Part shown: positions 1-64,000 of the stretch, one piece after another | Layout: each line of letters begins with the position of its first letter | How positions within the stretch are numbered: the first letter of the stretch is position 1 | Assembly (NCBI RefSeq): GCF_010686655.1 | Contig: NZ_JAAGVY010000007.1 | Span: 1 to 64,000 of the forward strand | Length of the DNA stretch: 64,000 bases | Source of the DNA: Cryomorpha ignava | Lineage (GTDB): Bacteria; Bacteroidota; Bacteroidia; Flavobacteriales_D; Cryomorphaceae | Direction: 5' to 3' | Notes under the pieces: generated by a model | Database searches by the model: none | Seen by the model: the letters and a program-made list of their open reading frames with translations, nothing else | Told to the model about the DNA's origin: nothing | Translations under genes and position numbers: made by a program

Positions 1-123
1 AAATCCATGGAGGGAGCGGATCGGTTTGCCATTCTAAGATCTATCACCGATACTGCAATCAAAAATGGGCAGAATGTATTAAATTCGCTGCGATGTCTTG
101 CTATTCAAGTAGGTGCTGATTAG
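1..123 (+). CDS. C-terminal 40 residues of a possible transposase (partial)
   Basis: An open frame enters from the left edge and ends at TAG 121-123. The tail contains GADRFAILRSITDTAIKNGQ followed by NVLNSLRCLA. I read this as resembling the end of IS66-like or related transposases, where a short helix with a 'T-x-K-x-G-x-N' pattern closes the protein; this is recall of a pattern, not a search. Only the tail is present, so neither a catalytic DDE triad nor terminal inverted repeats can be seen. It could equally be the end of another helical protein. Confidence 0.4.
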   Translation, partial: KSMEGADRFAILRSITDTAIKNGQNVLNSLRCLAIQVGAD

Positions 124-157
124 TTACTTTTAATCAAATATTGATACAGCTCGACTT

Positions 158-1852
158 TTACTCCCCTACCTCAAAAACAGGCAATCGCTTATGCGTAATC
201 TCGTAATTCTCTGAATTCACATAAATATACTCCAACTGCGCCCTCGCATTTTGGCTAAAGTCGAAATCTGCTTGTCGCTTCGCTTCAAAAGCACGCCTCA
301 GACTTGGATTTCTTTCAAGAATCATTCGCGCCGTTTCATCATACACATAGCTCGAAAAGTATTCTTTTTGTCCGAGTGAAGAATCAAAAAATCCCCAGTT
401 GAAAAAGCTGTCTTCAGCTTCCGGAGTGAGTACTTGAGCCAGATAGCGTCTACTTTCTTGCCCTTTTGTTTTTATGAAATAGTCGCCGGCGTAGAATTGT
501 ACTTTTTGCTTCCGCTTTATTACGCTTGTATTGTAATGCAAACAATGGCCTTCGTAAGGGTAATCAACTGTTTTAAAGCTGTCTATATAAGTTGAAGTGA
601 CTTCGATAAGCGTATCTTGCTTTAGTTTATCGACTTTTATCTGATTCATTTTTAAACGGGTAATTACATCGTCGTAAGCCTGTGGAATAAGAAAAGATTC
701 TGGAAGCTTTGCAACGTCTTGGCCTTCGTGGGTGTGGTAGTAAGGAATATTTTTTCGGTAAGGCTCGTCACGCAGATAAACCAATTGGTAAAGCCCTGTA
801 ACTTCGCTCAAAACAGAATCTGCTTTAAAGCCGGGAAACTCAATAGAATCGGACGAAGAAGTCAATTTCCAGTTGTATTTGAATGATTTCATTTCGGCAG
901 TTCGCGCATCAGCAACCTTTTTCATTTCTACCAGAATATCTCCGCGCGACACCAAAAAAGTGCTCATGGCATTGAGAAAATTAAGCGTTGAAGCTACCCG
1001 CTGATCAAATGGTTTGAGCATGTGCGCTTCAGTAGTAAACGAGATAGTGTTGAATAGCGATGTATAGCCCATGCTGTAACGCGGCAAGTCGGTAAAGGCC
1101 TCAATTCCACCATCGGGAGATTTTCCAAAAACATTTACATAAGGTATCATTTCGTCGCCTTTCTCTTTCATGTTGTTATAGAGAAACGGTTCAAATTCCA
1201 TTTCCAGAAACTTGGCTTGCATCGGGATAAGCTTTTCTGGAAATGAAGAGATCAGAGTAATGTTTGGTTGATAATCGGCTCCATTTGAGGTGTGGGTGTC
1301 AATAAAAACTTCGGGTCTCCATTCCTGAAAAAGGGCCGTAAATGAAAGTGCATTTTTGGAATCACATTTAATAAAGTCGCGGTTTAAGTCCAGATTTTTT
1401 GCGTTTCCGCGAAAGCCATAAGATTCAGGGCCATTCTGATTGGCACGGCTGTGGCTGTTTCTATTTAATGCGCCACCAATATTGTAAACCGGAATAATGC
1501 AGTATACCACATTCTTGTCGGGATTTGCTACTTTTTCTCTCGCGAAAGCAATACTCGCATTTATGCCACAAGGCTCTCCCGGATGTATGCCATTCATAAT
1601 CAGGCAAACCGGCATGTTGCGCTTATCTTTTTCGGTTGGTTTAAAATAGCCGGTGGGGTCTATCACAAACAGGTGTAGCGGTTTTCCCGAATCTGTTGCG
1701 CCACCGGTAAGCAGCTTGCAGACTTTTGGATACGCCGCAGCCAATTCCTGATAGGCGGTAATAACTTCTTTGTATTCGGGAGTAGTGTTTGACTGACCTG
1801 AAGCATACAAGCTTATCAGGCAAAGAATGAAAAAGGATAGATATGTGCGCAC
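158..1852 (-). CDS. Secreted M14-family zinc carboxypeptidase
   Basis: A 564-residue exported metallopeptidase. Residues 1-20 form a signal peptide ending ASGQ. The M14 zinc site is visible as H90-P-G-E93 and H187 (in FIDTHTSNG). The arginine of NLDLNRDF (R158) fits the substrate carboxylate-binding position and E275 (SFTTEAH) fits the catalytic glutamate. The family removes C-terminal amino acids from peptides, here probably in the periplasm or outside the cell. The region after about residue 310 has no motif I recognise. The start is GTG, placed just after a TATCTTTA -7 box, so the leader is very short. It stands alone, transcribed toward the transposase remnant. The M14 assignment is firm; the substrate is unknown. 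Confidence 0.87.
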   Translation of the reverse strand: MRTYLSFFILCLISLYASGQSNTTPEYKEVITAYQELAAAYPKVCKLLTGGATDSGKPLHLFVIDPTGYFKPTEKDKRNMPVCLIMNGIHPGEPCGINASIAFAREKVANPDKNVVYCIIPVYNIGGALNRNSHSRANQNGPESYGFRGNAKNLDLNRDFIKCDSKNALSFTALFQEWRPEVFIDTHTSNGADYQPNITLISSFPEKLIPMQAKFLEMEFEPFLYNNMKEKGDEMIPYVNVFGKSPDGGIEAFTDLPRYSMGYTSLFNTISFTTEAHMLKPFDQRVASTLNFLNAMSTFLVSRGDILVEMKKVADARTAEMKSFKYNWKLTSSSDSIEFPGFKADSVLSEVTGLYQLVYLRDEPYRKNIPYYHTHEGQDVAKLPESFLIPQAYDDVITRLKMNQIKVDKLKQDTLIEVTSTYIDSFKTVDYPYEGHCLHYNTSVIKRKQKVQFYAGDYFIKTKGQESRRYLAQVLTPEAEDSFFNWGFFDSSLGQKEYFSSYVYDETARMILERNPSLRRAFEAKRQADFDFSQNARAQLEYIYVNSENYEITHKRLPVFEVGE

Positions 1853-1861
1853 TTTTTTTCG

Positions 1862-1869
1862 TAAAGATA
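1862..1869 (-). promoter_or_regulatory. Bacteroidota -7 promoter box for the M14 peptidase
   Basis: On the minus strand the sequence reads TATCTTTA, matching the TAnnTTTG -7 consensus at 7 of 8 positions, 9 bp before the GTG start. No convincing -33 TTTG at normal spacing is seen. Confidence 0.5.
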
Positions 1870-1962
1870 GCCGTCACAAATTGGAATTCTGAAATTAACG
1901 AAAACATAACATTAGCGGCCAATTGTTAATAACGAATTAATATTTAATAAATACGCCGGCCT

Positions 1963-1970
1963 TACTTTTG
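1963..1970 (+). promoter_or_regulatory. -7 promoter box (TACTTTTG), near-leaderless
   Basis: An exact TAnnTTTG match that ends 5 nt before the ATG at 1976. With the usual 5-8 nt from -7 box to transcript start, the mRNA would begin at or next to the start codon. Confidence 0.6.
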
Positions 1971-1975
1971 CCACC

Positions 1976-2314
1976 ATGATAAAAACGTTGGTATTGGCTT
2001 TTTCACTTTTGGTTTCTTTAGCTGTGTTGGGCAGCGACCCTGTAAAAGGAACACCGCTTGATACGAGATGCAACTTTTCTGGAAAGGTCTTAGATAAAAC
2101 CAATCTTGAAGCCCTTACCGGAGCAATCATCGAAATTAAGGAATTGGGAACATCTACTTACGCCTCTTTTGATGGTTCTTTTACTTTTCAAAATACACCG
2201 GTAGGAAGATATACCGTAGTAGTAAAGTATGTTGGATATATTGATCAAACATTTACAGATGTTGCGATATCTGGTTCCGCTATAAGCGAAAAGTTTCGAC
2301 TCACTTCTTACTAA
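1976..2314 (+). CDS. Small secreted carboxypeptidase-regulatory-like domain protein
   Basis: A 112-residue protein with an N-terminal signal peptide (roughly residues 1-19) followed by one CarboxypepD_reg-like beta-sandwich. The pattern runs FSGKVLDKTNLEALTGA, a glycine-rich turn, DGSFTF and YTVVVKYVGY. This domain normally sits at the N-terminus of TonB-dependent receptors; here it stands alone with nothing after it. It is probably periplasmic or attached to the outer membrane surface, with unknown partners. The gene is divergent from the M14 peptidase and has its own near-leaderless promoter. There is no catalytic motif, so a structural or binding role is the most that can be said. Confidence 0.75.
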   Translation: MIKTLVLAFSLLVSLAVLGSDPVKGTPLDTRCNFSGKVLDKTNLEALTGAIIEIKELGTSTYASFDGSFTFQNTPVGRYTVVVKYVGYIDQTFTDVAISGSAISEKFRLTSY

Positions 2315-2458
2315 TCTTTACTTTTTACCAGCCTGATTTTTTTACTTACGGGAAATTCACATTTTATTTATTGACTTCTTGAATGCTTCCAATGTTAAGT
2401 TTTGGAATAAATGGTGTTTTTTTATCGTACTAATGTTACGAAATAGTTAAGAAAAGCT

Positions 2459-2466
2459 TATCTTCG
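2459..2466 (+). promoter_or_regulatory. Candidate -7 promoter box (TATCTTCG)
   Basis: TATCTTCG resembles TAnnTTTG with one mismatch, 32 nt upstream of the ATG at 2499. There is no clear -33 element. Confidence 0.4.
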
Positions 2467-2498
2467 TATTAACAAAGACCACGATATAATTTACACAT

Positions 2499-2951
2499 AT
2501 GAAAAAGTTAATATTAATAGCCATCACAATAATATCTGCTGCTGTAGTTAATGCGCAGACAAATAGTTCGTTACAGTCTATTGACGAAATGGACTTAATC
2601 AGTATGAATGATGGTGAATCTAAGTATTACTCAAATAATGGAGATTTTTCAGTAGATGAGGCAGGAAGAGTTTCTGGTCAGGTGCTGACATTTCATGAAA
2701 ATGGAAATCTTGAAGAACAAGGAGCTTTGTTGTTGGGCAAAAAGCAGGGGGGGTGGACAAAGTATTCTGCAGACGGCATTAAAATGAACGAAGCGCATTA
2801 TTCCAATGGGCAAAAGGATGGCGATTGGAAAGTGTGGGACGCTAACGGAATTCTACGAATGGAGCTGAGCTATTACGATGGGAAACGCGTGGGTACATGG
2901 AAATTCTACGATGAATCAGGAAAATTACAATCATCAAAAGATTACAATTAA
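2499..2951 (+). CDS. Exported YwqK/MORN-variant repeat protein
   Basis: A 150-residue protein with a signal peptide ending near VNAQ (residues 1-19). At least four MORN-variant repeats follow, each about 23 residues and centred on F/Y-x-x-x-G, for example TFHENGNLEEQG, KYSADGIKMNEAHY, VWDANGILRMELSY and FYDESGKLQS. Annotation pipelines often call this family a 'YwqK antitoxin', but export and the absence of a toxin neighbour make that unlikely. Such repeats form extended beta-hairpin stacks and probably act as an envelope-associated binding protein. A strong bidirectional terminator follows immediately. Confidence 0.8.
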   Translation: MKKLILIAITIISAAVVNAQTNSSLQSIDEMDLISMNDGESKYYSNNGDFSVDEAGRVSGQVLTFHENGNLEEQGALLLGKKQGGWTKYSADGIKMNEAHYSNGQKDGDWKVWDANGILRMELSYYDGKRVGTWKFYDESGKLQSSKDYN

Positions 2952-2972
2952 TTAAGAACTTTAACGAGAAAT

Positions 2973-3007
2973 AAAAAAAGACCAATCAATTGATTGGTCT
3001 TTTTTTA
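2973..3007. terminator. Bidirectional intrinsic terminator
   Basis: The inverted repeat AGACCAATCA/TGATTGGTCT is flanked by an A-run on the left and a T-run on the right. It lies between two convergent genes and can serve both strands. Confidence 0.9.
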
Positions 3008-3032
3008 TGAATAATAAATAGTACTCTTTCGC

Positions 3033-5942
3033 TTAGAAGGTATAACTGTATCCCAGAGTAAAGGACTGTCCCGGATCAAATCGTGTAAATATTTGATCGT
3101 TTGCCTCGTAAGATTTAAACACCTCTTCTCTTTCTGACCCCAGTATATTTGAGACTTTTAGAGAGATTTGCATCCGCTCATCCTTGCCAAATTTCTTGCT
3201 CGTATTCATGTTTAAGCTGTGAAACGGAACGCTGAAAATATCAGGTCTGTCAACAATACCTACGTAAATTAGGGTTGAAGATTGTACATTGTAGTATAAG
3301 CCGACTTGTAAGTTTTTTGCAAACCCTTCATCGGCACCATTGTAGGCTATTCCGGCATTCACAATAAGTGGAGCCTGACCTGCCATTGCGCGATAGTCTC
3401 CTATTGATTGTCCGGTACGGGCATTAGCATCCCTGCTTTCTTTTTCAGTAGAACTATATTTTATCCGCGATACAGTACCGGTAATATTGGTGTTGAAACT
3501 AAATTTCTCCAGCGTTTCGCTTATAAAACTTAAAGGTGAACGAAATTCCAATTCTAAACCGTAAACCTGGCCATCGCCCACATTGCGCGGTTGAAAAGCA
3601 CCAGCCTGAGTTGCAAATTGTATGATTTCTATGGGGTTGATAAAGTATTTATAGAAAACTCCAAATGAAACTGTACTGGATAGCGTAGGGAAGGTTTCCC
3701 ACCGAAGGTCAAGGTTATGTACGTCCGTGCTCTCTAGATTTCCATCCCAGTACTCCACGCCTTCTCCATCATTTGCTGCGTCGTTAGCATCGCGGTGGAG
3801 CCCTCCTATAAAAGTTCTTCCGGTTAGAGGGTCATATATTTCTGCGTAAGATAATTCCTTTAAGGATGGTCTGGCAATGGTTTGTGTATAGCTGAATCTA
3901 AGGTTTTGATTTTCTGTTATCGCGTAGGCCATATTTAAAGACGGGAATAGGTTTACCGACTTCAGCACTTCATCATCATCTAGCACATTGGTTCCAAGTT
4001 GATCCTGTCCTGTATAGCGTTGTACATAGTTTTCGAAACGAAGGCCGGCAGTAGCTTTAAGCACGCCAAATAGTTTGAAGTCGAGTGAAGCATATCCGGC
4101 TGAGTTAAATACTCTTGCGTTAAACAGGTTTGGATTGGTTGGGAGGAATATGGCATCAATTGTTGTACCTCTACTCACATCATCGCCGTAAGGCCAGAGG
4201 TTTTCTTCAGCAAAAAGTTCGTCTGGATCACCTGTTAGTTCCAGGTTTCTTACGTTAACGTTAAAGCTGCGAATATTATAGTCGCGCTCTTTATAGGTAT
4301 AGCTTCCGCCAAAACTTATTTTTGCGTCATCACCAAAAAGTTGAATCTCTTTGCTGGCTCCCGCTTTGGAGGCGACATTTAATTCCTCTAAGTCTCGCCA
4401 AATACGTTGTGGAAAACCAGCTTCGGTGCCAATAACAAAGTCATTATTACGGAGTTCATATCGCGTAAAGCGAATATCGGGATCGTCCATTTTTGATATG
4501 GTCGGAGAAATTCCCCAATCTACACTCCACTTTGAGTCAGTAAAGTAATGCTCACCGCCTATTAGAAAGTTGGTCATGGAGCGCTGGCTGTATTCTAGAT
4601 TGTGCTGATATCCATTAAAGATTGCTCCCTGATCTGAGTTGAGATAATCAAAAATACCCGCTTTTGACTCTCCGTTTTGTATGTGAAGAAGGTTAAGCTT
4701 AATTTTTGATTTGGCTGTTTTTATCGCAAAACCGGCCATTCCGCTTAGCAACACGTTATTCACTCCATAGCTACCTGTTTGGAGCTCACGCACCTCCATT
4801 TCATTAATATCGGGGTTGGCTAGCAAGCCATACCTTCCGTATTCTACATCTTCAAAATAAGACGTTTCGTTTTTATATGACAGAATGAAATTATATCCCA
4901 TCGTATATTTTTCGCCTAGCTTTTTCTGATTTCCATAATTAAAGCCAAAACCATAATCCATAAAGCTTTGCTTTTGAAAAGCGGCTAGATCTGGAGTGAA
5001 GGAGGCTAGAATTTCTTTGTACCGTGTTCCTGTTGCTCCACTAGGGTTTCTTAAAGCATCTGTAAATTGGGGGATGTTATCGGTTGCAGGAATTTCCCGA
5101 AGGCCATCATCGAATCCGAGGATATCAGTGCTGCTTCCATTGTAGGTCAAATAATTATCATTGAAGTGAAAGCTCGGGTTGTAACCCAGGCTCACCGAAA
5201 CATTCCCTTGCTCTTCTTCGGGAAATTCTTTCGTTGAAATGTTGATTGCCCCTCCGGTAAAGTCTGCAGGCAGCGACGCAATAAAAGTCTTATTTACCAC
5301 GATGTTGTCAAGAACACTTGTAGGAAATAAATCCATTTGAATGGTATTTCTGTCCGGATCAAGACCCGGAATATCAAATCCATTCAAGAGGGTTTTCGTA
5401 TATCTGTCGCTAAGACCTCGCACATAGATATATTTTCCACCTTCGACAGATACTCCCGGTACGCGTTTTACAGAAGCGGCAGCATCCGAATCGCCTATTT
5501 TTTTGAAGTTGGCAGAAGAAATAGCATCTATCATATTTGCCGATTTCTTCTTCAACGTCATCATGGCCGTTTCGTTGTCTCGTGCCATCGTGGCAGATAT
5601 CACAACTTCCTGAAGCTCTTCAGAGTCAGTTTCCATCTGAACACTGCCAAGGTTCGTAACCTCTCCTGAATTTACCTCAATACCCTGTATGAGTTGTGAT
5701 TCAAAAGAAATGAAAGAAAACCTAATATTATAGCTACCTGATTCCAGGCTGAGGTCGAATTTTCCGTCAAGGTCAGAAACGGTACCTATGGTGGTTCCAT
5801 CAATAAAAACATTTACTCCTGGCAGGGTTTCTCCTGTCTCTCCATCTATGACGGTACCTCTTACATTCCCCGTCTGCGCTGCTGCTGCTGCTAATGATAT
5901 ACAAGCTACCATTAAAGTGAGTAAGTATTGAAATTTTCTCAT
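3033..5942 (-). CDS. TonB-dependent outer-membrane receptor with N-terminal carboxypeptidase-regulatory domain
   Basis: A 969-residue protein: signal peptide (1-22, ending AAAAAQ), CarboxypepD_reg-like domain (about 25-110, with VRGTVIDGETGETLPGVNV and SDLDGKFDL), then a plug domain with VPGVSVEGGKYIYVRG and the loop after NGFDIPG, and a long 22-strand-type barrel ending in an aromatic residue (YSYTF). It imports a ligand across the outer membrane using TonB energy. It lies downstream of, and co-oriented with, a beta-helix lipoprotein, with a long hairpin between them, and the pair is divergent from a PhoB/PhoR-like system. Phosphate- or organophosphate-related uptake is therefore a reasonable inference, but nothing in the receptor itself names the substrate. 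Confidence 0.9.
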   Translation of the reverse strand: MRKFQYLLTLMVACISLAAAAAQTGNVRGTVIDGETGETLPGVNVFIDGTTIGTVSDLDGKFDLSLESGSYNIRFSFISFESQLIQGIEVNSGEVTNLGSVQMETDSEELQEVVISATMARDNETAMMTLKKKSANMIDAISSANFKKIGDSDAAASVKRVPGVSVEGGKYIYVRGLSDRYTKTLLNGFDIPGLDPDRNTIQMDLFPTSVLDNIVVNKTFIASLPADFTGGAINISTKEFPEEEQGNVSVSLGYNPSFHFNDNYLTYNGSSTDILGFDDGLREIPATDNIPQFTDALRNPSGATGTRYKEILASFTPDLAAFQKQSFMDYGFGFNYGNQKKLGEKYTMGYNFILSYKNETSYFEDVEYGRYGLLANPDINEMEVRELQTGSYGVNNVLLSGMAGFAIKTAKSKIKLNLLHIQNGESKAGIFDYLNSDQGAIFNGYQHNLEYSQRSMTNFLIGGEHYFTDSKWSVDWGISPTISKMDDPDIRFTRYELRNNDFVIGTEAGFPQRIWRDLEELNVASKAGASKEIQLFGDDAKISFGGSYTYKERDYNIRSFNVNVRNLELTGDPDELFAEENLWPYGDDVSRGTTIDAIFLPTNPNLFNARVFNSAGYASLDFKLFGVLKATAGLRFENYVQRYTGQDQLGTNVLDDDEVLKSVNLFPSLNMAYAITENQNLRFSYTQTIARPSLKELSYAEIYDPLTGRTFIGGLHRDANDAANDGEGVEYWDGNLESTDVHNLDLRWETFPTLSSTVSFGVFYKYFINPIEIIQFATQAGAFQPRNVGDGQVYGLELEFRSPLSFISETLEKFSFNTNITGTVSRIKYSSTEKESRDANARTGQSIGDYRAMAGQAPLIVNAGIAYNGADEGFAKNLQVGLYYNVQSSTLIYVGIVDRPDIFSVPFHSLNMNTSKKFGKDERMQISLKVSNILGSEREEVFKSYEANDQIFTRFDPGQSFTLGYSYTF

Positions 5943-5973
5943 TTGGCTTTATGAAAAGTTATAAAAATTGAAG

Positions 5974-6007
5974 AAACTCGCACTCCTCTTGTGAGGTGTG
6001 CGAGTTT
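5974..6007 (-). terminator. Strong intercistronic hairpin (attenuator or terminator)
   Basis: A perfect 10-bp outer stem (AAACTCGCAC / GTGCGAGTTT) encloses an inner CCTC-ttgt-GAGG stem. On the minus strand it follows the lipoprotein gene and precedes the receptor gene. The T-run is weak (TTCTTCAATTTTT), so partial readthrough or mRNA processing is as likely as full termination. Confidence 0.65.
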
Positions 6008-6034
6008 AAAAAATATTAAATGTGTTTTTATTTA

Positions 6035-7234
6035 TTACAATCCTAAATCTGAAAGACTACCAGATGCTGAAGCCCAAGTCCATCCTGTAAATTCGGTAGC
6101 ATTAGCTCCTACAGTGTTTTGTAGTTCAGGCACATTCGTAACAAATACATGGCTTCCACCTACAAAGAAATCTGTAATATTCTGATCTACTGGGATTGTA
6201 GCTTCAATGTCAGCAAATACTCCATATCCACCTTCAGCTTCAACGGGTAGTTGATCGAAATCCTGATTTTCAGATAATCCAAAGAAATAGATATTGTTCA
6301 TTGTTACTCTTGAGTTGTCGTCAAGATCTACAAGTCCGTCAGCGCCACCGGCGTATACTGTACCATTAATGATTGTGTGCTCGTCTTCAAAGGTTCCCTC
6401 AGGTCCGTCAAGCTCAAAGCATTCATCACCAGCATTTATAACGATGAAGTTATCTAGTGTACCACCCCAGCTTTGGTCAGTATCAATGGCATCGTCACCA
6501 GCATTCCATACAAGCGCGTTAGTTACATTTACGTTTCCGCCAAACCATTCGATCCCATCATCTTGATTGGCAACAATTTCGATATATTCAATGATTGTTC
6601 CGTTTCCAACACCACCAAGGGTTAAACCGTTTATCTCATTTCCTTCTCCGATGTTCGAACCTCCGTGACGGATAGAAACATAACGGAGAATACCACTATT
6701 GTCAGCCGGATTATTACCTCCATAAAGACCATTTTGGTCTGAAGGTGGAATACCTTCAATCTGCACCGCATCAGCATCAGCTGAAATTGGCGCATTTCCA
6801 AGAATAATAACACCACCCCAAAGGCCGTTTAGGTCTGGGTCAAGATTTGGACTTGCGATTTCACCGGGTTCAATTTCATCAGCAATAGTCGTAAAAATAA
6901 TTGGCTGTGTTTCTGTACCTTGAGCATCAATTTTTGCTCCTCGCGCTATTAAAAGAGCAGTTGCATTTGCTCCAGTCCCAGCCTCACCTTTTATTACAAC
7001 ACCGGGCTGAATAATTAATGTATTACCAGATGTAACAGCAATACGGTTTGTGAGGATGTAAGTATTACCCGTTTCCCAAGTTGTATTTGTCGTGATGTTT
7101 TCTGAAACTTCAAACTGACTTGTTGGAGTTGGCGTGGGTGTTGGTGTTTCTTCATCGTCGGTACATGAAGTCAATGTAACAGCTCCAATAGCTAAGATAA
7201 AAGTCGCATTTCTAATTTTGTTGATTGTGTTCAT
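6035..7234 (-). CDS. Surface lipoprotein with parallel beta-helix-like repeats
   Basis: A 399-residue lipoprotein. The lipobox TLTSC places the lipidated cysteine at C24, followed by an acidic DDEE and a Thr/Pro-rich linker (TPTPTPTPT). The body is rich in N, G, D and T with repeated 'G-x-x-I/V-x-x-I-x-I' steps such as GNTLIIQPGVVIKGEAG and WGGVIILGNAP, as in right-handed beta-helix proteins. Automated annotation sometimes mislabels this type as a transporter, but there are no membrane spans beyond the signal. It sits upstream of the TonB receptor and likely works with it at the cell surface in capturing or processing a ligand. It is divergent from the PhoB/PhoR-like genes. Function beyond the pairing is inferred. 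Confidence 0.8.
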   Translation of the reverse strand: MNTINKIRNATFILAIGAVTLTSCTDDEETPTPTPTPTSQFEVSENITTNTTWETGNTYILTNRIAVTSGNTLIIQPGVVIKGEAGTGANATALLIARGAKIDAQGTETQPIIFTTIADEIEPGEIASPNLDPDLNGLWGGVIILGNAPISADADAVQIEGIPPSDQNGLYGGNNPADNSGILRYVSIRHGGSNIGEGNEINGLTLGGVGNGTIIEYIEIVANQDDGIEWFGGNVNVTNALVWNAGDDAIDTDQSWGGTLDNFIVINAGDECFELDGPEGTFEDEHTIINGTVYAGGADGLVDLDDNSRVTMNNIYFFGLSENQDFDQLPVEAEGGYGVFADIEATIPVDQNITDFFVGGSHVFVTNVPELQNTVGANATEFTGWTWASASGSLSDLGL

Positions 7235-7289
7235 TTTCGTGCAATGTTTTTTGTTCTTGTTCTTAAATTTTATTTTCTGAATTGCGGTG

Positions 7290-7297
7290 CAAAGAAA
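7290..7297 (-). promoter_or_regulatory. -7 promoter box (TTTCTTTG) for the lipoprotein gene
   Basis: On the minus strand the sequence reads TTTCTTTGCAC, one mismatch from TAnnTTTG and followed by the common GCAC extension. It is about 56 nt upstream of the ATG. Confidence 0.45.
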
Positions 7298-7414
7298 TGG
7301 CCATTAAGTGATGTTGATGTAAACTTGTTTTTATGGTTGTGTTATTATGTGGTAAGGTATATGTTAAGCAATCTTGAAATTCGCTAAGCTTTGGTATATT
7401 TGACTTTATTTAGA

Positions 7415-7428
7415 GTTAACCGTTAAGT
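7415..7428. promoter_or_regulatory. Tandem GTTAACC/GTTAAGT direct repeat, possible regulator site
   Basis: Two adjacent 7-mers share GTTAA. They lie 24 nt upstream of the -7 box of the response-regulator gene, where the -33 element would normally be, and a third GTTAAG lies near 7362. OmpR/PhoB-type regulators bind tandem direct repeats in this position. The assignment to this regulator is inference. Confidence 0.3.
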
Positions 7429-7452
7429 AACATCCCATTAGTATTTAAGGCA

Positions 7453-7460
7453 TAATTTTG
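7453..7460 (+). promoter_or_regulatory. -7 promoter box (TAATTTTG) for the two-component operon
   Basis: An exact TAnnTTTG match 22 nt upstream of the TTG start at 7483. No -33 TTTG is present, which would fit an activator-dependent promoter. Confidence 0.5.
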
Positions 7461-7482
7461 TGCCGGACAAAACAATAGATAG

Positions 7483-8160
7483 TTGAGAAAAGAAAAAATA
7501 TTACTCGTGGATGACGAGCCGGACATTATCGATTTGATTTCGTACAATCTCGAAAAAGAAGGGTATGCCATTGAAACGGCTACAAACGGTCGCGATGCGA
7601 TTGCTATTGCCAAAGAATTTTTGCCCGATTTAATCTTGCTCGACGTAATGATGCCCGAAATGGATGGGATGGAAACTTGCGTTGAAATGCGCACTACAGA
7701 TTCGCTAAAGCACACAATAATCGCTTTTCTAACTGCAAGGGGCGAAGATTATTCGCAAATAGCCGGATTTGATGCGGGTGCCGATGATTATATTCCAAAA
7801 CCTATTAAGCCGCGGGTACTCATTTCACGTATTCAGGCACTCCTTCGCCGTAAAGGCAATGCTGCTGCTGATGAGGCAGCCACTGAAATTAATGGGTTGA
7901 AAATCGACAAGGAAAAATATTTGGTTACACTCAATGGCAATGATATGAGCTTGCCGAAAAAGGAATTTGAATTACTTGCACTCCTATTGAGTAAACCCGG
8001 TCGTGTTTTTACCCGAGAAGAGATTTTTACCGCGGTGTGGGGCGACGATGTAGTTGGCGACAGAACCATTGATGTGCATATTAGAAAGCTTCGCGAAAAA
8101 CTGGGCAATGAACATATCTCAACAATAAAAGGAGTAGGTTATAAGATTGAGACCAGATGA
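7483..8160 (+). CDS. PhoB/OmpR-family DNA-binding response regulator
   Basis: A 225-residue regulator. The receiver domain (1-118) has the acidic pair D10-D11, phosphoacceptor D54 (LLDVMMPE), T84 and K106 (PKPIKP). The C-terminal winged helix (about 130-225) ends with the typical RTIDVHIRKLREKLG and GVGYKIE. The start is TTG: an in-frame TAG lies directly upstream and no earlier ATG exists. It overlaps the kinase gene by 4 bp (ATGA), so the two are translationally coupled. It is divergent from the lipoprotein/TonB pair, which it may control. A phosphate-starvation role is suggested by sequence style and context, not proven. Confidence 0.9.
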   Translation: MRKEKILLVDDEPDIIDLISYNLEKEGYAIETATNGRDAIAIAKEFLPDLILLDVMMPEMDGMETCVEMRTTDSLKHTIIAFLTARGEDYSQIAGFDAGADDYIPKPIKPRVLISRIQALLRRKGNAAADEAATEINGLKIDKEKYLVTLNGNDMSLPKKEFELLALLLSKPGRVFTREEIFTAVWGDDVVGDRTIDVHIRKLREKLGNEHISTIKGVGYKIETR

Positions 8161-9197
8161 AGGATTTGAGTCCCCGTTATCTTACGCTGGTTACGGCATT
8201 AATCTTTACAGCAATTTCTGCGGTGGCCATTATTGGGATAAGCTTCCTTCCCGGGGTTGAGATACATGCAGAACAGATTTTTATCGGATTAATCATTATT
8301 TTCCTCGGTGCCTGGTTTGCATTGTATAAAATACTGCAAGCTTTTATTTACGATAAAATCAAATTGATTTTTAGAAATATGCACTCTTTAAAAATTGAAC
8401 GCGACTCGTTAAAACCCGACATGAGTAAAGATGTGCTTGGTGAAGTGAACGAACAAGTGATAGACTGGGCAGAAGATCGCATGGCAGAAATTAAAGACCT
8501 GCGCCAAAAAGAGAATTTCAGAAAAGAATTTGTGGGTAACGTGGCGCACGAGCTCAAAACACCTATTTTCAGTATTCAGGGTTATATTCTTACCCTTTTG
8601 GAGGGAGCACTTGAAGACCCGAATTTTAACCGAAAGTTTTTAAAGAAGGCGGCAAAATCTGCAGAGCGTATGGCTATGCTTGTAGAAGATCTGGATACAA
8701 TCACCCAATTTGAATCGGGAAACTTGAAACTCGAATTGGAGAGAGTAGATATTGTGGAACTTTCCCGCGAAATAATGGATGGCCGCGAAAGGGAAGCAGA
8801 GCAAAAAGAGATAGTGCTTGGTTTCAGCAAGTCGTACGATCGCCCAATTTATGTGCAAGCCGATGGATTTAGAATTAGCCAGGTTTTGACGAATTTAATT
8901 ACCAATAGCATAAACTACGGTAAGAAAGGCGGTAAAACAACTATTCATTTTTACGATCTCGATGAGCAAATCTTAATAGAAGTTGAAGACGACGGCCCAG
9001 GGATTACGAAGCCACATCAAGGTCGATTATTCGAGCGTTTTTACCGCGTTGATAAAAGCCGAGCACGCCATCAGGGTGGGACCGGTCTGGGGCTCGCTAT
9101 TTGCAAACACATTATTGAAGCACACAAGCAATCTATCAGCGTGCGTAGCGAACCTGGCAAGGGCGCTGTTTTTTCTTTTACCCTGGCTAAGGCGTGA
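8157..9197 (+). CDS. PhoR-like membrane sensor histidine kinase
   Basis: A 346-residue kinase with two membrane helices close together at about 10-32 and 39-62, so almost no periplasmic loop. There follow a cytoplasmic linker, a DHp helix with phosphoacceptor H131 (NVAHELKTP), the N box (VLTNLITNSINYG), the G1 box (VEDDGPGI), the F box (LFERFYRVDKSR) and the G2 box (GGTGLGLAI). The short loop argues against direct external ligand sensing; PhoR-type kinases often sense through a membrane transporter partner. It is cotranscribed with the response regulator through a 4-bp overlap. Confidence 0.9.
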   Translation: MKDLSPRYLTLVTALIFTAISAVAIIGISFLPGVEIHAEQIFIGLIIIFLGAWFALYKILQAFIYDKIKLIFRNMHSLKIERDSLKPDMSKDVLGEVNEQVIDWAEDRMAEIKDLRQKENFRKEFVGNVAHELKTPIFSIQGYILTLLEGALEDPNFNRKFLKKAAKSAERMAMLVEDLDTITQFESGNLKLELERVDIVELSREIMDGREREAEQKEIVLGFSKSYDRPIYVQADGFRISQVLTNLITNSINYGKKGGKTTIHFYDLDEQILIEVEDDGPGITKPHQGRLFERFYRVDKSRARHQGGTGLGLAICKHIIEAHKQSISVRSEPGKGAVFSFTLAKA

Positions 9198-9273
9198 GAT
9201 TAATAGGCAATTTGCAATAGGAAATTGTGATGTATCATTTTGAAAGTATGAAAAATCTCATAAAGCAGAGATT

Positions 9274-9324
9274 AGTACAGACGTTGTGGTCATTGAGCTG
9301 AGTCGAAATGCAGGCAACGTCTCC
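9274..9324. repeat. Dispersed GTACAGACGTTG...CAACGTCTCC repeat (interrupted copy)
   Basis: The half sites AGACGTTG (9279-9286) and CAACGTCT (9315-9322) are the arms of the palindrome found at 14218 and 15344. Here they are separated by 28 bp containing ATTGAGCTGAGTCGAAATG, which resembles another common Bacteroidota intergenic repeat. The rest of the 9198-9380 gap holds AT-rich caatttgcaatagg-type sequence. Confidence 0.6.
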
Positions 9325-9349
9325 GAACAATTTCCTAAAAAGAGCATTA

Positions 9350-9357
9350 TATCTTTA
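9350..9357 (+). promoter_or_regulatory. Candidate -7 promoter box (TATCTTTA)
   Basis: One mismatch from TAnnTTTG, 23 nt upstream of the ATG of the dehydrogenase-like lipoprotein. Confidence 0.45.
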
Positions 9358-9380
9358 CAATATTCAAATCCCTTCAAAAA

Positions 9381-10655
9381 ATGATCACATCAAAAATACT
9401 ATCTCCAACCTTCTGCCTGCTTTTAAGCATTGTAACACTAAGCTGTAGCAGCCAGAAAATGCCGCAAGCAACCGCCGAATACGATAAAGCCACAACTGTA
9501 GAAACAGCAATCGGGCCGCTAGTTCTCCCTTCGCCGTATGCAGAAGAGTCAAAAATGAAAATCAGCAATGTTATTGGTTGGGAAGAAAGCCAAACCCCAA
9601 TAGCGCCTGCAGGTTTTACGGTGAGTCGTTTTGCTTCTGACTTAAAGCACCCACGCTGGGCATATGTGGCACCAAATGGAGATGTATTCATTGCTGAAGC
9701 AGACACCAGAGGCAGCGCCAATCAAATAACATTGCTGCGCGATAATGATGGCGATGGAAATCCCGAAAAAAGAGTTGTTTTTGCCGAAGGGCTCAACAGC
9801 AATTTCGGAATGTTGGTATTAAACGGTTATTTTTATGTGGCTAATACTGATGGTTTGTATCGCTGGACTTACACCGCTGGTCAAGAAAAACTGGAGGGCA
9901 ATGGAGAGAAAATTCTCGATTTACCAGCTGGCGGATACAACAACCACTGGACGCGAAATTTACTCGTAAATAAAGATAGGACAAAAATTTACGTTTCCGT
10001 AGGTTCTGCCAGCAATGTGGGCGATCACGGAATAGAAGAAGAACATCGTCGTGCAAATATTCTGGAAATCAATCCCGATGGGACTGGCGAAATAATCTAT
10101 GCAACAGGCTTGCGAAATCCTGTAGGGATGGATTGGAATCCGGTAACGAATGAATTGTGGACTGCTGTGAATGAGCGTGATAAGCTGGGTGATAATCTGG
10201 TTCCTGACTACATAACCAGTGTTGAAAAAGACGGATTTTATGGCTGGCCTTTTTCCTATTACGGACAGGTTAAAGACCCGCGATGGACAGAAGATCCGCA
10301 TGAAGATTTGGTTGCAAAAGCCATTGTGCCGGACGTGCCGTTGGGCAATCATACGGCATCTCTTGGATTAGCATTTTACACTGGCGATCAGTTTCCGGCT
10401 AAATACCAAAACGGAGCTTTTGTAGGTCAGCATGGCTCCTGGAATCGCTCTGAATTTACTGGTTATAAAGTTGTTTTTGTTCCTTTTGAGAATGGAAAAC
10501 CCGGCCAGCCCGAAGATTTCCTTACCGGATTTCTAAAAGATGGCGATGGTTCAAAAGTGCATGGCCGTCCGGTTGGTGTTACACAAATGCCCGATGGTTC
10601 TGTGCTGGTAATGGACGATAACTCGAATATTGTTTGGCGCGTTGTGGCGGACTAA
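9381..10655 (+). CDS. PQQ-dependent sugar/sorbosone dehydrogenase-like lipoprotein
   Basis: A 424-residue lipoprotein, lipobox TLSC with C22. The body is a six-bladed beta-propeller of the glucose/sorbosone dehydrogenase family, with the typical HPRWAYVAPNGDVFIAEA, GLNSNFGM, THAT-like propeller blades, YATGLRNPVGMDWNP and GWPFSYYG, ending VMDDNSNIVWRV. The family oxidises aldoses or related compounds in the periplasm with PQQ; whether this member keeps PQQ binding cannot be judged by eye. A TonB receptor starts 12 nt downstream and is surely in the same operon, so substrate or cofactor uptake and oxidation may be linked. Confidence 0.87.
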   Translation: MITSKILSPTFCLLLSIVTLSCSSQKMPQATAEYDKATTVETAIGPLVLPSPYAEESKMKISNVIGWEESQTPIAPAGFTVSRFASDLKHPRWAYVAPNGDVFIAEADTRGSANQITLLRDNDGDGNPEKRVVFAEGLNSNFGMLVLNGYFYVANTDGLYRWTYTAGQEKLEGNGEKILDLPAGGYNNHWTRNLLVNKDRTKIYVSVGSASNVGDHGIEEEHRRANILEINPDGTGEIIYATGLRNPVGMDWNPVTNELWTAVNERDKLGDNLVPDYITSVEKDGFYGWPFSYYGQVKDPRWTEDPHEDLVAKAIVPDVPLGNHTASLGLAFYTGDQFPAKYQNGAFVGQHGSWNRSEFTGYKVVFVPFENGKPGQPEDFLTGFLKDGDGSKVHGRPVGVTQMPDGSVLVMDDNSNIVWRVVAD

Positions 10656-10667
10656 TCTCACCAAATT

Positions 10668-12740
10668 GTGAAAAACACAATATTCCTTATTGCTTTTTTT
10701 GCGATGTCTACTGCTTTTGCTCAAAATCGCACTGTGAGCGATACCGCAAATATTCCTGAAGTTATTATCAGAGCTACGCTTGTTGCAGACAGCCTTCAAA
10801 GAATTCCGGCTTCCATAAGCGTTTTGAGCAAAGCCGAATTGACGGGAAATAATGGTGCAATTATTACTGCAGCAATGAATACCCTTCCGGGAATTTACAT
10901 GCAGCAAGGCGCCTTAAATACAAATAGAATCACCATCCGCGGAATTGGCGCCCGCACCCAATACGGCACAGATCGGGTAAAGGCTTACATCGATGGAATT
11001 CCCTTTTCGTCGGCAGCGGGAAATACCGTTATTGAAGATATTGATTCCGAAATTCTCGAATCTATCGAAGTTGTAAAAGGTCCTGTTTCCAGTATGTACG
11101 GTGCGGGGTTGGGCGGAGCAATTTCCATGTACACGGCAGAGCCAAATCAAAATCGGCTTCAGCTGAACAGCACTATCGGGAGTTTTGGTTTTTTGAAAAA
11201 TAGTCTAAGTCTGACTTTAGCAGGGGAGAATGCAGGTCTTCAAATTAATTATTCCCAATTAAATAGCGATGGCTACCGTGACAACAGCGACTATTCACGG
11301 AAATCGCTGACAGTAAGCGGCTACTTGGAATTATCTGAATCGACGAAAATAAAACTGTTTTCTAATATGGTGCGCCTTAATGCACAAATTCCGAGTTCGT
11401 TAAATTACACAGATTTCAAAAACAATCCCACCGCTGCAGATCGCAATTGGGCTGCCGCCGAAGGGTATGAATCGTATGATAGATTATTGGCGGGATTTTC
11501 TCTTGAACATACTTTTTCAACGCGTTTTCAAAATACAACCACTATTTTTGGACAGTACCGCGATGGGTATGAGCCGCGGCCTTTCGATATTCTCGATGAA
11601 GAGCAATTTGGGCTTGGCGCGAGAACAAAATTTAATTTCAAGTATCCCATTTTAGGGAAACCATCAGAACTGGTTTTTGGGGCAGAGTATCTTCTCGAAG
11701 ATTATTCTGTTGTGCTATACGAAAATCTATACCGAAATTTTCCCGGAAACGGGAGTGTAAAAGGTGAGGAGTTTAATAGCAATAATCAGAATCGATCTTA
11801 TACCAACGCTTTTATTGCTCAGCAATGGTCGGTCTCCAATCGGTTTTTACTCGATGTAGGATTGAATGTAAATTCAACGATGTACGAATTGGAAGATACT
11901 TTTTCAGCAGACAGCATAGATCAATCCGGTTCTTACCAATATGGAGTTATTGCTTCGCCCCGCATAGCTACGAGTTATCAATTCAGCGATAGTAAAACTC
12001 TCTACGCGACTATAAGCCAGGGGTTTTCAACTCCAGGCGTAGAAGAAACGCTAACACCATCGGGGCAAATCAATACGGACCTTCTTCCAGAAACGGGCAT
12101 CAATCTGGAGCTGGGAATAAAATCGAGTTGGTTTCAGGAAAAGCTATATGCAGAAGCGGCTCTATTCACCATTTTCATTGATAATCTTCTTGTGGCGCAG
12201 CGCATTGCCGAAGATCAGTACATTGGCGTCAATGCCGGAAAAACGCAACATTCAGGGCTTGAAATTTCAGTGCATTACAAAGAGTTAATCGCTAAAAAGT
12301 GGCTTCTGAAACCCTATTTTACCGCGGCAATAAACAATTTCAAATTTCAGGATTTCACAGATGGCGATCAGGATTTTTCTGGCAATGAGCTCACTGGTGT
12401 ACCCAAACACACCTTTAACGCCGGAGTAGAGTCCGAATTTCTGAATGGTATTTCCTTTCGTGTCAATATTTTGAATGTTGGAGAGATACCATTAAACGAT
12501 GCGAACAGTATTTATTCAAGCAGTTATAGTCTGGTGAATTTAAAGGTGGGCTATAAATTTAGGATTCTTCAAAATTTCAGTCTGGAGATTTATGCAGGTG
12601 CCAATAATCTGACAGATGTAAATTATGCAGCTAGTATTTTACCAAATGCTGTAGGTTTTGGTGGCGCACAACCACGGTATTACTATCCGGGCGATGCCCG
12701 TAATTTTTATGCGGGCTTAAAAATTGGGTGGGATTATTGA
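10668..12740 (+). CDS. TonB-dependent receptor
   Basis: A 690-residue protein: signal peptide 1-18 (AMSTAFAQ), then directly a plug domain without the carboxypeptidase-like extension (VIIRATLVADSLQRIPASIS, TLPGIYMQQG, RITIRGIGARTQYG, VEVVKGP-like IEVVKGPVSSMYGAG), and a barrel ending in WDY. The architecture resembles siderophore, heme or cobalamin receptors rather than SusC. The start is GTG, chosen because the signal peptide begins there. It lies 12 nt after the PQQ-dehydrogenase-like gene and likely shares its transcript. One idea is import of PQQ or a product of the dehydrogenase; this is inference. Confidence 0.9.
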   Translation: MKNTIFLIAFFAMSTAFAQNRTVSDTANIPEVIIRATLVADSLQRIPASISVLSKAELTGNNGAIITAAMNTLPGIYMQQGALNTNRITIRGIGARTQYGTDRVKAYIDGIPFSSAAGNTVIEDIDSEILESIEVVKGPVSSMYGAGLGGAISMYTAEPNQNRLQLNSTIGSFGFLKNSLSLTLAGENAGLQINYSQLNSDGYRDNSDYSRKSLTVSGYLELSESTKIKLFSNMVRLNAQIPSSLNYTDFKNNPTAADRNWAAAEGYESYDRLLAGFSLEHTFSTRFQNTTTIFGQYRDGYEPRPFDILDEEQFGLGARTKFNFKYPILGKPSELVFGAEYLLEDYSVVLYENLYRNFPGNGSVKGEEFNSNNQNRSYTNAFIAQQWSVSNRFLLDVGLNVNSTMYELEDTFSADSIDQSGSYQYGVIASPRIATSYQFSDSKTLYATISQGFSTPGVEETLTPSGQINTDLLPETGINLELGIKSSWFQEKLYAEAALFTIFIDNLLVAQRIAEDQYIGVNAGKTQHSGLEISVHYKELIAKKWLLKPYFTAAINNFKFQDFTDGDQDFSGNELTGVPKHTFNAGVESEFLNGISFRVNILNVGEIPLNDANSIYSSSYSLVNLKVGYKFRILQNFSLEIYAGANNLTDVNYAASILPNAVGFGGAQPRYYYPGDARNFYAGLKIGWDY

Positions 12741-12901
12741 GATAGTTTCGCTTATGTCTGAAAATGAAATAGTCGTTGCGCAAAATCATCAGTGAATTGT
12801 AGGCTTATTTGCATGCGGTAATCGAGGTTGCAATTTTCTCCATATCAAATGGTTTATGTGAATTGAAAAGTAAATCGAATAAATTAGTAAAAATATACAA
12901 T

Positions 12902-12927
12902 TTGTATAACACATATTGTATAACACA
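12902..12927. repeat. Two direct copies of TTGTATAACACA, likely operator
   Basis: Perfect 12-bp repeats at 12902 and 12916 with a 14-bp period, ending 10 bp before the -7 box of the ATPase gene. The position fits a regulator or repressor site. Apart from AT-richness, the rest of the 12741-12964 gap shows nothing I can name. Confidence 0.5.
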
Positions 12928-12937
12928 AAATGTTTAT

Positions 12938-12945
12938 TATATTTG
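12938..12945 (+). promoter_or_regulatory. -7 promoter box (TATATTTG)
   Basis: An exact TAnnTTTG match 19 nt upstream of the ATG at 12965, immediately after the 12-bp direct repeats. Confidence 0.6.
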
Positions 12946-12964
12946 GTGTTAAATCAATAGTTGT

Positions 12965-14083
12965 ATGAATCCCTTTTTAATAAATAATTACAAGTCGCCA
13001 AAATATTTCTGCGATCGGAAAACTGAAACTGCAGATCTATTGAAAAATATTAAAAGCAAGACTGATACAGCTTTCTTTGCGCAAAGACGCATAGGTAAAA
13101 CAGCCTTGATTAGACACGTCTTTTATTTGCTGAAAAAGGAAAAGCTGGTCTCCATTTATCTGGATATCTACGCAACTCTCGATCTGGGCGATTTCACAAA
13201 CCAACTTGCTAATGCGATTTATACCGCCTTTCCGCCAAAGCAAACAGTTGGTAGGCGGTTTCTGGAAGCTATAAAATCGCTGCGACCAATAATCACATTA
13301 GACGAAATTACCGGTACGCCGCAGCTCAGTTTAGATATTACAAAAACAGCTCAGTTTGAAAGAACGATGCCTCAATTATTAAAGTTTCTGGACTCAGAAA
13401 ATGTGCAGGTTATTATTGCGATTGACGAATTTCAACAGATACTAACCTATCCCGAAAAAAACGTTGAAGCCATTCTCCGAACCGTGATGCAAACTCTTAA
13501 AAATGTTCATTTTATTTTTTGCGGAAGCAATCAAAAAATGATGCACCAAATATTTAACAATGCAAAAAGACCATTTTATGCAAGTACCAAAAATGTGAAT
13601 CTTCAGCGTATTGACAGAAAAGAATATTCAAAATTTATAAAAAGCCATTTCCAAAACAATAAAATTGATATTGAAGCAGATGCCATTGAGCTTATGCTTG
13701 ATTTAACTGATTGTCATACGTATTATACACAGCGCTTATGTCATGAGGTGTTTGATGCTAAAGTTGAAAAAGTCGTGACGGACACGGTTTTGCAATCGTT
13801 AAACAAAATCCTCACTGATAACGAGAATATCTATTTCCAATACAGAAATTTGATCACTTCCAATCAATGGAAACTTCTAAAGGCACTTTCTATTGAAGAA
13901 AAAGTATTTCAGCCTTACAGCAAAAAATTTTTAAAAGACCACGATTTGGGATCTTCGGCAATTGTAAAGCGTAGCTTAGAGGCCTTGGTAGAAAAGGAAT
14001 TGGTATATTATCATTCAGGAATTGAGGAGCCTTATTATGAAGTTTACGATAAGTTTTTGATGCGGTGGATGCAGTATAAATAG
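12965..14083 (+). CDS. STAND-like/archaeal-type ATPase, stand-alone
   Basis: A 372-residue cytoplasmic P-loop protein. A modified Walker A reads AQRRIGKTA (residues 39-47): alanine replaces the first glycine, as is common in the PF01637-type ATPases whose motif is x-R-R-x-GKT. Walker B is VIIAIDEF (149-156) and a sensor-like FIFCGSN follows. The C-terminal third looks like a winged helix (SSAIVKRSLEALVEKELVYY). Relatives occur in transposon-, defence- or toxin-associated settings, or as orphan genes of unknown role. It stands alone between repeat-rich intergenic regions, with its own promoter and putative operator. Function unknown. Confidence 0.75.
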   Translation: MNPFLINNYKSPKYFCDRKTETADLLKNIKSKTDTAFFAQRRIGKTALIRHVFYLLKKEKLVSIYLDIYATLDLGDFTNQLANAIYTAFPPKQTVGRRFLEAIKSLRPIITLDEITGTPQLSLDITKTAQFERTMPQLLKFLDSENVQVIIAIDEFQQILTYPEKNVEAILRTVMQTLKNVHFIFCGSNQKMMHQIFNNAKRPFYASTKNVNLQRIDRKEYSKFIKSHFQNNKIDIEADAIELMLDLTDCHTYYTQRLCHEVFDAKVEKVVTDTVLQSLNKILTDNENIYFQYRNLITSNQWKLLKALSIEEKVFQPYSKKFLKDHDLGSSAIVKRSLEALVEKELVYYHSGIEEPYYEVYDKFLMRWMQYK

Positions 14084-14186
14084 TATGCAGATAAACCTAA
14101 CCCGCCAGATGCTCGAAATGAGGCACTCATCAGAGGGATGATTTTTTGATTTCCGAAAATTGTACAGGCATTTCATGCGTGATTAT

Positions 14187-14241
14187 CGTACAGACGTTGC
14201 GTGCGTATTTATTGTACAGACGTTGCATGCAACGTCTCTAC
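14187..14241. repeat. Dispersed CGTACAGACGTTGC palindromic repeat, one half and one full copy
   Basis: 14218-14237 is the perfect palindrome AGACGTTGCATGCAACGTCT, flanked by GTAC and CTACG. A half copy, CGTACAGACGTTGC, lies at 14187-14200. It sits between the convergent ATPase and glycosyltransferase genes. Without a T-run it is not an ordinary terminator. Confidence 0.75.
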
Positions 14242-14253
14242 GGTGATCGGTGA

Positions 14254-15303
14254 TTATTTATTCAAAAAATCATAAATCACCTTTTCCATCCGTTCATGAA
14301 AATCGGGAGATTGGAAATTTGATTTTTCATCAGCCTTCTTCAAATCATTCATCCCAAAATCTTTCTGGGTTACCGCGTGAAACCACCCTTTTTCTTTCAT
14401 CCGTTTTGCCAAATATTTTTGCTCGGGCTGCTGGGGTGTGGGAATAAAACAGGCATTTGCATCCATCCGAACCATATCGAGAATAGATGTATAGCCCGAT
14501 CTACAAATCACCATTTTGGCGCGTGCAATAAACAGCTCGAGCTGCTTTTCGTGCAGAAAGGAATGATATTCAATTTTTGTGCTCGGTGGTACTACATCGC
14601 TGTCAATACGACCACGAACGATTATATGACGTCCCGGAAGTTTCTCTAACTTTTTGGCAATTTTCCTTTCCAGAAATGTGCGCTGCGGTTCTGGGCCGCT
14701 AAGAATTACAAGGTGATCAATGTCTTTTTCAATCCCAGGCAATTTGCGGAAACGCGAAATATGTCCAAGGTAAAAAGTCTTCCCGTCAAAGAATTTATTA
14801 TCGAGCATTTTCCCGGCAAGCGATAGTTCTCCCGGCTCATCGGGAATCCACACTTCATCAAATTTCTTGAGCCAAACTGCCAGATGCTTGTCAAATTGCG
14901 ATTTAAAAAACGGACTCACAATGCCAATTTGATGTGTAATAATCGCGCTGGGAATCACCGGATTATTCACCCCATATAGATTATCGGAGATAATATGCGT
15001 AATGCCCAGATCTTCTGCATTTCGCGTAAGCCAGGCATACTGCTCATTGTTGATTTTCTGCTGTTGAAAGCTGCGTTTCAGCAATCCAACTGCCGCTCCC
15101 GACTTGCCGTAGTTGATTTCCTTATCGGGAATTTCGAGCACATTTATATGCTGAAACCGCTGCTCTAAAAAGGTTTTTGTAGCGCCATTGCTCGCTATTA
15201 CCACATCAGCTCCGTAGCGAACAACCGCGTCAATAATCGGCACAGATCGGCTAGCATGACCCAATCCCCAATTTAAAACCGCTATTAGCACGCGCTTATT
15301 CAT
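14254..15303 (-). CDS. GT28/MurG-like glycosyltransferase
   Basis: A 349-residue cytoplasmic or membrane-peripheral protein with a two-domain GT-B look. The N-terminus VLIAVLNWGLGHASRS carries the G-x-G-H-x-x-R nucleotide-sugar pattern. A C-terminal half has ILSGPEPQR, then ICRSGYTSILDM and TPQQPEQKYLAKRM, which match the sugar-nucleotide binding loop of MurG-like enzymes. It probably transfers a sugar to a lipid or surface glycan. Acceptor and donor are unknown. It is a single gene, convergent with the ATPase and flanked by copies of the AGACGTTG palindrome on both sides. Confidence 0.8.
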   Translation of the reverse strand: MNKRVLIAVLNWGLGHASRSVPIIDAVVRYGADVVIASNGATKTFLEQRFQHINVLEIPDKEINYGKSGAAVGLLKRSFQQQKINNEQYAWLTRNAEDLGITHIISDNLYGVNNPVIPSAIITHQIGIVSPFFKSQFDKHLAVWLKKFDEVWIPDEPGELSLAGKMLDNKFFDGKTFYLGHISRFRKLPGIEKDIDHLVILSGPEPQRTFLERKIAKKLEKLPGRHIIVRGRIDSDVVPPSTKIEYHSFLHEKQLELFIARAKMVICRSGYTSILDMVRMDANACFIPTPQQPEQKYLAKRMKEKGWFHAVTQKDFGMNDLKKADEKSNFQSPDFHERMEKVIYDFLNK

Positions 15304-15340
15304 AATGCTGCAAATTTAGAGAGATTTATTCTTAAAATCG

Positions 15341-15366
15341 TACAGACGTTGTATGCAACGTCTCCA
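15341..15366. repeat. Dispersed AGACGTTG palindrome copy
   Basis: 15344-15363 reads AGACGTTGTATGCAACGTCT, differing from the copy at 14218 by one base. It lies in the divergent gap between the glycosyltransferase and trmB. Confidence 0.75.
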
Positions 15367-15452
15367 TGGCCCCCGACATCTCCACATGAAGTATCTCCAA
15401 ACCATGCAAAATCTTTATGTAGAAACATTCTAAATAATCAAAGCAATTTCCG

Positions 15453-15460
15453 TACTTTTG
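15453..15460 (+). promoter_or_regulatory. -7 promoter box (TACTTTTG) for the trmB operon
   Basis: An exact TAnnTTTG followed by CACC, the classic extended form in this phylum. It is 80 nt upstream of trmB, giving a leader of about 75 nt. Confidence 0.65.
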
Positions 15461-15540
15461 CACCCGAAAATAAGACCTTTCCTAATAAATTAGCCAAACG
15501 CTTCTTGAAGCCTACGGCTTATGGCTTATAGCTTAAAAAA

Positions 15541-16245
15541 ATGGCCAAAAAAAAACTTCAGCGGTTTGCAGAAATGAAAGCGTTTGATTGCGTTTTTGAA
15601 CCGGAGAATGATGTAATGACTGGTGGCGATTTCCACATGAAAGGCCGATGGCATTCAGATTATTTTGGCAATCGTAATCCAATTACTCTCGAGCTGGGCT
15701 GTGGAAAAGGAGAATACACAATTGCGCTGGCAGGCATGTATCCCAAAAGAAATTTTATTGGAATTGACATTAAAGGTGCCAGACTTTGGCGCGGCGCTAA
15801 AACCGTTGACCAGAGCGGGATGGACAATGTTGCATTTTTGCGGATGAAAGTGGAGTTCATTTCCAATTTCTTTGCACCCGGAGAAGTGCAAGATATCTGG
15901 CTAACGTTTAGCGACCCCCAAATTCTCGATCACAAAGGAACCAAGCGGTTGTCTGCTCAAAGTTTTTTGGATCGATACGCCAAGATTTTGGCACGAGACG
16001 GCAATATCCATGTGAAAACCGATAGCAACTTTTTATACGATGCAACCCTCAAAGCCATCGAAAAAGGCGCTCATAAATTGCTTACACATTCGAATGATAT
16101 TTACGGATCCGGTTTTTCAGATTTCACACTTGCACAACGCGAAATTCTTGGAGTAAGAACTTTTTACGAAGGTAAATTTCTCGCCAAAAAGGAGAATATA
16201 AACTACATTCATTTTCAACTCAATGAGCAAGCCCATCAAACTTAG
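15541..16245 (+). CDS. trmB: tRNA (guanine-N7-)-methyltransferase
   Basis: A 234-residue SAM-dependent enzyme that methylates G46 of tRNAs. The AdoMet site is LELGCGKGEY (50-59), followed by the acidic loop IGIDIKGARLWRGAK. The TrmB signature LTFSDPQ occurs in place of the usual F-P-D-P, and later HVKTD and the C-terminal RTFYEGKFL fit the family. Length is normal. Its 3' end overlaps the downstream alkyltransferase-like gene by 23 bp, so both are coupled. Confidence 0.92.
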   Translation: MAKKKLQRFAEMKAFDCVFEPENDVMTGGDFHMKGRWHSDYFGNRNPITLELGCGKGEYTIALAGMYPKRNFIGIDIKGARLWRGAKTVDQSGMDNVAFLRMKVEFISNFFAPGEVQDIWLTFSDPQILDHKGTKRLSAQSFLDRYAKILARDGNIHVKTDSNFLYDATLKAIEKGAHKLLTHSNDIYGSGFSDFTLAQREILGVRTFYEGKFLAKKENINYIHFQLNEQAHQT

Positions 16246-16585
16246 CGAGAAGAATAAAGACTTCTTCGAAATGGTGTATGAAGTTGTAAAACAAATACCG
16301 CATGGAAGGGTTACTAATTTCGGTGCAATTGCCCATTATTTGGGTTCCGGTCGATCTTCGCGTATGGTGGGCTGGGCAATGAACGGTGCACATAGCCAGC
16401 CCGACTTTATCCCCGCGCACCGCGTTGTAAACAGGAATGGCGTGCTAACCGGAAAACACCATTTTCAAACAGAAACGAAAATGGAGGAGCTGCTTGAGCA
16501 AGAAGGAATTAAAGTAGAAAAAGATACAGTGCTTGATTTTGAAAAACTCTTTTGGAATCCAGCCACAGAACTTGAAATTGATTGA
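16223..16585 (+). CDS. Alkyltransferase-like protein (Ogt/MGMT fold, no catalytic Cys)
   Basis: A 120-residue protein containing only the DNA-binding domain of O6-alkylguanine transferases. The helix-turn-helix region IPHGRVTNFGAIAHYLG and RMVGWAMN are intact. The active site reads P64-A-H-R-V, with alanine at the position of the alkyl-accepting cysteine (PCHRV in active enzymes). That defines the ATL class, which bind and flag O6-alkylguanine for nucleotide excision repair. The start overlaps trmB by 23 bp; no other start gives the domain. Assignment is firm from the motif. Confidence 0.9.
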   Translation: MSKPIKLSEKNKDFFEMVYEVVKQIPHGRVTNFGAIAHYLGSGRSSRMVGWAMNGAHSQPDFIPAHRVVNRNGVLTGKHHFQTETKMEELLEQEGIKVEKDTVLDFEKLFWNPATELEID

Positions 16586-16624
16586 AATGGAACAAACGAA
16601 TATATTTTTCCTTGGTATTTCAGT

Positions 16625-16685
16625 TGCTTCGCCGTCGCTCGCGTCTAGCGAGGGACTTTTATATCGGGCGTCTCGCCCGGAATTT
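16625..16685. repeat. Two-hairpin REP-like dispersed element (copy 1)
   Basis: Two GC-rich hairpins lie in tandem: CTCGC-gtcta-GCGAG (16638-16652) and CGGGCG-tct-CGCCCG (16665-16679), joined by GGACTTTTATAT-like sequence. A close relative is at 42615-42675. It lies between the ATL gene and mrp. Confidence 0.7.
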
Positions 16686-16761
16686 ATGGTCTTAAACAGA
16701 TTGGAAGGATTAAATTAAAAATTAGCGTGTTGATTCAATCAGCATAGCATATAATAAAATT

Positions 16762-17844
16762 ATGAAACTCACAGAAGAAAATGTTAAGGAAGTCCTTGGG
16801 AACATTACCGAGCCTGAGGTAAAAAAAGACATTATCTCGCTTGATCTGGTTCGCAATATTGCGATAAGCGACAATAAATTAAATTTCACGCTATACGCAC
16901 TCAATCCGGCCATGCATAGCCGCAAGCGCATGGAAGATGCGTGCAGATTTGCTATAGAACGCAATTTTGGAAAGGAAGTAAAAGTTGACATTGATGTGCA
17001 GCTTTTATCGCAAAATGACCGAGCGCCAGAGCAACGAAAAGTATTGCCCGGAGTGAAAAATATCATTGCCATTGCTTCAGGTAAAGGCGGTGTAGGAAAA
17101 TCGACTGTAGCGGCAAATTTTGCTGCGGGTCTCGCTGCTCAAGGTTTTTCGGTTGGTCTTGTAGATGCCGATATTTACGGCCCATCTATGCCGCTTATGT
17201 TTGATGTGGAAAGTGAAAAACCGCGCACCAAAGAAATCGATGGGAAAAATTACATCCTCCCGGTAGAAAATTATGGAGTTAAAATGCTGTCTATTGGCTT
17301 TTTTGCAGACACATCCCAAGCCATTGTATGGCGCGGACCTATGGCCAGCAAAGCGCTAAATCAAATGTTTGGCGATGCATATTGGGGCCCTTTAGATTAC
17401 ATGATTATTGATCTTCCGCCGGGTACAGGCGATATTCACCTTAGCCTGGTGCAGGGTGTGCCGCTTACGGGAGCTATCATCGTAAGCACCCCACAAAATA
17501 TAGCTCTGGCTGATGCCAAAAAGGCGGTATCGATGTTTCAGCTCGAAGCTATAAAAGTGCCAGTATTGGGTATTATTGAAAACATGGCTTATTTTACTCC
17601 GGCAGAGCTTCCAGACAAGAAATATTATATTTTCGGAAGGGAAGGAGCGCGAGATTTGGCTGTAGATCTCGGAGTGCCGTTTCTCGGCGAGATTCCAATT
17701 GTGCAATCTATACGCGAAGCGGGCGATGTAGGTCGTCCGGCAGTGCTTCAGGAGGAGACAATTGCAGGTGATGCTTTTCGCGAAATAATTCGTAATTTTG
17801 TTAACCAAATGAAGACGAAGAAAGGGGTTCTTAACACCCTCTAA
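16762..17844 (+). CDS. Mrp/ApbC-family iron-sulfur cluster carrier ATPase
   Basis: A 360-residue P-loop protein: N-terminal MIP18/DUF59-like domain (about 1-85), then the deviant Walker A GKGGVGKS (107-114), switch DADIYGPS, and YMIIDLPPGTGD. The family carries [4Fe-4S] clusters to apoproteins. The position where many Mrp proteins have CPxC (after ENMAYF) reads TPAELPDKKYYIFG instead, without cysteines. I recall this as usual among Bacteroidota homologues, so cluster binding may use another site or partner. A NifU-like scaffold gene follows 27 nt downstream, supporting a cluster-assembly role. Confidence 0.9.
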   Translation: MKLTEENVKEVLGNITEPEVKKDIISLDLVRNIAISDNKLNFTLYALNPAMHSRKRMEDACRFAIERNFGKEVKVDIDVQLLSQNDRAPEQRKVLPGVKNIIAIASGKGGVGKSTVAANFAAGLAAQGFSVGLVDADIYGPSMPLMFDVESEKPRTKEIDGKNYILPVENYGVKMLSIGFFADTSQAIVWRGPMASKALNQMFGDAYWGPLDYMIIDLPPGTGDIHLSLVQGVPLTGAIIVSTPQNIALADAKKAVSMFQLEAIKVPVLGIIENMAYFTPAELPDKKYYIFGREGARDLAVDLGVPFLGEIPIVQSIREAGDVGRPAVLQEETIAGDAFREIIRNFVNQMKTKKGVLNTL

Positions 17845-17871
17845 ATCTTAGCGTTTAATGATTCTGAAAGT

Positions 17872-18120
17872 ATGGAAAATCTGGTAGAGAGAATTCAACA
17901 CGCACTTTTGCAAATCAGACCTTTTTTGGAGGCAGATCGTGGCGATATTACACTCGTGGAAGTAACCGATGATATGGTGGCTCGCGTAAAACTTCACGGC
18001 GCTTGCAAAGATTGTAGCATGATAGCTATGACTATGAAGGCCGGCGTGGAAGAGAGTATTAAGAAAGTTGCACCGGAAATTGTATCCGTAGAAGCTATAA
18101 ATCTGGTTAGAGTAAAATAG
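17872..18120 (+). CDS. NifU C-terminal-domain iron-sulfur scaffold
   Basis: An 82-residue single-domain protein of the Nfu type. The cluster-binding motif C45-K-D-C48 lies in HGACKDCSM, preceded by FLEADRGDITLVEV, typical of the domain. As a dimer it would hold one [4Fe-4S] cluster and pass it to clients. It follows mrp with a 27-nt gap and precedes the iron-sulfur/TPP enzyme genes korAB, a sensible client. Confidence 0.92.
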   Translation: MENLVERIQHALLQIRPFLEADRGDITLVEVTDDMVARVKLHGACKDCSMIAMTMKAGVEESIKKVAPEIVSVEAINLVRVK

Positions 18121-18189
18121 CGTTCATACTTTCTCGTTTCATTATTGAGAGTTGCATAAACTCATTCAAATTACAACACTTTACACTTA

Positions 18190-20058
18190 GTGGAAAATTC
18201 AGATATAAAAATGCCACAGCGCGTTAGCGAAAGCAAAAAAGAAGTTACGATTTTATTTGCCGGCGATTCGGGTGATGGAATTCAACTTACGGGTTCGCAG
18301 TTTACAAATACAAGCGCCCTTTTCGGGAATGACATTAGCACGTTTCCGAGCTATCCTGCAGAAATTAGAGCTCCGCAGGGAACTATTGCTGGGGTTTCGG
18401 GCTTCCAATTAAACTTTGGAAGTATCGAGATTTTTACTCCGGGCGATAGATGCGATGTGCTTGTAGTAATGAATGCCGCAGCGCTCAAAGCCAATCTCGA
18501 TAAGTTAAAAATTGGCGGAGCAATTATTGCAAATATTGCCGGTTTTGACAAGAAAAATCTAAAACTGGCAGGTTATCTCGATCAGCGCAACCCTTTGGAA
18601 GATAATTCTTTGGGTAAGTATCGCGTTATAGAAATAGATGTTACAAAACTCACCCGCGAATCCTTAAAGGATTCAAGCCTGGGAATGAAGGAAAAGGACC
18701 GCAGCAAGAACATGTTCGTTCTCGGTTTTCTTTACTGGATGTACAACCGTGAGCTTGCGATGACCGAAAAGTTCCTGAAAGAGAAGTTTGCTAAAAGTCC
18801 GGAACTCATCGAGTCGAATATGGCCGTACTCAAAGCCGGTTATAATTATGGCGATACCAGCGAAATGTTTACTACTCGCTATGAGGTAAAACCTGCACCA
18901 ATGCCGAAAGGCACTTATCGCAATATGATGGGAAATCAGGCTCTTGCGATTGGTCTTATCGCCGCAGCGCAGAAAGCAGATTTACCCCTATTTTACGGAA
19001 GTTACCCCATTACGCCGGCTTCTGACATTCTCCATGAATTATCAAGGCATAAAAATTTTAACGTCCGCTCTTTTCAGGCGGAAGATGAAATTGCTGCGAT
19101 AACTTCTGCAATAGGTGCTTCCTTTGCGGGAAATATCGGTATGACGGCTTCAAGCGGTCCCGGTATTGCCTTAAAAGGCGAAGCGCTTGGGTTGGCGTGC
19201 ATCCTCGAATTGCCACTTGTTGTGGTAAACGTACAGCGCGGTGGTCCATCAACAGGGCTGCCAACTAAAACAGAACAGGCAGATTTGATGCAAGCATTTT
19301 ATGGACGAAATGGTGAGGCACCTATTCCAATAATTGCTGCGTCGTCGCCAAAAGATTGCTTTGACACTGCCTTTGAAGCTGTAAGAATAGCAGTTGAGCA
19401 CATGACGCCCGTATTCTTACTTTCTGATGGGTACATTGGAAATGGGGCAGAGCCGTGGAGACTAAAATCTGCTGCTGACTTACCAAAAATTACTGCTCCG
19501 CTTATTCAAAAGCCAAATGCAGGAGATGCCTTCTTGCCTTATAAGCGCAACGAGAAAGGCGTGCGGCCATGGGCTGTGCCGGGCATTGCTGGTCTGGAGC
19601 ACCGAATTGGAGGATTGGAAAAAGAAGACATCACGGGAAATGTTTCTTACGATCCCGAGAACCATGAGAAAATGGTGAAACTACGGGCTGAAAAGATCGA
19701 TAAAATTGCACTTTCCATTCCGCTACAGGAGTTTGATAATGGATTTGCCACAGGGAAACTTTGCATATTAAGCTGGGGTTCAACTTACGGCGCAGTAAAA
19801 ACTGCCGTGAAAGAAATGGTTGAAGAAGGTTACTCTGTATCGCATATTCATTTGCGTTATATCTTCCCGTTTCCGCGAAATCTTGAGCAACTACTTTCGG
19901 GTTTTGACCACGTCATGGTTCCCGAATTGAATAATGGTCAACTGGTTAAAATCGTCAGAAGTGAATTTTTGATTGATGCAAAACCACTCAATAAAATTAA
20001 AGGCCTTCCTTTTTCTTCCATAGAAATTAGAGAAGAAGCTGAAAAATACTTTGTATAA
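18190..20058 (+). CDS. korA: 2-oxoacid:ferredoxin oxidoreductase, fused gamma-alpha subunit
   Basis: A 622-residue protein. The gamma-type domain (about 18-215) begins TILFAGDSGDGIQLTG and the alpha-type TPP-pyrimidine domain starts at GNQALAIGLIAAAQKA and PLFYGSYPITPASDILHELS. It continues through ASSGPGIALKGEALGLA and the C-terminal transketolase-like part. With KorB it oxidatively decarboxylates 2-oxoglutarate or another 2-oxoacid to an acyl-CoA, reducing ferredoxin. The start is GTG; the next ATG is 21 bp in. The stop overlaps the korB start by one base (TAATG). Exact 2-oxoacid preference is not readable. Confidence 0.92.
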   Translation: MENSDIKMPQRVSESKKEVTILFAGDSGDGIQLTGSQFTNTSALFGNDISTFPSYPAEIRAPQGTIAGVSGFQLNFGSIEIFTPGDRCDVLVVMNAAALKANLDKLKIGGAIIANIAGFDKKNLKLAGYLDQRNPLEDNSLGKYRVIEIDVTKLTRESLKDSSLGMKEKDRSKNMFVLGFLYWMYNRELAMTEKFLKEKFAKSPELIESNMAVLKAGYNYGDTSEMFTTRYEVKPAPMPKGTYRNMMGNQALAIGLIAAAQKADLPLFYGSYPITPASDILHELSRHKNFNVRSFQAEDEIAAITSAIGASFAGNIGMTASSGPGIALKGEALGLACILELPLVVVNVQRGGPSTGLPTKTEQADLMQAFYGRNGEAPIPIIAASSPKDCFDTAFEAVRIAVEHMTPVFLLSDGYIGNGAEPWRLKSAADLPKITAPLIQKPNAGDAFLPYKRNEKGVRPWAVPGIAGLEHRIGGLEKEDITGNVSYDPENHEKMVKLRAEKIDKIALSIPLQEFDNGFATGKLCILSWGSTYGAVKTAVKEMVEEGYSVSHIHLRYIFPFPRNLEQLLSGFDHVMVPELNNGQLVKIVRSEFLIDAKPLNKIKGLPFSSIEIREEAEKYFV

Positions 20059-21095
20059 TGAGCACAATAGCAGAAAAACCAAAAAGTACAGCCAAAGATT
20101 TTAGCAGCGATCAGGAAATCAGATGGTGTCCCGGTTGTGGCGATTATTCTATTTTAAAACAAGTGCAAACCATTCTTCCGGAAATAGGCGTAGAGCGCCA
20201 AAATGTGGTCTTTATTTCTGGAATCGGTTGCTCATCGCGCTTTCCGTATTACATGAACACCTACGGAATGCACAGTATACACGGGCGTGCACCTGCTTTT
20301 GCCAGCGGACTTAAAATCTCAAATCCCGATTTAAGTGTTTGGGTAATTACCGGCGATGGCGATGCGCTGTCTATCGGTGGAAACCACCTGATACACCTGC
20401 TTCGAAGAAATTTTAATCTCAATATCCTCTTGTTTAACAATGAGATATACGGATTGACCAAAGGCCAGTATTCGCCAACATCCCCGGAAGGGAAAGTAAC
20501 GAAATCTACTCCTATGGGTTCGATAGATCACCCGTTTAATCCACTCGCACTTGCCGCCGGAGCCGATGGAACTTTTATTGCGCGGGCAATGGACAGAGAT
20601 CCGGTACAATTGCGCGATGTATTGCGTGAAGCCAGCGAACACAAAGGAACTTCCCTAGTAGAGATTTACCAAAATTGCAACGTTTTTAACGACGGAGCAT
20701 TTGAAGTTTTTACAGATAAGCACACCAAAGCCAATACCACCATATTTGTTGAACATGGAAAGCCTATGGTTTTTGGTGAAAACCAAAACCTGGGATTGAG
20801 ACTCGATGGCGCAACACCTGTTGTCGTTGACTTAGAGGTCGGAGAATATGCAGTAGATGACCTTTGGGTTCACGATAAAACGGATAGGTTTAAAGCCGGA
20901 ATATTAATGCGTTGTTTCGAAACTCCGGGAGCCGATGGACAAGGAATTCCTAGGCCTTTTGGTGTTTTTTATCGCGAAAACAGAGCCTGCTACGAGGATT
21001 TACTTCACAATCAAATCAAAACCGCCTATGAACGCAAAGGTGAAGGAGATCTGGACGCACTTTTACGTGGAAATAATACATGGACAATTGAGTAG
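20058..21095 (+). CDS. korB: 2-oxoacid:ferredoxin oxidoreductase, beta subunit
   Basis: A 345-residue TPP-binding subunit. CPGCGDYSIL near the N-terminus supplies cluster or TPP-near cysteines, and the TPP diphosphate motif GDGDALSIGGNHLIHLLRRN continues to NNEIYGLTKGQYSPTS, where the KGQYSPTS loop is typical of KorB. It forms the catalytic heterodimer with KorA. It is the last gene of the operon. The 200-bp gap downstream contains only degenerate repeat-like sequence (CTTTGCGCCTTGGTGGTTAAA-type) and no visible terminator. Confidence 0.92.
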   Translation: MSTIAEKPKSTAKDFSSDQEIRWCPGCGDYSILKQVQTILPEIGVERQNVVFISGIGCSSRFPYYMNTYGMHSIHGRAPAFASGLKISNPDLSVWVITGDGDALSIGGNHLIHLLRRNFNLNILLFNNEIYGLTKGQYSPTSPEGKVTKSTPMGSIDHPFNPLALAAGADGTFIARAMDRDPVQLRDVLREASEHKGTSLVEIYQNCNVFNDGAFEVFTDKHTKANTTIFVEHGKPMVFGENQNLGLRLDGATPVVVDLEVGEYAVDDLWVHDKTDRFKAGILMRCFETPGADGQGIPRPFGVFYRENRACYEDLLHNQIKTAYERKGEGDLDALLRGNNTWTIE

Positions 21096-21297
21096 GTCGC
21101 TAAGTTGGTTTTTTCAAGATTCGAAACGCCTTGCAAGCCGATATTCACTTCCCGTGCGGTATTGAAACTACGGTATCTTGCCTTACAGAATTTAATTTTC
21201 TCGATATGGATCGCTGAAATTTCACTTTGAAAACTCAATCGGCTTACTTAAACCTTTGCGCCTTGGTGGTTAAAAGAACTCGCTCGCGTGTGCAGGA

Positions 21298-22041
21298 TTA
21301 CACTTTGGGTTCCACCTTGTCTTCTTTGGTGATTTTGGAGCGATTCTTTGCAACAGCTTTTCCTTTATACTTATTTAATTCTGCATATATCGAATCACAC
21401 TGTGGGTCATGCAGATAGAATTTATTCTCACCTTCAATCTTCTTTCGATTTCTGGTAAACCGAGCATCTGCAATCTTATCTCTGTCTAAATGAGTTGCAG
21501 CTGCCAAGGCATCTATCCATTGGGTTTCCGATTCATTGATTATCTCGTCGTATGAAATTGCACATCCACCATGAATATTTAATAAAATCAGACCGGTTTG
21601 ATACATATCAATATAATCTTCCTTTAATTTCTTTACTGAACTCGGATTTTTAATGAGCATGCTTAAAGCAAAATCTTCAAATCTTCTGTAAGCAAGAATT
21701 ACTGTAACATCATATCCTTCTTTTTTAATGTAATAAGGCAGCATATGCGATAATGGTGGAAATTTTGCAAAGCTTACTTGTTCAAATAGGTCATGAATGT
21801 TTTTGGATAGTTTTTTCTCTATTTTCCTAACGGCCGTGTCAGAAAATTTTTTGAGAAAAACAATGCGTTTTAAGTACTTATATGAGCCTACTAAAATTGG
21901 ATGCTCAAAGGCGCCACCGGTGCGATTCCATGACTCTGAAGAAACCCCAAAATCAGCACCTGCATCTGATAAAACGGCACACATTAATGAAGTGCCCGTG
22001 CGCGGTGAACCAACGACAATAAAAACCTTTTTATCTGACAT
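21298..22041 (-). CDS. Sulfotransferase-like P-loop protein
   Basis: A 247-residue protein opening with VFIVVGSPRTGTSLM, the 5'-phosphosulfate-binding loop of PAPS-dependent sulfotransferases. A YRRFEDFALSML stretch about residue 118 fits the 3'-phosphate-binding region (R and S). The family moves a sulfuryl group from PAPS to sugars, lipids or peptides. The C-terminus is lysine-rich. There is no neighbouring PAPS or glycan gene to name the acceptor. It is transcribed alone from a TACTTTCG box. Confidence 0.72.
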   Translation of the reverse strand: MSDKKVFIVVGSPRTGTSLMCAVLSDAGADFGVSSESWNRTGGAFEHPILVGSYKYLKRIVFLKKFSDTAVRKIEKKLSKNIHDLFEQVSFAKFPPLSHMLPYYIKKEGYDVTVILAYRRFEDFALSMLIKNPSSVKKLKEDYIDMYQTGLILLNIHGGCAISYDEIINESETQWIDALAAATHLDRDKIADARFTRNRKKIEGENKFYLHDPQCDSIYAELNKYKGKAVAKNRSKITKEDKVEPKV

Positions 22042-22083
22042 TCAATTTTAATTGATGTTATAATCCTATTTGGAAAATTTTAA

Positions 22084-22091
22084 CGAAAGTA
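22084..22091 (-). promoter_or_regulatory. -7 promoter box (TACTTTCG) for the sulfotransferase-like gene
   Basis: On the minus strand, TACTTTCG, one mismatch from TAnnTTTG, 42 nt upstream of the ATG. Confidence 0.45.
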
Positions 22092-22230
22092 GAAATATTT
22101 TGTTACAATGATAAAACCACGCCCTTTTTGTAATACTGCTTATCGGTAAGTGATATTATTACCGTCTTATTAGTTTATTTTACGTCCTACCGCGAGTAAA
22201 AGAATTGCGAAACTATGAGTGGGAAAAATC

Positions 22231-23010
22231 CTACTTCAAATTCTCCGGAATGATACAAACAGGAATAGGTACCATTTTATGTTTATTCTGCTCATTTCGC
22301 TTTCGATAAATATCCAAAACTACTTTTTGACGTGGAGTCAAAACTGCCTCATCTCCGTCAAAGCCCATTGCCCATTCTAGCTCGGGATACGAAGCACCTA
22401 TTTGGTCTTCGTCGGTGCGGTCGTCTCCGAATAAGCCATCAGTAGGAGCTGCAGCGATTATTTCGGGAATAATGTCAAGATAAGCGCCTAATTCGTAAAC
22501 TTCAGATTTTGTAAGATCGGCAATAGGACTAAGATCTACACCACCATCGCCGTATTTGGTAAAAAAGCCAACACCAAAGTCTTCTACCTTGTTGCCGGTT
22601 CCCGCTACAAGCAAGTGATTCAAGCCGGCATAATAATAGAGGGTGGTCATTCTTAGCCTCGCGCGCGTATTGGCAAAAGCCAAACTCAAAACCGATTCAT
22701 CGCTATGCTGAGGCAGACTTTCAGCCAGCGAATCATATGGTTTTGTAAGTTCTACTGTGGCTGATGACACATTGGGATACACGTTCTCAAGTGATTCAAT
22801 ATGCTTTCGGGCTCTACTTACCTGGGTTGGATTTTGATGTATAGGCATTTCCAGACAAATGAGTTTAAGGCTGGTGCGCGCGCACAAGGCAGAAGTAACA
22901 GCCGAGTCAATTCCACCAGAAACTCCCAATACAAAACCATTAACCCCGGCCTGTTCGGCATAGGTCTTTAGCCAGCTAATGATATGATTTGCAACTAAAG
23001 ATGAATCCAT
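22231..23010 (-). CDS. nadE: NH3-dependent NAD+ synthetase
   Basis: A 259-residue synthetase domain without a glutaminase domain. The PP-loop SGGIDS is at residues 31-36. Later motifs include GTGNKVEDFGVGFFTKYGDG and LSPIADLTKSEV. It amidates deamido-NAD with ammonia and ATP, the last step of NAD synthesis. It follows the PorT-like gene by 46 bp on the same strand and lies close to gldBC, an arrangement I recall from gliding Flavobacteriia. Confidence 0.93.
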   Translation of the reverse strand: MDSSLVANHIISWLKTYAEQAGVNGFVLGVSGGIDSAVTSALCARTSLKLICLEMPIHQNPTQVSRARKHIESLENVYPNVSSATVELTKPYDSLAESLPQHSDESVLSLAFANTRARLRMTTLYYYAGLNHLLVAGTGNKVEDFGVGFFTKYGDGGVDLSPIADLTKSEVYELGAYLDIIPEIIAAAPTDGLFGDDRTDEDQIGASYPELEWAMGFDGDEAVLTPRQKVVLDIYRKRNEQNKHKMVPIPVCIIPENLK

Positions 23011-23056
23011 AGGGCGTCGCCGCTCAAGTATAAATCACGATTGTTTTGACGGTATC

Positions 23057-23800
23057 TTAGAAATAGACCCCTACATTTACCATAATAGCATTAGAAGTGC
23101 CATTAATTCGTTCTAACCTTCCATTTTTCAATATCTCTGCTTTTTTGCTGAAAATATTATTCAACCCATTATTCCAAGTTACACTTACAAATAGATTTGT
23201 GGTTCCTGTAAGATTAAACTCCGCACCACCTTCTATGTGCAATCCTGCACGGTATAAAGTGCTATAGTCCGGTGAGTCCTCATCTTCTCTAGATAACACA
23301 GAACCATCTGGAAGCTGATCCTTGCTGTTGTAAACAGATTTTATTTTCAAACCGTTGTCAATACCAACTCGTGCAAAATATACAGTATAGCCTACCTCAT
23401 TCGTGCGCAGCATCATAGTAAGCGGAATATTAATATAATTAAATCGATAGTCAATAGTTCGGGCTGCGATAAAACTGCCGTCGTCAGGGTTCTGATAGGT
23501 ATATTTTAAAGTACCTCCTGTATTTAAAACAAAGAGACCTGTGCTGAAATAATAATTACGATTTGAACCCAATCCAAAATCAGTGTGAAGACCATAACCA
23601 ATATTTAATCTTGCTCCATCGGGATCTACAAACTCGGCTCCTCCATTTGGAGTGAGCCATGAAAAAACAGTAGAAAAGGAAAGTCCCATTCTAAATCCTG
23701 GATTTTTTGTAAGTCCTTCCGGGGTTATTTCAGAGGGCTGGGCGAATGATGTGGCTGCACATAATAAAAGTGCGGGAATAAGCAGTGCTATCTTTTTCAT
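23057..23800 (-). CDS. PorT-like outer-membrane beta-barrel protein
   Basis: A protein of about 247 residues with a signal peptide (MKKIALLIPALLLCAATSFA) when started at the second methionine, 15 bp inside the longest frame; I prefer this start because it opens with the lysine pair. The rest alternates polar and aromatic residues in strand-like blocks and ends NVGVYF with a terminal aromatic, as in outer-membrane barrels of PF13568 (PorT/OmpA-like fold). No catalytic motif. It is likely cotranscribed with nadE. A type IX secretion or motility link is suggested only by the neighbouring gld genes. Confidence 0.8.
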   Translation of the reverse strand: MKKIALLIPALLLCAATSFAQPSEITPEGLTKNPGFRMGLSFSTVFSWLTPNGGAEFVDPDGARLNIGYGLHTDFGLGSNRNYYFSTGLFVLNTGGTLKYTYQNPDDGSFIAARTIDYRFNYINIPLTMMLRTNEVGYTVYFARVGIDNGLKIKSVYNSKDQLPDGSVLSREDEDSPDYSTLYRAGLHIEGGAEFNLTGTTNLFVSVTWNNGLNNIFSKKAEILKNGRLERINGTSNAIMVNVGVYF

Positions 23801-23826
23801 TAGTTTTGCAAGCATTTAATTTGCGA

Positions 23827-23834
23827 TAAAAGTA
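23827..23834 (-). promoter_or_regulatory. Candidate -7 promoter box (TACTTTTA) for the PorT-like gene
   Basis: On the minus strand, TACTTTTA, one mismatch from consensus, 26 nt upstream of the preferred ATG, in the divergent gap with gldB. Confidence 0.45.
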
Positions 23835-23847
23835 CGTAATTTTTAAT

Positions 23848-24864
23848 ATGAACATCCACAAGCTCCTTTTAGTTCTAATAAGTTTGAGTTTATTTCAATC
23901 TTGTACTGATTCCAGATGGAAGGCAGACACCTCTAAGGTGGAATATAATGGCGAAATTCTAAGACTTGATAAAGCGGTTTTTTCGCTTAATAACAACTTT
24001 TCGCAAAATGAACTGGTGGCTTTAAAGCCCAAATATGGAAATTTTCTGGATATTTATTTAACCCAAATTATGCAGGTGGGGTCCCCCGACAATCCTATGA
24101 CTGCCAGCCTTTTTGCCAGATTTTTAAACGATCCCGATTGGCGGGAATTACAGAGTATTATCGAAAAGAAGCATCCCAATCTCGATAAAGAATCTGCCGA
24201 GCTGGAAAATGCCCTTAAGAGATATGCAGTGCTTTTTCAGGAAACTGAACTGCCTGAAATTGTAGCCTATAATTCGGGATTTAATGTAGGAATTTATCCC
24301 GAAAAAAAATACCTGGGTATAGGGCTCGAATGGTATGCGGGTAGTGATCTTGAAATATTTAAAAGGCTTCCACCCGATCTTTTTCCGCAGTATAAACGCG
24401 ATAAAATGTTGCCGGAGTTTATGACAATAAATGCCTTAAAAGGTTGGTTGTTGGTAAAGTATCAGGATAAGTTGCACGGTGAGACGCTTTTAAACAGGAT
24501 GGCTTTTGCCGGAAAAATTCACTATGTGGCATCAGTGCTAATGGAAGAAGTAAGCGATAGACAATTGCTTAATTATTCGCAGCAACAAATAGAATGGAGC
24601 GAAATGCAGGAATACGACGTATGGAAACATATGCTTGAGAATGATTTGATTTTTTCTGAAGATGCAAAAGAGGTTAGTACTCTGATGAATGATGGGCCAT
24701 TTACTCCCGGAATGCCACCTGAATCACCAGGAGGTGTGGGAAATTATATCGGTTACAAAATGGTAGAGGTTTATATGGAGCGAAATGAAAATGTAACACT
24801 CGTGGATTTATTGAATATGGAAAACGACCGCGAATTTTTAAATAATTACAAACCAGGAAGATGA
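23848..24864 (+). CDS. gldB: Gliding motility lipoprotein GldB
   Basis: A 338-residue lipoprotein: lipobox LFQSC with C19, then a mostly helical body. Phrases such as LRLDKAVFS near the N-terminus, GIGLEWYAGSD and PGRVGNYIG-like GGVGNYIGYKMVE near the C-terminus match GldB as I remember it. GldB is required for gliding and for the type IX secretion-linked machinery in Flavobacterium; its biochemical activity is unclear. The overlap with gldC (ATGA) supports the call. Confidence 0.88.
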   Translation: MNIHKLLLVLISLSLFQSCTDSRWKADTSKVEYNGEILRLDKAVFSLNNNFSQNELVALKPKYGNFLDIYLTQIMQVGSPDNPMTASLFARFLNDPDWRELQSIIEKKHPNLDKESAELENALKRYAVLFQETELPEIVAYNSGFNVGIYPEKKYLGIGLEWYAGSDLEIFKRLPPDLFPQYKRDKMLPEFMTINALKGWLLVKYQDKLHGETLLNRMAFAGKIHYVASVLMEEVSDRQLLNYSQQQIEWSEMQEYDVWKHMLENDLIFSEDAKEVSTLMNDGPFTPGMPPESPGGVGNYIGYKMVEVYMERNENVTLVDLLNMENDREFLNNYKPGR

Positions 24865-25199
24865 AAGACGAAATAACAAAAGAAACTACAATAACTTTGA
24901 AAGTGGGATTGGATGAAAATCAGGTACCCGTTGATATGCACTGGAATGCAAGCGATGGTGGAGGAAACGGAAAATGCAAGGCTTTTATGCTTTCCATTTG
25001 GGATGAGGTTGATGAGAACACAATGCGTATTGACTTATGGAACAAAGAAATGAGCGTATATGATATGCAGCGTTTTTTTCACCAAACTCTTCTCACAATG
25101 AGTGATACTTTTAAAAATGCTACCGGTCAGGAGAATATTTCGAACGATATCCGGAAGTTTGCTGATGAATTTGCGAAGAAGACTGAGCTTTTGGGATAG
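24861..25199 (+). CDS. gldC: Gliding motility protein GldC
   Basis: A 112-residue cytoplasmic protein without signal peptide. It begins with TTITLKVGLDENQVPVDMHW and continues with CKAFMLSIWD, LWNKEMSVYDMQRF and a helical tail, all characteristic of GldC. It improves gliding but its molecular role is not known. It overlaps gldB by 4 bp. No terminator is visible; repeats follow at once. Confidence 0.9.
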   Translation: MKDEITKETTITLKVGLDENQVPVDMHWNASDGGGNGKCKAFMLSIWDEVDENTMRIDLWNKEMSVYDMQRFFHQTLLTMSDTFKNATGQENISNDIRKFADEFAKKTELLG

Positions 25200-25206
25200 T
25201 TTTTTA

Positions 25207-25297
25207 ATAGGCAATAGGCAATAGGCAATGAGCAATAGGCTATGAGCAATTTGCAATGAGCAATAGGCTATGAGCAATTTGCAATGAGCAATCGCCA
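25207..25297. repeat. 28-bp tandem caat/ggc repeats in a 405-bp gene-free gap
   Basis: Two full 28-bp copies (25225-25252 and 25253-25280, beginning GCAATGAGCAATAGG) are followed by a partial copy and preceded by caataggcaatagg. The rest of the gap to 25604 is non-coding by eye: scattered stops in all frames, no tRNA, no hairpin of note. Similar caattgcc strings occur at 9199-9230 and 27346-27680. Confidence 0.7.
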
Positions 25298-25604
25298 AAT
25301 TTTTGGGCAAAGACAGGCTCTTCTGTATTTAAATCCTATGGATTCGAAAAACCGCACGTACCTATAAAGTGGAGAAATAGCATCGGCTTTGGGTACTGTT
25401 ATATAATTTCCGAAAACCCTTAACGCACCTTAACTTCTCAATGGTTTATTGTTTTTGAACGATTAAGATAGTAAGGAAAATGAAAAAGTGATAATGCAAC
25501 GTGAGCCCAAGGCACAGTTTGCTATTGTAATTGAATAGGGATGGGATACTGGAATGCAAATGAGGATTCAGCAATACCAAAAACAAAACACCAAGAACAA
25601 AAAA

Positions 25605-26243
25605 CTAATTCGGGAGAACAAACAACTTATTAGTCTCATCAATAAAATTCAAAATCTCAACGCGACCCAAACCGCTTTCAGAAGAGCTCACATATTGAGT
25701 AGGCAGCTCCTCCCAAATTTCTAGCATCCTGGCGTTGTATTTTGCGATATTTTCTTCTAATGGTTTGGGTTTTAGCTTGTCGGCCTTTGTGAAAATCATT
25801 GCAAAGGGAATGCCTTTCGTTCCCAGACGTTCCATAAAATCCATATCAACTTCTTGTGGTGTATGGCGCGCATCGATTAATACAAAAACACACATCAAGC
25901 TTTCGCGTTTTTCCAGAAAGGGCATAATCAGCTTTTGAAATTCCGCTTTTAGTGTTTTTGAAACTCTGGCGTATCCGTATCCGGGTAAATCTACCAGGTA
26001 CCAAGCTACTTCTTCCTTATCGCCCGCTGGAGCAATAGAGAAATGATTGATTAGTTGCGTCTTGCCCGGTCTGCCCGATGTTTTTGCCAAATCTTTGCGC
26101 CCGGTGAGCATATTTATCAGCGACGATTTGCCCACATTGCTGCGCCCCACAAAAGCGTATTCAGGAAAAGCGGGATCGGGTAATTGACTGATTTTGCTAC
26201 TGCTAATCAGAAAATTGCTTGTCAAATAAGGCTCTGCAATCAT
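25605..26243 (-). CDS. engB: Ribosome biogenesis GTPase EngB (YihA/YsxC)
   Basis: A 212-residue TRAFAC-class GTPase: G1 GRSNVGKSS (33-41), G2 region RPGKTQLINHF, G3 DLPGYGYARV and G4 TKADK. It acts in late 50S subunit assembly. Its start overlaps the stop of the alpha/beta hydrolase by one base (TAATG), so they form an operon. In Bacteroidota this pair often precedes mraZ in the opposite direction, as here. Confidence 0.93.
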   Translation of the reverse strand: MIAEPYLTSNFLISSSKISQLPDPAFPEYAFVGRSNVGKSSLINMLTGRKDLAKTSGRPGKTQLINHFSIAPAGDKEEVAWYLVDLPGYGYARVSKTLKAEFQKLIMPFLEKRESLMCVFVLIDARHTPQEVDMDFMERLGTKGIPFAMIFTKADKLKPKPLEENIAKYNARMLEIWEELPTQYVSSSESGLGRVEILNFIDETNKLFVLPN

Positions 26244-27004
26244 TACGAAAATCTTTTTTTAAGCCATCCATCAAGAATGGTATTAAACTCTTCGGGATGC
26301 TCCATCATAGGCGCATGACCGCACTTGTCAATCCAAAATAATTCTGAATCAGGTATATGGGTGTTAAATTCTTCGGCGACTTCCGGAGGGGTAATGGTGT
26401 CGTTGCGGCCCCAAATTAGGCATGTCGGCATCTTGTAATTTGGCAAATCCTTCATCATATTATGACGGATTGCGCTTTTGGCCAAAGCTAATACCTTAAT
26501 TAATTTAGATCGATCGCTTACTAATTCAAAAGTAACCTCAACAAGTTCGTCAGTTACCATTTCAGGATCATAAAACGTTACGGCAATTTTCTTCCGGATG
26601 TATTCTTTGTCTTCCCTTCGCGGAAACGAACCGCCGAAAGCATTCTCGTAAAGCCCAGAACTACCAGTAAGGACCATAGCGGTAAAAAGCTCTGGCTTAG
26701 ACTTTGCTGTAACGAGTGAAACATGGCCGCCAAGCGAATTCCCCAAAAGAATTATGTCACTCAATTCCAGTTTTTTGATAAACCCCAGAATGAATTTTGA
26801 CAGGCTTCCAACCCCCGTTTTTATAAGTGGCATATCGTAGAGCGGCATCATGGGTACAATAACCCGATGGGTTTTTTTAAAGTGCTGAATCAGTCCGTCA
26901 AAATTGCTTAGTGCTCCAAATAATCCGTGCAAAACCAAGATGGTTTGACCTTCGCCCTCATCAATATATTTATACTCCCCTTTTTCCTTGAGTTCTATTT
27001 CCAT
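26243..27004 (-). CDS. Alpha/beta-hydrolase
   Basis: A 253-residue enzyme with oxyanion motif LHGLFG, nucleophile elbow GNSLGG, an acid in WGRND and the catalytic histidine in CGHAP. A cap domain follows the nucleophile strand. The substrate is unknown; it resembles esterases and meta-cleavage-type hydrolases. The frame is open to a TTG at 27025, but that codon lies inside a TATCTTTG promoter box, so I start at the internal ATG (27004, MEIELKEK). It is coupled to engB. Confidence 0.85.
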   Translation of the reverse strand: MEIELKEKGEYKYIDEGEGQTILVLHGLFGALSNFDGLIQHFKKTHRVIVPMMPLYDMPLIKTGVGSLSKFILGFIKKLELSDIILLGNSLGGHVSLVTAKSKPELFTAMVLTGSSGLYENAFGGSFPRREDKEYIRKKIAVTFYDPEMVTDELVEVTFELVSDRSKLIKVLALAKSAIRHNMMKDLPNYKMPTCLIWGRNDTITPPEVAEEFNTHIPDSELFWIDKCGHAPMMEHPEEFNTILDGWLKKRFS

Positions 27005-27022
27005 AAAGTCTTTGCTAAAATC

Positions 27023-27030
27023 CAAAGATA
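27023..27030 (-). promoter_or_regulatory. -7 promoter box (TATCTTTG) of the hydrolase-engB operon
   Basis: An exact TAnnTTTG on the minus strand, 18 nt before the ATG at 27004. It overlaps the alternative TTG start and argues against it. Confidence 0.6.
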
Positions 27031-27084
27031 GTTTTTTTTAAAAACGGATGAAGAATTTGTGACAAAACTGATAGTTTTTCAGCG

Positions 27085-27304
27085 TGCCTTGACGCTTTCG
27101 CCAGCGCCAAGCTTTTAGCTTGGGGATTTCTTTGCCGGTGTCCCGCCGGGGTTTCAAAGAGATGTGGTTTGTTTTTATTTCATATTAGGACGACTTGATG
27201 GTTTAAGCAAGTCGGCCAAGTTAAACCTGGCGGGACGCCAGACAAAGCCACCCGTAGTTTATCAAGCCATAGGTATGACGAGACGCCACGCTAAAAAGCG
27301 TGGT
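27085..27304. repeat. Inverted pair of two-hairpin REP-like elements
   Basis: The left element has CCAAGC-tttta-GCTTGG (27107-27123) followed by a CCGG...CCGG hairpin. The right element, in the other orientation, has CTGGCG-gga-CGCCAG (27227-27241) and CCACGC-taaaaa-GCGTGG (27286-27303). Each is the same design: a TTTTTA-loop hairpin plus a GTCCCGCC hairpin. They lie in the 880-bp gap between the hydrolase and mraZ. Confidence 0.65.
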
Positions 27305-27327
27305 AAACTGAGCCTGTGCGTGTGGAC

Positions 27328-27690
27328 TCTACTTACCCACTTCTAAATTTGCCTATTACCAATTGCTAATTGCCTATTGAACCACTCCTTACCTACTTCT
27401 AAATTTGCCTATTGAAACCATTGCCGCCCTTGTGCATTCCTCTCGGCGAAAAGCCTCGTCGGATGCAGGAAAGGGAGTTCACATCACGGTATAGTGAGTA
27501 TTACAATTTAAATGTAAAGATTTGAGTTGTAATTAATATCGTTATTGTCAATTGCAAAATGCATTGCCAATTGCTCATTGCCTCTTGAGCCACTCCTTAC
27601 CCACTTCTAAATTGCTAATTGCATATTGCCGATTGCCAATTGATTGTCGATTGCCAATTGATTGCCGATTGCCAATTCTCAACATAAGCA
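27328..27690. repeat. Degenerate caattgcc strings with three CTTACCCACTTCTAAATT copies
   Basis: CTTACCYACTTCTAAATT occurs at 27332, 27388 and 27596, each followed by TTGCCTATT or TGCTAATTGC. The surroundings are near-tandem caattgcc/attgctaatt units, especially 27612-27680. There is no open frame across it. This fills most of the gap upstream of mraZ, together with the hairpin pair and the operator. Confidence 0.65.
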
Positions 27691-27811
27691 ACATTCCGTT
27701 GTGCAAAACAATCTAAAGACTCCATTTTTCAGGGTGTACAAACCCGAAATTTGACCGAAATCGCCTCCAAATCGAAAGCGTAAATCCCAAAATCTCCGAA
27801 AACTTTTCAAC

Positions 27812-27851
27812 AAAGTGGGAAATAATGGTAGAAAGTGGGTGATAGTGGGAA
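27812..27851 (+). promoter_or_regulatory. MraZ operator: four 10-bp direct repeats
   Basis: Four head-to-tail decamers: AAAGTGGGAA (27812), ATAATGGTAG (27822), AAAGTGGGTG (27832) and ATAGTGGGAA (27842). Three carry GTGGG and the second is degenerate. MraZ is known to bind 10-bp-spaced TGGGA or AAAGTG repeats upstream of its own gene. The last repeat ends 8 bp before the -7 box, so binding would block RNA polymerase. This is strong evidence for autoregulation of the dcw operon. Confidence 0.9.
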
Positions 27852-27859
27852 ACATTTTC

Positions 27860-27867
27860 TACTTTAG
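27860..27867 (+). promoter_or_regulatory. -7 promoter box (TACTTTAG) of the dcw operon
   Basis: One mismatch from TAnnTTTG, immediately downstream of the MraZ repeats and 20 nt before the mraZ ATG. Confidence 0.55.
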
Positions 27868-27887
27868 CGTTGCAGAATCTGTACCCA

Positions 27888-28355
27888 ATGCTAAATCTAC
27901 TAGGCGAATACGATTGTAAACTTGATGCCAAAGGGCGTTTGATGTTTCCGGCTGGCTTAAAAAAGCAGTTGCAAGACATTGTGCACGAAGGTTTTGTGAT
28001 CAATCGTGATATGTTCGACCAATGTTTGGTGCTTTATCCGCACCGCGAGTGGCAGGCAGTGGCGTCTGAAATTGGCAAGCTGAACCGCTTCGTGGCCAAA
28101 AATGTAAAGTTTATTCGAAAATTTAATAATGGTGCTACCCGAGTGGAGTTAGACTCTGCCGGGCGGATGCTTATTCCGGCTGCATTGGGCCAATTTGCAT
28201 CGCTTGAAAAGGAAGTGAAAGTAGCCGGGAATGGCGACAGGATTGAGATATGGAGCAAAGCTAATTACGAAGCCATGCTGGCTGAAGATGTAGATATGGC
28301 TGCGCTTTCTGAAGAAGTGATGGGAGGGGATGCAGGGAGTAATGAAGAAGTCTGA
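27888..28355 (+). CDS. mraZ: Transcriptional regulator MraZ
   Basis: A 155-residue protein of two SpoVT-AbrB-like halves (about 1-75 and 76-140). Each contains the D-x-x-G-R signature: DAKGRLMFPA in the first and DSAGRMLIPA in the second. It forms ring-shaped oligomers that bind the operator just upstream and control the division operon. I use ATG 27888; a TTG six codons earlier keeps the frame but lies only 2 nt past the -7 box. The acidic tail (GGDAGSNEEV) overlaps rsmH. Confidence 0.94.
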   Translation: MLNLLGEYDCKLDAKGRLMFPAGLKKQLQDIVHEGFVINRDMFDQCLVLYPHREWQAVASEIGKLNRFVAKNVKFIRKFNNGATRVELDSAGRMLIPAALGQFASLEKEVKVAGNGDRIEIWSKANYEAMLAEDVDMAALSEEVMGGDAGSNEEV

Positions 28356-29256
28356 CGAATATCATCTTCCGGTACTTCTGCAAACGAGCGTTGACGGATT
28401 AATTACGAATAAACAAGGCATCTATGTAGATGTAACCTTTGGCGGCGGAGGGCACAGTCGCGCAGTTCTTTCAAATTTGGGTAATAATGGCAAGCTGATT
28501 GGTTTTGATCAGGATGAGGATGCGCAAGCAAATATTCCCGATGATGAGCGGTTTCGGTTTGTGCAGTCAAATTTTCGATTTCTCAAAAACAGTCTTCGAT
28601 TTATTGGTCTTAAGAAGGTTGATGGAGTCCTGGCAGATTTGGGAGTTTCTTCGCATCAGTTTGATGTTCCCGAACGTGGATTTTCCATCCGCAGTAATGC
28701 GCGCCTTGATATGCGCATGGGAAAAGGTATAGGCATATCGGCTTATGAAGTGGTAAACACCTATCCGGAAGAAAAACTGGCGACAATCTTTAAGGAATAC
28801 GGAGAGCTAAAGGAGGCGTATAAACTCGCTAACCGAATAGTCTATCACCGCACTATGGCACCTATTGAGACGACCGAAGAATTGGTTTCTAAAATAGGAT
28901 CTCTGGCTCGGAGCAATAAGCATAATCAGTTTTTAGCTCAAGTTTTTCAGGCGCTTCGCATAGAAGTTAATGGCGAAATGAAGGCATTGGAAGAACTGCT
29001 TTTGCAATGTGCCGAGGTCATTGAGCCGGGAGGTAAACTGGTAGTAATTTCCTATCACTCGCTAGAAGATAGAATGGTAAAACGGTTTATGAAAAGCGGG
29101 AATTTTGAAGGCAAAGACGAAAAGGATTTTTTCGGAAATCCAATCCGACCATTTACACCAGAAAAAGGAATGCCAATCGTGCCTGGTATTGAAGAAATTG
29201 AATTAAACAGTAGAGCAAGAAGCGCAAAATTGCGCATAGCAACAAGAAATGAGTAA
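28330..29256 (+). CDS. rsmH: 16S rRNA (cytosine-1402-N4)-methyltransferase
   Basis: A 308-residue SAM enzyme (MraW). AdoMet motif DVTFGGGGHSRAVL, then GVLADLGVSSHQFD and the late ISYHSLEDRMVKRFM and RARSAKLR motifs are all present. It methylates C1402 in the ribosomal P site. Two starts are possible: ATG 28330 (GGGAGGGG adjacent) and ATG 28342 (GGGAG at usual spacing, giving MKKSDEYHLPVLL). Both overlap mraZ. It overlaps ftsL by 8 bp. Confidence 0.94.
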   Translation: MQGVMKKSDEYHLPVLLQTSVDGLITNKQGIYVDVTFGGGGHSRAVLSNLGNNGKLIGFDQDEDAQANIPDDERFRFVQSNFRFLKNSLRFIGLKKVDGVLADLGVSSHQFDVPERGFSIRSNARLDMRMGKGIGISAYEVVNTYPEEKLATIFKEYGELKEAYKLANRIVYHRTMAPIETTEELVSKIGSLARSNKHNQFLAQVFQALRIEVNGEMKALEELLLQCAEVIEPGGKLVVISYHSLEDRMVKRFMKSGNFEGKDEKDFFGNPIRPFTPEKGMPIVPGIEEIELNSRARSAKLRIATRNE

Positions 29257-29638
29257 GGCAAATAAAAATAAAAAAGACGAAAAGAAAAAGGGTGGATTTG
29301 CACGTGGTGTAAATGCGCTTTTGAGTGGCAAGTTCCTTACGCGGGAGTATGTTCAGTCAAATCTTCCGTTTATCTTTTTCATTGTTGCCATCATGGTTTG
29401 CTATATCGCCTATGGCTATTACGCCGAAAATAATATGAAAGAAATGGTTTCTTCGGAAGCTGAACTTCAAGAGCTCAAATCGCGCAACCTTGCTGTTCAA
29501 GCCAAACTGGGTAAGCTTCGCGCGCAATCTACAGTAGAGGAATCTATAAAAGAACTTGGACTGCATGAATCTACTACGCCGCCCACAATAATACGATTGA
29601 GTAAAGCAGAGAACCTTTCAATTTTAGGGATAGAATGA
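29249..29638 (+). CDS. ftsL: FtsL-like cell division protein
   Basis: A 129-residue bitopic protein: lysine-rich cytoplasmic tail (1-16), one membrane helix (about 40-58, LPFIFFIVAIMVCYIAYGY), then a periplasmic coiled coil with leucine heptads (AELQELKSRNLAVQAKLGKL). This is FtsL in size, topology and place (between rsmH and ftsI), although FtsL sequences are barely conserved. It would join FtsB/FtsQ in the division complex. Its stop overlaps the ftsI start by 4 bp. Confidence 0.82.
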   Translation: MSKANKNKKDEKKKGGFARGVNALLSGKFLTREYVQSNLPFIFFIVAIMVCYIAYGYYAENNMKEMVSSEAELQELKSRNLAVQAKLGKLRAQSTVEESIKELGLHESTTPPTIIRLSKAENLSILGIE

Positions 29639-31749
29639 AAGGCGAAAACAACATAATCAGCAAGGCTTATATCGTCTTCATCGCTATTTGTATTTTCTCA
29701 CTTCTCATCGTGGGAAAAATTCTTTTTATCCAGTTTGTAAATGGAGAAAAGTGGGAGTCGAAAGTGGCGCATATTACTACCGATTTGCGCGAAATAACTC
29801 CTGTGCGTGGAAATATATACGCCGATAACCGGAATATGCTTGCTACATCTGTCCCCATTTATGAAATCAGGATGGATATGCTGGCAGATGGTTTGAGCGA
29901 TGAAGACTACTTTCAGAACATCGACTCGCTCTGCGTAGCATTGAGTAAACTTTTTGACGACAAGCCGGCGAGCGCATATAAAGCAGAATTCGCGAAAGCG
30001 CGCAAGGCAGGTAATAGATACTACCGTGTAAAATCGAATGTGGATTACGATCAGGTGCAGAAAGCTCAAGATTTTCCAATTTGGAAAAGAGGGCGATTTA
30101 AAAGTGGAGTCATATTTGAAAAGAGAACGATTCGACTTATGCCTTTCAAAGAGTTGGCTAACAGAACGGTGGGATATGAGCGCGAAGGAGTGCAGCCGGT
30201 AGGGATAGAAGGAGCCTACAATAGCGTTTTGAGTGGAAAACCCGGCGCAAGGTACGAAAAGCGGCTTGCCGGAGGTATTTGGATGCCACTTACTGACCAC
30301 AACGAAGTGGAACCCGAAGATGGATGCGATGTGTACACCACACTCGATGTAAATATTCAGGATGTAGCCACAAATGCTCTGCGCAAGGAGCTTAAGAATC
30401 ACAATGCCAGCCATGGCTGCGCAGTGCTCATGGAGGTAAAAACCGGATACATTAAGGCTATCGCAAACCTTACCCGCACAGCGGATAGTACGTATCGCGA
30501 AGTTTACAATTATGCCGTGGGGGAAGCAACAGAACCGGGCTCTACATTTAAGTTGGCTTCGCTTATGGCTGCTTTTGAAGATGGTCTGATTGATTTGCAC
30601 GACACAATTGATACCGAAAATGGAAAGTACCGCTTTTACGATCGCATAATGCGCGACAGCAATGGAAAAGGACATGGGAAGATTGATGTGCTTGAGGTAT
30701 TTCAAAAGTCTTCAAACGTAGGAGTATCACGTATTATCAATGAAAAATATGCCAGTAATCCGCAAAGATTTGTGGACAGACTTTATAAAATGGGTCTTGG
30801 AAGAAAGCTGGGATTGGAAATTTCAGGAGAAGGAAAACCGAAAATAAAAGATCCCTCAGACAATTCTTGGTCTGGGGTTACACTTCCGTGGATGAGCATT
30901 GGGTATGAAACCCTTATGACTCCCCTTCAAATTCTCACATTTTACAACGCTGTGGCGAATAATGGTGTAATGCTGAAACCGCAATTTGTAAGCGAAGTTC
31001 AGCGAAACGGAATTGTAATTAAAGAGAATAGACCGATTGTTTTAAATCAGGCTATTGCATCGCGTGAGACAATCGCAAAAGCTAGAAAAATGCTTGAAAG
31101 TGTTGTAACCGAAGAAGGTACCGCTGCCAACTTGCGTTTTGGAGCTTACCATATAGCCGGAAAAACCGGTACAGCCCAAATAGCCAATGAAAAGTACGGT
31201 TATAAATATGAGCAGGCAGTGAGCTATCAAGCCTCTTTCGTGGGATATTTTCCAGCAGAGGCTCCTGAATATACCTGTATAGTGGTAGTAAACGGGCCTA
31301 GCAACGACGTGTATTATGCCAATAGAGTAGCAGGGCCGGTGTTTAAAGAAATTGCCGATAAGGTATATGCACAGCGCTTTGACTTGTTTAAGGTAAAAGA
31401 CCCTATTGAAAATGCAATCGCTTATAAGGCTCCGGTTTCTTTGAGCGGAAATGCCGAAGACCTCAAATCTATTTTCAGCGCATTTAATGTGCCTGTAGAA
31501 GATAATAGCGGCGGATATGGATGGGTGACTACCAAGACTGAACCTGAAAATGTAGAATTAGAACGACGCACCGTTAAAGACGGGTTTACGCCAAACGTTG
31601 TGGGCATGGGCTTGCGCGATGGTGTTTACTTACTCGAGTCATGCGGCTATGAGGTAAAAGTGCAGGGGAAAGGAATGATATCAAAACAAAGTATGCCTCC
31701 GGGATCGCCAGCACGGAAAGGGCAGAAAATAACTATCGAGCTATCGTAA
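29635..31749 (+). CDS. ftsI: Division-specific penicillin-binding protein (PBP3-like) with PASTA
   Basis: A 704-residue septal transpeptidase: membrane anchor (about 11-34), dimerisation domain from TPVRGNIYADNRN, then the transpeptidase domain with S303-T-F-K306, S359-S-N361 and K510-T-G-T. The last 60 residues form a PASTA domain (TPNVVGMGLRDGVYLLESCG to GQKITIELS). It cross-links septal peptidoglycan with FtsW. The gap to murE is 2 nt. Confidence 0.95.
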   Translation: MKGENNIISKAYIVFIAICIFSLLIVGKILFIQFVNGEKWESKVAHITTDLREITPVRGNIYADNRNMLATSVPIYEIRMDMLADGLSDEDYFQNIDSLCVALSKLFDDKPASAYKAEFAKARKAGNRYYRVKSNVDYDQVQKAQDFPIWKRGRFKSGVIFEKRTIRLMPFKELANRTVGYEREGVQPVGIEGAYNSVLSGKPGARYEKRLAGGIWMPLTDHNEVEPEDGCDVYTTLDVNIQDVATNALRKELKNHNASHGCAVLMEVKTGYIKAIANLTRTADSTYREVYNYAVGEATEPGSTFKLASLMAAFEDGLIDLHDTIDTENGKYRFYDRIMRDSNGKGHGKIDVLEVFQKSSNVGVSRIINEKYASNPQRFVDRLYKMGLGRKLGLEISGEGKPKIKDPSDNSWSGVTLPWMSIGYETLMTPLQILTFYNAVANNGVMLKPQFVSEVQRNGIVIKENRPIVLNQAIASRETIAKARKMLESVVTEEGTAANLRFGAYHIAGKTGTAQIANEKYGYKYEQAVSYQASFVGYFPAEAPEYTCIVVVNGPSNDVYYANRVAGPVFKEIADKVYAQRFDLFKVKDPIENAIAYKAPVSLSGNAEDLKSIFSAFNVPVEDNSGGYGWVTTKTEPENVELERRTVKDGFTPNVVGMGLRDGVYLLESCGYEVKVQGKGMISKQSMPPGSPARKGQKITIELS

Positions 31750-31751
31750 AT

Positions 31752-33218
31752 ATGAAATTGCTACAAGACATATTGTATCAGGTAAGTATTAAAGAAGTGG
31801 TGGGCTCTACCAATATAGAGGTAGAATCTATTGTTTTTGATTCGCGGAAAGCCACCAAATCATCGCTTTTCATTGCAATCAAAGGCGCGCTCTCTAATGG
31901 GCATGAATTTATAGATCAGGCTATTGCCAATGATGCTGTAGCTGTGATTTGCGAAGAATTGCCGGAATCAAAAAGTCCTGACATTACTTATGTGCTTGTC
32001 TCCGATTCACATGAGGCGCTCGGAATAATGGCTTCAAATTTTTACGACAATCCTTCAGAAAAGCTAAAGCTTATCGGGATTACCGGCACAAACGGTAAAA
32101 CCACAACTTCTACCATGCTTTACGATTTATTACGCCTTTTGGGGAATAAAGTAGGGCTAATCTCTACCGTAGAGAATAAGATTGATAATGAGATTGTTCC
32201 GGCAACGCACACTACGCCCGATGCGGTAAGCTTTAACCAATTGCTTGTGCAAATGGTAGAATCCGGATGTACTTATTGCTTTATGGAAGTGAGCTCGCAC
32301 GCCTTGCACCAGCATCGTGTAACGGGAGCAAAATTTTCCGGAGCGGTTTACACCAATCTTTCGCACGATCACCTTGATTATCACAAAACATTTGATGCCT
32401 ATATCGCAGCCAAGAAAATGCTTTTCGATATGCTGCCCAAAGAGGCCTTTGCGCTGGTAAATTTAGACGATCGCCAGGGCGAAACCATGCTTCAGAATTG
32501 CAAAGCTGGTATACAGCGCACCTATGCGCTTAAGTCGATGGCCGATTTTAAAGTAAAAGTTATCGAAAATCAATTTGGCGGCTTGCATGTAAATATCGAT
32601 GGGCTCGACCTCTATGCTAAAATGGTTGGGCGATTTAATGCTTACAATCTTTTATCGGCTTATGCCACTGGGGTTTTACTCGGTTTCGAAAAGCTTGACG
32701 TGCTTACTGCTTTGAGCAGTATTAATCCGGTTGCAGGTCGTTTTCAATATGTGATTAGTCCAGATAAGGTTACTGCCATCATAGATTATGCCCACACACC
32801 CGATGCGCTTAAAAACGTGTTGAAAACCGTTGAGGATATTCGCACAAAAAATGAGGAAGTAATCACCGTGGTGGGTTGCGGCGGAAATCGTGATGCTACC
32901 AAGCGGCCCGAGATGGCTCGTATTGCTTGCAAATTTAGCGACCGGGTGATTTTTACATCCGACAATCCGCGAAATGAAGATCCTGAAGCGATTATTGAAG
33001 ACATGATAAAAGGTGTGGAGCCACAGGATTTTCGAAAAACGAATACCATAGTAAATAGAAAGGAAGCCATTAAAATGGCATGCTCAATAGCCCGCTCTGG
33101 CGACATTATTCTTATTGCCGGGAAAGGACATGAAAAATACCAGGAAATTAAAGGCGAGCGCCTGCCATTTGACGATCTCGCCATTGTAAACGACACCTTT
33201 AAACTACTGAATCACTAA
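31752..33218 (+). CDS. murE: UDP-MurNAc-L-Ala-D-Glu:meso-DAP ligase
   Basis: A 488-residue Mur ligase with P-loop TGTNGKTT (111-118), the central domain [13 protein letters not shown], and C-terminal domain with PVAGRFQ. The DNPR sequence (in [10 protein letters not shown]) is the known determinant of meso-diaminopimelate specificity, so this organism should make DAP-type peptidoglycan. Normal length. The stop shares one base with the mraY start. Confidence 0.95.
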
Positions 33219-34462
33219 TGCTGTACTACCTATTTCAATATCTCGATACGCATTACAGCCTGCCCGGAACAGGGGTGTTTCAGTACATCTCTTTCCGGGC
33301 TGCTATGGCGGTGCTTACTTCTTTGGTTATCTCGTTGCTTTTTGGAAATACGCTGGTAGGAATGCTGCGCCGCAAGCAGGTGGGCGAGACTGTTCGCGAT
33401 CTGGGTCTGGATGGCCAAATTCAAAAACAAGGTACCCCAACTATGGGCGGGTTAATCATTCTTGGAGCTATTTTGGTGCCGGTTCTCCTCTTTGCCAGAC
33501 TAGATAATATTTATGTGATTATCATGATTATTACCACCGTTTTTCTTGGTGCCATTGGCTTTATAGACGATTACATAAAGGTTTTTAAGAAGAATAAAAA
33601 AGGCCTTGCCGGAAAGTTTAAAGTTGTGGGTCAGGTGGCTGTTGGCGTAGTGGTTGGAAGCCTGCTCTATTTTAACGAAGCTGTAGTAAGCAAAGAAAAA
33701 GTAGCTGTTCCGCAATCAGAAAATGTGGTACGCGAAGCAGGTGAAGCACCACAGCAAACATTTGAATGGGTGGAAGAAAAATCTGTTGTTACCACCATTC
33801 CATTTATCAAAAACAATGAGTTTAATTACGCCTGGCTGCTTGGCTTTATGTCAAAAGAAAATGCGGCGCGATGGGCATGGCTGGTATTTATTCCCATAGT
33901 GGTTTTTGTAGTCACCGCCGTGAGTAATGGTGCAAATATTACCGATGGTCTCGATGGTTTGGCAACAGGTTCTTCGGCAATTATCGGAGTTGTGCTGGCT
34001 ATTTTCGCTTTCGTTTCGGGTAACCTGGTATTTGCTGATTATCTGAATATTATGTTTATTCCAAACTCGGGTGAACTCACCGTTTTTATCAGTGCATTTG
34101 TTGGCGCCTGCATTGGCTTTTTATGGTATAATTCATATCCTGCTCAAGTGTTTATGGGCGATACTGGTAGCCTTGCCCTCGGTGGAATTATCGCCGTTTT
34201 TGCCCTTGCCATCAGAAAAGAATTGCTCATTCCGCTTTTCTGCGGAGTGTTTTTAATAGAAAATATTTCGGTAATGATACAGGTGGCGTACTTCAAGTAC
34301 AGCAAAAAACGATTTGGCGAAGGCCGCAGAGTTTTTCTGATGGCACCACTACATCACCATTATCAAAAGCTTGGATACCACGAGTCTAAGATCGTTTCAC
34401 GGTTTTGGATAGTGGGAATATTGCTCGCCGTATTGTCAATCGTAACCCTAAAACTACGCTAA
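33218..34462 (+). CDS. mraY: Phospho-MurNAc-pentapeptide transferase
   Basis: A 414-residue polytopic membrane enzyme forming lipid I. Hallmarks: [12 protein letters not shown], the aspartate pair in [21 protein letters not shown], and the HHH motif in [12 protein letters not shown]. Between helices 3 and 4 there is an insertion of about 60 residues (roughly 155-215, [16 protein letters not shown] and onward) relative to E. coli; I recall such inserts in other Bacteroidota. The gap to murD is 2 nt. Confidence 0.95.
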
Positions 34463-34464
34463 AA

Positions 34465-35796
34465 ATGAAGCTCTTGGTTTTAGGTGGAGGCGAAAGTGGA
34501 GCCGGAGCAGCAATGCTCGGTAAGAAGCTGGGGTACGATGTATTCCTGTCTGACCGGGGTGTACTGAAAGAAAAGTACAAAAACGTTCTTATCAAGGCGG
34601 GAATTAAATGGGAAGAAGGTGCACACAGCGGAGATTTTCTTCAGGGAACAGAATTGGTGATTAAAAGCCCGGGCATTCCTTCAGAAACTGCCATAGTATT
34701 GGATCTTAAAAAGGCCGGAGCCGAGGTGATTTCTGAAATTGAATTTGCTGCAAGGCATACCAAAGGAAAGATAATCGCCATAACAGGTACCAATGGCAAA
34801 ACGACCACTACGCTGCTTACACATCACATGTTCGCGAAAGCGGGAAAAGACGTGATAGCTGCGGGAAATGTAGGAAAAAGCTTTGCAGGCCTGCTCGCCG
34901 AGCGCGATCGCGATATCTGGGTGCTGGAGGTGAGTAGCTTCCAACTTGATGATATTGTGAGTTTTAAGCCCGATGTTGCGATTTTACTCAACATTACTTC
35001 TGATCATTTGGATAGGTATGGCTACGAAATGCAAAACTACGCTGATGCCAAGTTTGCAATCGCACGAAACCTTACCGAGGCAGATCATTTTATCTACAGC
35101 GATGATGATGAGGTGATTCTCAAAAATCTGAAAGAGAAGAATATCAAAGCGCAACTTCACCCTATATCTACTTACCATCCCGTTGAAAACGGAGCATATA
35201 TAACTGAAAATGAACTAATAATTAACCTTACTAATAATCCATATAAAATGTCCATACACGATTTAGCCCTTCAGGGCCGTCACAATGTTTACAATTCAAT
35301 GGCGGCAAGTGTTTCGGCCCGCCTTTTTGATCTCCGAAAGGAAGTGGTGCGAGATAGCCTTTCAGACTACGAAAACATTGAGCACCGACTCGAATTTGTC
35401 GCCGAAATTCACGGAATTAAATTTATTAACGACTCAAAAGCTACCAATGTAAATGGGGTGTGGTACGCACTTGAAAATTATTCGGAAAAGATAGTCTGGA
35501 TAGTGGGAGGAGTTGATAAAGGAAATGACTATTCCATACTGGAAGCACTTGTACGTGAAAAAGTTAAGGCCATAATTTGTCTGGGTACCGACAATAAGAA
35601 ACTCATGGACTATTTCGGCCCCATGGTTGAAAATATAGCCGAAGCGCATACCGCAACCGAAGCTGTTAATCTGGGTTACGCTTTCGCGAAAAAGAATGAT
35701 GTGGTGCTGCTTTCGCCTGCATGCGCCAGCTTTGATTTGTTTGAGAATTATGAAGACCGGGGCCAGCAATTTAAGCGAGCCGTTCGCGCACTTTAA
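34465..35796 (+). CDS. murD: UDP-MurNAc-L-alanine:D-glutamate ligase
   Basis: A 443-residue complete MurD: Rossmann-like N-terminal domain, ATP site TGTNGKTT (107-114), central domain to about 300, and C-terminal domain 301-443. All glutamate and nucleotide contacts known from E. coli MurD have a match: H307-R308, NDSKATN (322-328), K352, SPACAS (417-422) and F426. The start is the ATG 2 nt after mraY; the longer frame from 34405 lies inside mraY. Two free-standing copies of its C-terminal domain follow, which makes this intact enzyme the reference for them. Confidence 0.95.
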   Translation: MKLLVLGGGESGAGAAMLGKKLGYDVFLSDRGVLKEKYKNVLIKAGIKWEEGAHSGDFLQGTELVIKSPGIPSETAIVLDLKKAGAEVISEIEFAARHTKGKIIAITGTNGKTTTTLLTHHMFAKAGKDVIAAGNVGKSFAGLLAERDRDIWVLEVSSFQLDDIVSFKPDVAILLNITSDHLDRYGYEMQNYADAKFAIARNLTEADHFIYSDDDEVILKNLKEKNIKAQLHPISTYHPVENGAYITENELIINLTNNPYKMSIHDLALQGRHNVYNSMAASVSARLFDLRKEVVRDSLSDYENIEHRLEFVAEIHGIKFINDSKATNVNGVWYALENYSEKIVWIVGGVDKGNDYSILEALVREKVKAIICLGTDNKKLMDYFGPMVENIAEAHTATEAVNLGYAFAKKNDVVLLSPACASFDLFENYEDRGQQFKRAVRAL

Positions 35797-35809
35797 ACCC
35801 CTTAGCGAT

Positions 35810-36328
35810 ATGTCAGAAAACAGAATAAATAAAACAACTAGTTCTAAAGCAAACCCACTGCTTGAGTCGAGATTGCGTAGCTTGCAGGCTGCGAAACCAT
35901 TTTGTCTGGAGTTTTGCGGTCGCATTAATGGAGTGACTTTTATAAATGATTCTGCCGCAACATCGATTGAAAAAGTTGCCGATGCTCTTATTAGTTTCGA
36001 TGAACCCGTAATTTGGATTGCAGAAGTTTCTGCGCCAAATACCGATTTTTCAATTATCAGCGATTTGATGAAATCTAAAGTGAAAGGCGTGGTTGCGGTT
36101 GGTGAATTTGGAGATGATTTACACAAAGCATTGATGCGCCAAGCCGGAATTTTTGTTGCTGCCAATACCTGGGATGAAGCTTTGGACATGAGCCTCATTC
36201 TTGGAAAAGCAAACGATAAAGTGCTCTTTTCTCCGGGTAGTAGGGCGATTGAACCCTTTGAAAATTATAAAGAAAGAGGTGCGTATTGGAATAGATTGGT
36301 AAGCATTTTACAAAACAACAATAACTAA
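35810..36328 (+). CDS. Stand-alone MurD C-terminal-domain homologue 1 (pseudo-enzyme)
   Basis: 172 residues: a polar tail of about 30, then a domain colinear with MurD 305-443. Matched blocks: GVTFINDSAAT (MurD GIKFINDSKAT), VIWIAE (IVWIVG), DFSIISDLMKSKVKGVVAVG (DYSILEALVREKVKAIICLG), KVLFSP (VVLLSP), PFENYKERG (LFENYEDRG). Lost residues: HR to F31-C32, the NDSK lysine to A49, K352 to P76, and ACAS to GSRA. No P-loop or central domain is present, so it cannot be a ligase. It sits 13 nt after murD and 3 nt before homologue 2. It probably arose by duplication and now has a binding or regulatory role; the role is unknown. The start at ATG 35810 avoids overlap with murD. Confidence 0.82.
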   Translation: MSENRINKTTSSKANPLLESRLRSLQAAKPFCLEFCGRINGVTFINDSAATSIEKVADALISFDEPVIWIAEVSAPNTDFSIISDLMKSKVKGVVAVGEFGDDLHKALMRQAGIFVAANTWDEALDMSLILGKANDKVLFSPGSRAIEPFENYKERGAYWNRLVSILQNNNN

Positions 36329-36331
36329 ATA

Positions 36332-36853
36332 GTGAAAGGCAAAAAGTCATATACGATTCACAAGAGCAAGAAAAGCCAGACTGACAAAACCTTATCAGCC
36401 AGCGATAATTTGAGGCGCAATCTGGAGCGAACTACTTATCGTGTTGATTCAGTTGTAATAGTTAAAGATGTGGAATTTGTATGTGACTCAAGATCTGCCG
36501 ATCTGCTATCAACTCGCGATTCCTTTAAGTTTTTGGAAAAACCAATAATATGGATTTCCGGAAAGGCAAAACATGAAAGAGATTACTCACTGATTGAGGC
36601 TTATCTGAATAATAAGATAAAAGGTGTTGTAATTTATGGGGTTAATGGTGAAGAGACGAGCGCTGTGCTAAACAAGTTTGTGAAGGGTGTAAAAGTGAAA
36701 GAAACATTGGTGGAAGCCGTAAACGCTGCTTATAAAATGGCCGAAAAAGGAGATGTGGTACTCTACTCGCCAAGCTGTGCGGTAAAAGACGAGTACCTGA
36801 ATTATGTAGATCGCGGATTGGAATTTATACGAATAGTAAAAGACTTAAAATAA
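36332..36853 (+). CDS. Stand-alone MurD C-terminal-domain homologue 2 (pseudo-enzyme, basic tail)
   Basis: 173 residues, GTG start. A lysine-rich tail (1-20, with KGKK and KSKKSQ) precedes a MurD C-terminal-like domain. Matched blocks: VEFVCDSRSAD (IKFINDSKATN), PIIWISG (IVWIVGG), RDYSLIEAYLNNKIKGVVIYG, DVVLYSPSCA (DVVLLSPACA) and YLNYVDRGLEFIRIV. Compared with homologue 1 it keeps R37 and SPSCA but changes H to Y36, N to C51 and K352 to H81. It lies 3 nt after homologue 1 and 3 nt before ftsW, so it is cotranscribed with the division genes. The basic tail could touch membrane lipid, nucleic acid or an acidic partner. Function unknown. Confidence 0.8.
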   Translation: MKGKKSYTIHKSKKSQTDKTLSASDNLRRNLERTTYRVDSVVIVKDVEFVCDSRSADLLSTRDSFKFLEKPIIWISGKAKHERDYSLIEAYLNNKIKGVVIYGVNGEETSAVLNKFVKGVKVKETLVEAVNAAYKMAEKGDVVLYSPSCAVKDEYLNYVDRGLEFIRIVKDLK

Positions 36854-36856
36854 ACG

Positions 36857-38044
36857 GTGAAACAACTGATTGCACAATATCTAAGAGGCGACAGAGTAAT
36901 CTGGATGGTATGCCTTATTTTGGGACTCGTCTCAATACTGGCTGTGTATTCCAGTATTTCGTCGCTTGCGTATAAATATACGGAGGGCAATACTTTTTAT
37001 TACCTCTTTAAGCATGGTATTATGCTTATTACAGGTTTTGTAATCATGTATTTTGTCCACAAAATCAATTACAGGTATTTTTCCCGCCTCTCCCAGATAG
37101 CTATTTGGCTGGCAGCCATTCTTTTAATTCTTACTTTACTTCTGGGTGTTAATTTGAATGATGCGAGTAGATGGATTAAAATCCCATTAATTAACCAGAA
37201 TTTCCAGACTTCCGATTTTGCAAAAATAGCGCTCATAGCCTATGTAGCGCGTATGCTCACTCTGCGTAAAGAGTTTTTTCACAGCTTTAAAGAGGGGCTT
37301 TTGCCAATTTTAATTCCTATTGTAATTATTTGTGGTTTAATCCTTCCGGCAAATTTCTCTACTGCGGCAATGCTTTTTATGGTTTGCGTAACTCTGCTTT
37401 TTGTGGGTGGCATTCCGTTTAAGCATTTGGTCATGGTTTTTGCCATAGCCGGTGCCGGATTTGCACTGCTTTTGGTGCTCTCCACTAGTTTTCCAGATCT
37501 CTTGCCCCGTGTAGAAACATGGAAAACGAGGTTGTTGAGCTATGAAAGTGGCGATAGCGAAGCCAATTATCAGGTAGAACATGCCATGATGGCCATACAA
37601 AGTGGCGGCGTTTTTCCAACCGGTCCGGGAACAGGCGATTCAAGAAATTATTTGCCACACCCTTATTCTGACATGATTTTCGCTTTCATTATCGAAGAGT
37701 ACGGCACTATAATAGGTGGATGCGGTTTGCTTTTGCTTTATCTCATCTTTCTGTACAGGGCTTTGCGGCTTGCGCGAAAATGTGAACGCAATTTTGGGTC
37801 ATTGCTAGTTATTGGAATGAGTTTTCTTATTGCTTTTCAGGCATTTATAAATATGGGTGTCGCTGTAAGTCTGCTCCCTGTTACGGGTCAGCCTTTGCCC
37901 CTAGTCAGCATGGGCGGTACCTCTATTTGGTTTACCTGCATTGCAGTGGGTATGATTTTGAGTGTAAGCAGATCGGTGTATGAAGGCGAGAAAATTCCGG
38001 GGGTAAATCGAGTTAAAAAGAAGAAGGATTATGCAGTCGCTTAA
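36857..38044 (+). CDS. ftsW: Septal peptidoglycan glycosyltransferase FtsW
   Basis: A 395-residue SEDS-family membrane protein with about ten helices. Recognisable: ASRWIKIPLINQNFQTSDFAK, PNFSTA-like PANFSTAAM, and the C-terminal AVSLLPVTGQPLPLVSMGGTS. It polymerises lipid II at the septum with FtsI. The start is GTG, 3 nt after the second MurD-domain gene. It overlaps murG by 14 bp. Confidence 0.94.
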   Translation: MKQLIAQYLRGDRVIWMVCLILGLVSILAVYSSISSLAYKYTEGNTFYYLFKHGIMLITGFVIMYFVHKINYRYFSRLSQIAIWLAAILLILTLLLGVNLNDASRWIKIPLINQNFQTSDFAKIALIAYVARMLTLRKEFFHSFKEGLLPILIPIVIICGLILPANFSTAAMLFMVCVTLLFVGGIPFKHLVMVFAIAGAGFALLLVLSTSFPDLLPRVETWKTRLLSYESGDSEANYQVEHAMMAIQSGGVFPTGPGTGDSRNYLPHPYSDMIFAFIIEEYGTIIGGCGLLLLYLIFLYRALRLARKCERNFGSLLVIGMSFLIAFQAFINMGVAVSLLPVTGQPLPLVSMGGTSIWFTCIAVGMILSVSRSVYEGEKIPGVNRVKKKKDYAVA

Positions 38045-39137
38045 GGTCATAATAAGTGGAGGAGGAACCGGAGGACATATTTTTCCGGCCATAGCCATAG
38101 CCGATGCGGTAAAGCGCAAGGTACCCAATGCCGAAATACTTTTTGTTGGTGCAAAAGGCAAAATGGAGATGGAGCGAGTGCCTCAAGCGGGTTACAAGAT
38201 TGAGGGATTATGGATAAGCGGTATTCAACGCAGCCTTACACTTAAGAATCTGGCGTTTCCATTAAAACTGATTTCCAGCATGGCAAAAGCGCGTTCTATT
38301 GTACGCATGTTTAAGCCCGATGTGGCTGTGGGAGTTGGCGGATACGCTTCAGGACCTTTGCTAAGGGTGGCTTCAACCAGAAAAATTCCTTCGCTTATTC
38401 AGGAGCAAAATTCCTTTCCGGGAATTACAAATAGGTTGCTGGCGGCAAAGGTTAGCAAGGTTTGTGTGGCATATGAAGGTATGGATCGTTGGTTTTCAAA
38501 GGATAAGATTGTCATGACCGGAAATCCGGTGCGTGAGCAAGTTGTACAGCTCGAAGGTAAAAAGCCGGAGGCATGCACTTTTTTTGGACTTAAATCAGAT
38601 AAGCCAACCTTGCTCGTAGTGGGAGGAAGTTTGGGCGCTAGAACCATAAATCACAGCATCAAAAAGAATTTGCAACTCTTTAAAGATGCCGGTTATCAAT
38701 TGATATGGCAAACAGGTAAGCTCTATGGCGAAACGGCCTATGAGGCTGTGCGGGAAGTTGATTATGAAGGAATTAAGACATTCAAATTTATAGATAGAAT
38801 GGATTTGGCTTATGCTATGGCAGATGTAGTTGTATCCCGAGCAGGCGCTATGTCTGTCTCAGAAATATGCCTCGCCGAAAAGCCTGCCATCCTCATTCCG
38901 TCGCCCAATGTGGCAGAAGATCACCAAACAAAAAATGCGCGGGCGCTGGCTGATAAAGGTGCCGCCATTTTGCTGGCTGATAAGGATGCGGAAGAAAGTC
39001 TGGGTAAAGAAATTAAAAGCCTGCTAAACGACAAGGAGAAGCAATCCACCCTTTCGAGAAATGCGGGAAAAATGGCACATAGAAACGCCGCTGAAAAAAT
39101 TGCAGATGAAGTTTTAAAACTGGCTAAGAAAAATTGA
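38031..39137 (+). CDS. murG: UDP-GlcNAc:lipid I GlcNAc-transferase
   Basis: A 368-residue GT28 enzyme making lipid II. N-terminal GGGTGGHIFPAIAIA, the loop PDVAVGVGGYASGPLL, EQNSFPGITNRLLA, and the C-terminal donor site VVSRAGAMSVSEIC and NVAEDHQTKNA are all canonical. It is peripheral on the inner membrane face. It overlaps ftsW by 14 bp and murC by 4 bp. Confidence 0.95.
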   Translation: MQSLKVIISGGGTGGHIFPAIAIADAVKRKVPNAEILFVGAKGKMEMERVPQAGYKIEGLWISGIQRSLTLKNLAFPLKLISSMAKARSIVRMFKPDVAVGVGGYASGPLLRVASTRKIPSLIQEQNSFPGITNRLLAAKVSKVCVAYEGMDRWFSKDKIVMTGNPVREQVVQLEGKKPEACTFFGLKSDKPTLLVVGGSLGARTINHSIKKNLQLFKDAGYQLIWQTGKLYGETAYEAVREVDYEGIKTFKFIDRMDLAYAMADVVVSRAGAMSVSEICLAEKPAILIPSPNVAEDHQTKNARALADKGAAILLADKDAEESLGKEIKSLLNDKEKQSTLSRNAGKMAHRNAAEKIADEVLKLAKKN

Positions 39138-40513
39138 ATTTAGAAAAAATACATAGCGTCTATTTTGTGGGTATCGGAGGGATCGGTATGAGTGCTATTG
39201 CCCGCTATTTTAAAGCGATGGGCAAAAATGTTTTTGGCTACGATAGAGTGCATACTGCGCTTACTGCTAATCTGGAATCGGAGGGAATGCAAATCGTTTA
39301 CACCGATAATCCGGAAGAACTCGCACCCGATTTTCTGAATCAACCTATTGACAATACGCTCGTAGTTTACACACCTGCTATTCCCGTTACTCATGCCGGT
39401 TTGGGGTATTTGCGTCAGCATGGGTATCGGGTAGTGAAGCGATCTGAAGTGCTTAGTGAGATCATTGAAAAACAGAAAACGATTGCCATTGCCGGTACAC
39501 ATGGAAAAACCACCACATCGGCTATGGTTGCTCATATTCTCAATCATTCAGGAATAAAATGCAACGCCTTCCTTGGTGGAATTGCCTTGAATTTTAATTC
39601 AAATGTTATTCTCAATCCCGATGCGGAATACGCTGTGGTTGAGGCCGATGAATACGACAGGTCTTTTTTGAAACTCAATCCATTTTTGGCCATTATCACT
39701 TCCGTAGATGCCGACCACCTCGACATTTACGATAATGCCGATGCTATGCATAATGCATTTCAAGAATTTGCCAACAAGGTGAGCGATCAAGGAGCTGTTT
39801 TTATCCACAGTGGTATTAGCCTTTCGGCGAAAGCTAAAAAAATTACCTATTCGCTTGACGACAAAAAAGCTGATTTGTACGCGAGCAGTTTACATATTGA
39901 AAATGGCACCTACGTTTTTGATGTAATATTTCAATCAAAAAACCTGGGAACAGTGCGCTCAACTTATCCCGGACATCACAATATAGAAAATGCAATTACC
40001 GCCATTGGTATCGCTCTGGAACTGGGTATTGAATGGGGTAAAATAGTTGATAGCATCGCTACTTTTGCTGGAGTAAAGCGCCGTTTTGAGTATCATATAA
40101 AAAGAAACGATCGGGTGTTTATTGATGATTATGCGCACCACCCCACAGAAATTTCGGCTTGTGTGGGGTCGGTAAAAGAACTCTACCCCGATAGTAGAAT
40201 AACTGGTGTTTTCCAACCGCACCTCTACTCACGTACGCGCGATTTTGGCGATGGCTTTGCCAGAAGTCTTGAAGCCCTAAATGAAGTGGTGCTTATGGAG
40301 ATTTATCCGGCACGCGAAGAGCCCATTCCGGGTATCGATAGTGAGTGGTTACTTAATAAAGTACGCACGGTGAATAAAAAGTTGGTGCAACGTGAAAACT
40401 TAGTGGATGAAATTTTAAGATTAGACCCTGAAGTTCTGCTCACTATGGGCGCAGGCGATATTGATAAAATGATTGAACCTTTAAAATCTGCACTCAATGA
40501 AAAAGATGAATAA
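39134..40513 (+). CDS. murC: UDP-MurNAc:L-alanine ligase
   Basis: A 459-residue ligase: nucleotide-binding GIGGIGMSAIA near the N-terminus, P-loop GTHGKTT (about 118-124), EADEYDRSFL, and FIDDYAHHPTEI in the C-terminal domain. It adds the first residue of the stem peptide. The start is TTG overlapping the TGA of murG; no ATG is available before the conserved region. It overlaps ftsQ by 17 bp. Confidence 0.95.
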   Translation: MNLEKIHSVYFVGIGGIGMSAIARYFKAMGKNVFGYDRVHTALTANLESEGMQIVYTDNPEELAPDFLNQPIDNTLVVYTPAIPVTHAGLGYLRQHGYRVVKRSEVLSEIIEKQKTIAIAGTHGKTTTSAMVAHILNHSGIKCNAFLGGIALNFNSNVILNPDAEYAVVEADEYDRSFLKLNPFLAIITSVDADHLDIYDNADAMHNAFQEFANKVSDQGAVFIHSGISLSAKAKKITYSLDDKKADLYASSLHIENGTYVFDVIFQSKNLGTVRSTYPGHHNIENAITAIGIALELGIEWGKIVDSIATFAGVKRRFEYHIKRNDRVFIDDYAHHPTEISACVGSVKELYPDSRITGVFQPHLYSRTRDFGDGFARSLEALNEVVLMEIYPAREEPIPGIDSEWLLNKVRTVNKKLVQRENLVDEILRLDPEVLLTMGAGDIDKMIEPLKSALNEKDE

Positions 40514-41285
40514 GATTCTGAAAATCATAGGGTTTGCATTATCGGTGAGCGCCGTTATGGTATTGCTGGGCTTCGTAGGAACCAAGCGATCGGCAGCCTC
40601 ATGCGAGGAGCTTATTATTCATATTTACGCTGATTCAGGAAATAATCTGGTGACCGATGCAGATGTAAAAGACCGAATTTCGAATAAAATTGGGGTTGTA
40701 ATTGGCGAACCGCTCAATAAAATAGATACGCGTTCTATAGAAACAGAGCTGCGTGCTATTCCATTTGTAAGGACAGCACGCGTGTATGAAACCATTAATA
40801 AAAAGCTAATTGTAGAGCTCACGGAACGTGAGCCAATGGTTAGATTAATCGACAAAACCGGAAAAACGGCTATTCTCGATACGGAGGGATATTTAATGCC
40901 ACTTTCAGACAATACTGTTTTGCGCCTTCCCGTTATCACCGGGCAATTTGAAATGAACAGCGAATTTATTAATACAAACGGGCATGTGTCTGATTCGCTG
41001 GCGCATGTGTCTCTTGCCGATGTTTATAGTTATGCATCTGCCATAGCGGCGCAACCTTTTTGGACTGCCCAAATTCAACAAACAGATTTAAACGGCTTCG
41101 GCGATTTTGTGGCCTTTCCCCAAGTGGGAAAACACACCATAAATTTCGGCTCAGCCAATGAAATTGAAGAAAAGCTTAACCGGCTTCTAATTTTCTATAA
41201 AAAGGGACTTGAAGAAACCGGATGGAATAAATACACAAGTATCAACCTGAAATACAAGGATCAAATTGTTTGCACAAAAAAATAG
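40497..41285 (+). CDS. ftsQ: FtsQ-like cell division protein
   Basis: A 262-residue bitopic protein: short cytoplasmic tail, membrane helix (about 6-26, LKIIGFALSVSAVMVLLGFV), then a POTRA-like domain (40-115; INKIDTRSIE-like NKIDTRSIETELRAIPFVRTA) and a beta domain. It recruits FtsL/FtsB and the septal synthases. The sequence is divergent from proteobacterial FtsQ, but place and topology are clear. The gap to ftsA is 4 nt. Confidence 0.88.
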   Translation: MKKMNKILKIIGFALSVSAVMVLLGFVGTKRSAASCEELIIHIYADSGNNLVTDADVKDRISNKIGVVIGEPLNKIDTRSIETELRAIPFVRTARVYETINKKLIVELTEREPMVRLIDKTGKTAILDTEGYLMPLSDNTVLRLPVITGQFEMNSEFINTNGHVSDSLAHVSLADVYSYASAIAAQPFWTAQIQQTDLNGFGDFVAFPQVGKHTINFGSANEIEEKLNRLLIFYKKGLEETGWNKYTSINLKYKDQIVCTKK

Positions 41286-41289
41286 AATT

Positions 41290-42573
41290 ATGGAAGAACC
41301 AGAAATAATAGTCGGCCTTGACATTGGAACTACCAAAATAGCCTGTATCGTAGGCCGCATAAATGAATACGGGAAAGTTGAGATCATCGGTATGGGTCGC
41401 TCTGAATCGTTGGGCGTGCGCAGTGGGGTAGTTAGCAATATCAATCTTACCGTTGAATCTATAGAGCGCGCCGTTTCAATTGCCACCGAAAAATCGGGAG
41501 TAGAGATTGGCGAAGTAGTGGTAGGAATTGCCGGACAGCATATTCGTAGCCTGCAGCACCGTGGTATTCTTACTAGAAAAAGTAAAGATATTGACGAAGT
41601 AATAGAACAAAAGGATATTGACAATCTGGTGGAAGACATGCATCAGCTGGTTATGAATCCTGGCGAAGAGATTATTCATGTGCTTCCGCAAGAGTATATT
41701 GTAGATAACGATCATGGAATTAAAGATCCCATTGGCCACTCCGGTATTCGCCTTGAGGCTAATTTTCACATCATTACCGGAAAAGTAAACGCTGCTAAAA
41801 ACATTTACAAAAGTGTAAGCAAGGCCAATCTGGAAGTGCATGAGTTGGTGCTTGAGCCGCTTGCTTCTTCAGAAGCTGTGCTAAATGAGGAGGAGAAAGA
41901 GGCAGGAGTAGTGCTTGTTGATATCGGTGGTGGAACTACAGATATTGCAGTATTTCAAGATGGTATCATTCGTCATACCGCAGTAATCCCTTTCGGGGGA
42001 AATATTATTACTGACGATATTGCAGCCGGTTGCAGCATTTTGCGGAAGCATGCCGAGCAGCTAAAAATAAAATTTGGCTCTGCGCTGGGTTCAGACAGTA
42101 TGGAAAACCAAATAGTGTGCATTCCCGGTTTTAGCGGTCGTGAGCCGAAAGAAATATCGGTTCGAAACTTGGCCAATATTATTCAGGCGCGCACTGAAGA
42201 GATTGTTGAGCAGATCATCTACGAAATCAAAAGTTCGGGATACGAGAAACGCCTCATTGCGGGTATCGTTTTAACCGGTGGTGGTGCAATGCTCAAGAAT
42301 TTAACCCAATTGGTAGAATACCTATCAGGTCTTGAAACACGAATTGGTTACCCCAATGAACACCTTGGTAAAGCCAATACAGACGATCTGGGTAGCCCAA
42401 TGTACGCTACCGGTATAGGCCTGGTGCTAAAAGGGCATGAGCTAAATCTGAAACGACAAAAAAGAGAGAAGCCAAAGCGAAGCCTTATCCGCTCTGGCAG
42501 TAAAGATAAACAAGGTCTTTTTGATAGATTGATATCAAAAGGACAGTCATTTTTTGATGACGACGATATTTAA
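41290..42573 (+). CDS. ftsA: Cell division actin-like protein FtsA
   Basis: A 427-residue ATPase of the actin fold: phosphate-1 GLDIGTTKIACIVG, phosphate-2 DIGGGTTDIAVFQ, adenosine motif LTGGGAML. The C-terminal tail LFDRLISKGQSFFDDDDI begins with an amphipathic helix for membrane attachment. It tethers FtsZ to the membrane. I start at ATG 41290; the longer frame from a TTG runs into ftsQ. A repeat element separates it from ftsZ. Confidence 0.95.
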   Translation: MEEPEIIVGLDIGTTKIACIVGRINEYGKVEIIGMGRSESLGVRSGVVSNINLTVESIERAVSIATEKSGVEIGEVVVGIAGQHIRSLQHRGILTRKSKDIDEVIEQKDIDNLVEDMHQLVMNPGEEIIHVLPQEYIVDNDHGIKDPIGHSGIRLEANFHIITGKVNAAKNIYKSVSKANLEVHELVLEPLASSEAVLNEEEKEAGVVLVDIGGGTTDIAVFQDGIIRHTAVIPFGGNIITDDIAAGCSILRKHAEQLKIKFGSALGSDSMENQIVCIPGFSGREPKEISVRNLANIIQARTEEIVEQIIYEIKSSGYEKRLIAGIVLTGGGAMLKNLTQLVEYLSGLETRIGYPNEHLGKANTDDLGSPMYATGIGLVLKGHELNLKRQKREKPKRSLIRSGSKDKQGLFDRLISKGQSFFDDDDI

Positions 42574-42614
42574 TAGAAACTGAATGATAATTGATTGCAT
42601 AAAAAAATACTCTG

Positions 42615-42675
42615 GTGCAGTCGCTCCGCGTCTCGCGAGGGACGTTTATTTCGGGCTTCTCGCTCGGGATTTTCT
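42615..42675. repeat. Two-hairpin REP-like element between ftsA and ftsZ (copy 2)
   Basis: TCCGCGTCTCGCGAGGGACG and TTTATTTCGGGCTTCTCGCT share the order and spacing of the copy at 16625-16685 (GTCGCTC, TCT-GCGAGGGAC, TTTAT, TCGGGC-TCTCGC-CGG). It fills most of the 149-bp ftsA-ftsZ gap, the only sizeable gap inside the cluster. Confidence 0.65.
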
Positions 42676-42722
42676 TAGAATAAAAATAAATCCAAATCCA
42701 CAAATCCAAATAAACCCAAATT

Positions 42723-44333
42723 ATGAATTTCGATCTCCCAAAAGACCAGTCATCTATCATCAAAGTGATAGGTGTTGGCGGCGGCGGAAGTAACGCCGTA
42801 AATCACATGTATCAGCTTGGAATAAAAGGTGTTGACTTTATTGTGTGCAACACCGATTCTCAAGCTCTTGACGTAAGCCCCGTACCTGTAAAGGTGCAGT
42901 TGGGTCAAAGCCTTACAGAAGGCCGTGGCGCAGGTTCTATACCCGCAGTAGGTAAGAATGCCGCCATTGAAAATATTGATGAAATACAAGAAATACTCGC
43001 TAAGCAAACTACCATGGTATTTGTTACTGCCGGTATGGGCGGTGGCACCGGAACGGGTGCTGCGCCTGTTATTGCAAAAGCGGCAAAAGATATGGGTATC
43101 CTTACCGTAGGTATTGTTACCATTCCTTTTACGTTTGAAGGGCGCAAAAGAATGAATCAGGCGGCCGAAGGCTTGCGTGAAATGCGTGCTTGTGTAGACA
43201 CTTTGCTGGTTATCAGAAACGATAAACTCCGCGAAATGCACGGAAATCTGTCCTTGCAAAATGCATTTGAGCAGGCCGATAATATCCTGGCTAATGCCGC
43301 CAAAGGTATCGCCGAACTTATCTCTGTAACCGGAGCAATAAACGTGGATATGAATGACGTAAACACGGTAATGAAAGATAGCGGTGTAGCAGTTATGGGT
43401 CAGGCTTCCGCCGAAGGTGAAGATCGCGCGATTAAAGCTGCACGCAAAGCGCTCGAATCTCCGTTGCTCAACGATAACGATATTGAAGGAGCACAGTACA
43501 TTTTGCTCAATATTACGTATGGATCAAGCGAAGTAATGATGGACGAAATTTCTGACATTACAGATTATATCCAGCAAGCTGCAGGATCGTCTGCTGACGT
43601 AATCTGGGGTCACGGACTTGACGAAACCCTTGGTGAAAAATTAAGTGTAACCATTATAGCTACCGGATTTAAAACTACGCCCGATACCGGTTTTGAATTA
43701 GAAGAGCCGGTACGTATGAATCTTAACTCTGATGCTGAACCAAAAAAGAGCCGTGCAATCAATGCCGAAATGGACAGCCCTGTGGGCGATTCTGCCAGCG
43801 AGCCGTATCTAAAAGAAGTAAGCAAAGAAGAACTTGAAGAAAAGGAAAAACACACTGCCGAGCAACCGGTACAGCGCTTTGACCTTTTTGGAAATGAAGC
43901 ACCTCAAACACAACAGGCCAAAGAAGAAAAAAATCAGGTAGAAAATGAGGAGGAAGAAAAAACTCCAGAAAAGCATGAGTATTACCGACTTGATGACAAA
44001 GAAGAGGTTGCTTCTAAGGCTCAATCTTCAGATGATGAAGATGATACTGCGGATATCTCTCACCGCGTAAATGTTGAAGTTGCCAATCAGTTAAACAGAG
44101 AGCGATTGAGAAATCTCCGCGAAATTTCTGAACGAATTAAAAGTCCGCAGGGATTAAACGAACTGGAGAAAGAGCCTGCTTACAAGCGCCGTAATGTACA
44201 GCTCGACCGCCTTGCGCACAGCAGCGATAGCGAAGTGTCTCGGTATACCCTTAGCGAAGAGCGCGATGAAAACGGCAAAACGAGATCTGGGTTACGTCCC
44301 AACAATCCGTATTTGCACGATAACGTTGATTAG
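42723..44333 (+). CDS. ftsZ: Cell division GTPase FtsZ
   Basis: A 536-residue tubulin homologue. GTP-binding G-box GMGGGTGTGAAPVIA, T3-type loops GVGGGGSNAVNHM at the start, and the catalytic NVDMNDV-type T7 loop (INVDMNDVNTVM) are intact. The core ends near 325, followed by an unusually long, charged linker of about 190 residues (rich in E, K, D, S) and a conserved tail NNPYLHDNVD that likely docks FtsA. The long linker is a feature I recall from this phylum. Confidence 0.96.
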   Translation: MNFDLPKDQSSIIKVIGVGGGGSNAVNHMYQLGIKGVDFIVCNTDSQALDVSPVPVKVQLGQSLTEGRGAGSIPAVGKNAAIENIDEIQEILAKQTTMVFVTAGMGGGTGTGAAPVIAKAAKDMGILTVGIVTIPFTFEGRKRMNQAAEGLREMRACVDTLLVIRNDKLREMHGNLSLQNAFEQADNILANAAKGIAELISVTGAINVDMNDVNTVMKDSGVAVMGQASAEGEDRAIKAARKALESPLLNDNDIEGAQYILLNITYGSSEVMMDEISDITDYIQQAAGSSADVIWGHGLDETLGEKLSVTIIATGFKTTPDTGFELEEPVRMNLNSDAEPKKSRAINAEMDSPVGDSASEPYLKEVSKEELEEKEKHTAEQPVQRFDLFGNEAPQTQQAKEEKNQVENEEEEKTPEKHEYYRLDDKEEVASKAQSSDDEDDTADISHRVNVEVANQLNRERLRNLREISERIKSPQGLNELEKEPAYKRRNVQLDRLAHSSDSEVSRYTLSEERDENGKTRSGLRPNNPYLHDNVD

Positions 44334-44338
44334 TAGCT

Positions 44339-44346
44339 TATCTTTG
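44339..44346 (+). promoter_or_regulatory. -7 promoter box (TATCTTTG) of yqeY
   Basis: An exact TAnnTTTG match 5 nt after the ftsZ stop and 18 nt before the next ATG, so the last gene can be transcribed independently. Confidence 0.6.
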
Positions 44347-44364
44347 TAAAAAACAATAAGAAGC

Positions 44365-44817
44365 ATGACACTTGCTGATAAAATAAGCGATGGCATCAAA
44401 GATGCCATGCGCGCTAAAGAAAAGGATAAATTAGAAGCACTGCGTGCCGTTAAAGCCGCATTGCTTTTAGAAATGTCGAAAAGTTCTGATAAAGAACTCA
44501 GTGAACAGGTTGAAATGCAGGTCTTAATGCGTTTGCACAAACAGCGCAAAGAATCTGCTGCCATTTACCATGAGCAAAATCGTGAAGATTTAGCAAAAGA
44601 TGAAGAATATCAGGCTTCCGTATTGGAAGAGTTTTTGCCAAAGCAAATGAGCGAATCTGAAATTGCCGCCGTTGTAGATCAAATTATTGCCCAAACCGGA
44701 GCTTCAGGAATGAAAGATATGGGAAAGGTAATGGGTCAGGCAAGCGGCAAGCTCGCAGGCAAAGCAGATGGTAAACTGATTGCTGATCTGGTGAAGCAAA
44801 AACTTGCTGCCGGTTAG
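44365..44817 (+). CDS. GatB/YqeY domain protein
   Basis: A 150-residue YqeY-like protein related to the tRNA-binding tail of GatB. Motifs: IKDAMRAKEKDKLEALRAVKA, QRKESAAIYHEQNREDLA, EEFLPKQMSE and the C-terminal GQASGKLAGKADGKLIADLV. Thought to bind tRNA; cellular role unclear. It has its own promoter and ends at an intrinsic terminator, closing the cluster. Confidence 0.9.
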   Translation: MTLADKISDGIKDAMRAKEKDKLEALRAVKAALLLEMSKSSDKELSEQVEMQVLMRLHKQRKESAAIYHEQNREDLAKDEEYQASVLEEFLPKQMSESEIAAVVDQIIAQTGASGMKDMGKVMGQASGKLAGKADGKLIADLVKQKLAAG

Positions 44818-44850
44818 TATATTATTTGGATTAATTTGGATTGTGAAAGA

Positions 44851-44872
44851 GGGGCTGGGAGGCCCCTTTTTT
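44851..44872 (+). terminator. Intrinsic terminator after yqeY
   Basis: GGGGCT-ggga-GGCCCC stem followed by TTTTTT. Confidence 0.85.
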
Positions 44873-45048
44873 GGTTTATTTCTAATTGCTGAATTATTAT
44901 TCTAAAAGAGCATAAGGATCATGTTTGTATCGGCTGTGCGGGATGTCGACCCTGCTCTATAAATGCTTCATTCTAAAATAGACAGGTGTCAAAAGACTGT
45001 CAATACTAGCAATTAGTAGTGTACCATATTGATCTTGATCTTGTTGCT

Positions 45049-45164
45049 CCGAAGGGTATCCACCCTTCGGCTGATACTTTACAATGAAAGATTATTTCGA
45101 ACTGGATTCAGCGCACATCAATAGTTCCGCAGGTCTGTGATGCAGCTTTGCGGGGGTGGATACC
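45049..45164. repeat. Hairpin and long-range inverted repeat in a 450-bp gene-free gap
   Basis: CCGAAGGG-tatcca-CCCTTCGG (45049-45070) is a perfect 8-bp hairpin without T-run. GGTATCCACCC (45055-45065) is also the reverse complement of GGGTGGATACC (45154-45164). The gap 44818-45267 otherwise has only the terminator above and no open frame worth naming; the inverted arms may be remains of a small mobile element. Confidence 0.5.
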
Positions 45165-45267
45165 ACTTACACACCCACTCCCAGAGGTCGACGAAGCAGC
45201 AACCATGAGAAAATTCCTGACCACCTTGCAGTGCACCAATAATCCCGCACAACGATCAACAAATTAA

Positions 45268-45960
45268 TTAACACTCCAATCTAAATCCAACCCCATGCAC
45301 ATTCGCAATGCTTACATTTTCATCTTCTGCCAGATGCTTGCGCAAACGTGTTATAAATACATCGAGACTCCTTCCTACAAAGTAGCTGTCATCGCCCCAA
45401 ACCATATTGGTAATTAATTCGCGCTCAATAACTTTGTTTTTATGCTCACAGAGTAATTTAAGTACTCCCGCTTCTTTCTTAGTCAGTGATTTTTTCTCGT
45501 TGCCGCGTCTCAGCTGAAAGTTGTCAGGATTGTACGTAAATGATCCAATTTTAAAGGTGCTATTCTCAGCGTCATCCTTATCTGGATTTTTCTTATAGCG
45601 TTTTAGCACGGCTTCTATTCGCAGTACCAACTCCTCATTGCTAAAAGGTTTGGTTATGTAATCGTCCGCTCCAGTGCGCAGTCCCTCTACCTTGTCTTCT
45701 ACCATAGATTTTGCTGTGAGAAAAATAATGGGCACCTCAGTATCTATTTTGCGGATGTCGCGGGCGAGCTCAAACCCATCTTTTTTGGGCATCATTACAT
45801 CGAGTAAACACAAGTGGTAGTTACCCTTGTTAAATTGCATAAGCCCCTCTTTTCCATCACGGCAGAGGTGCACAGTATAGCCTTTTTCTTTAAGTGTATC
45901 CTGAATAACAAAACCCAGACCCGGGTCGTCTTCAACAAGTAGTATTTGTGCAGTTGGCAT
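45268..45960 (-). CDS. RprY-like OmpR-family response regulator
   Basis: A 230-residue regulator: receiver domain with D54 (LLDVMMPKKDGF), FLTAK and KPFSNEEL; winged-helix C-terminus with LTKKEAGVLKLL, DVFITRLRKHL and GVGFRLEC. It resembles RprY of Bacteroides. The kinase gene ends 2 nt upstream of its start. Targets are unknown; the adjacent barrel/YceI/cytochrome operon is a natural candidate. Confidence 0.9.
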   Translation of the reverse strand: MPTAQILLVEDDPGLGFVIQDTLKEKGYTVHLCRDGKEGLMQFNKGNYHLCLLDVMMPKKDGFELARDIRKIDTEVPIIFLTAKSMVEDKVEGLRTGADDYITKPFSNEELVLRIEAVLKRYKKNPDKDDAENSTFKIGSFTYNPDNFQLRRGNEKKSLTKKEAGVLKLLCEHKNKVIERELITNMVWGDDSYFVGRSLDVFITRLRKHLAEDENVSIANVHGVGFRLEC

Positions 45961-45962
45961 AG

Positions 45963-47300
45963 CTATTTCGTGTTTTTTATGGGAAATTGAAGTGTAAAAA
46001 TGGTTCCCTCGCCCTCCTTACTTTTTACCGATATCTTTCCTTTATGCGCCATTACGATCTGATTTACATAATACAAGCCCAAGCCAAATCCTTTTACATC
46101 GTGCAAATTGCCCGTAGGAACCCTATAAAACTTATCAAAAATATAGTCAATTGATTTGCGGGGAATTCCTATTCCATTGTCTTCTACCTCAATGATTAAG
46201 TTATCTCGCATGTTTGATGTCTTGATGAGAATTGCCGTTTTTGCTTTGCTGTATTTTGTAGCATTATCAAGCAAGTTGTGAATGACGTTTGAAATGTGAA
46301 CCGGGTCGCCTGATATGTTTTGATTTTCCGCAATCAATTCTAGATTAATAGAAATTTCGTCATTTTCGCGAACCAAAGTGATTGATTCAGCGGCATTTTT
46401 AATAATCTGATGCATATCCAATGGCTGATAGTTTATTTCAACTCCCTTTTTGTCGAGCAAGGCAAGTTGCAAAACTTTATCCACCTGTAGTCTTAGTCTT
46501 TGATTTTCATTGTAAATAAGCTGAGCGTAATTCTTGAGGCGCTCGGGCTGATCTTTAATTTTATCGCCTAACAAAATCTCGCTCGATAAGCTGATTGTAG
46601 AGATAGGCGTGCGCAGCTCATGGGTCATATTATTGATAAAATCTGATTTCATTTCCGAAAGCTTCTTTTGTCGGAGAATTAGATAAACGGCATAAGCGAA
46701 AAAGAGAAATACAATCAAACTGATAATTGCTGAAAATGCCCATGTTGAAACTTGTGGTTTTAGGGTACTTACTTCGTAAAGCGTTCTGTCAGGAAAAAAT
46801 ACTCCGAAATAATGCCCGTCTTTATCCCATTTTATTTGTGGAGTTGAGGCAGTATAATCTGTGATAGTGGTGTCGTCATTAAGGGCTATATAGTCGCCAT
46901 ACACAATGCTATCAGTAAAACAATCATAAACGCCGTATTCAAAATTCTCGCCAATATTTCTCCGTTGAAATTCTGATTTTAGCAGGCTTTCCAGCAAATA
47001 GGGGTGTACGGTGTCATTAATCGCAACAGAAAAATAATTAGGTCTTATTTGCTTTACGGCTTGAAAAAGCTCTGCCGGGTCATTATTGATCGTCAAAATC
47101 TCATTAGCCACATTGGTCAATGCCATTGTTACACGGTCATTAAATTGCTTTGATTCTGCTGTAGCCTGTTCCTTGCGCAGGTCGAGTTGTGTTTGCTGCA
47201 CCTTAAAAGCCTTATCGAGCCAATAAATTTGGGTAGCAATAATACCAGCAACAGATACTGTAGCGAGTAAAATTAAAATTCCTATCAGCTTCTTTCCCAT
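45963..47300 (-). CDS. RprX-like sensor histidine kinase
   Basis: A 445-residue kinase with membrane helices at about 5-25 and 188-210 enclosing a periplasmic sensor of about 160 residues. DHp phosphoacceptor H227 (NNMTHELRTPIS), N box HNLLDNATKYS, G1 VEDNGIGIP and G2 GFGLGLYYV. The TAACTTTG promoter box is only 4 nt from the ATG. It is paired with the regulator downstream. Confidence 0.9.
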   Translation of the reverse strand: MGKKLIGILILLATVSVAGIIATQIYWLDKAFKVQQTQLDLRKEQATAESKQFNDRVTMALTNVANEILTINNDPAELFQAVKQIRPNYFSVAINDTVHPYLLESLLKSEFQRRNIGENFEYGVYDCFTDSIVYGDYIALNDDTTITDYTASTPQIKWDKDGHYFGVFFPDRTLYEVSTLKPQVSTWAFSAIISLIVFLFFAYAVYLILRQKKLSEMKSDFINNMTHELRTPISTISLSSEILLGDKIKDQPERLKNYAQLIYNENQRLRLQVDKVLQLALLDKKGVEINYQPLDMHQIIKNAAESITLVRENDEISINLELIAENQNISGDPVHISNVIHNLLDNATKYSKAKTAILIKTSNMRDNLIIEVEDNGIGIPRKSIDYIFDKFYRVPTGNLHDVKGFGLGLYYVNQIVMAHKGKISVKSKEGEGTIFTLQFPIKNTK

Positions 47301-47304
47301 AAGG

Positions 47305-47312
47305 CAAAGTTA
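47305..47312 (-). promoter_or_regulatory. -7 promoter box (TAACTTTG), near-leaderless
   Basis: An exact TAnnTTTG on the minus strand, 4 nt before the kinase ATG. Confidence 0.55.
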
Positions 47313-47363
47313 CGGCAAGAAGGTAGAATAGATTTTGGATTTAACAGAATGGTAACAACACGT

Positions 47364-48266
47364 TTAATTCTCTTTCGGTTTTTTATTGCGGTCTTTAAGC
47401 GTAAATACTCTCGAAATGTTAAATCCAAAATGAATATCTCCATTTCCCCATTGACCAGTGGTTTCTGTCATAAAGCTCTTGTCAATCATTCCTATTGAAT
47501 TTGTAAATTGCAATTGAAAAACGTGACCACCCGTTTCAATATCAATTCCTACAGAGAGCGAATTGTGATAAATATCTGCAATCTGGTCTGGTATTACATA
47601 GTAGTACTCGCCGGTAATGGCAAGTCTGTTGGTTAACTTCTGCCTTCCACCAATTCCAATAATATAAACATCATTTTTCACGGAGGTGTTCTCCACTAAA
47701 TTGCGATGAACCATTGTAGGCATGAGCATAAGGCTCGTTCCTTCGCTAAACTTTCTTCCCAAAAGTACCTGATACGTGTACGTAAGACGGGAAGTGAAAT
47801 AATTCTCACGTTCTGCATCAGCCCATTCAAGCATGTTAGAAGCGATGGAGGCGTAAAGCGATAGGGTAATGGGCATTACTTTTTTGCCCGAACTCTGGCG
47901 TAGCGCCTTGAACTTTACTGATCCGTCCAGTGCTTTTTGTACTGAACTGCGCCCGAAACCTATCATCAGTCGATCTGTAATTCCATAGTCAAACCCAATC
48001 CGTATTGTAGCTTGATCTAGACCATAAAGGTTATTTATTCCTGAGTTTAACGTCCCGAAACGGTGCGAAATTCTAAAGTCCAGAACCCCTTCAGAAACGT
48101 TTTCAATGCTTTGTGAATTGATAATGTGGGTGCTCTTAAAACTCGCGGAGGCGTAATTCGTGGTTTCTTCCTCTTCTATTAGATCAAGCAGACTGCTTCC
48201 TTCATCCTGTGCCAGAAGAAAGAACGGAAAGAAAAATAGAAGAAAAGCGAAGAGAATCTTTGTCAT
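47364..48266 (-). CDS. DUF5777-type outer-membrane beta-barrel protein
   Basis: A 300-residue exported protein (signal peptide 1-19, FFLLAQ) with alternating strand pattern: ISHRFGTLNSGINNLYGLDQ, RIGFDYGITDRLMIGFGRSS, YTYQVLLGRKF, YYYVIPDQIADI, HVFQLQFTNSIGM. I recall the DUF5777 family by these phrases. It overlaps the YceI gene by 4 bp, so it is the last member of a cytochrome/OB/YceI operon and probably an outer-membrane component of that system. Confidence 0.8.
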   Translation of the reverse strand: MTKILFAFLLFFFPFFLLAQDEGSSLLDLIEEEETTNYASASFKSTHIINSQSIENVSEGVLDFRISHRFGTLNSGINNLYGLDQATIRIGFDYGITDRLMIGFGRSSVQKALDGSVKFKALRQSSGKKVMPITLSLYASIASNMLEWADAERENYFTSRLTYTYQVLLGRKFSEGTSLMLMPTMVHRNLVENTSVKNDVYIIGIGGRQKLTNRLAITGEYYYVIPDQIADIYHNSLSVGIDIETGGHVFQLQFTNSIGMIDKSFMTETTGQWGNGDIHFGFNISRVFTLKDRNKKPKEN

Positions 48267-48814
48267 CTTTTAAGTGCTTCCAATTCTGCTGCAACAGTAA
48301 CTTCTATTTCATTCGCAATCTTATCTCTTACTACTGAAGGAATTTCAATGTCGAAGTCTTCAGGACTCAATTTAAAAACTGCATTTGAGTTTATCTTCTC
48401 TCCCGATACCGTGAGCACACCTGGGGTAGTGATCTGTTTCGTTACCCCATGTAGGGTTATCTCACCACTCACCGCAACAGGATATTCTCCGTCTTTTGAA
48501 AAATCTACGTCACTAATGTTCTCTATACTTCCTTTAAATACGGATTTTGGAAACTTGCTTGACTCAACATAGTTTTCATTGAAATGCTCTTGCATCAAGG
48601 CTTTCTTGAAGTTGAACGACTTCATTAATACCGAAAATTCGAATGCCCCGGTTTTTGAATCAAGAACGGCTGTGGCATTGAAATTATCTGCTTTAATATC
48701 TTCGACCGGTGTGGATGAGAAGAAAGAGATATTTCCATTTCTGGTGAAGTATTTATCTTGGGCAAAACCACTTAAGGTTACTGCCATTAATAGTATTGTT
48801 GTTATAGTTTTCAT
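48263..48814 (-). CDS. YceI-family periplasmic lipid-binding-like protein
   Basis: A 183-residue protein with signal peptide (1-18, LSGFAQ) and the YceI beta-barrel pattern: SFFSSTPVEDIKADN, MQEHFNENYVESSKFP (the conserved F-x-x-x-x-Y/F-P motif), GEITLHGVTKQIT, and an FDIEIP tail. YceI proteins hold long isoprenoid chains, often quinone-like, in a barrel. It overlaps DUF5777 by 4 bp. Confidence 0.9.
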   Translation of the reverse strand: MKTITTILLMAVTLSGFAQDKYFTRNGNISFFSSTPVEDIKADNFNATAVLDSKTGAFEFSVLMKSFNFKKALMQEHFNENYVESSKFPKSVFKGSIENISDVDFSKDGEYPVAVSGEITLHGVTKQITTPGVLTVSGEKINSNAVFKLSPEDFDIEIPSVVRDKIANEIEVTVAAELEALKR

Positions 48815-48827
48815 GATATTTTATTTT

Positions 48828-49238
48828 TTATTGGATTATACATTGATTCAGTTCTACATCAGAATTAATTCCTGTGCAAAGTCCTTTAAGCGATACTTCG
48901 CTACCTTTAGATGGTGTTTCAACTTTATTAAATTTAGGATCTATGCGGCATTTAACGCCGAAAATAGGATGGGAAGAATTGAGAATAAGGGTGCTGCTAG
49001 AGTCAGCATTTTGCATTACATCCACCACAGTGCCAGTCACTTCAAGAATATTGCCCGTAAAGGTTTTATTTCCCGCAACTTCATCTGCAGTAAACTCATC
49101 ATACAAGTCTTCGCTACTTCCTTGCCAGGTTGCTTCTTTATCGCGTAAAGACTCAACGGGTTTTTGAAACATATAGTAGCCTATAGATACGGCTACTGCC
49201 ACTAGTATTAATACTGAGAATATTATCTTTTTTTTCAT
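48828..49238 (-). CDS. Membrane-anchored OB-fold protein (tRNA_anti-like)
   Basis: A 136-residue protein: N-terminal membrane helix (5-24), short linker, then an OB fold with FTADEVAGNKTFTGNILEVTG, CRIDPKF and LKGLCTG. This matches the PF12869 type, found in Bacteroidota next to YceI and cytochrome genes. Ligand unknown; the two cysteines are spaced too far apart for a metal motif by eye. Confidence 0.75.
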   Translation of the reverse strand: MKKKIIFSVLILVAVAVSIGYYMFQKPVESLRDKEATWQGSSEDLYDEFTADEVAGNKTFTGNILEVTGTVVDVMQNADSSSTLILNSSHPIFGVKCRIDPKFNKVETPSKGSEVSLKGLCTGINSDVELNQCIIQ

Positions 49239-49250
49239 GGTTTCTAAATT

Positions 49251-49634
49251 TTACTCTGGTGCGCCATTGTTAATCCATACTTGAATCGCTTCTAAGTCAC
49301 AGCTGGATAAGGGCCCTGAGGGTGGCATGTTTTGCTGAACCAATACCCTTGTACCCAGTTTCCCATCATCAGCTATTGATTTCATTTGTTGATAGGTTTC
49401 AAGGCTTATGCCGCCGGTAGGATTCACGCCTGTGTGGCAACCAGATATGGCGCAGCTTCCATTTGCAATAGCTTGTATCGAATTTGTGTATGTAATTACA
49501 GAAAGCGTATCACAATTCAAATTTCCATAGGGGTATAGTTCTTCTTCATTGTCGTAATAGCAACTAGAGACGAAAGTGCCAGATAGAAGGATAAGTATTA
49601 TTCCTAAGGTTTTATGTTTATTGAGGCGCTCCAT
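49251..49634 (-). CDS. Monoheme cytochrome c-like lipoprotein, CX4CH
   Basis: A 127-residue lipoprotein (lipobox VSSC, C25). The single heme site is C61-A-I-S-G-C66-H67, a CX4CH spacing instead of CXXCH. A possible methionine ligand lies in QQNMPPSG. The C-terminus (AIQVWINNGAPE) is typical of small PSCyt1-like cytochromes in this phylum. It overlaps the upstream diheme gene by 17 bp. Confidence 0.78.
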   Translation of the reverse strand: MERLNKHKTLGIILILLSGTFVSSCYYDNEEELYPYGNLNCDTLSVITYTNSIQAIANGSCAISGCHTGVNPTGGISLETYQQMKSIADDGKLGTRVLVQQNMPPSGPLSSCDLEAIQVWINNGAPE

Positions 49635-50355
49635 TTTCTATCCAGATTCTAATTAAATCAATTTCACATTGCGGTAATTGGCTACTTTGATAGGGCATTG
49701 GCGTAGCTGTGCCAACATGTTGGACAGCTTGTAAGAGGCTTCCATCAATTGACTGATCTCTCACATTGGCATATCCGCTCAAACTGATATCACCTTGAGG
49801 AGATGACCCCGAGTGGCAGCCAAGGCATTTGGCAGTAATAATAGGCTCTATTTTTGAAACGTAAGTAACGTTGGTTGTATCACAATCGCCATTATTGCAG
49901 CTTAAATTTAGCGCGCCTTGTTGAATCCAAGCTGCAATCAATCCTATTTGCTCTGAGGTCAAAGGGTTTCCATCTCCAGGTGGAGGCATAATATTATCAG
50001 GGTCGTTTTCGGTTATTACTTCATACAAGTCGCTACCATCTAAGTCAAAAGGACGTACATCTCCGGTATTAATAATGTTCTCGTAGTTGTTTAAGATAAC
50101 TCCATCCTCGGCGGCGTCGGCGCTGTGGCAACCGGGTATTGCGCAATTACTTACCAGCAACGGAAGAATGGTTTGTGAAAAGTAGATTGTGTCAGGATCG
50201 CAAGGATAAGGGTTGGGGTTGAGGGTGTCGCCAGGTCCACCACCTGTGCCTCCTGTGCCACCATTAAGTGGAGGCAAGGGCGGCTCGTGCTTACAGCTTA
50301 AGATTACTAGCACGCCCACGAATACAAATATTATACTCGTTAAAAGGTTTTTCAT
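49618..50355 (-). CDS. Diheme cytochrome c-like lipoprotein
   Basis: A 245-residue lipoprotein (lipobox LSC, C21), glycine-rich linker (GGTGGTGGG), then two heme domains. The first has C71-A-I-P-G-C76-H77 (CX4CH) and M123 in NIMPPPG. The second has C177-L-G-C180-H181 (CXXCH) and a later PMPYQ. Both domains end AAWIQQGA or IRIWIENGAPQ. It is the first gene of the operon, with a TATATTTG promoter. It likely shuttles electrons at the periplasmic face of a membrane. Confidence 0.82.
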   Translation of the reverse strand: MKNLLTSIIFVFVGVLVILSCKHEPPLPPLNGGTGGTGGGPGDTLNPNPYPCDPDTIYFSQTILPLLVSNCAIPGCHSADAAEDGVILNNYENIINTGDVRPFDLDGSDLYEVITENDPDNIMPPPGDGNPLTSEQIGLIAAWIQQGALNLSCNNGDCDTTNVTYVSKIEPIITAKCLGCHSGSSPQGDISLSGYANVRDQSIDGSLLQAVQHVGTATPMPYQSSQLPQCEIDLIRIWIENGAPQ

Positions 50356-50373
50356 TTGGGTTTAATTTCGTCA

Positions 50374-50381
50374 CAAATATA
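50374..50381 (-). promoter_or_regulatory. -7 promoter box (TATATTTG) of the cytochrome operon
   Basis: An exact TAnnTTTG on the minus strand, 18 nt before the ATG at 50355. Confidence 0.6.
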
Positions 50382-50460
50382 GGTGCTTATCTCAAGGGTA
50401 TATAATAAATGCTGCCGAGCAGGGATATATTGGTTCTGAACAGGGATATTGAAGAACCGA

Positions 50461-50631
50461 CTACCTGGAATGGTGGGATACAATCCAAAATATCTTTGTG
50501 AAATCCATCTTTACTCCGCTACTTTTTGAATTTTCAATAAGTACCTTTTCAAGTATGAAGCCCAGGTCTGGTATAGCCTGCTCGTTAATGAGTTTTAAGG
50601 CAAAGTTAATTTCATTATCATGTACTATCAT
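50461..50631 (-). CDS. Possible 56-aa small protein
   Basis: ATG to TAG, 56 codons, in the 347-bp gap between the LytTR gene and the cytochrome operon. The translation (MIVHDNEINFALKLINEQ, then AIPDLGFILEKVLIEN) has a natural soluble composition with a helix-like middle, but nothing I recognise. It could be a real small gene, the remnant of a longer one, or chance. The frame stays open for nine codons upstream. There is no clear promoter. The rest of the gap shows nothing beyond the TATATTTG box. Confidence 0.3.
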   Translation of the reverse strand: MIVHDNEINFALKLINEQAIPDLGFILEKVLIENSKSSGVKMDFTKIFWIVSHHSR

Positions 50632-50702
50632 TGTTTCGCAATTTACTATCTCATAGAACTACGATAATAAAGGTGAACATAGATTTTAATTAGAACGAAT
50701 GT

Positions 50703-51479
50703 TTAATCATTTAATTCTCCTTTTAGCCACTTTCGAAATTGTGGGGCACGTTCAGAACTTACAATGCAAAATTTCTCATTGTCAAACTCGGGGATGAGAT
50801 TTAGCTGAACCCGACCCTTGCTGAAAGATTTCATCGATTCGATGCTTGATATATTTACAATTAAGTTGCGATTAATCCTGAAAAAGGTGAGCGGATTCAA
50901 ATCGCTCTCCACCGATGAGAGGCTTTCGTCAAGAGGATATGATTTCCCTTTTGTCGACACCATAAATGTTGATTTTTGTATGGAGTGAAAATAGGCGGCT
51001 TCATTTGGGCTTACCACAAACATATTTGTTCCATATTTCACCAAATATCTTTTGGTTTGGAGTAATTCCTTTTTATCTATTGCATTTGCGATAGCTCTGA
51101 AATCAACTTTATCTCTGGTTAGACCCATGCGTTCCCGCAAGCGCTCGAAAGATTTTGCTAAATCTTTGCGATTCACTGGCTTTAAGAGGTAATCAATTGC
51201 ATTGGCTTCAAAAGCCCTGATTGCATATTGATTGTAGGCCGTGGTAAAAATGATGGGAATCGCTGTATTTATTTCCATAAAAATCTCAAAACACAGACCG
51301 TCCGCGAGCTCCACATCGCTTATTATCACATCGGGAGAATTCTCCTTGAGAAATGCGGTGGCGCTCTTTATAGAATCCAATACACCGGCTATTTCGCCAT
51401 CAGGCTCGATTTCTAATATTAACTTCTTTATCCGCTCACTGGCTGGAAGCTCATCTTCTAAAATTAAAATTTTCATCAC
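50703..51479 (-). CDS. LytTR-family response regulator
   Basis: A 258-residue regulator: receiver domain with acidic E8-D9, D55 (ISDVELAD) and a YLLKPVNRKDL lysine; C-terminal LytTR DNA-binding domain with FFRINRNLIVNISSIES. Its start (ATGATG) overlaps the kinase stop by 4 bp. The neighbouring kinase is its partner. Confidence 0.9.
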   Translation of the reverse strand: MMKILILEDELPASERIKKLILEIEPDGEIAGVLDSIKSATAFLKENSPDVIISDVELADGLCFEIFMEINTAIPIIFTTAYNQYAIRAFEANAIDYLLKPVNRKDLAKSFERLRERMGLTRDKVDFRAIANAIDKKELLQTKRYLVKYGTNMFVVSPNEAAYFHSIQKSTFMVSTKGKSYPLDESLSSVESDLNPLTFFRINRNLIVNISSIESMKSFSKGRVQLNLIPEFDNEKFCIVSSERAPQFRKWLKGELND

Positions 51480-54220
51480 GCTATGATCGGTAGTTTAATT
51501 GTGAATTCAGTACCATCATCAATAATCTCTATCGGCTTTTTGAACAGTACTTTATACCGGCTTTGAATATTTTCAATACCAGTCCCAGTGCCTACAGACG
51601 TGTTGGAAAGTGGAGCCTTAATATTCTCGACGATAATTTGCTGTTCCGTATTGTAAATTCTAATTATAAGAGGTTGTGATTGGGAAACAACATTGTGTTT
51701 TATCGCATTTTCTGCTAATAGTTGGAGGGTCAATGCCGGAATGTAAGTCTCTGCTATTTTTTGATCCAACTTATTTTCCAAAATCAGTGCCTCTCCGAAT
51801 CTTTGTTTTTGAAGGTAAATATACTCCTCGAGATTCTCAATTTCGCTCTTAAGAGTTAAAACATGATCATCCTGATTTTCCAGTATTTTTCTGTAAAAAT
51901 GAGAAAGCCTTTGAAGATAATCTTCCGCCACCTTTGGTTTTGTTTCTATCAAATTCATCAGCGTGTTTAAGCTGTTGAATAAGAAGTGCGGGTTCACTTG
52001 GTTTCTAAGCACCGCGAGCTCACTTTCAACCAATTTTTTCTCGCTTAGCCATTTTCGATTCACTCGGCCTAATTGCCATTTTACGCTGGCGTATATTGCT
52101 ATTGCGATAAGTAGAATTACCAATGCGATGAACCACCATTCTTTATAGAAAGGTTTTGCAATTGTGAAAGTGTGTTTTATCGCAGATTCAGGATAGTATT
52201 CAGTTCCAAGTCCGGTCTCAACTTCAAAAGTGTAGGTGCCATAGTTCAAATTGGGGTAAACCGCAGTATTTCCGGAACTATAATTCCAGTCTTCGTCGAT
52301 TCCTGTTAGTTTGTATCTAAACTTTACGTTATCAGGGTTTTGATACCAAATTGCTTCGAATGTGTACGCAATATGATTGATATCAAAGTCTAAATTGGAA
52401 GCTGTAAGTTTTTGGTCATTTAAATTGGTTTTGAATGACTGCAATACTACAAGAGGATAGGAATCAAAATACTCAGGGGTGAATTTATAGAGCGTTTTGC
52501 CCGAAGCGAAGAGAATATTCTTGTTTCCATCAAAGTTGATATTGTTGATGTACTCCCCAGACAAACTTTCAAATACTTGATTGTTTTCAAGGGTAATCAA
52601 TCGATTTTCAACGTAATACTTTAGCCAACCGTTTCCTACAGCGAGAGCGGAATTCCCATACCCTCCGCTTGCCATTATATATCCTTCCGGATCTAAACTC
52701 AGCGAAGTGAATTGGTCTAATTCTCTATTGTATTCAAGCAAATTCTGATTTTTGGTAATAAACCACAGGTTTTTGCTACCATCCTCAGAAATGTGATAAA
52801 TGGTTTCGCCAGCTAAATAGTCCGCGAAAGGAATTCTTAAAAATTTGTTACCCTTCAATTCATATAGTCCGTCACCGTCTGTACCTATCAGAATAGTAGT
52901 GTCATTTGTAAATATGCTGTAAATGTATGGAGCATCTCTTGGTGTGGAGTATTGTTTTACTTTGCCTGACGGTAAAAGGCTCGATACGCCGCTTAGCGTA
53001 GTAAACCAAAGGGTATCATTTCTCAGCGACATGCTTAAAACATTGTTATCAGGAAGTCCTTGAGCAGTATCTATTTTTGAAATCGTATTCTCTTCGAAAT
53101 TGTATTTGTAAATACCGCGGTTGAAAGTTCCTACGAACAAGTCTTTATCAGATGCAGCCATGCTAACAATTACAAGACTATCTTCAAGAACGATTTTTCT
53201 TAACGGAACTCCTGAATTTATATCCCAAATCTGCACATTCCCATTTCCACCGGTAAAAACATACGTTGTGTTTTGTATTAAAGCAGTATTGTTAGATGTC
53301 GTCTCATTTATTGATTTTGAAAATCTCAAATCGGCAATAACCACATGCCCGTTTTCACACAAGGCCATCATTACTCCTTCTTTCAAAACCAGGAAATCAA
53401 TAATATTTGGCCGTTTAATAATTGGGTAGGCATCGAGCGAATCAGAATTGTTTATTTCATGAACTCCATTTTCGGTTAAGGCAAATAAACGGTTTCCATA
53501 TTTCTTGATCTTAGATGCCGTAATCTGTTTTAAACTACGTTTTGTCGGTGATTGATTTTGATCACTCAAGTCTAATTGCACAAGTCCATATCGATATGAT
53601 GCCGCAAAAATCAATGAATCAATATAGATGACAGAAGTGGTTATGGAAATGGGAAAGTTTTCCAGATGCTTTTTATCGCGGGTATCCACTACGTCAACGC
53701 CACGATCTGTTGCAGCAATCAGATTACCGTTCTTGAGAATGACCTGATACACATAATTGTCTGATAGTGAGTTTACTTTCGAGAAGTGGGTTTTATTATT
53801 ACCGTTTAGCAGATAAACCCCTTCCCCAAAGGTTGAAACGACTATTTTATCTCCATATCCATCAATGGATGATATCGCTGAAGAATCAGCCACCGCTAAA
53901 GGATTGCTGACTTCTCGGGTTACAGGATTGAATTTAAAAATAGAACCGTTTTCAGTACCTAGCCAAATTGCAGAATCTATAGCCGCACCGCAGGTTATTA
54001 TTTGTGGAAAGGCGATTAGCTCGGATAGATTTTCATTTGAATATCTTAATAACCCTTGATTAGAACCAATCCAAACGACTCCTTGAAAGTCAGTTATGAG
54101 AAATTTTGAACGCAGGGAGTCGTTGAGATTACGCACCTTGAACTCATGGGTAATGGGCATCCATTGGCAATAGCCGGATAAGCTCAGGAAAAGGAGAATA
54201 AATGTTATTCGAATTTTCAA
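51476..54220 (-). CDS. Propeller-sensor LytS-type histidine kinase
   Basis: A 914-residue kinase: signal peptide 1-18, a large periplasmic double beta-propeller (about 30-590; blades such as GVVWIGSNQGLLRYS and NLWFITKNQNLLEY), a Y_Y_Y-like domain (YKLTGIDEDWNY, LNYGTYTFEVET), one membrane helix (about 690-712), and a His_kinase domain with NPHFLFNSLNTLMNLI carrying the phosphoacceptor histidine. It closely follows, with a 4-bp overlap, a YceI-like gene. The ligand is probably periplasmic. Confidence 0.9.
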   Translation of the reverse strand: MKIRITFILLFLSLSGYCQWMPITHEFKVRNLNDSLRSKFLITDFQGVVWIGSNQGLLRYSNENLSELIAFPQIITCGAAIDSAIWLGTENGSIFKFNPVTREVSNPLAVADSSAISSIDGYGDKIVVSTFGEGVYLLNGNNKTHFSKVNSLSDNYVYQVILKNGNLIAATDRGVDVVDTRDKKHLENFPISITTSVIYIDSLIFAASYRYGLVQLDLSDQNQSPTKRSLKQITASKIKKYGNRLFALTENGVHEINNSDSLDAYPIIKRPNIIDFLVLKEGVMMALCENGHVVIADLRFSKSINETTSNNTALIQNTTYVFTGGNGNVQIWDINSGVPLRKIVLEDSLVIVSMAASDKDLFVGTFNRGIYKYNFEENTISKIDTAQGLPDNNVLSMSLRNDTLWFTTLSGVSSLLPSGKVKQYSTPRDAPYIYSIFTNDTTILIGTDGDGLYELKGNKFLRIPFADYLAGETIYHISEDGSKNLWFITKNQNLLEYNRELDQFTSLSLDPEGYIMASGGYGNSALAVGNGWLKYYVENRLITLENNQVFESLSGEYINNINFDGNKNILFASGKTLYKFTPEYFDSYPLVVLQSFKTNLNDQKLTASNLDFDINHIAYTFEAIWYQNPDNVKFRYKLTGIDEDWNYSSGNTAVYPNLNYGTYTFEVETGLGTEYYPESAIKHTFTIAKPFYKEWWFIALVILLIAIAIYASVKWQLGRVNRKWLSEKKLVESELAVLRNQVNPHFLFNSLNTLMNLIETKPKVAEDYLQRLSHFYRKILENQDDHVLTLKSEIENLEEYIYLQKQRFGEALILENKLDQKIAETYIPALTLQLLAENAIKHNVVSQSQPLIIRIYNTEQQIIVENIKAPLSNTSVGTGTGIENIQSRYKVLFKKPIEIIDDGTEFTIKLPIIA

Positions 54221-54774
54221 TTTTTTGGCGCTAGGTCAGCTTGGATATCCACCTTGATTATTTCGGCAATTTTTTGGAATACTATTCTTGGTATTTCGAT
54301 ATTGTGATCTGCCAATGGTACTGTAAAAGTAGAAATTACCCTTAGTTTCTGTGGAGTAATCCATTCGCAATTGGCCTCAATTATGCGTTCTTTTTTTATT
54401 CCATGAATATTGAGCTGTCCTCGTACAATTATGTCAAAAGCGCCGGTGCGGTAATTTAGGTCATCTAAAATTCTACCTGTGAACGTAGCAGTTTGATATT
54501 TATCTATTTCCATGTAGTTCTCAAAAAAGTGCTCCTGCTGCAAGGCGCTGTTAAAGCCATTGAACTTTGAAATGGGAATGCTCAAGGCAAATTCACCCTT
54601 TGCAGTGTCTATTAGAAATTGAAAGGATTCATTTTCAGCTTTGATTAGTTCCAACGGAGCTTCAGAAACGAAATTTATGCTTCCATTTTCTAATTCAAGA
54701 AGATTTTGCGAATGAACCTCATGGCTTCCAGCACATAATATAAATCCAATAAATAGGCTTGGCAGAAATTTCAT
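54217..54774 (-). CDS. Second YceI-like exported protein, coupled to a kinase
   Basis: A 185-residue protein: signal peptide (about 1-22) and a YceI-type barrel with SINFVSEAPLELIKAEN, ALQQEHFFENYMEIDKY, TATFTGRILDD, GQLNIHGIKKERI and HNIEIPRIVF. It is clearly related to the YceI at 48263 but diverged. Because it overlaps the sensor kinase by 4 bp, it may present a lipid or quinone ligand to that sensor; this is inference. Confidence 0.85.
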   Translation of the reverse strand: MKFLPSLFIGFILCAGSHEVHSQNLLELENGSINFVSEAPLELIKAENESFQFLIDTAKGEFALSIPISKFNGFNSALQQEHFFENYMEIDKYQTATFTGRILDDLNYRTGAFDIIVRGQLNIHGIKKERIIEANCEWITPQKLRVISTFTVPLADHNIEIPRIVFQKIAEIIKVDIQADLAPKN

Positions 54775-54802
54775 ACTCTTTTTGGGGGTAGGTTTGAATC
54801 TA

Positions 54803-54810
54803 TGAAGATA
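54803..54810 (-). promoter_or_regulatory. Candidate -7 box (TATCTTCA) of the YceI-kinase-regulator operon
   Basis: On the minus strand, two mismatches from TAnnTTTG, 28 nt before the ATG, directly after the small gene's terminator. Confidence 0.35.
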
Positions 54811-54842
54811 AAAAAAACCGCTTACAAATAAATGCAGCGGCT
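54811..54842 (-). terminator. Intrinsic terminator of the 56-aa gene
   Basis: On the minus strand AGCCGCT...AGCGGT forms a 7-position stem with one G-T closing pair and a 13-nt loop, followed by TTTTTTT. It lies 26 nt after the stop of the small gene at 54868. Confidence 0.75.
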
Positions 54843-54867
54843 TTTTGATCTTTTTACCCGGAGTATT

Positions 54868-55038
54868 TCAGGACATTCTACGCATACGTATATGCGAACT
54901 CACCTTAATTACATCCAGTGCGTTTTGATAAATTGTACAATTTAGCCGGATTATTTCACCGAGCAATTCTTCTTCAGGAGTTTGCAAAAGAAGCTTAAAA
55001 TGGCTTCTTTTCAAACCCTCCGGACATTTCTCTTTCAT
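54868..55038 (-). CDS. 56-aa small protein with its own terminator
   Basis: ATG 55038 to TGA 54868, 56 codons, in the gap between SusD and YceI-2. The protein starts MKEKCPEGLKRSHFKLLLQ and continues TPEEELLGEIIRLNCTIYQN, then a basic end SSHIRMRRMS. It is mostly helical, soluble and basic at the C-terminus, with two cysteines. I do not recognise it. Support: bracketed by an intrinsic terminator on each side (SusD's upstream, its own downstream), so the 260-bp interval is an independent transcription unit. Confidence 0.6.
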   Translation of the reverse strand: MKEKCPEGLKRSHFKLLLQTPEEELLGEIIRLNCTIYQNALDVIKVSSHIRMRRMS

Positions 55039-55111
55039 AGCAGAATGTTCTTGGATAATAGACTTAATTAAACCTGTTTATTAGGAAAAAGGTTACATGT
55101 TTAATATACAA

Positions 55112-55151
55112 AAAGGCAAAAAAAAACCCTTCCCGGATTGCGGGAAGGGTT
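55112..55151 (-). terminator. Strong intrinsic terminator of the SusCD operon
   Basis: AACCCTTCCCG-caatc-CGGGAAGGGTT (minus strand) followed by TTTTTTTTT, 27 nt after the SusD stop. Confidence 0.92.
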
Positions 55152-55177
55152 CATTGATGTAAAATTAAATTTAGATA

Positions 55178-56584
55178 TTAATTAACATCCCAATAAACTG
55201 GTAGAAGGATATTTCCTACCACAATGGCGTTTGGATTATATAAACGCTCGCTTTGAGGAGTCGGTAGTCGTTTTGGAATACCAGGATTAACAGCGTTAGG
55301 ATTAGGGTTCAGTGAAGGAATGTCAGTTCGACGTTGATCAGCATAAACCTCAATTTGGATAAACATAGCAATATACTTTTGAGTCATGATTTTCTCAAGT
55401 GTTATTGACCCGGCATCCTCGCTAGCGAAAGCATCAACAAAATCTGCAGGTGCAGCTGCGCCTGTTACTTGCTCAACCGAGGCGATAACTGCCTCATTTA
55501 AAGCAGTTGCTGCATCTCCAGCGCTACCACCTCCGCGCAGCAGAGCTTCGGCCTCCAAAAATTTGGCCTCTACATAACTTACCAAGGGTAGTGGAGCAGA
55601 TGGTGTTGAGTAATATGACCCAACGTAAGAAGTGCCTGTTATTGTTGGGTCATCAAAAGGTGTTCCGCTAAAACCACCGTCACCGTCTTCGGCAACAAAG
55701 AAAGGCAATCTTGGATCATCATTATCAACTAACAAGTTTACAAATGACTCGCTTACGGAATAGTAACCTTGTCTGTTAGATTGAAATGCATCCCATTGAT
55801 TTGCTGCATTACCGCCGAAAAAGGCCATAAATGCATCGGTAGCAGAACTAGTCACCCCGCTACTTGTAAGGTGAGCCAAAACATCAGCAGCAGAACCGGC
55901 AGGGTCACGCTCACTTAGTCTATTGGCATATCTTGCCTTTAGTATGTAAGCTGTAACAATCCAATTGTCTACGTTTCCACCAAAGATCAAATCGTCAGCT
56001 CCAGGAACGAACGCGTTATCTGCAAGTGGCCTTTGTAGATCAGCTATAGCGTTATCTAAAAGAACTTGTATCTTACCAAGTATAACCTCCTGAGATTCAA
56101 ATTGTGGCTGAAGGTCTACTTCTAGTCCAAGACCTCCTTCATCAAAAGGAACAGCTCCCCAAAGATCTGTTGCAAGACCAATGTTTAGTGCCATAATTAC
56201 CTTAGCAATTCCAGCGTAATATGGACCTTCTGCACCATAGTCAGAAATTATGTTTCTGCAATCCACAACTGAACCTGCCCAAATAACTTCCCACTCATTT
56301 TCATTCGTGACTTCCGTTACATTGTACTGAGCAATTTCAGTTGATTGTGAACCTTCTTCAGTACCAGCTATTTGTTGGGCAAAAACTAAACTCTGACGTG
56401 TTAGCTGTCCAGAGTACGTTGCAAAAGTTGCAACTTGCACATTCGAAAGCAAAAGTTCTGGCGTTACTTCGGCCGGATCATTTGGCGATACGATATCATC
56501 TTCTAAGTAGCCATCACAAGAAGTTATACCCCAAGCGAAGACCACCATTATCGATAATTTAAATATTGATTTTAGAGTTTTCAT
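55178..56584 (-). CDS. SusD/RagB-family (SusD-like_2) lipoprotein
   Basis: A 468-residue lipoprotein (lipobox ITSC, C23). The helical TPR-type SusD fold is suggested by LARYANRLSE-like KARYANRLSE, VEAKFLEAEALLRGG and IMTQKYIAMFIQIEVYADQRR. It caps the SusC channel outside the cell and captures the substrate. It is 18 nt after SusC. No CAZyme or peptidase is adjacent, so the substrate class (glycan or peptide) is open. Confidence 0.92.
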   Translation of the reverse strand: MKTLKSIFKLSIMVVFAWGITSCDGYLEDDIVSPNDPAEVTPELLLSNVQVATFATYSGQLTRQSLVFAQQIAGTEEGSQSTEIAQYNVTEVTNENEWEVIWAGSVVDCRNIISDYGAEGPYYAGIAKVIMALNIGLATDLWGAVPFDEGGLGLEVDLQPQFESQEVILGKIQVLLDNAIADLQRPLADNAFVPGADDLIFGGNVDNWIVTAYILKARYANRLSERDPAGSAADVLAHLTSSGVTSSATDAFMAFFGGNAANQWDAFQSNRQGYYSVSESFVNLLVDNDDPRLPFFVAEDGDGGFSGTPFDDPTITGTSYVGSYYSTPSAPLPLVSYVEAKFLEAEALLRGGGSAGDAATALNEAVIASVEQVTGAAAPADFVDAFASEDAGSITLEKIMTQKYIAMFIQIEVYADQRRTDIPSLNPNPNAVNPGIPKRLPTPQSERLYNPNAIVVGNILLPVYWDVN

Positions 56585-56602
56585 AGTTTGATTGTTCTTG
56601 TG

Positions 56603-59600
56603 TTAAAATGAGAATGATACACCAAGTATGAACGATTTGGCACCAGGATTATTAAAATAATCAAACCCGTTAAGGTTTGAACCTGCACCTGTCAAACTTG
56701 TTTCAGGGTCAACGCCCTTATAGTCAGTAATTAGCAAAAGGTTTCTTGATGTGAAAGTGAAGTCTAAATGACTAATTTTCGCTGTCTCACCGAATCTTAA
56801 ACGATACGAAAGGGAAAGATCTCGTAATCGAATCCAATCTACTGTTTCAACAAACTCTTCAGCAGCACCGCCGGCATCGCCAACTACAGCTTTGAAGTAA
56901 GTATTTGCACTTATCTCAACAGTGTTCACTTCTCCAGATTCTGTTACACCTTCTACAACGTACATTCTTTCACGATCTTCTGAATCTCCAGATCGTCCAA
57001 GGTTGTTTAGTCTGGCATAGGTACCGTTCCAGATATCACCGCCTTTGCGGAAATCAAAAAGGAAGGACAAAGTCAGATCTTTGTATGTAAAGGTATTCCT
57101 AACACCAGCAGTCCAATCTGGAATCCAGCTCCCAATATTTCCGGTTTGCGGATCCAGGATTGGAATTCCGTTCTCTCCAATGATAACATTTCCGCCACTA
57201 TCTCTTTTCCATCGGGTTCCATAAAATACCCCGATTGGTTCACCAACAATGGCGAATGAACCAATTGATGCAAACGCTGCTTCCAGATTTACTTCCTCAA
57301 CTCCGTCAGAAAGCTTAGTTACTTCATTTTTATTAGTTGCCCAGTTGATGTCAACACTCCAAGTGAAGTCTTGCTTTCTAATTGGGTTAATTCCTAACTG
57401 GACTTCAAATCCTTGATTTACCATTTCAGCTGCATTGGTGTATTGACTTGCGTAGCCAGAGCTTTGAGCTAGTGGTCTAAACAAGAGTACATCAGATGAT
57501 TTCTGATTGTAATAGGTGAAATCTAGAGATACTAAATCATCCAAAAAGTTTAAGGTAAGACCAACTTCATTACCAGTGAGTATCTCAGGTTTTAATTCCG
57601 GATTTCCAAGATCGTCTGATATTCCATATCCATTGACATCCCCATAAGGAAACGTCAAACCATTCGTGAATCCATCAGTATAAGTGGGAGTGTTATAGTA
57701 TGTGCGTGTATTATATGGCGAAGCAGGAATACCCACTTGAGCAAATGAATACCGAACTTTACCAAACGAAAGCCAGTCAGGTTTTGAATCCCATATCTCT
57801 GTGAAAACGATGGAAGTACTAACCGAAGGATAGAAAAAATTGTTGTTATCTAATTCAAAAGATGACGCCCACTCATTTCTTCCAGTTAAGGTAAGGTAAA
57901 ACCAACGATCATATTCAAACTCTACATTTCCAAAGAAGGCAAATGTTCTTAGGTTTTCGGTGAATTGTGAAGAGTATAAATCTGAAGTATTCGCCAGATT
58001 GTAAAAGTTCGGTATAGACATAATTCGACCTCTCGCGAAGACATCATCAAAATTATTCATAGTGAAGTTGTGTCCAACCTGAGCGGTTATATTCATCTTT
58101 TCAGTGAGCGATTTAGTATAACTCAGTATAAAGTCACCGTAAACTTGAGAACTTGTCAAGCGGTTTTCATTAATCTGACCAACTTGTCCGATATCATCGT
58201 TGTTTGAAGAAACTGCAAATATTTGAGTTCTTTCATCAGAGTATGAATCAATTCCAATACGGTAAGTTGCATTCCAGTTTTCTGCGAAATCCCATTTCAC
58301 AAAGAAGTTACCGATCATTCTGTTTACGTCAGATGTAAAAGGATTTTCATAAACTGAATAAAGCGGATTGTCATAAGCGAAGAAATAAGAATTGTTATAG
58401 CCTAAGTTTGGAGTTCGGTAGTTCCGAACATCAAAATTGATAGGCATTCTGAACAACCCTAAACTTACACCTGATAAATTACTCCCATTTTGAGCCATGG
58501 TGCTGCTAGACTTTATGTAGTTAGCAGTTCCACCGAAAGAAAGCTTGTCAGTAAGATTCAAATCGGCAGTTAGGCGTACAGATGTTCTGTCAAAGTTGGT
58601 GTTGGGCACCATTCCTTCTGTTCTCGTATCTCCAATAGAAAGGCGTACAGCTGCGTTTTTAGAACCGCCAGATACTTCGACATTGTTATTAAAAGAGACA
58701 CCGGTTTGGTAAAAGTTTTCAATATTGTCATAAGTTTCTAAGTCAAGGCTTGCAGCCGTAGGACCCCAGCTTCCCGATGTCCCGTATCCAATATCATCAT
58801 TCGAAATGAAATAGGGAGCATTATCAAAACGCTCATCCGGTCCTGGATCTGCTGGTGGAGTGTAATTTCCGCCATTTCCTGAGACATATGTGTCTTGGAA
58901 GTCAGGAAGTTTGTTTACGGTAGTTAGTTCAACAGAACTTGAAACTCTAACACCAACTCCTTTACCCATCTTTCCTCTTTTGGTAGTGTAAATAATCGCT
59001 CCATTACCAGCTCTGGCTCCGTAAAGGGCTGCTGCAGCTGGTCCTTTCAAAATTGTTACCGACTCAACGTCATTCGGATTTATATCTATAGCTCTATTCG
59101 AGTTATTTACACCTTGTAGGTTGGAGTTGAAAGGGTAGTCTCTCGGTGAAGACTGTGTAGTGCTGTTGTCGATTGGAACACCATCAACAACAATTAGAGG
59201 TTGATTTTCACCAGTAAAAGAAGATGGGCCACGAATTAGTATTTTACTTGAAGCACCTGGTGTACCACCCGAACCTGTAACCTGGATTCCTGGAGCCTTC
59301 GCTGCCAAACCCTGAATTACATTTTGTTCTCCGGAACGACTCAATTCTTCACCGCTAACATCACTTACAGCATATCCAAGCGCTCGTTTTTCCCTCGAAA
59401 TACCAAGAGCAGTAACAACAAACTCATCGAGATCAACTCCAGTTAACAATGAAACATTGTATACATTGGATTCTCCAATGTTAACCTTTTTGTCAGTCAT
59501 ACCAATGAAACTAATGACGAGCGTTTTGCCGACTTCGGTTTCAATGCTATACTTTCCATTAATGTCGGAGACGACTCCGGTGGTGGTACCTTCAATGACT

Positions 59601-59731
59601 ACAGTTGCTCCAGGCAAGGACTCTCCCGAATCTTCTGAAGTAACAGTACCTGTTACGGTTTTTGACTGCCCAAAGAGCCAAGCTGATGATATTATCATCA
59701 GACCTGTGAGCAGCATTTTGCTAATTTTCAT
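56603..59731 (-). CDS. SusC/RagA-family TonB-linked outer-membrane protein
   Basis: A 1042-residue transporter: signal peptide (1-21), CarboxypepD_reg-like domain (VTGTVTSEDSGESLPGATV), the SusC signature LDEFVVTALGISREKRALGY, plug with GVPIDNS, SVTILKGPAAAALYGARAGNG and YTTKRG, then a large barrel ending FSF. It imports oligomers through the outer membrane with SusD. It opens the two-gene operon. Its promoter is not obvious in the AT-rich 257-bp upstream gap. Confidence 0.95.
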   Translation of the reverse strand: MKISKMLLTGLMIISSAWLFGQSKTVTGTVTSEDSGESLPGATVVIEGTTTGVVSDINGKYSIETEVGKTLVISFIGMTDKKVNIGESNVYNVSLLTGVDLDEFVVTALGISREKRALGYAVSDVSGEELSRSGEQNVIQGLAAKAPGIQVTGSGGTPGASSKILIRGPSSFTGENQPLIVVDGVPIDNSTTQSSPRDYPFNSNLQGVNNSNRAIDINPNDVESVTILKGPAAAALYGARAGNGAIIYTTKRGKMGKGVGVRVSSSVELTTVNKLPDFQDTYVSGNGGNYTPPADPGPDERFDNAPYFISNDDIGYGTSGSWGPTAASLDLETYDNIENFYQTGVSFNNNVEVSGGSKNAAVRLSIGDTRTEGMVPNTNFDRTSVRLTADLNLTDKLSFGGTANYIKSSSTMAQNGSNLSGVSLGLFRMPINFDVRNYRTPNLGYNNSYFFAYDNPLYSVYENPFTSDVNRMIGNFFVKWDFAENWNATYRIGIDSYSDERTQIFAVSSNNDDIGQVGQINENRLTSSQVYGDFILSYTKSLTEKMNITAQVGHNFTMNNFDDVFARGRIMSIPNFYNLANTSDLYSSQFTENLRTFAFFGNVEFEYDRWFYLTLTGRNEWASSFELDNNNFFYPSVSTSIVFTEIWDSKPDWLSFGKVRYSFAQVGIPASPYNTRTYYNTPTYTDGFTNGLTFPYGDVNGYGISDDLGNPELKPEILTGNEVGLTLNFLDDLVSLDFTYYNQKSSDVLLFRPLAQSSGYASQYTNAAEMVNQGFEVQLGINPIRKQDFTWSVDINWATNKNEVTKLSDGVEEVNLEAAFASIGSFAIVGEPIGVFYGTRWKRDSGGNVIIGENGIPILDPQTGNIGSWIPDWTAGVRNTFTYKDLTLSFLFDFRKGGDIWNGTYARLNNLGRSGDSEDRERMYVVEGVTESGEVNTVEISANTYFKAVVGDAGGAAEEFVETVDWIRLRDLSLSYRLRFGETAKISHLDFTFTSRNLLLITDYKGVDPETSLTGAGSNLNGFDYFNNPGAKSFILGVSFSF

Positions 59732-59930
59732 AGGCTAATTTTTTGGTGGATTTAGTGTTAATTTAGTCATCTGCACGCTTGCCGATGGAGTTAATTTAGC
59801 GTGAATGTAGAAATTATTAGGACAAATTAACACGAACTACCAAAAAAAATTAATTTTTGATTACAAATACTTAACAATGGAGTGCCTTAACTCATTTAGT
59901 ATGAATGCATACGTTTGATAAAGGATAGTC

Positions 59931-59962
59931 TAAAAAAAATGCCCCGCATTTGCGGGGCATTT
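59931..59962 (-). terminator. Intrinsic terminator of groL
   Basis: AAATGCCCCGCA-aa-TGCGGGGCATTT stem with an eight-base T-run on the minus strand, 26 nt after the groL stop. Confidence 0.92.
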
Positions 59963-59988
59963 CAAAATTTGGAAAAAAAATGATGATC

Positions 59989-61635
59989 TTACATCATTCC
60001 GGGCATTCCTCCGCCCATTCCTCCCATGCCACCCATTCCGGCAGGAGAAGAGCCTTCTTCTTCAATGTCTGATATTACACATTCAGTAGTCAGCAACATT
60101 CCGGCAATTGATCCGGCGTTTTCAAGAGCTACACGTGCAACTTTGGTAGGATCGATTACTCCGGCAGCCAATAGGTTTTCAAACACATCGGTGCGGGCAT
60201 TGTACCCAAAGTCATCTTTTCCATCGCGCACTTTCTGCACTACTACAGAGCCTTCGCCTCCGGCATTGGCTACGATTTGACGAAGCGGCTCTTCAAGCGC
60301 ACGTCGCACAATCTGAATACCTGTGTTTTCGTCTTCATTCTCGCCAGTTAAATCTTTAAGACTTGCCAAAGCGCGAATGTACGCAACACCACCACCGGGA
60401 ATAATTCCTTCCTCTACTGCTGCGCGAGTTGCATGAAGTGCATCGTCCACACGGTCTTTCTTCTCTTTCATCTCTACTTCCGTGGCAGCACCTACATATA
60501 GTACAGCTACACCACCGGCAAGTTTTGCAAGACGCTCTTGAAGTTTTTCCTTATCGTAGTCAGATGTTGTTGACTCAATTTGAGCTTTAATCTGATTTAC
60601 ACGTCCTTCAATGGCCGATTTTTCGCCTGCACCATTTACCAGAGTGGTATTGTCTTTATCAATAGATATTTTTTCGCAAGTACCAAGATCTTCAAGGGTA
60701 GCATCTTCCAGTTTGCGTCCTTGCTCTTCTGAAATTACATTACCACCGGTAAGAACGGCCAGATCTTCGAGCATTGCTTTTCTTCTATCTCCAAAGCCGG
60801 GCGCTTTAACTGCAGCAATTTTAAGCGATCCGCGTATTTTGTTTACCACAAGGGTAGCAAGAGCTTCGCCTTCTACATCTTCCGAAATAATTAGAAGCGG
60901 ACGACCAGTCTGTGCTGCTTTTTCCAATACGGGAAGAAGGTCTTTCATATTAGAAATCTTCTTGTCGTATATAAGGATGTACGGATTCTCAAGCTCTGCA
61001 ACCATCTTTTCAGTATTGGTTACAAAGTACGGAGAAAGGTAACCGCGGTCAAACTGCATACCTTCTACAATATCAACGTAGGTTTCAGTTCCTTTGGCTT
61101 CTTCAACGGTTATTACACCTTCTTTTTTTACTTTGGCCATAGCCTCAGCAATCAGTTTACCAATGGTGTTGTCGTTGTTTGCAGAAATAGTGGCAACCTG
61201 CTCAATTTTTGAGTTATCATCGCCTACTTCACTCGATATTTTGTGGAGATTTTTAACTACGGCTCCAACAGCTTTGTCTATTCCACGTTTTAAATCCATT
61301 GGGTTTGCACCTGCAGCTACGTTTTTCAAACCAGTAGTTACCATAGCTTGCGCCAATACGGTAGCTGTGGTCGTTCCATCACCGGCCATGTCGGCAGTTT
61401 TAGAAGCAACTTCTTTTACCATTTGAGCACCCATGTTTTCAATCGGGTCTTTAAGCTCAATTTCTTTAGCTACCGTAACACCATCTTTGGTTATCATAGG
61501 TGCGCCAAATTTTTTGTCAATAATTACATTTCGACCTTTTGGTCCCAATGTTACTTTTACAGCGTCAGCTAATGCATCAACTCCCTTTTTCAGTTTGTCG
61601 CGTGCAGCAACGTCAAATGTTATTTTCTTAGACAT
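59989..61635 (-). CDS. groL: 60-kDa chaperonin GroEL
   Basis: 548 residues, full length. Apical, intermediate and equatorial signatures: [74 protein letters not shown], and the GGM repeat tail ending MPGMM. Folds cytosolic proteins with GroES. It is 279 nt downstream of groS, an unusually long gap for this pair. Confidence 0.97.
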
Positions 61636-61719
61636 ATTATTTACTTTTTATAATGTGTTTGTTATTGTTGTCTTTTTGATGGGAAATTTAATTCTATTTA
61701 TACGATCCAGTTTCTGGAT

Positions 61720-61787
61720 TAAAAAGTTCAATTTCCTATTTAATAGACTCTATGAGAGATTTGTATGTCTGAGCTAAAAAGTTCAAT
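61720..61787. repeat. 13-bp direct repeats in the groS-groL gap
   Basis: TAAAAAGTTCAAT occurs at 61720-61732 and 61775-61787 (period 55), and ATCCAG-ttt-CTGGAT forms a small hairpin at 61705-61719. The 279-nt gap has no convincing ORF. It may be a long intercistronic leader with control signals. Confidence 0.5.
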
Positions 61788-61914
61788 AAGCAAGTCTTCA
61801 GAACAAGCCGAAGGCATGAGCGCGCATTCTTTTAAAGACAATAAGTTGATATTTATCAATGATTGTTTAAGAGGGTGTGCAACGCCGTTAGTGGACTTTG
61901 TAGACAGACACTAC

Positions 61915-62211
61915 TTAGTTTTTGCCGACTATTCCAAATATGTCAGCCTCTCTCATAATGAGAAACTTTTTGCCATCAAGCTTAATTTCGGTTCCGGCGT
62001 ATTGGCCATAAAACACATTATCGCCTGCTTGAATTTTTGGCTTCTTTCCTTTCTCATCTTCGTCGCTAACAGAAATTACAGTTCCTTGTAGCGGTTTTTC
62101 TTTTGCGGTATCCGGAATATAAATTCCGCTGGCAGTTTTCTCTTCTGCAGGAGCAGATTCTACAACTACTCTGTTTTGAGATCCTGCAATTGGTTTAAAA
62201 TTTATTGACAT
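61915..62211 (-). CDS. groS: 10-kDa co-chaperonin GroES
   Basis: 98 residues. Mobile-loop region EEKTASGIYIPDTAKEKPLQGTVISV, and GDNVFYGQYAGTEIKLDGKKFLIMREADIFGIV are canonical. Caps GroEL. No CIRCE-type inverted repeat is seen upstream. Confidence 0.97.
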   Translation of the reverse strand: MSINFKPIAGSQNRVVVESAPAEEKTASGIYIPDTAKEKPLQGTVISVSDEDEKGKKPKIQAGDNVFYGQYAGTEIKLDGKKFLIMREADIFGIVGKN

Positions 62212-62301
62212 GGGTTTTAATTTTAAGATTTGATCTAATCTCTTTCATATAATGTGCCAATGGTAAATTGGGTGCCTGATTTACGCATTTTGGCATAGAT
62301 C

Positions 62302-62339
62302 AAAAAAAAATGTCAGTGTGAAGTGACACACTGACATTT
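62302..62339 (-). terminator. Intrinsic terminator of secG
   Basis: AAATGTCAGTGTG / CACACTGACATTT stem with 6-nt loop and a T-run on the minus strand, 28 nt after the secG stop. Confidence 0.92.
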
Positions 62340-62367
62340 AATACAGTTTATTTAACTTAATTTCTTT

Positions 62368-62709
62368 TTAATCGCCAGATTCCTGATCGTCAAGCGGCAT
62401 TTCTGCTGCCCCTTGATCTGCCGGTTGCTGCTGTTGCATTGGTTCAGCCTCTTGATAAATAGGAGCGGTAGATTTTACCACATTGCCGCGCTGCTGAATG
62501 CCAGCCGAAACAAGGCATAGTACAAAAAGCCCAATAGCTAGCGACCAAGTGCTTTTCTCCAAAAAGTCGGCTGTGCGTTTTACACCACCTATTTGGTTGG
62601 CAGATTGAAAACTAGAGTCAAGCCCACCACCTTTAGGATTTTGAATAAGGACTATAAGCGCCAAAAGAACGCATACAATTATGATGAGTACAAAAATGAA
62701 AACTTGCAT
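62368..62709 (-). CDS. secG: Preprotein translocase subunit SecG
   Basis: 113 residues with two membrane helices (2-22 and 54-73) and between them the SecG loop NPKGGGLDSSF...FLEKSTW. A Gln/Pro-rich acidic tail of about 35 residues follows. It is 5 nt after the upstream hypothetical gene. Assists SecYE in protein export. Confidence 0.93.
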   Translation of the reverse strand: MQVFIFVLIIIVCVLLALIVLIQNPKGGGLDSSFQSANQIGGVKRTADFLEKSTWSLAIGLFVLCLVSAGIQQRGNVVKSTAPIYQEAEPMQQQQPADQGAAEMPLDDQESGD

Positions 62710-62714
62710 AACAA

Positions 62715-63638
62715 TTATTTTATTTGATCTTCCGCCTTTTTTTCAAGGTCTGCAAAGTAAATGCTTTTTTCTGGAAATTTCAACTTTAGATTTTTATAAG
62801 CTTTTGCAGCCTTTTTAAAATCTCCCTGGCGCTCATAAATCTTCGCAAGTGTTTCAGTTACAAATGATTCGTCTTCTACTAAACTCATTTTGCCCATTTG
62901 AGATGGCGAGAAGAAAGCGGTTTTAACAGGCGATATTTGGGGACTTTCCTGAATGAATTTGTCTATAATTTGCCTTTCTACAGGTGGGATTTTGCCTTTC
63001 GACTGGAAAGGAGTGCGTGTGTACGGCGAATCTTTTTGAAGCAACCAAGCTCCAAAACTCAAAGGCTCTGCATCCGCTTTTTCAGCTGAGGACCCTAGCT
63101 TGGTTTTATTTTCAGTATCTGAAGCCAATTCATGCAGGCGCATATCGCTTTCTATCTCGCCAAGGTGCGAAATAGCTTCACGCATAATCTGAACTTCGAG
63201 CGCCTCAGTTTTAAAGTGATCCTTGTTGAAGTTGTCATTTTCAATTGCAACCGAATGAGTTTCAGTGTTCTCTTCATGCAACTGGTCATCATCCGATTCG
63301 TTATCAGGTATTGCTTGTTCCGGTATTGGAAGAGTTGGCAAAGAAATTTCTTCTATTGTCTCTTCTTCCACTTCAGCAGAGCTGGCTTCAATTCTGCTTA
63401 GCAAATTCTCTTTTACTATATAATCGTATAGTTTAGACCGGTCTTGAATGGCAATGGCAGCGCGGTTGAGCTGGTTCTTAAAATCTATGCTGTCCTGCTC
63501 TTTGAGATCTATTGCACTTAGCACTTGAAATGTAGCGCAATACGGGTATTTATCTGCAAGCTTATGCAATCCTTGTGCATCGCCGATGCCCTGCACCCTG
63601 CGCGCATCAATCATTGCTATGATTTCTCTCTGCTGCAT
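62715..63638 (-). CDS. Conserved Bacteroidota hypothetical protein (TPR-like C-terminus)
   Basis: 307 residues, no signal peptide. The N-terminal domain (LADKYPYCATFQVLSAIDLK, then FKNQLNRAAIAIQDRSKLYD) is a pattern I know only from uncharacterised Bacteroidota proteins encoded between lptE and secG. The middle is acidic and low-complexity. The end has ETLAKIYERQGDFKKAAKAY, a single TPR-like helix pair, and a lysine-rich tail. Function unknown; probably cytoplasmic. The start follows the lptE stop directly. Confidence 0.8.
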   Translation of the reverse strand: MQQREIIAMIDARRVQGIGDAQGLHKLADKYPYCATFQVLSAIDLKEQDSIDFKNQLNRAAIAIQDRSKLYDYIVKENLLSRIEASSAEVEEETIEEISLPTLPIPEQAIPDNESDDDQLHEENTETHSVAIENDNFNKDHFKTEALEVQIMREAISHLGEIESDMRLHELASDTENKTKLGSSAEKADAEPLSFGAWLLQKDSPYTRTPFQSKGKIPPVERQIIDKFIQESPQISPVKTAFFSPSQMGKMSLVEDESFVTETLAKIYERQGDFKKAAKAYKNLKLKFPEKSIYFADLEKKAEDQIK

Positions 63639-64000
63639 TTACCAGGCGCCAAGTGATGCGTCAAAAATATCTTGCGTAAGCTGACTGTTAATGTCAGTAA
63701 TCAAATCTTTTTCTACTGTTGTTAAATCCTGACTAGAATTGTAGTCGGCAAACCGACTGAACGTTTTTTCAAAGTTCTTTTCACGCTCAAAAGTATTGAT
63801 ATACTTGATTTTAAGAGAAATAGTAAGCCGGTTTACACTTGTTACTTCCTCAGACGAAATGGCGGCATTGCCTATTTGGTATTGCGTTACAACTCCTTCG
63901 TATTGCAAATCACCGCGTTTTTCGGCAAGATCAAGCGATGTTTGCGAAAGCATTAAATCTTTCAAACTTTCTGTAATATCTAAATTGTAAGACGCAGGAG
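63639..64000 (-). CDS. lptE: LPS-assembly lipoprotein LptE-like (5' end outside window)
   Basis: The frame is open from the right edge to TAA 63639; at least 120 residues of the C-terminal part. RGDLQYEGVVTQYQIGNAAI, TISLKIKYIN and FEKTFSRFADYNSSQDL match Bacteroidota LptE, which plugs LptD in the outer membrane. The lipobox lies beyond the window. It is adjacent to secG in a conserved arrangement. Confidence 0.8.
   Translation of the reverse strand, partial: PASYNLDITESLKDLMLSQTSLDLAEKRGDLQYEGVVTQYQIGNAAISSEEVTSVNRLTISLKIKYINTFEREKNFEKTFSRFADYNSSQDLTTVEKDLITDINSQLTQDIFDASLGAW

Follow-up and report, generated by a model that had tools for sequence, protein, structure and literature searches.

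Relation to described systems

Several described systems resemble the locus examined here, which lies within a window of 64,000 nucleotides (the whole stretch of Cryomorpha ignava DNA that was analyzed). One is MurD itself: two open reading frames, ORF A and ORF B, share the fold of its C-terminal domain (CTD), are colinear with its residues ~303-443, and occupy the same locus, but they are separate genes that lack the UDP-binding and ATPase domains. A second comparison is with MurT/GatD, to which both ORFs give a weak Foldseek match and in which a Mur-ligase-derived protein works with a partner. MurT keeps the Mur-ligase central domain, however, whereas A and B do not have it.

Two further systems are relevant to what such a domain might do. 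In Thermotoga and Bordetella, MurG and MreB are described as a scaffold for the Mur ligases, and MurD is reported to bind both without ligand (PMC4816537, PMC6420597). This non-catalytic contact role is similar to that proposed here, but contact in those systems is made via full-length ligases, and no dedicated single-domain protein is described. The MurD2/MurL D-Glu route of Xanthomonas, in which two residue positions set the L-Glu specificity of MurD2 (PMC8788868), is pertinent as MurL-like proteins and MurD2 with the diagnostic Glu/Arg pair accompany loci that retain only the CTD in the taxonomic order of genome G556. The paper on this route, however, describes no free-standing MurD CTD and lists no Bacteroidota, and we find no MurL in the window genome or its sampled relatives. 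More generally, no account of free-standing MurD CTDs was found in full-text searches of an open-access library, a scope outside which most subscription papers fall.

Two MurD C-terminal domains between murD and ftsW

The features of the locus are as follows.

33218..34462, + strand: mraY, 5' of murD; in genomes with MurL, the gene immediately 5' of the CTD-only ORF
34465..35796, + strand: murD, full length (TIGR01087 2-441, E=8.5e-120), with all C-terminal catalytic motifs intact: HR, NDSKATN, GGVDKGNDY, and SPACASFD
35810..36328, + strand: ORF A, stand-alone MurD CTD, first, murD-proximal copy (ATG, 172 aa)
36020..36043, + strand: part of ORF A corresponding to the GGxDKGND loop of MurD; the counterpart of Lys348 is lost in the active-site comparison
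36332..36853, + strand: ORF B, stand-alone MurD CTD, second, ftsW-proximal copy (GTG start, 173 aa)
36350..36376, + strand: basic N-terminal motif of ORF B, [YF]TIHK[SG]KK(S), conserved and absent from MurD
36557..36580, + strand: part of ORF B corresponding to the GGxDKGND loop of MurD; His takes the place of Lys348 in the active-site comparison
36857..38044, + strand: ftsW, immediately 3' of ORF B; the downstream neighbor of most stand-alone CTD genes at related loci

The gaps between murD, ORF A, ORF B, and ftsW are 13, 3, and 3 nt. In the N-terminal motif of ORF B, T8, I9, H10, K13, and S15 are invariant among the 12 orthologues compared. A 254 aa antisense ORF (window 35434-36198, − strand) spans the end of murD and ORF A and looks like a mechanical overlap.

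Both ORFs match only the C-terminal third of the NCBIfam murD model TIGR01087, ORF A over model positions 308-440 (E=2.8e-24, 86.0 bits) and ORF B over 303-440 (E=5.1e-25, 88.4 bits), and thus fall below the curated cut-off of 211.95 bits over the full model that defines MurD ligase membership. The sole Pfam family found in either is Mur_ligase_C (PF02875), with ORF B scoring 30.1 bits, above the gathering cut-off of 28.4, and ORF A 20.3 bits, below it; all 10 of the CTD-only members tested match this family at E<=0.01. Neither the P-loop-containing ATPase central domain (PF08245) nor the UDP-binding N-terminal domain was detected by Pfam in A or B. By BLASTP, ORF A is 37% identical to the CTD of the window MurD over 139 aa (1e-24) and ORF B 32% over 141 aa (4e-25), while A and B are 27% identical to each other (5e-17). 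The AlphaFold2 models have pLDDT values of 84.7 (A) and 82.4 (B), with the N-terminal tails being the less confident part, and the top Foldseek match in the PDB is MurD for both (A, 7ti7, E=1.5e-11; B, 1eeh, E=2.4e-10). The identity of A and B as MurD CTDs is therefore confirmed far beyond chance: by the membership test they are not MurD ligases, yet they are predicted from these models to carry the Mur_ligase_C fold. The original prediction of two tandem, duplicated, MurD-derived genes with operon-type spacing is borne out in coordinates, spacing, domain content, and predicted fold. Both models also give weak matches to PDB chains 8qma_O and 8r6s_Q, which we take to be plastid RNA polymerase chains, possibly a MurE-like subunit; if they are, they would be an earlier example of a Mur ligase serving a structural purpose.

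Distribution across Bacteroidia

Among the 40 relatives searched, every sampled genome of the window's family (f1) has copies next to murD, two copies are found in families f2 and f7, and one or two in f3, f4, f10, and f11. The profile search of these relatives detected no copy in f5, f6, f8, f9, f12, and f13, the f8 type being mostly missed by the profile. The arrangement murD-CTD-(CTD)-ftsW is conserved in f1-f4, f7, f10, and f11, all of which belong to the taxonomic order of the window genome. Orthologues of ORF A are present with intact frames across the sampled f1 genomes, apart from one frame that is broken in the L003 assembly, and orthologues of ORF B are 32-52% identical in f1, f2, and f7. 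Eight named relatives of ORF B come from MAGs of Flavobacteriales and other Bacteroidota, including one labeled Cryomorphaceae. In f4, a second ORF of 145-146 aa (L026:2502-2942, L029:498-935) resembles a strongly degenerated second copy of the CTD.

In f8, a large family of this order, 17 of the 25 sampled loci have a murD-ftsW interval of 424-518 nt holding an ORF of 146-177 aa. A Pfam search of these ORFs gives no match, PF02875 included. When aligned to the profile of stand-alone CTDs, the f8 ORF is matched by hhalign with 98.5% probability (E=3.5e-15), and G098 is intermediate between the f8 type and this profile (E=1.2e-22). The f8 ORFs at L161-L167, L170, L171, L175-L177, and L190-L194 have the consensus LLQAR...AHGKxxGMDxFSW...FPxPVxW and are an extremely divergent form of the stand-alone MurD CTD. 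At f9 loci where both murD and ftsW were found, the intervening gap is <=75 nt. As f9, f13, and part of f8 have no stand-alone CTD, the domain is not universally needed.

Within the class, approximately 80 of 396 Bacteroidia genomes have an extra MurD-CTD match, a count that must be read as a minimum, since the f8 type escapes the profile, and for which verification covered 30 genomes and then 68. In the checked genomes, the extra matches are mostly frames of 160-230 aa directly 3' of a full MurD, and such frames occur in families f16, f17, f21, f22, f24, f25, f31, f35, f38, f40, f42, f47, f51, f54, f56, and f64. Our working definition of the stand-alone MurD CTD family of Bacteroidia is a frame of ~150-230 aa that contains the CTD only and lies upstream of ftsW, and both A and B fall within it. 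The genes are thus widespread in the class rather than local to this organism, and the census of the murD-ftsW interval places stand-alone CTDs at the same position in many of its families. No stand-alone CTD was found in ~186 genomes from other classes of the phylum; three of these give a pair of matches, apparently owing in one case to a contig edge, in another to a split frame, and in the third to a second, weak Mur-ligase match.

Departures from the usual arrangement are also observed. In G490 (L111:6081-6807, − strand), two small ORFs of 121 and 143 aa separate the stand-alone CTD from ftsW. Additional CTDs that are unlinked to the dcw cluster occur in f16, f56, and f52 (L099:4783-5322, L100:4617-5156, L101:4695-5333, L103:4371-4988), and those of f16 and f56 adjoin an aldehyde dehydrogenase gene.

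Persistence of the domain in genomes without canonical MurD

In a subset of genomes, the CTD gene is found apart from murD. The ftsI-murE-mraY-murD cluster of G347 stops at murD, and the CTD gene and ftsW are paired on another contig. In the taxonomic order of G556, which is not that of the window genome, a different arrangement, ftsI-murE-mraY-[CTD-only ORF]-ftsW-murG-murC, is common, with full MurD absent from the cluster. A search of 128 genomes yielded 19 verified CTD-only genomes with MurL, and CTD-only loci occur in 19 of ~45 MurL-carrying genomes vs 1 of ~82 without MurL (G896). Two other candidates, G977 and G929, were dropped as contig-edge fragments of full MurD. When CTD-only genomes were searched with TIGR01087, over-cut-off matches were only to frames of 460-885 aa outside the cluster; eight of the 19 CTD-only genomes with MurL have such a match elsewhere in the genome, and no match over the cut-off was found in G931, G935, or G896. 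The last of these (L122; 98% complete, 2.1 Mb) has the CTD-only ORF but neither MurL nor MurD over the TIGR01087 cut-off, and murC was not found in its cluster. Judging from these gene inventories, the domain survives without canonical MurD in the CTD-only MurL genomes. Because the CTD of G347 stayed with ftsW and the 19 MurL genomes have no full murD in the cluster, the CTD outlives its parent enzyme, which speaks against a D-Glu sensor or a competitor of MurD and favors a putative non-catalytic docking role in the lipid II assembly line (MurG/MraY/FtsW/MreB).

These observations also bear on the possibility that the free domain is a Mur ligase regulator, which would sit at the CTD position on MurD (or MurD2, MurE, or MurC) and slow or tune the enzyme. 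Such a role is attractive in that the domain is homologous to the mobile lid of MurD, has its fold retained in the AlphaFold2 models of A and B, and is encoded in the same gene run as the adjoining murD. The retention of the CTD in genomes that yielded no canonical full-length MurD, and with ftsW rather than murD in G347, nonetheless weakens the earlier suggestion of competition for the central domain of MurD. Since the equivalents of Arg302 and Lys319 are also lost in ORF A and all such motifs in f8, we consider regulation of this kind unlikely.

Loss and retention of active-site residues

In the MurD CTD, Arg302, Lys319, Thr321, Lys348, and Ser415 contact D-Glu or nucleotide (PMC3527612, PMC8788868, PMC4816537), and Lys348, Thr321, Ser415, and Phe422 are the D-Glu-side contacts (PMC3527612). 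In the full-length MurDs compared, HR, NDSKATN, GGxDKGNDY, and SPACASFD are kept in all but a few cases, one being an f21 MurD that has GGEEHG; this full-length frame (L086, G316) reads GGEEHGNDY, with Lys348 replaced by His, and lies beside a stand-alone CTD. Unlike in MurD, the Lys348 loop is missing from nearly all of the compared stand-alone copies that neighbor a full MurD, the exceptions being L074 and L089. ORF A has lost Ser415 as well as Arg302, Lys319, and Lys348, while ORF B has Lys319 replaced by Arg, Ser415 by Val, and Lys348 by His, and every ligand motif is lost in the f8-type CTDs. Despite this divergence of ligand residues, the core positions D323, W345, G374, S417-P418, and R432-G433 (window numbering) are kept.

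This pattern is difficult to reconcile with a ligand sensor, in which the domain would bind D-Glu, nucleotide, or UDP-muropeptide and report precursor levels to FtsW or MurG. The f3-type copies and some class copies do still have HR, NDSKAT, and Ser415, and the CTD-only copies of G888 and G916 keep GGxDKGNDY and all other CTD motifs intact. The residues that are mostly missing elsewhere, however, include the very D-Glu-side contacts, and the sensing of D-Glu or UDP-muropeptides raised in the original prediction is thus improbable.

MurD2 and the MurL association

At the two positions that govern L-Glu specificity, the three elsewhere-encoded proteins that we examined carry Glu and Arg, which identifies them as MurD2. 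Each MurD2 examined is a full-length protein that has a CTD of its own, GGxDRG included, and stands beside a MurL-like epimerase or is fused to it, as in G556. The MurL-like proteins match NF041275 with E=1.1e-71, below the cut-off of that model. Within Bacteroidia, a MurL-like epimerase adjoining or fused with MurD2 is seen at L110:4764-7394 (− strand) and L124:1387-4154 (+ strand), and frames of fusion size also occur in G954 (921 aa) and G977 (949 aa).

The co-occurrence of CTD-only loci with MurL could indicate a Mur ligase partner, with the CTD supplied in trans, for example to MurD2. Although the association is strong when kinship is ignored (Fisher p=1.7e-9), it is confounded by kinship because MurL changes only twice on the tree, and a phylogeny-aware test has 4 independent pairs and is powerless. 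As the MurD2 proteins already possess a CTD, and the CTD motifs are intact in nearly all MurDs from genomes that carry the stand-alone domain, a role in trans is very improbable.

Purifying selection and origin of the stand-alone copies

For pairs with usable synonymous distances, the dN/dS of stand-alone CTDs is 0.03-0.14, with the L004/L007 pair giving 0.137 for A and 0.086 for B; the closest CTD-only pair gives 0.15. In the same analysis, MurD CTDs have values of 0.02-0.10. The range of 0.03-0.15, far below 1, indicates that the stand-alone CTDs are functional proteins that evolve faster than MurD, and a decaying local duplication is ruled out by this purifying selection together with the broad conservation. 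None of the findings that the original prediction named as refuting it was obtained, apart from the single broken frame in the L003 assembly. That the genes have no protein role and are a cis element (an internal promoter or translational coupling for ftsW) or a decaying relic might be supposed from start and stop codons within a few nt of their neighbors and from the faster evolution of the copies, but it is the least probable explanation given the dN/dS values, the intact frames in dozens of families, the existence of unlinked copies, promoter-like and terminator-like sites not above shuffled expectation, and an Rfam scan without a match.

Our trees fit either one or several origins of the free domain. 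A tree of 95 rows separates the stand-alone copies from the MurD CTDs at one branch (SH-aLRT 82). In a second tree, the CTD-only rows group close to MurDs from the order to which they belong. By parsimony, independent truncations take 7 changes, 4 of which are forced by starred branches. With the low resolution of the tree, the AU test rejects neither a single CTD-only clade (p=0.30) nor a single clade of all stand-alone CTDs (p=0.66). The retention of GGxDKGNDY in G888 and G916 suggests a later truncation in those genomes.

A possible docking adaptor and its implications

Our tentatively preferred explanation, which we regard as quite possible though short of probable, is that A and B are free-standing, non-catalytic MurD CTDs ("pseudo-lids") of an old Bacteroidia family located upstream of ftsW, with the role of an adaptor. 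The stand-alone CTD would keep the protein-docking role of MurD and drop its chemistry, and it may hold the Mur ligases, MurG, or MreB near MraY and FtsW. Such placement would couple the synthesis of the lipid II precursor to the polymerase. The lineage of the window genome carries the gene as two diverged copies, A and B, each with its own N-terminal extension. A putative bridge between precursor synthesis and FtsW, as envisaged in the original prediction, is possible and agrees with the linkage seen among these genes.

Few bacterial gene clusters have been studied as thoroughly as dcw, and Mur ligases are antibiotic targets, yet many Bacteroidia families have a dcw gene for which no function appears to have been described. 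A protein dedicated to such an adaptor role would, if shown, be categorically new. Genomes with the CTD but no canonical MurD are natural experiments that part a structural role from catalysis, and the long-discussed Mur/MurG/FtsW multienzyme complex becomes directly testable. It is conceivable, and here we are more guarded, that the MurD CTD, besides its part in catalysis, serves to couple precursor synthesis to the FtsW machinery in a non-enzymatic way, and that Bacteroidia have made of it a dedicated protein that persists where MurL/MurD2 replaced catalytic MurD and would represent a new class of dcw-encoded cell-wall adaptor.
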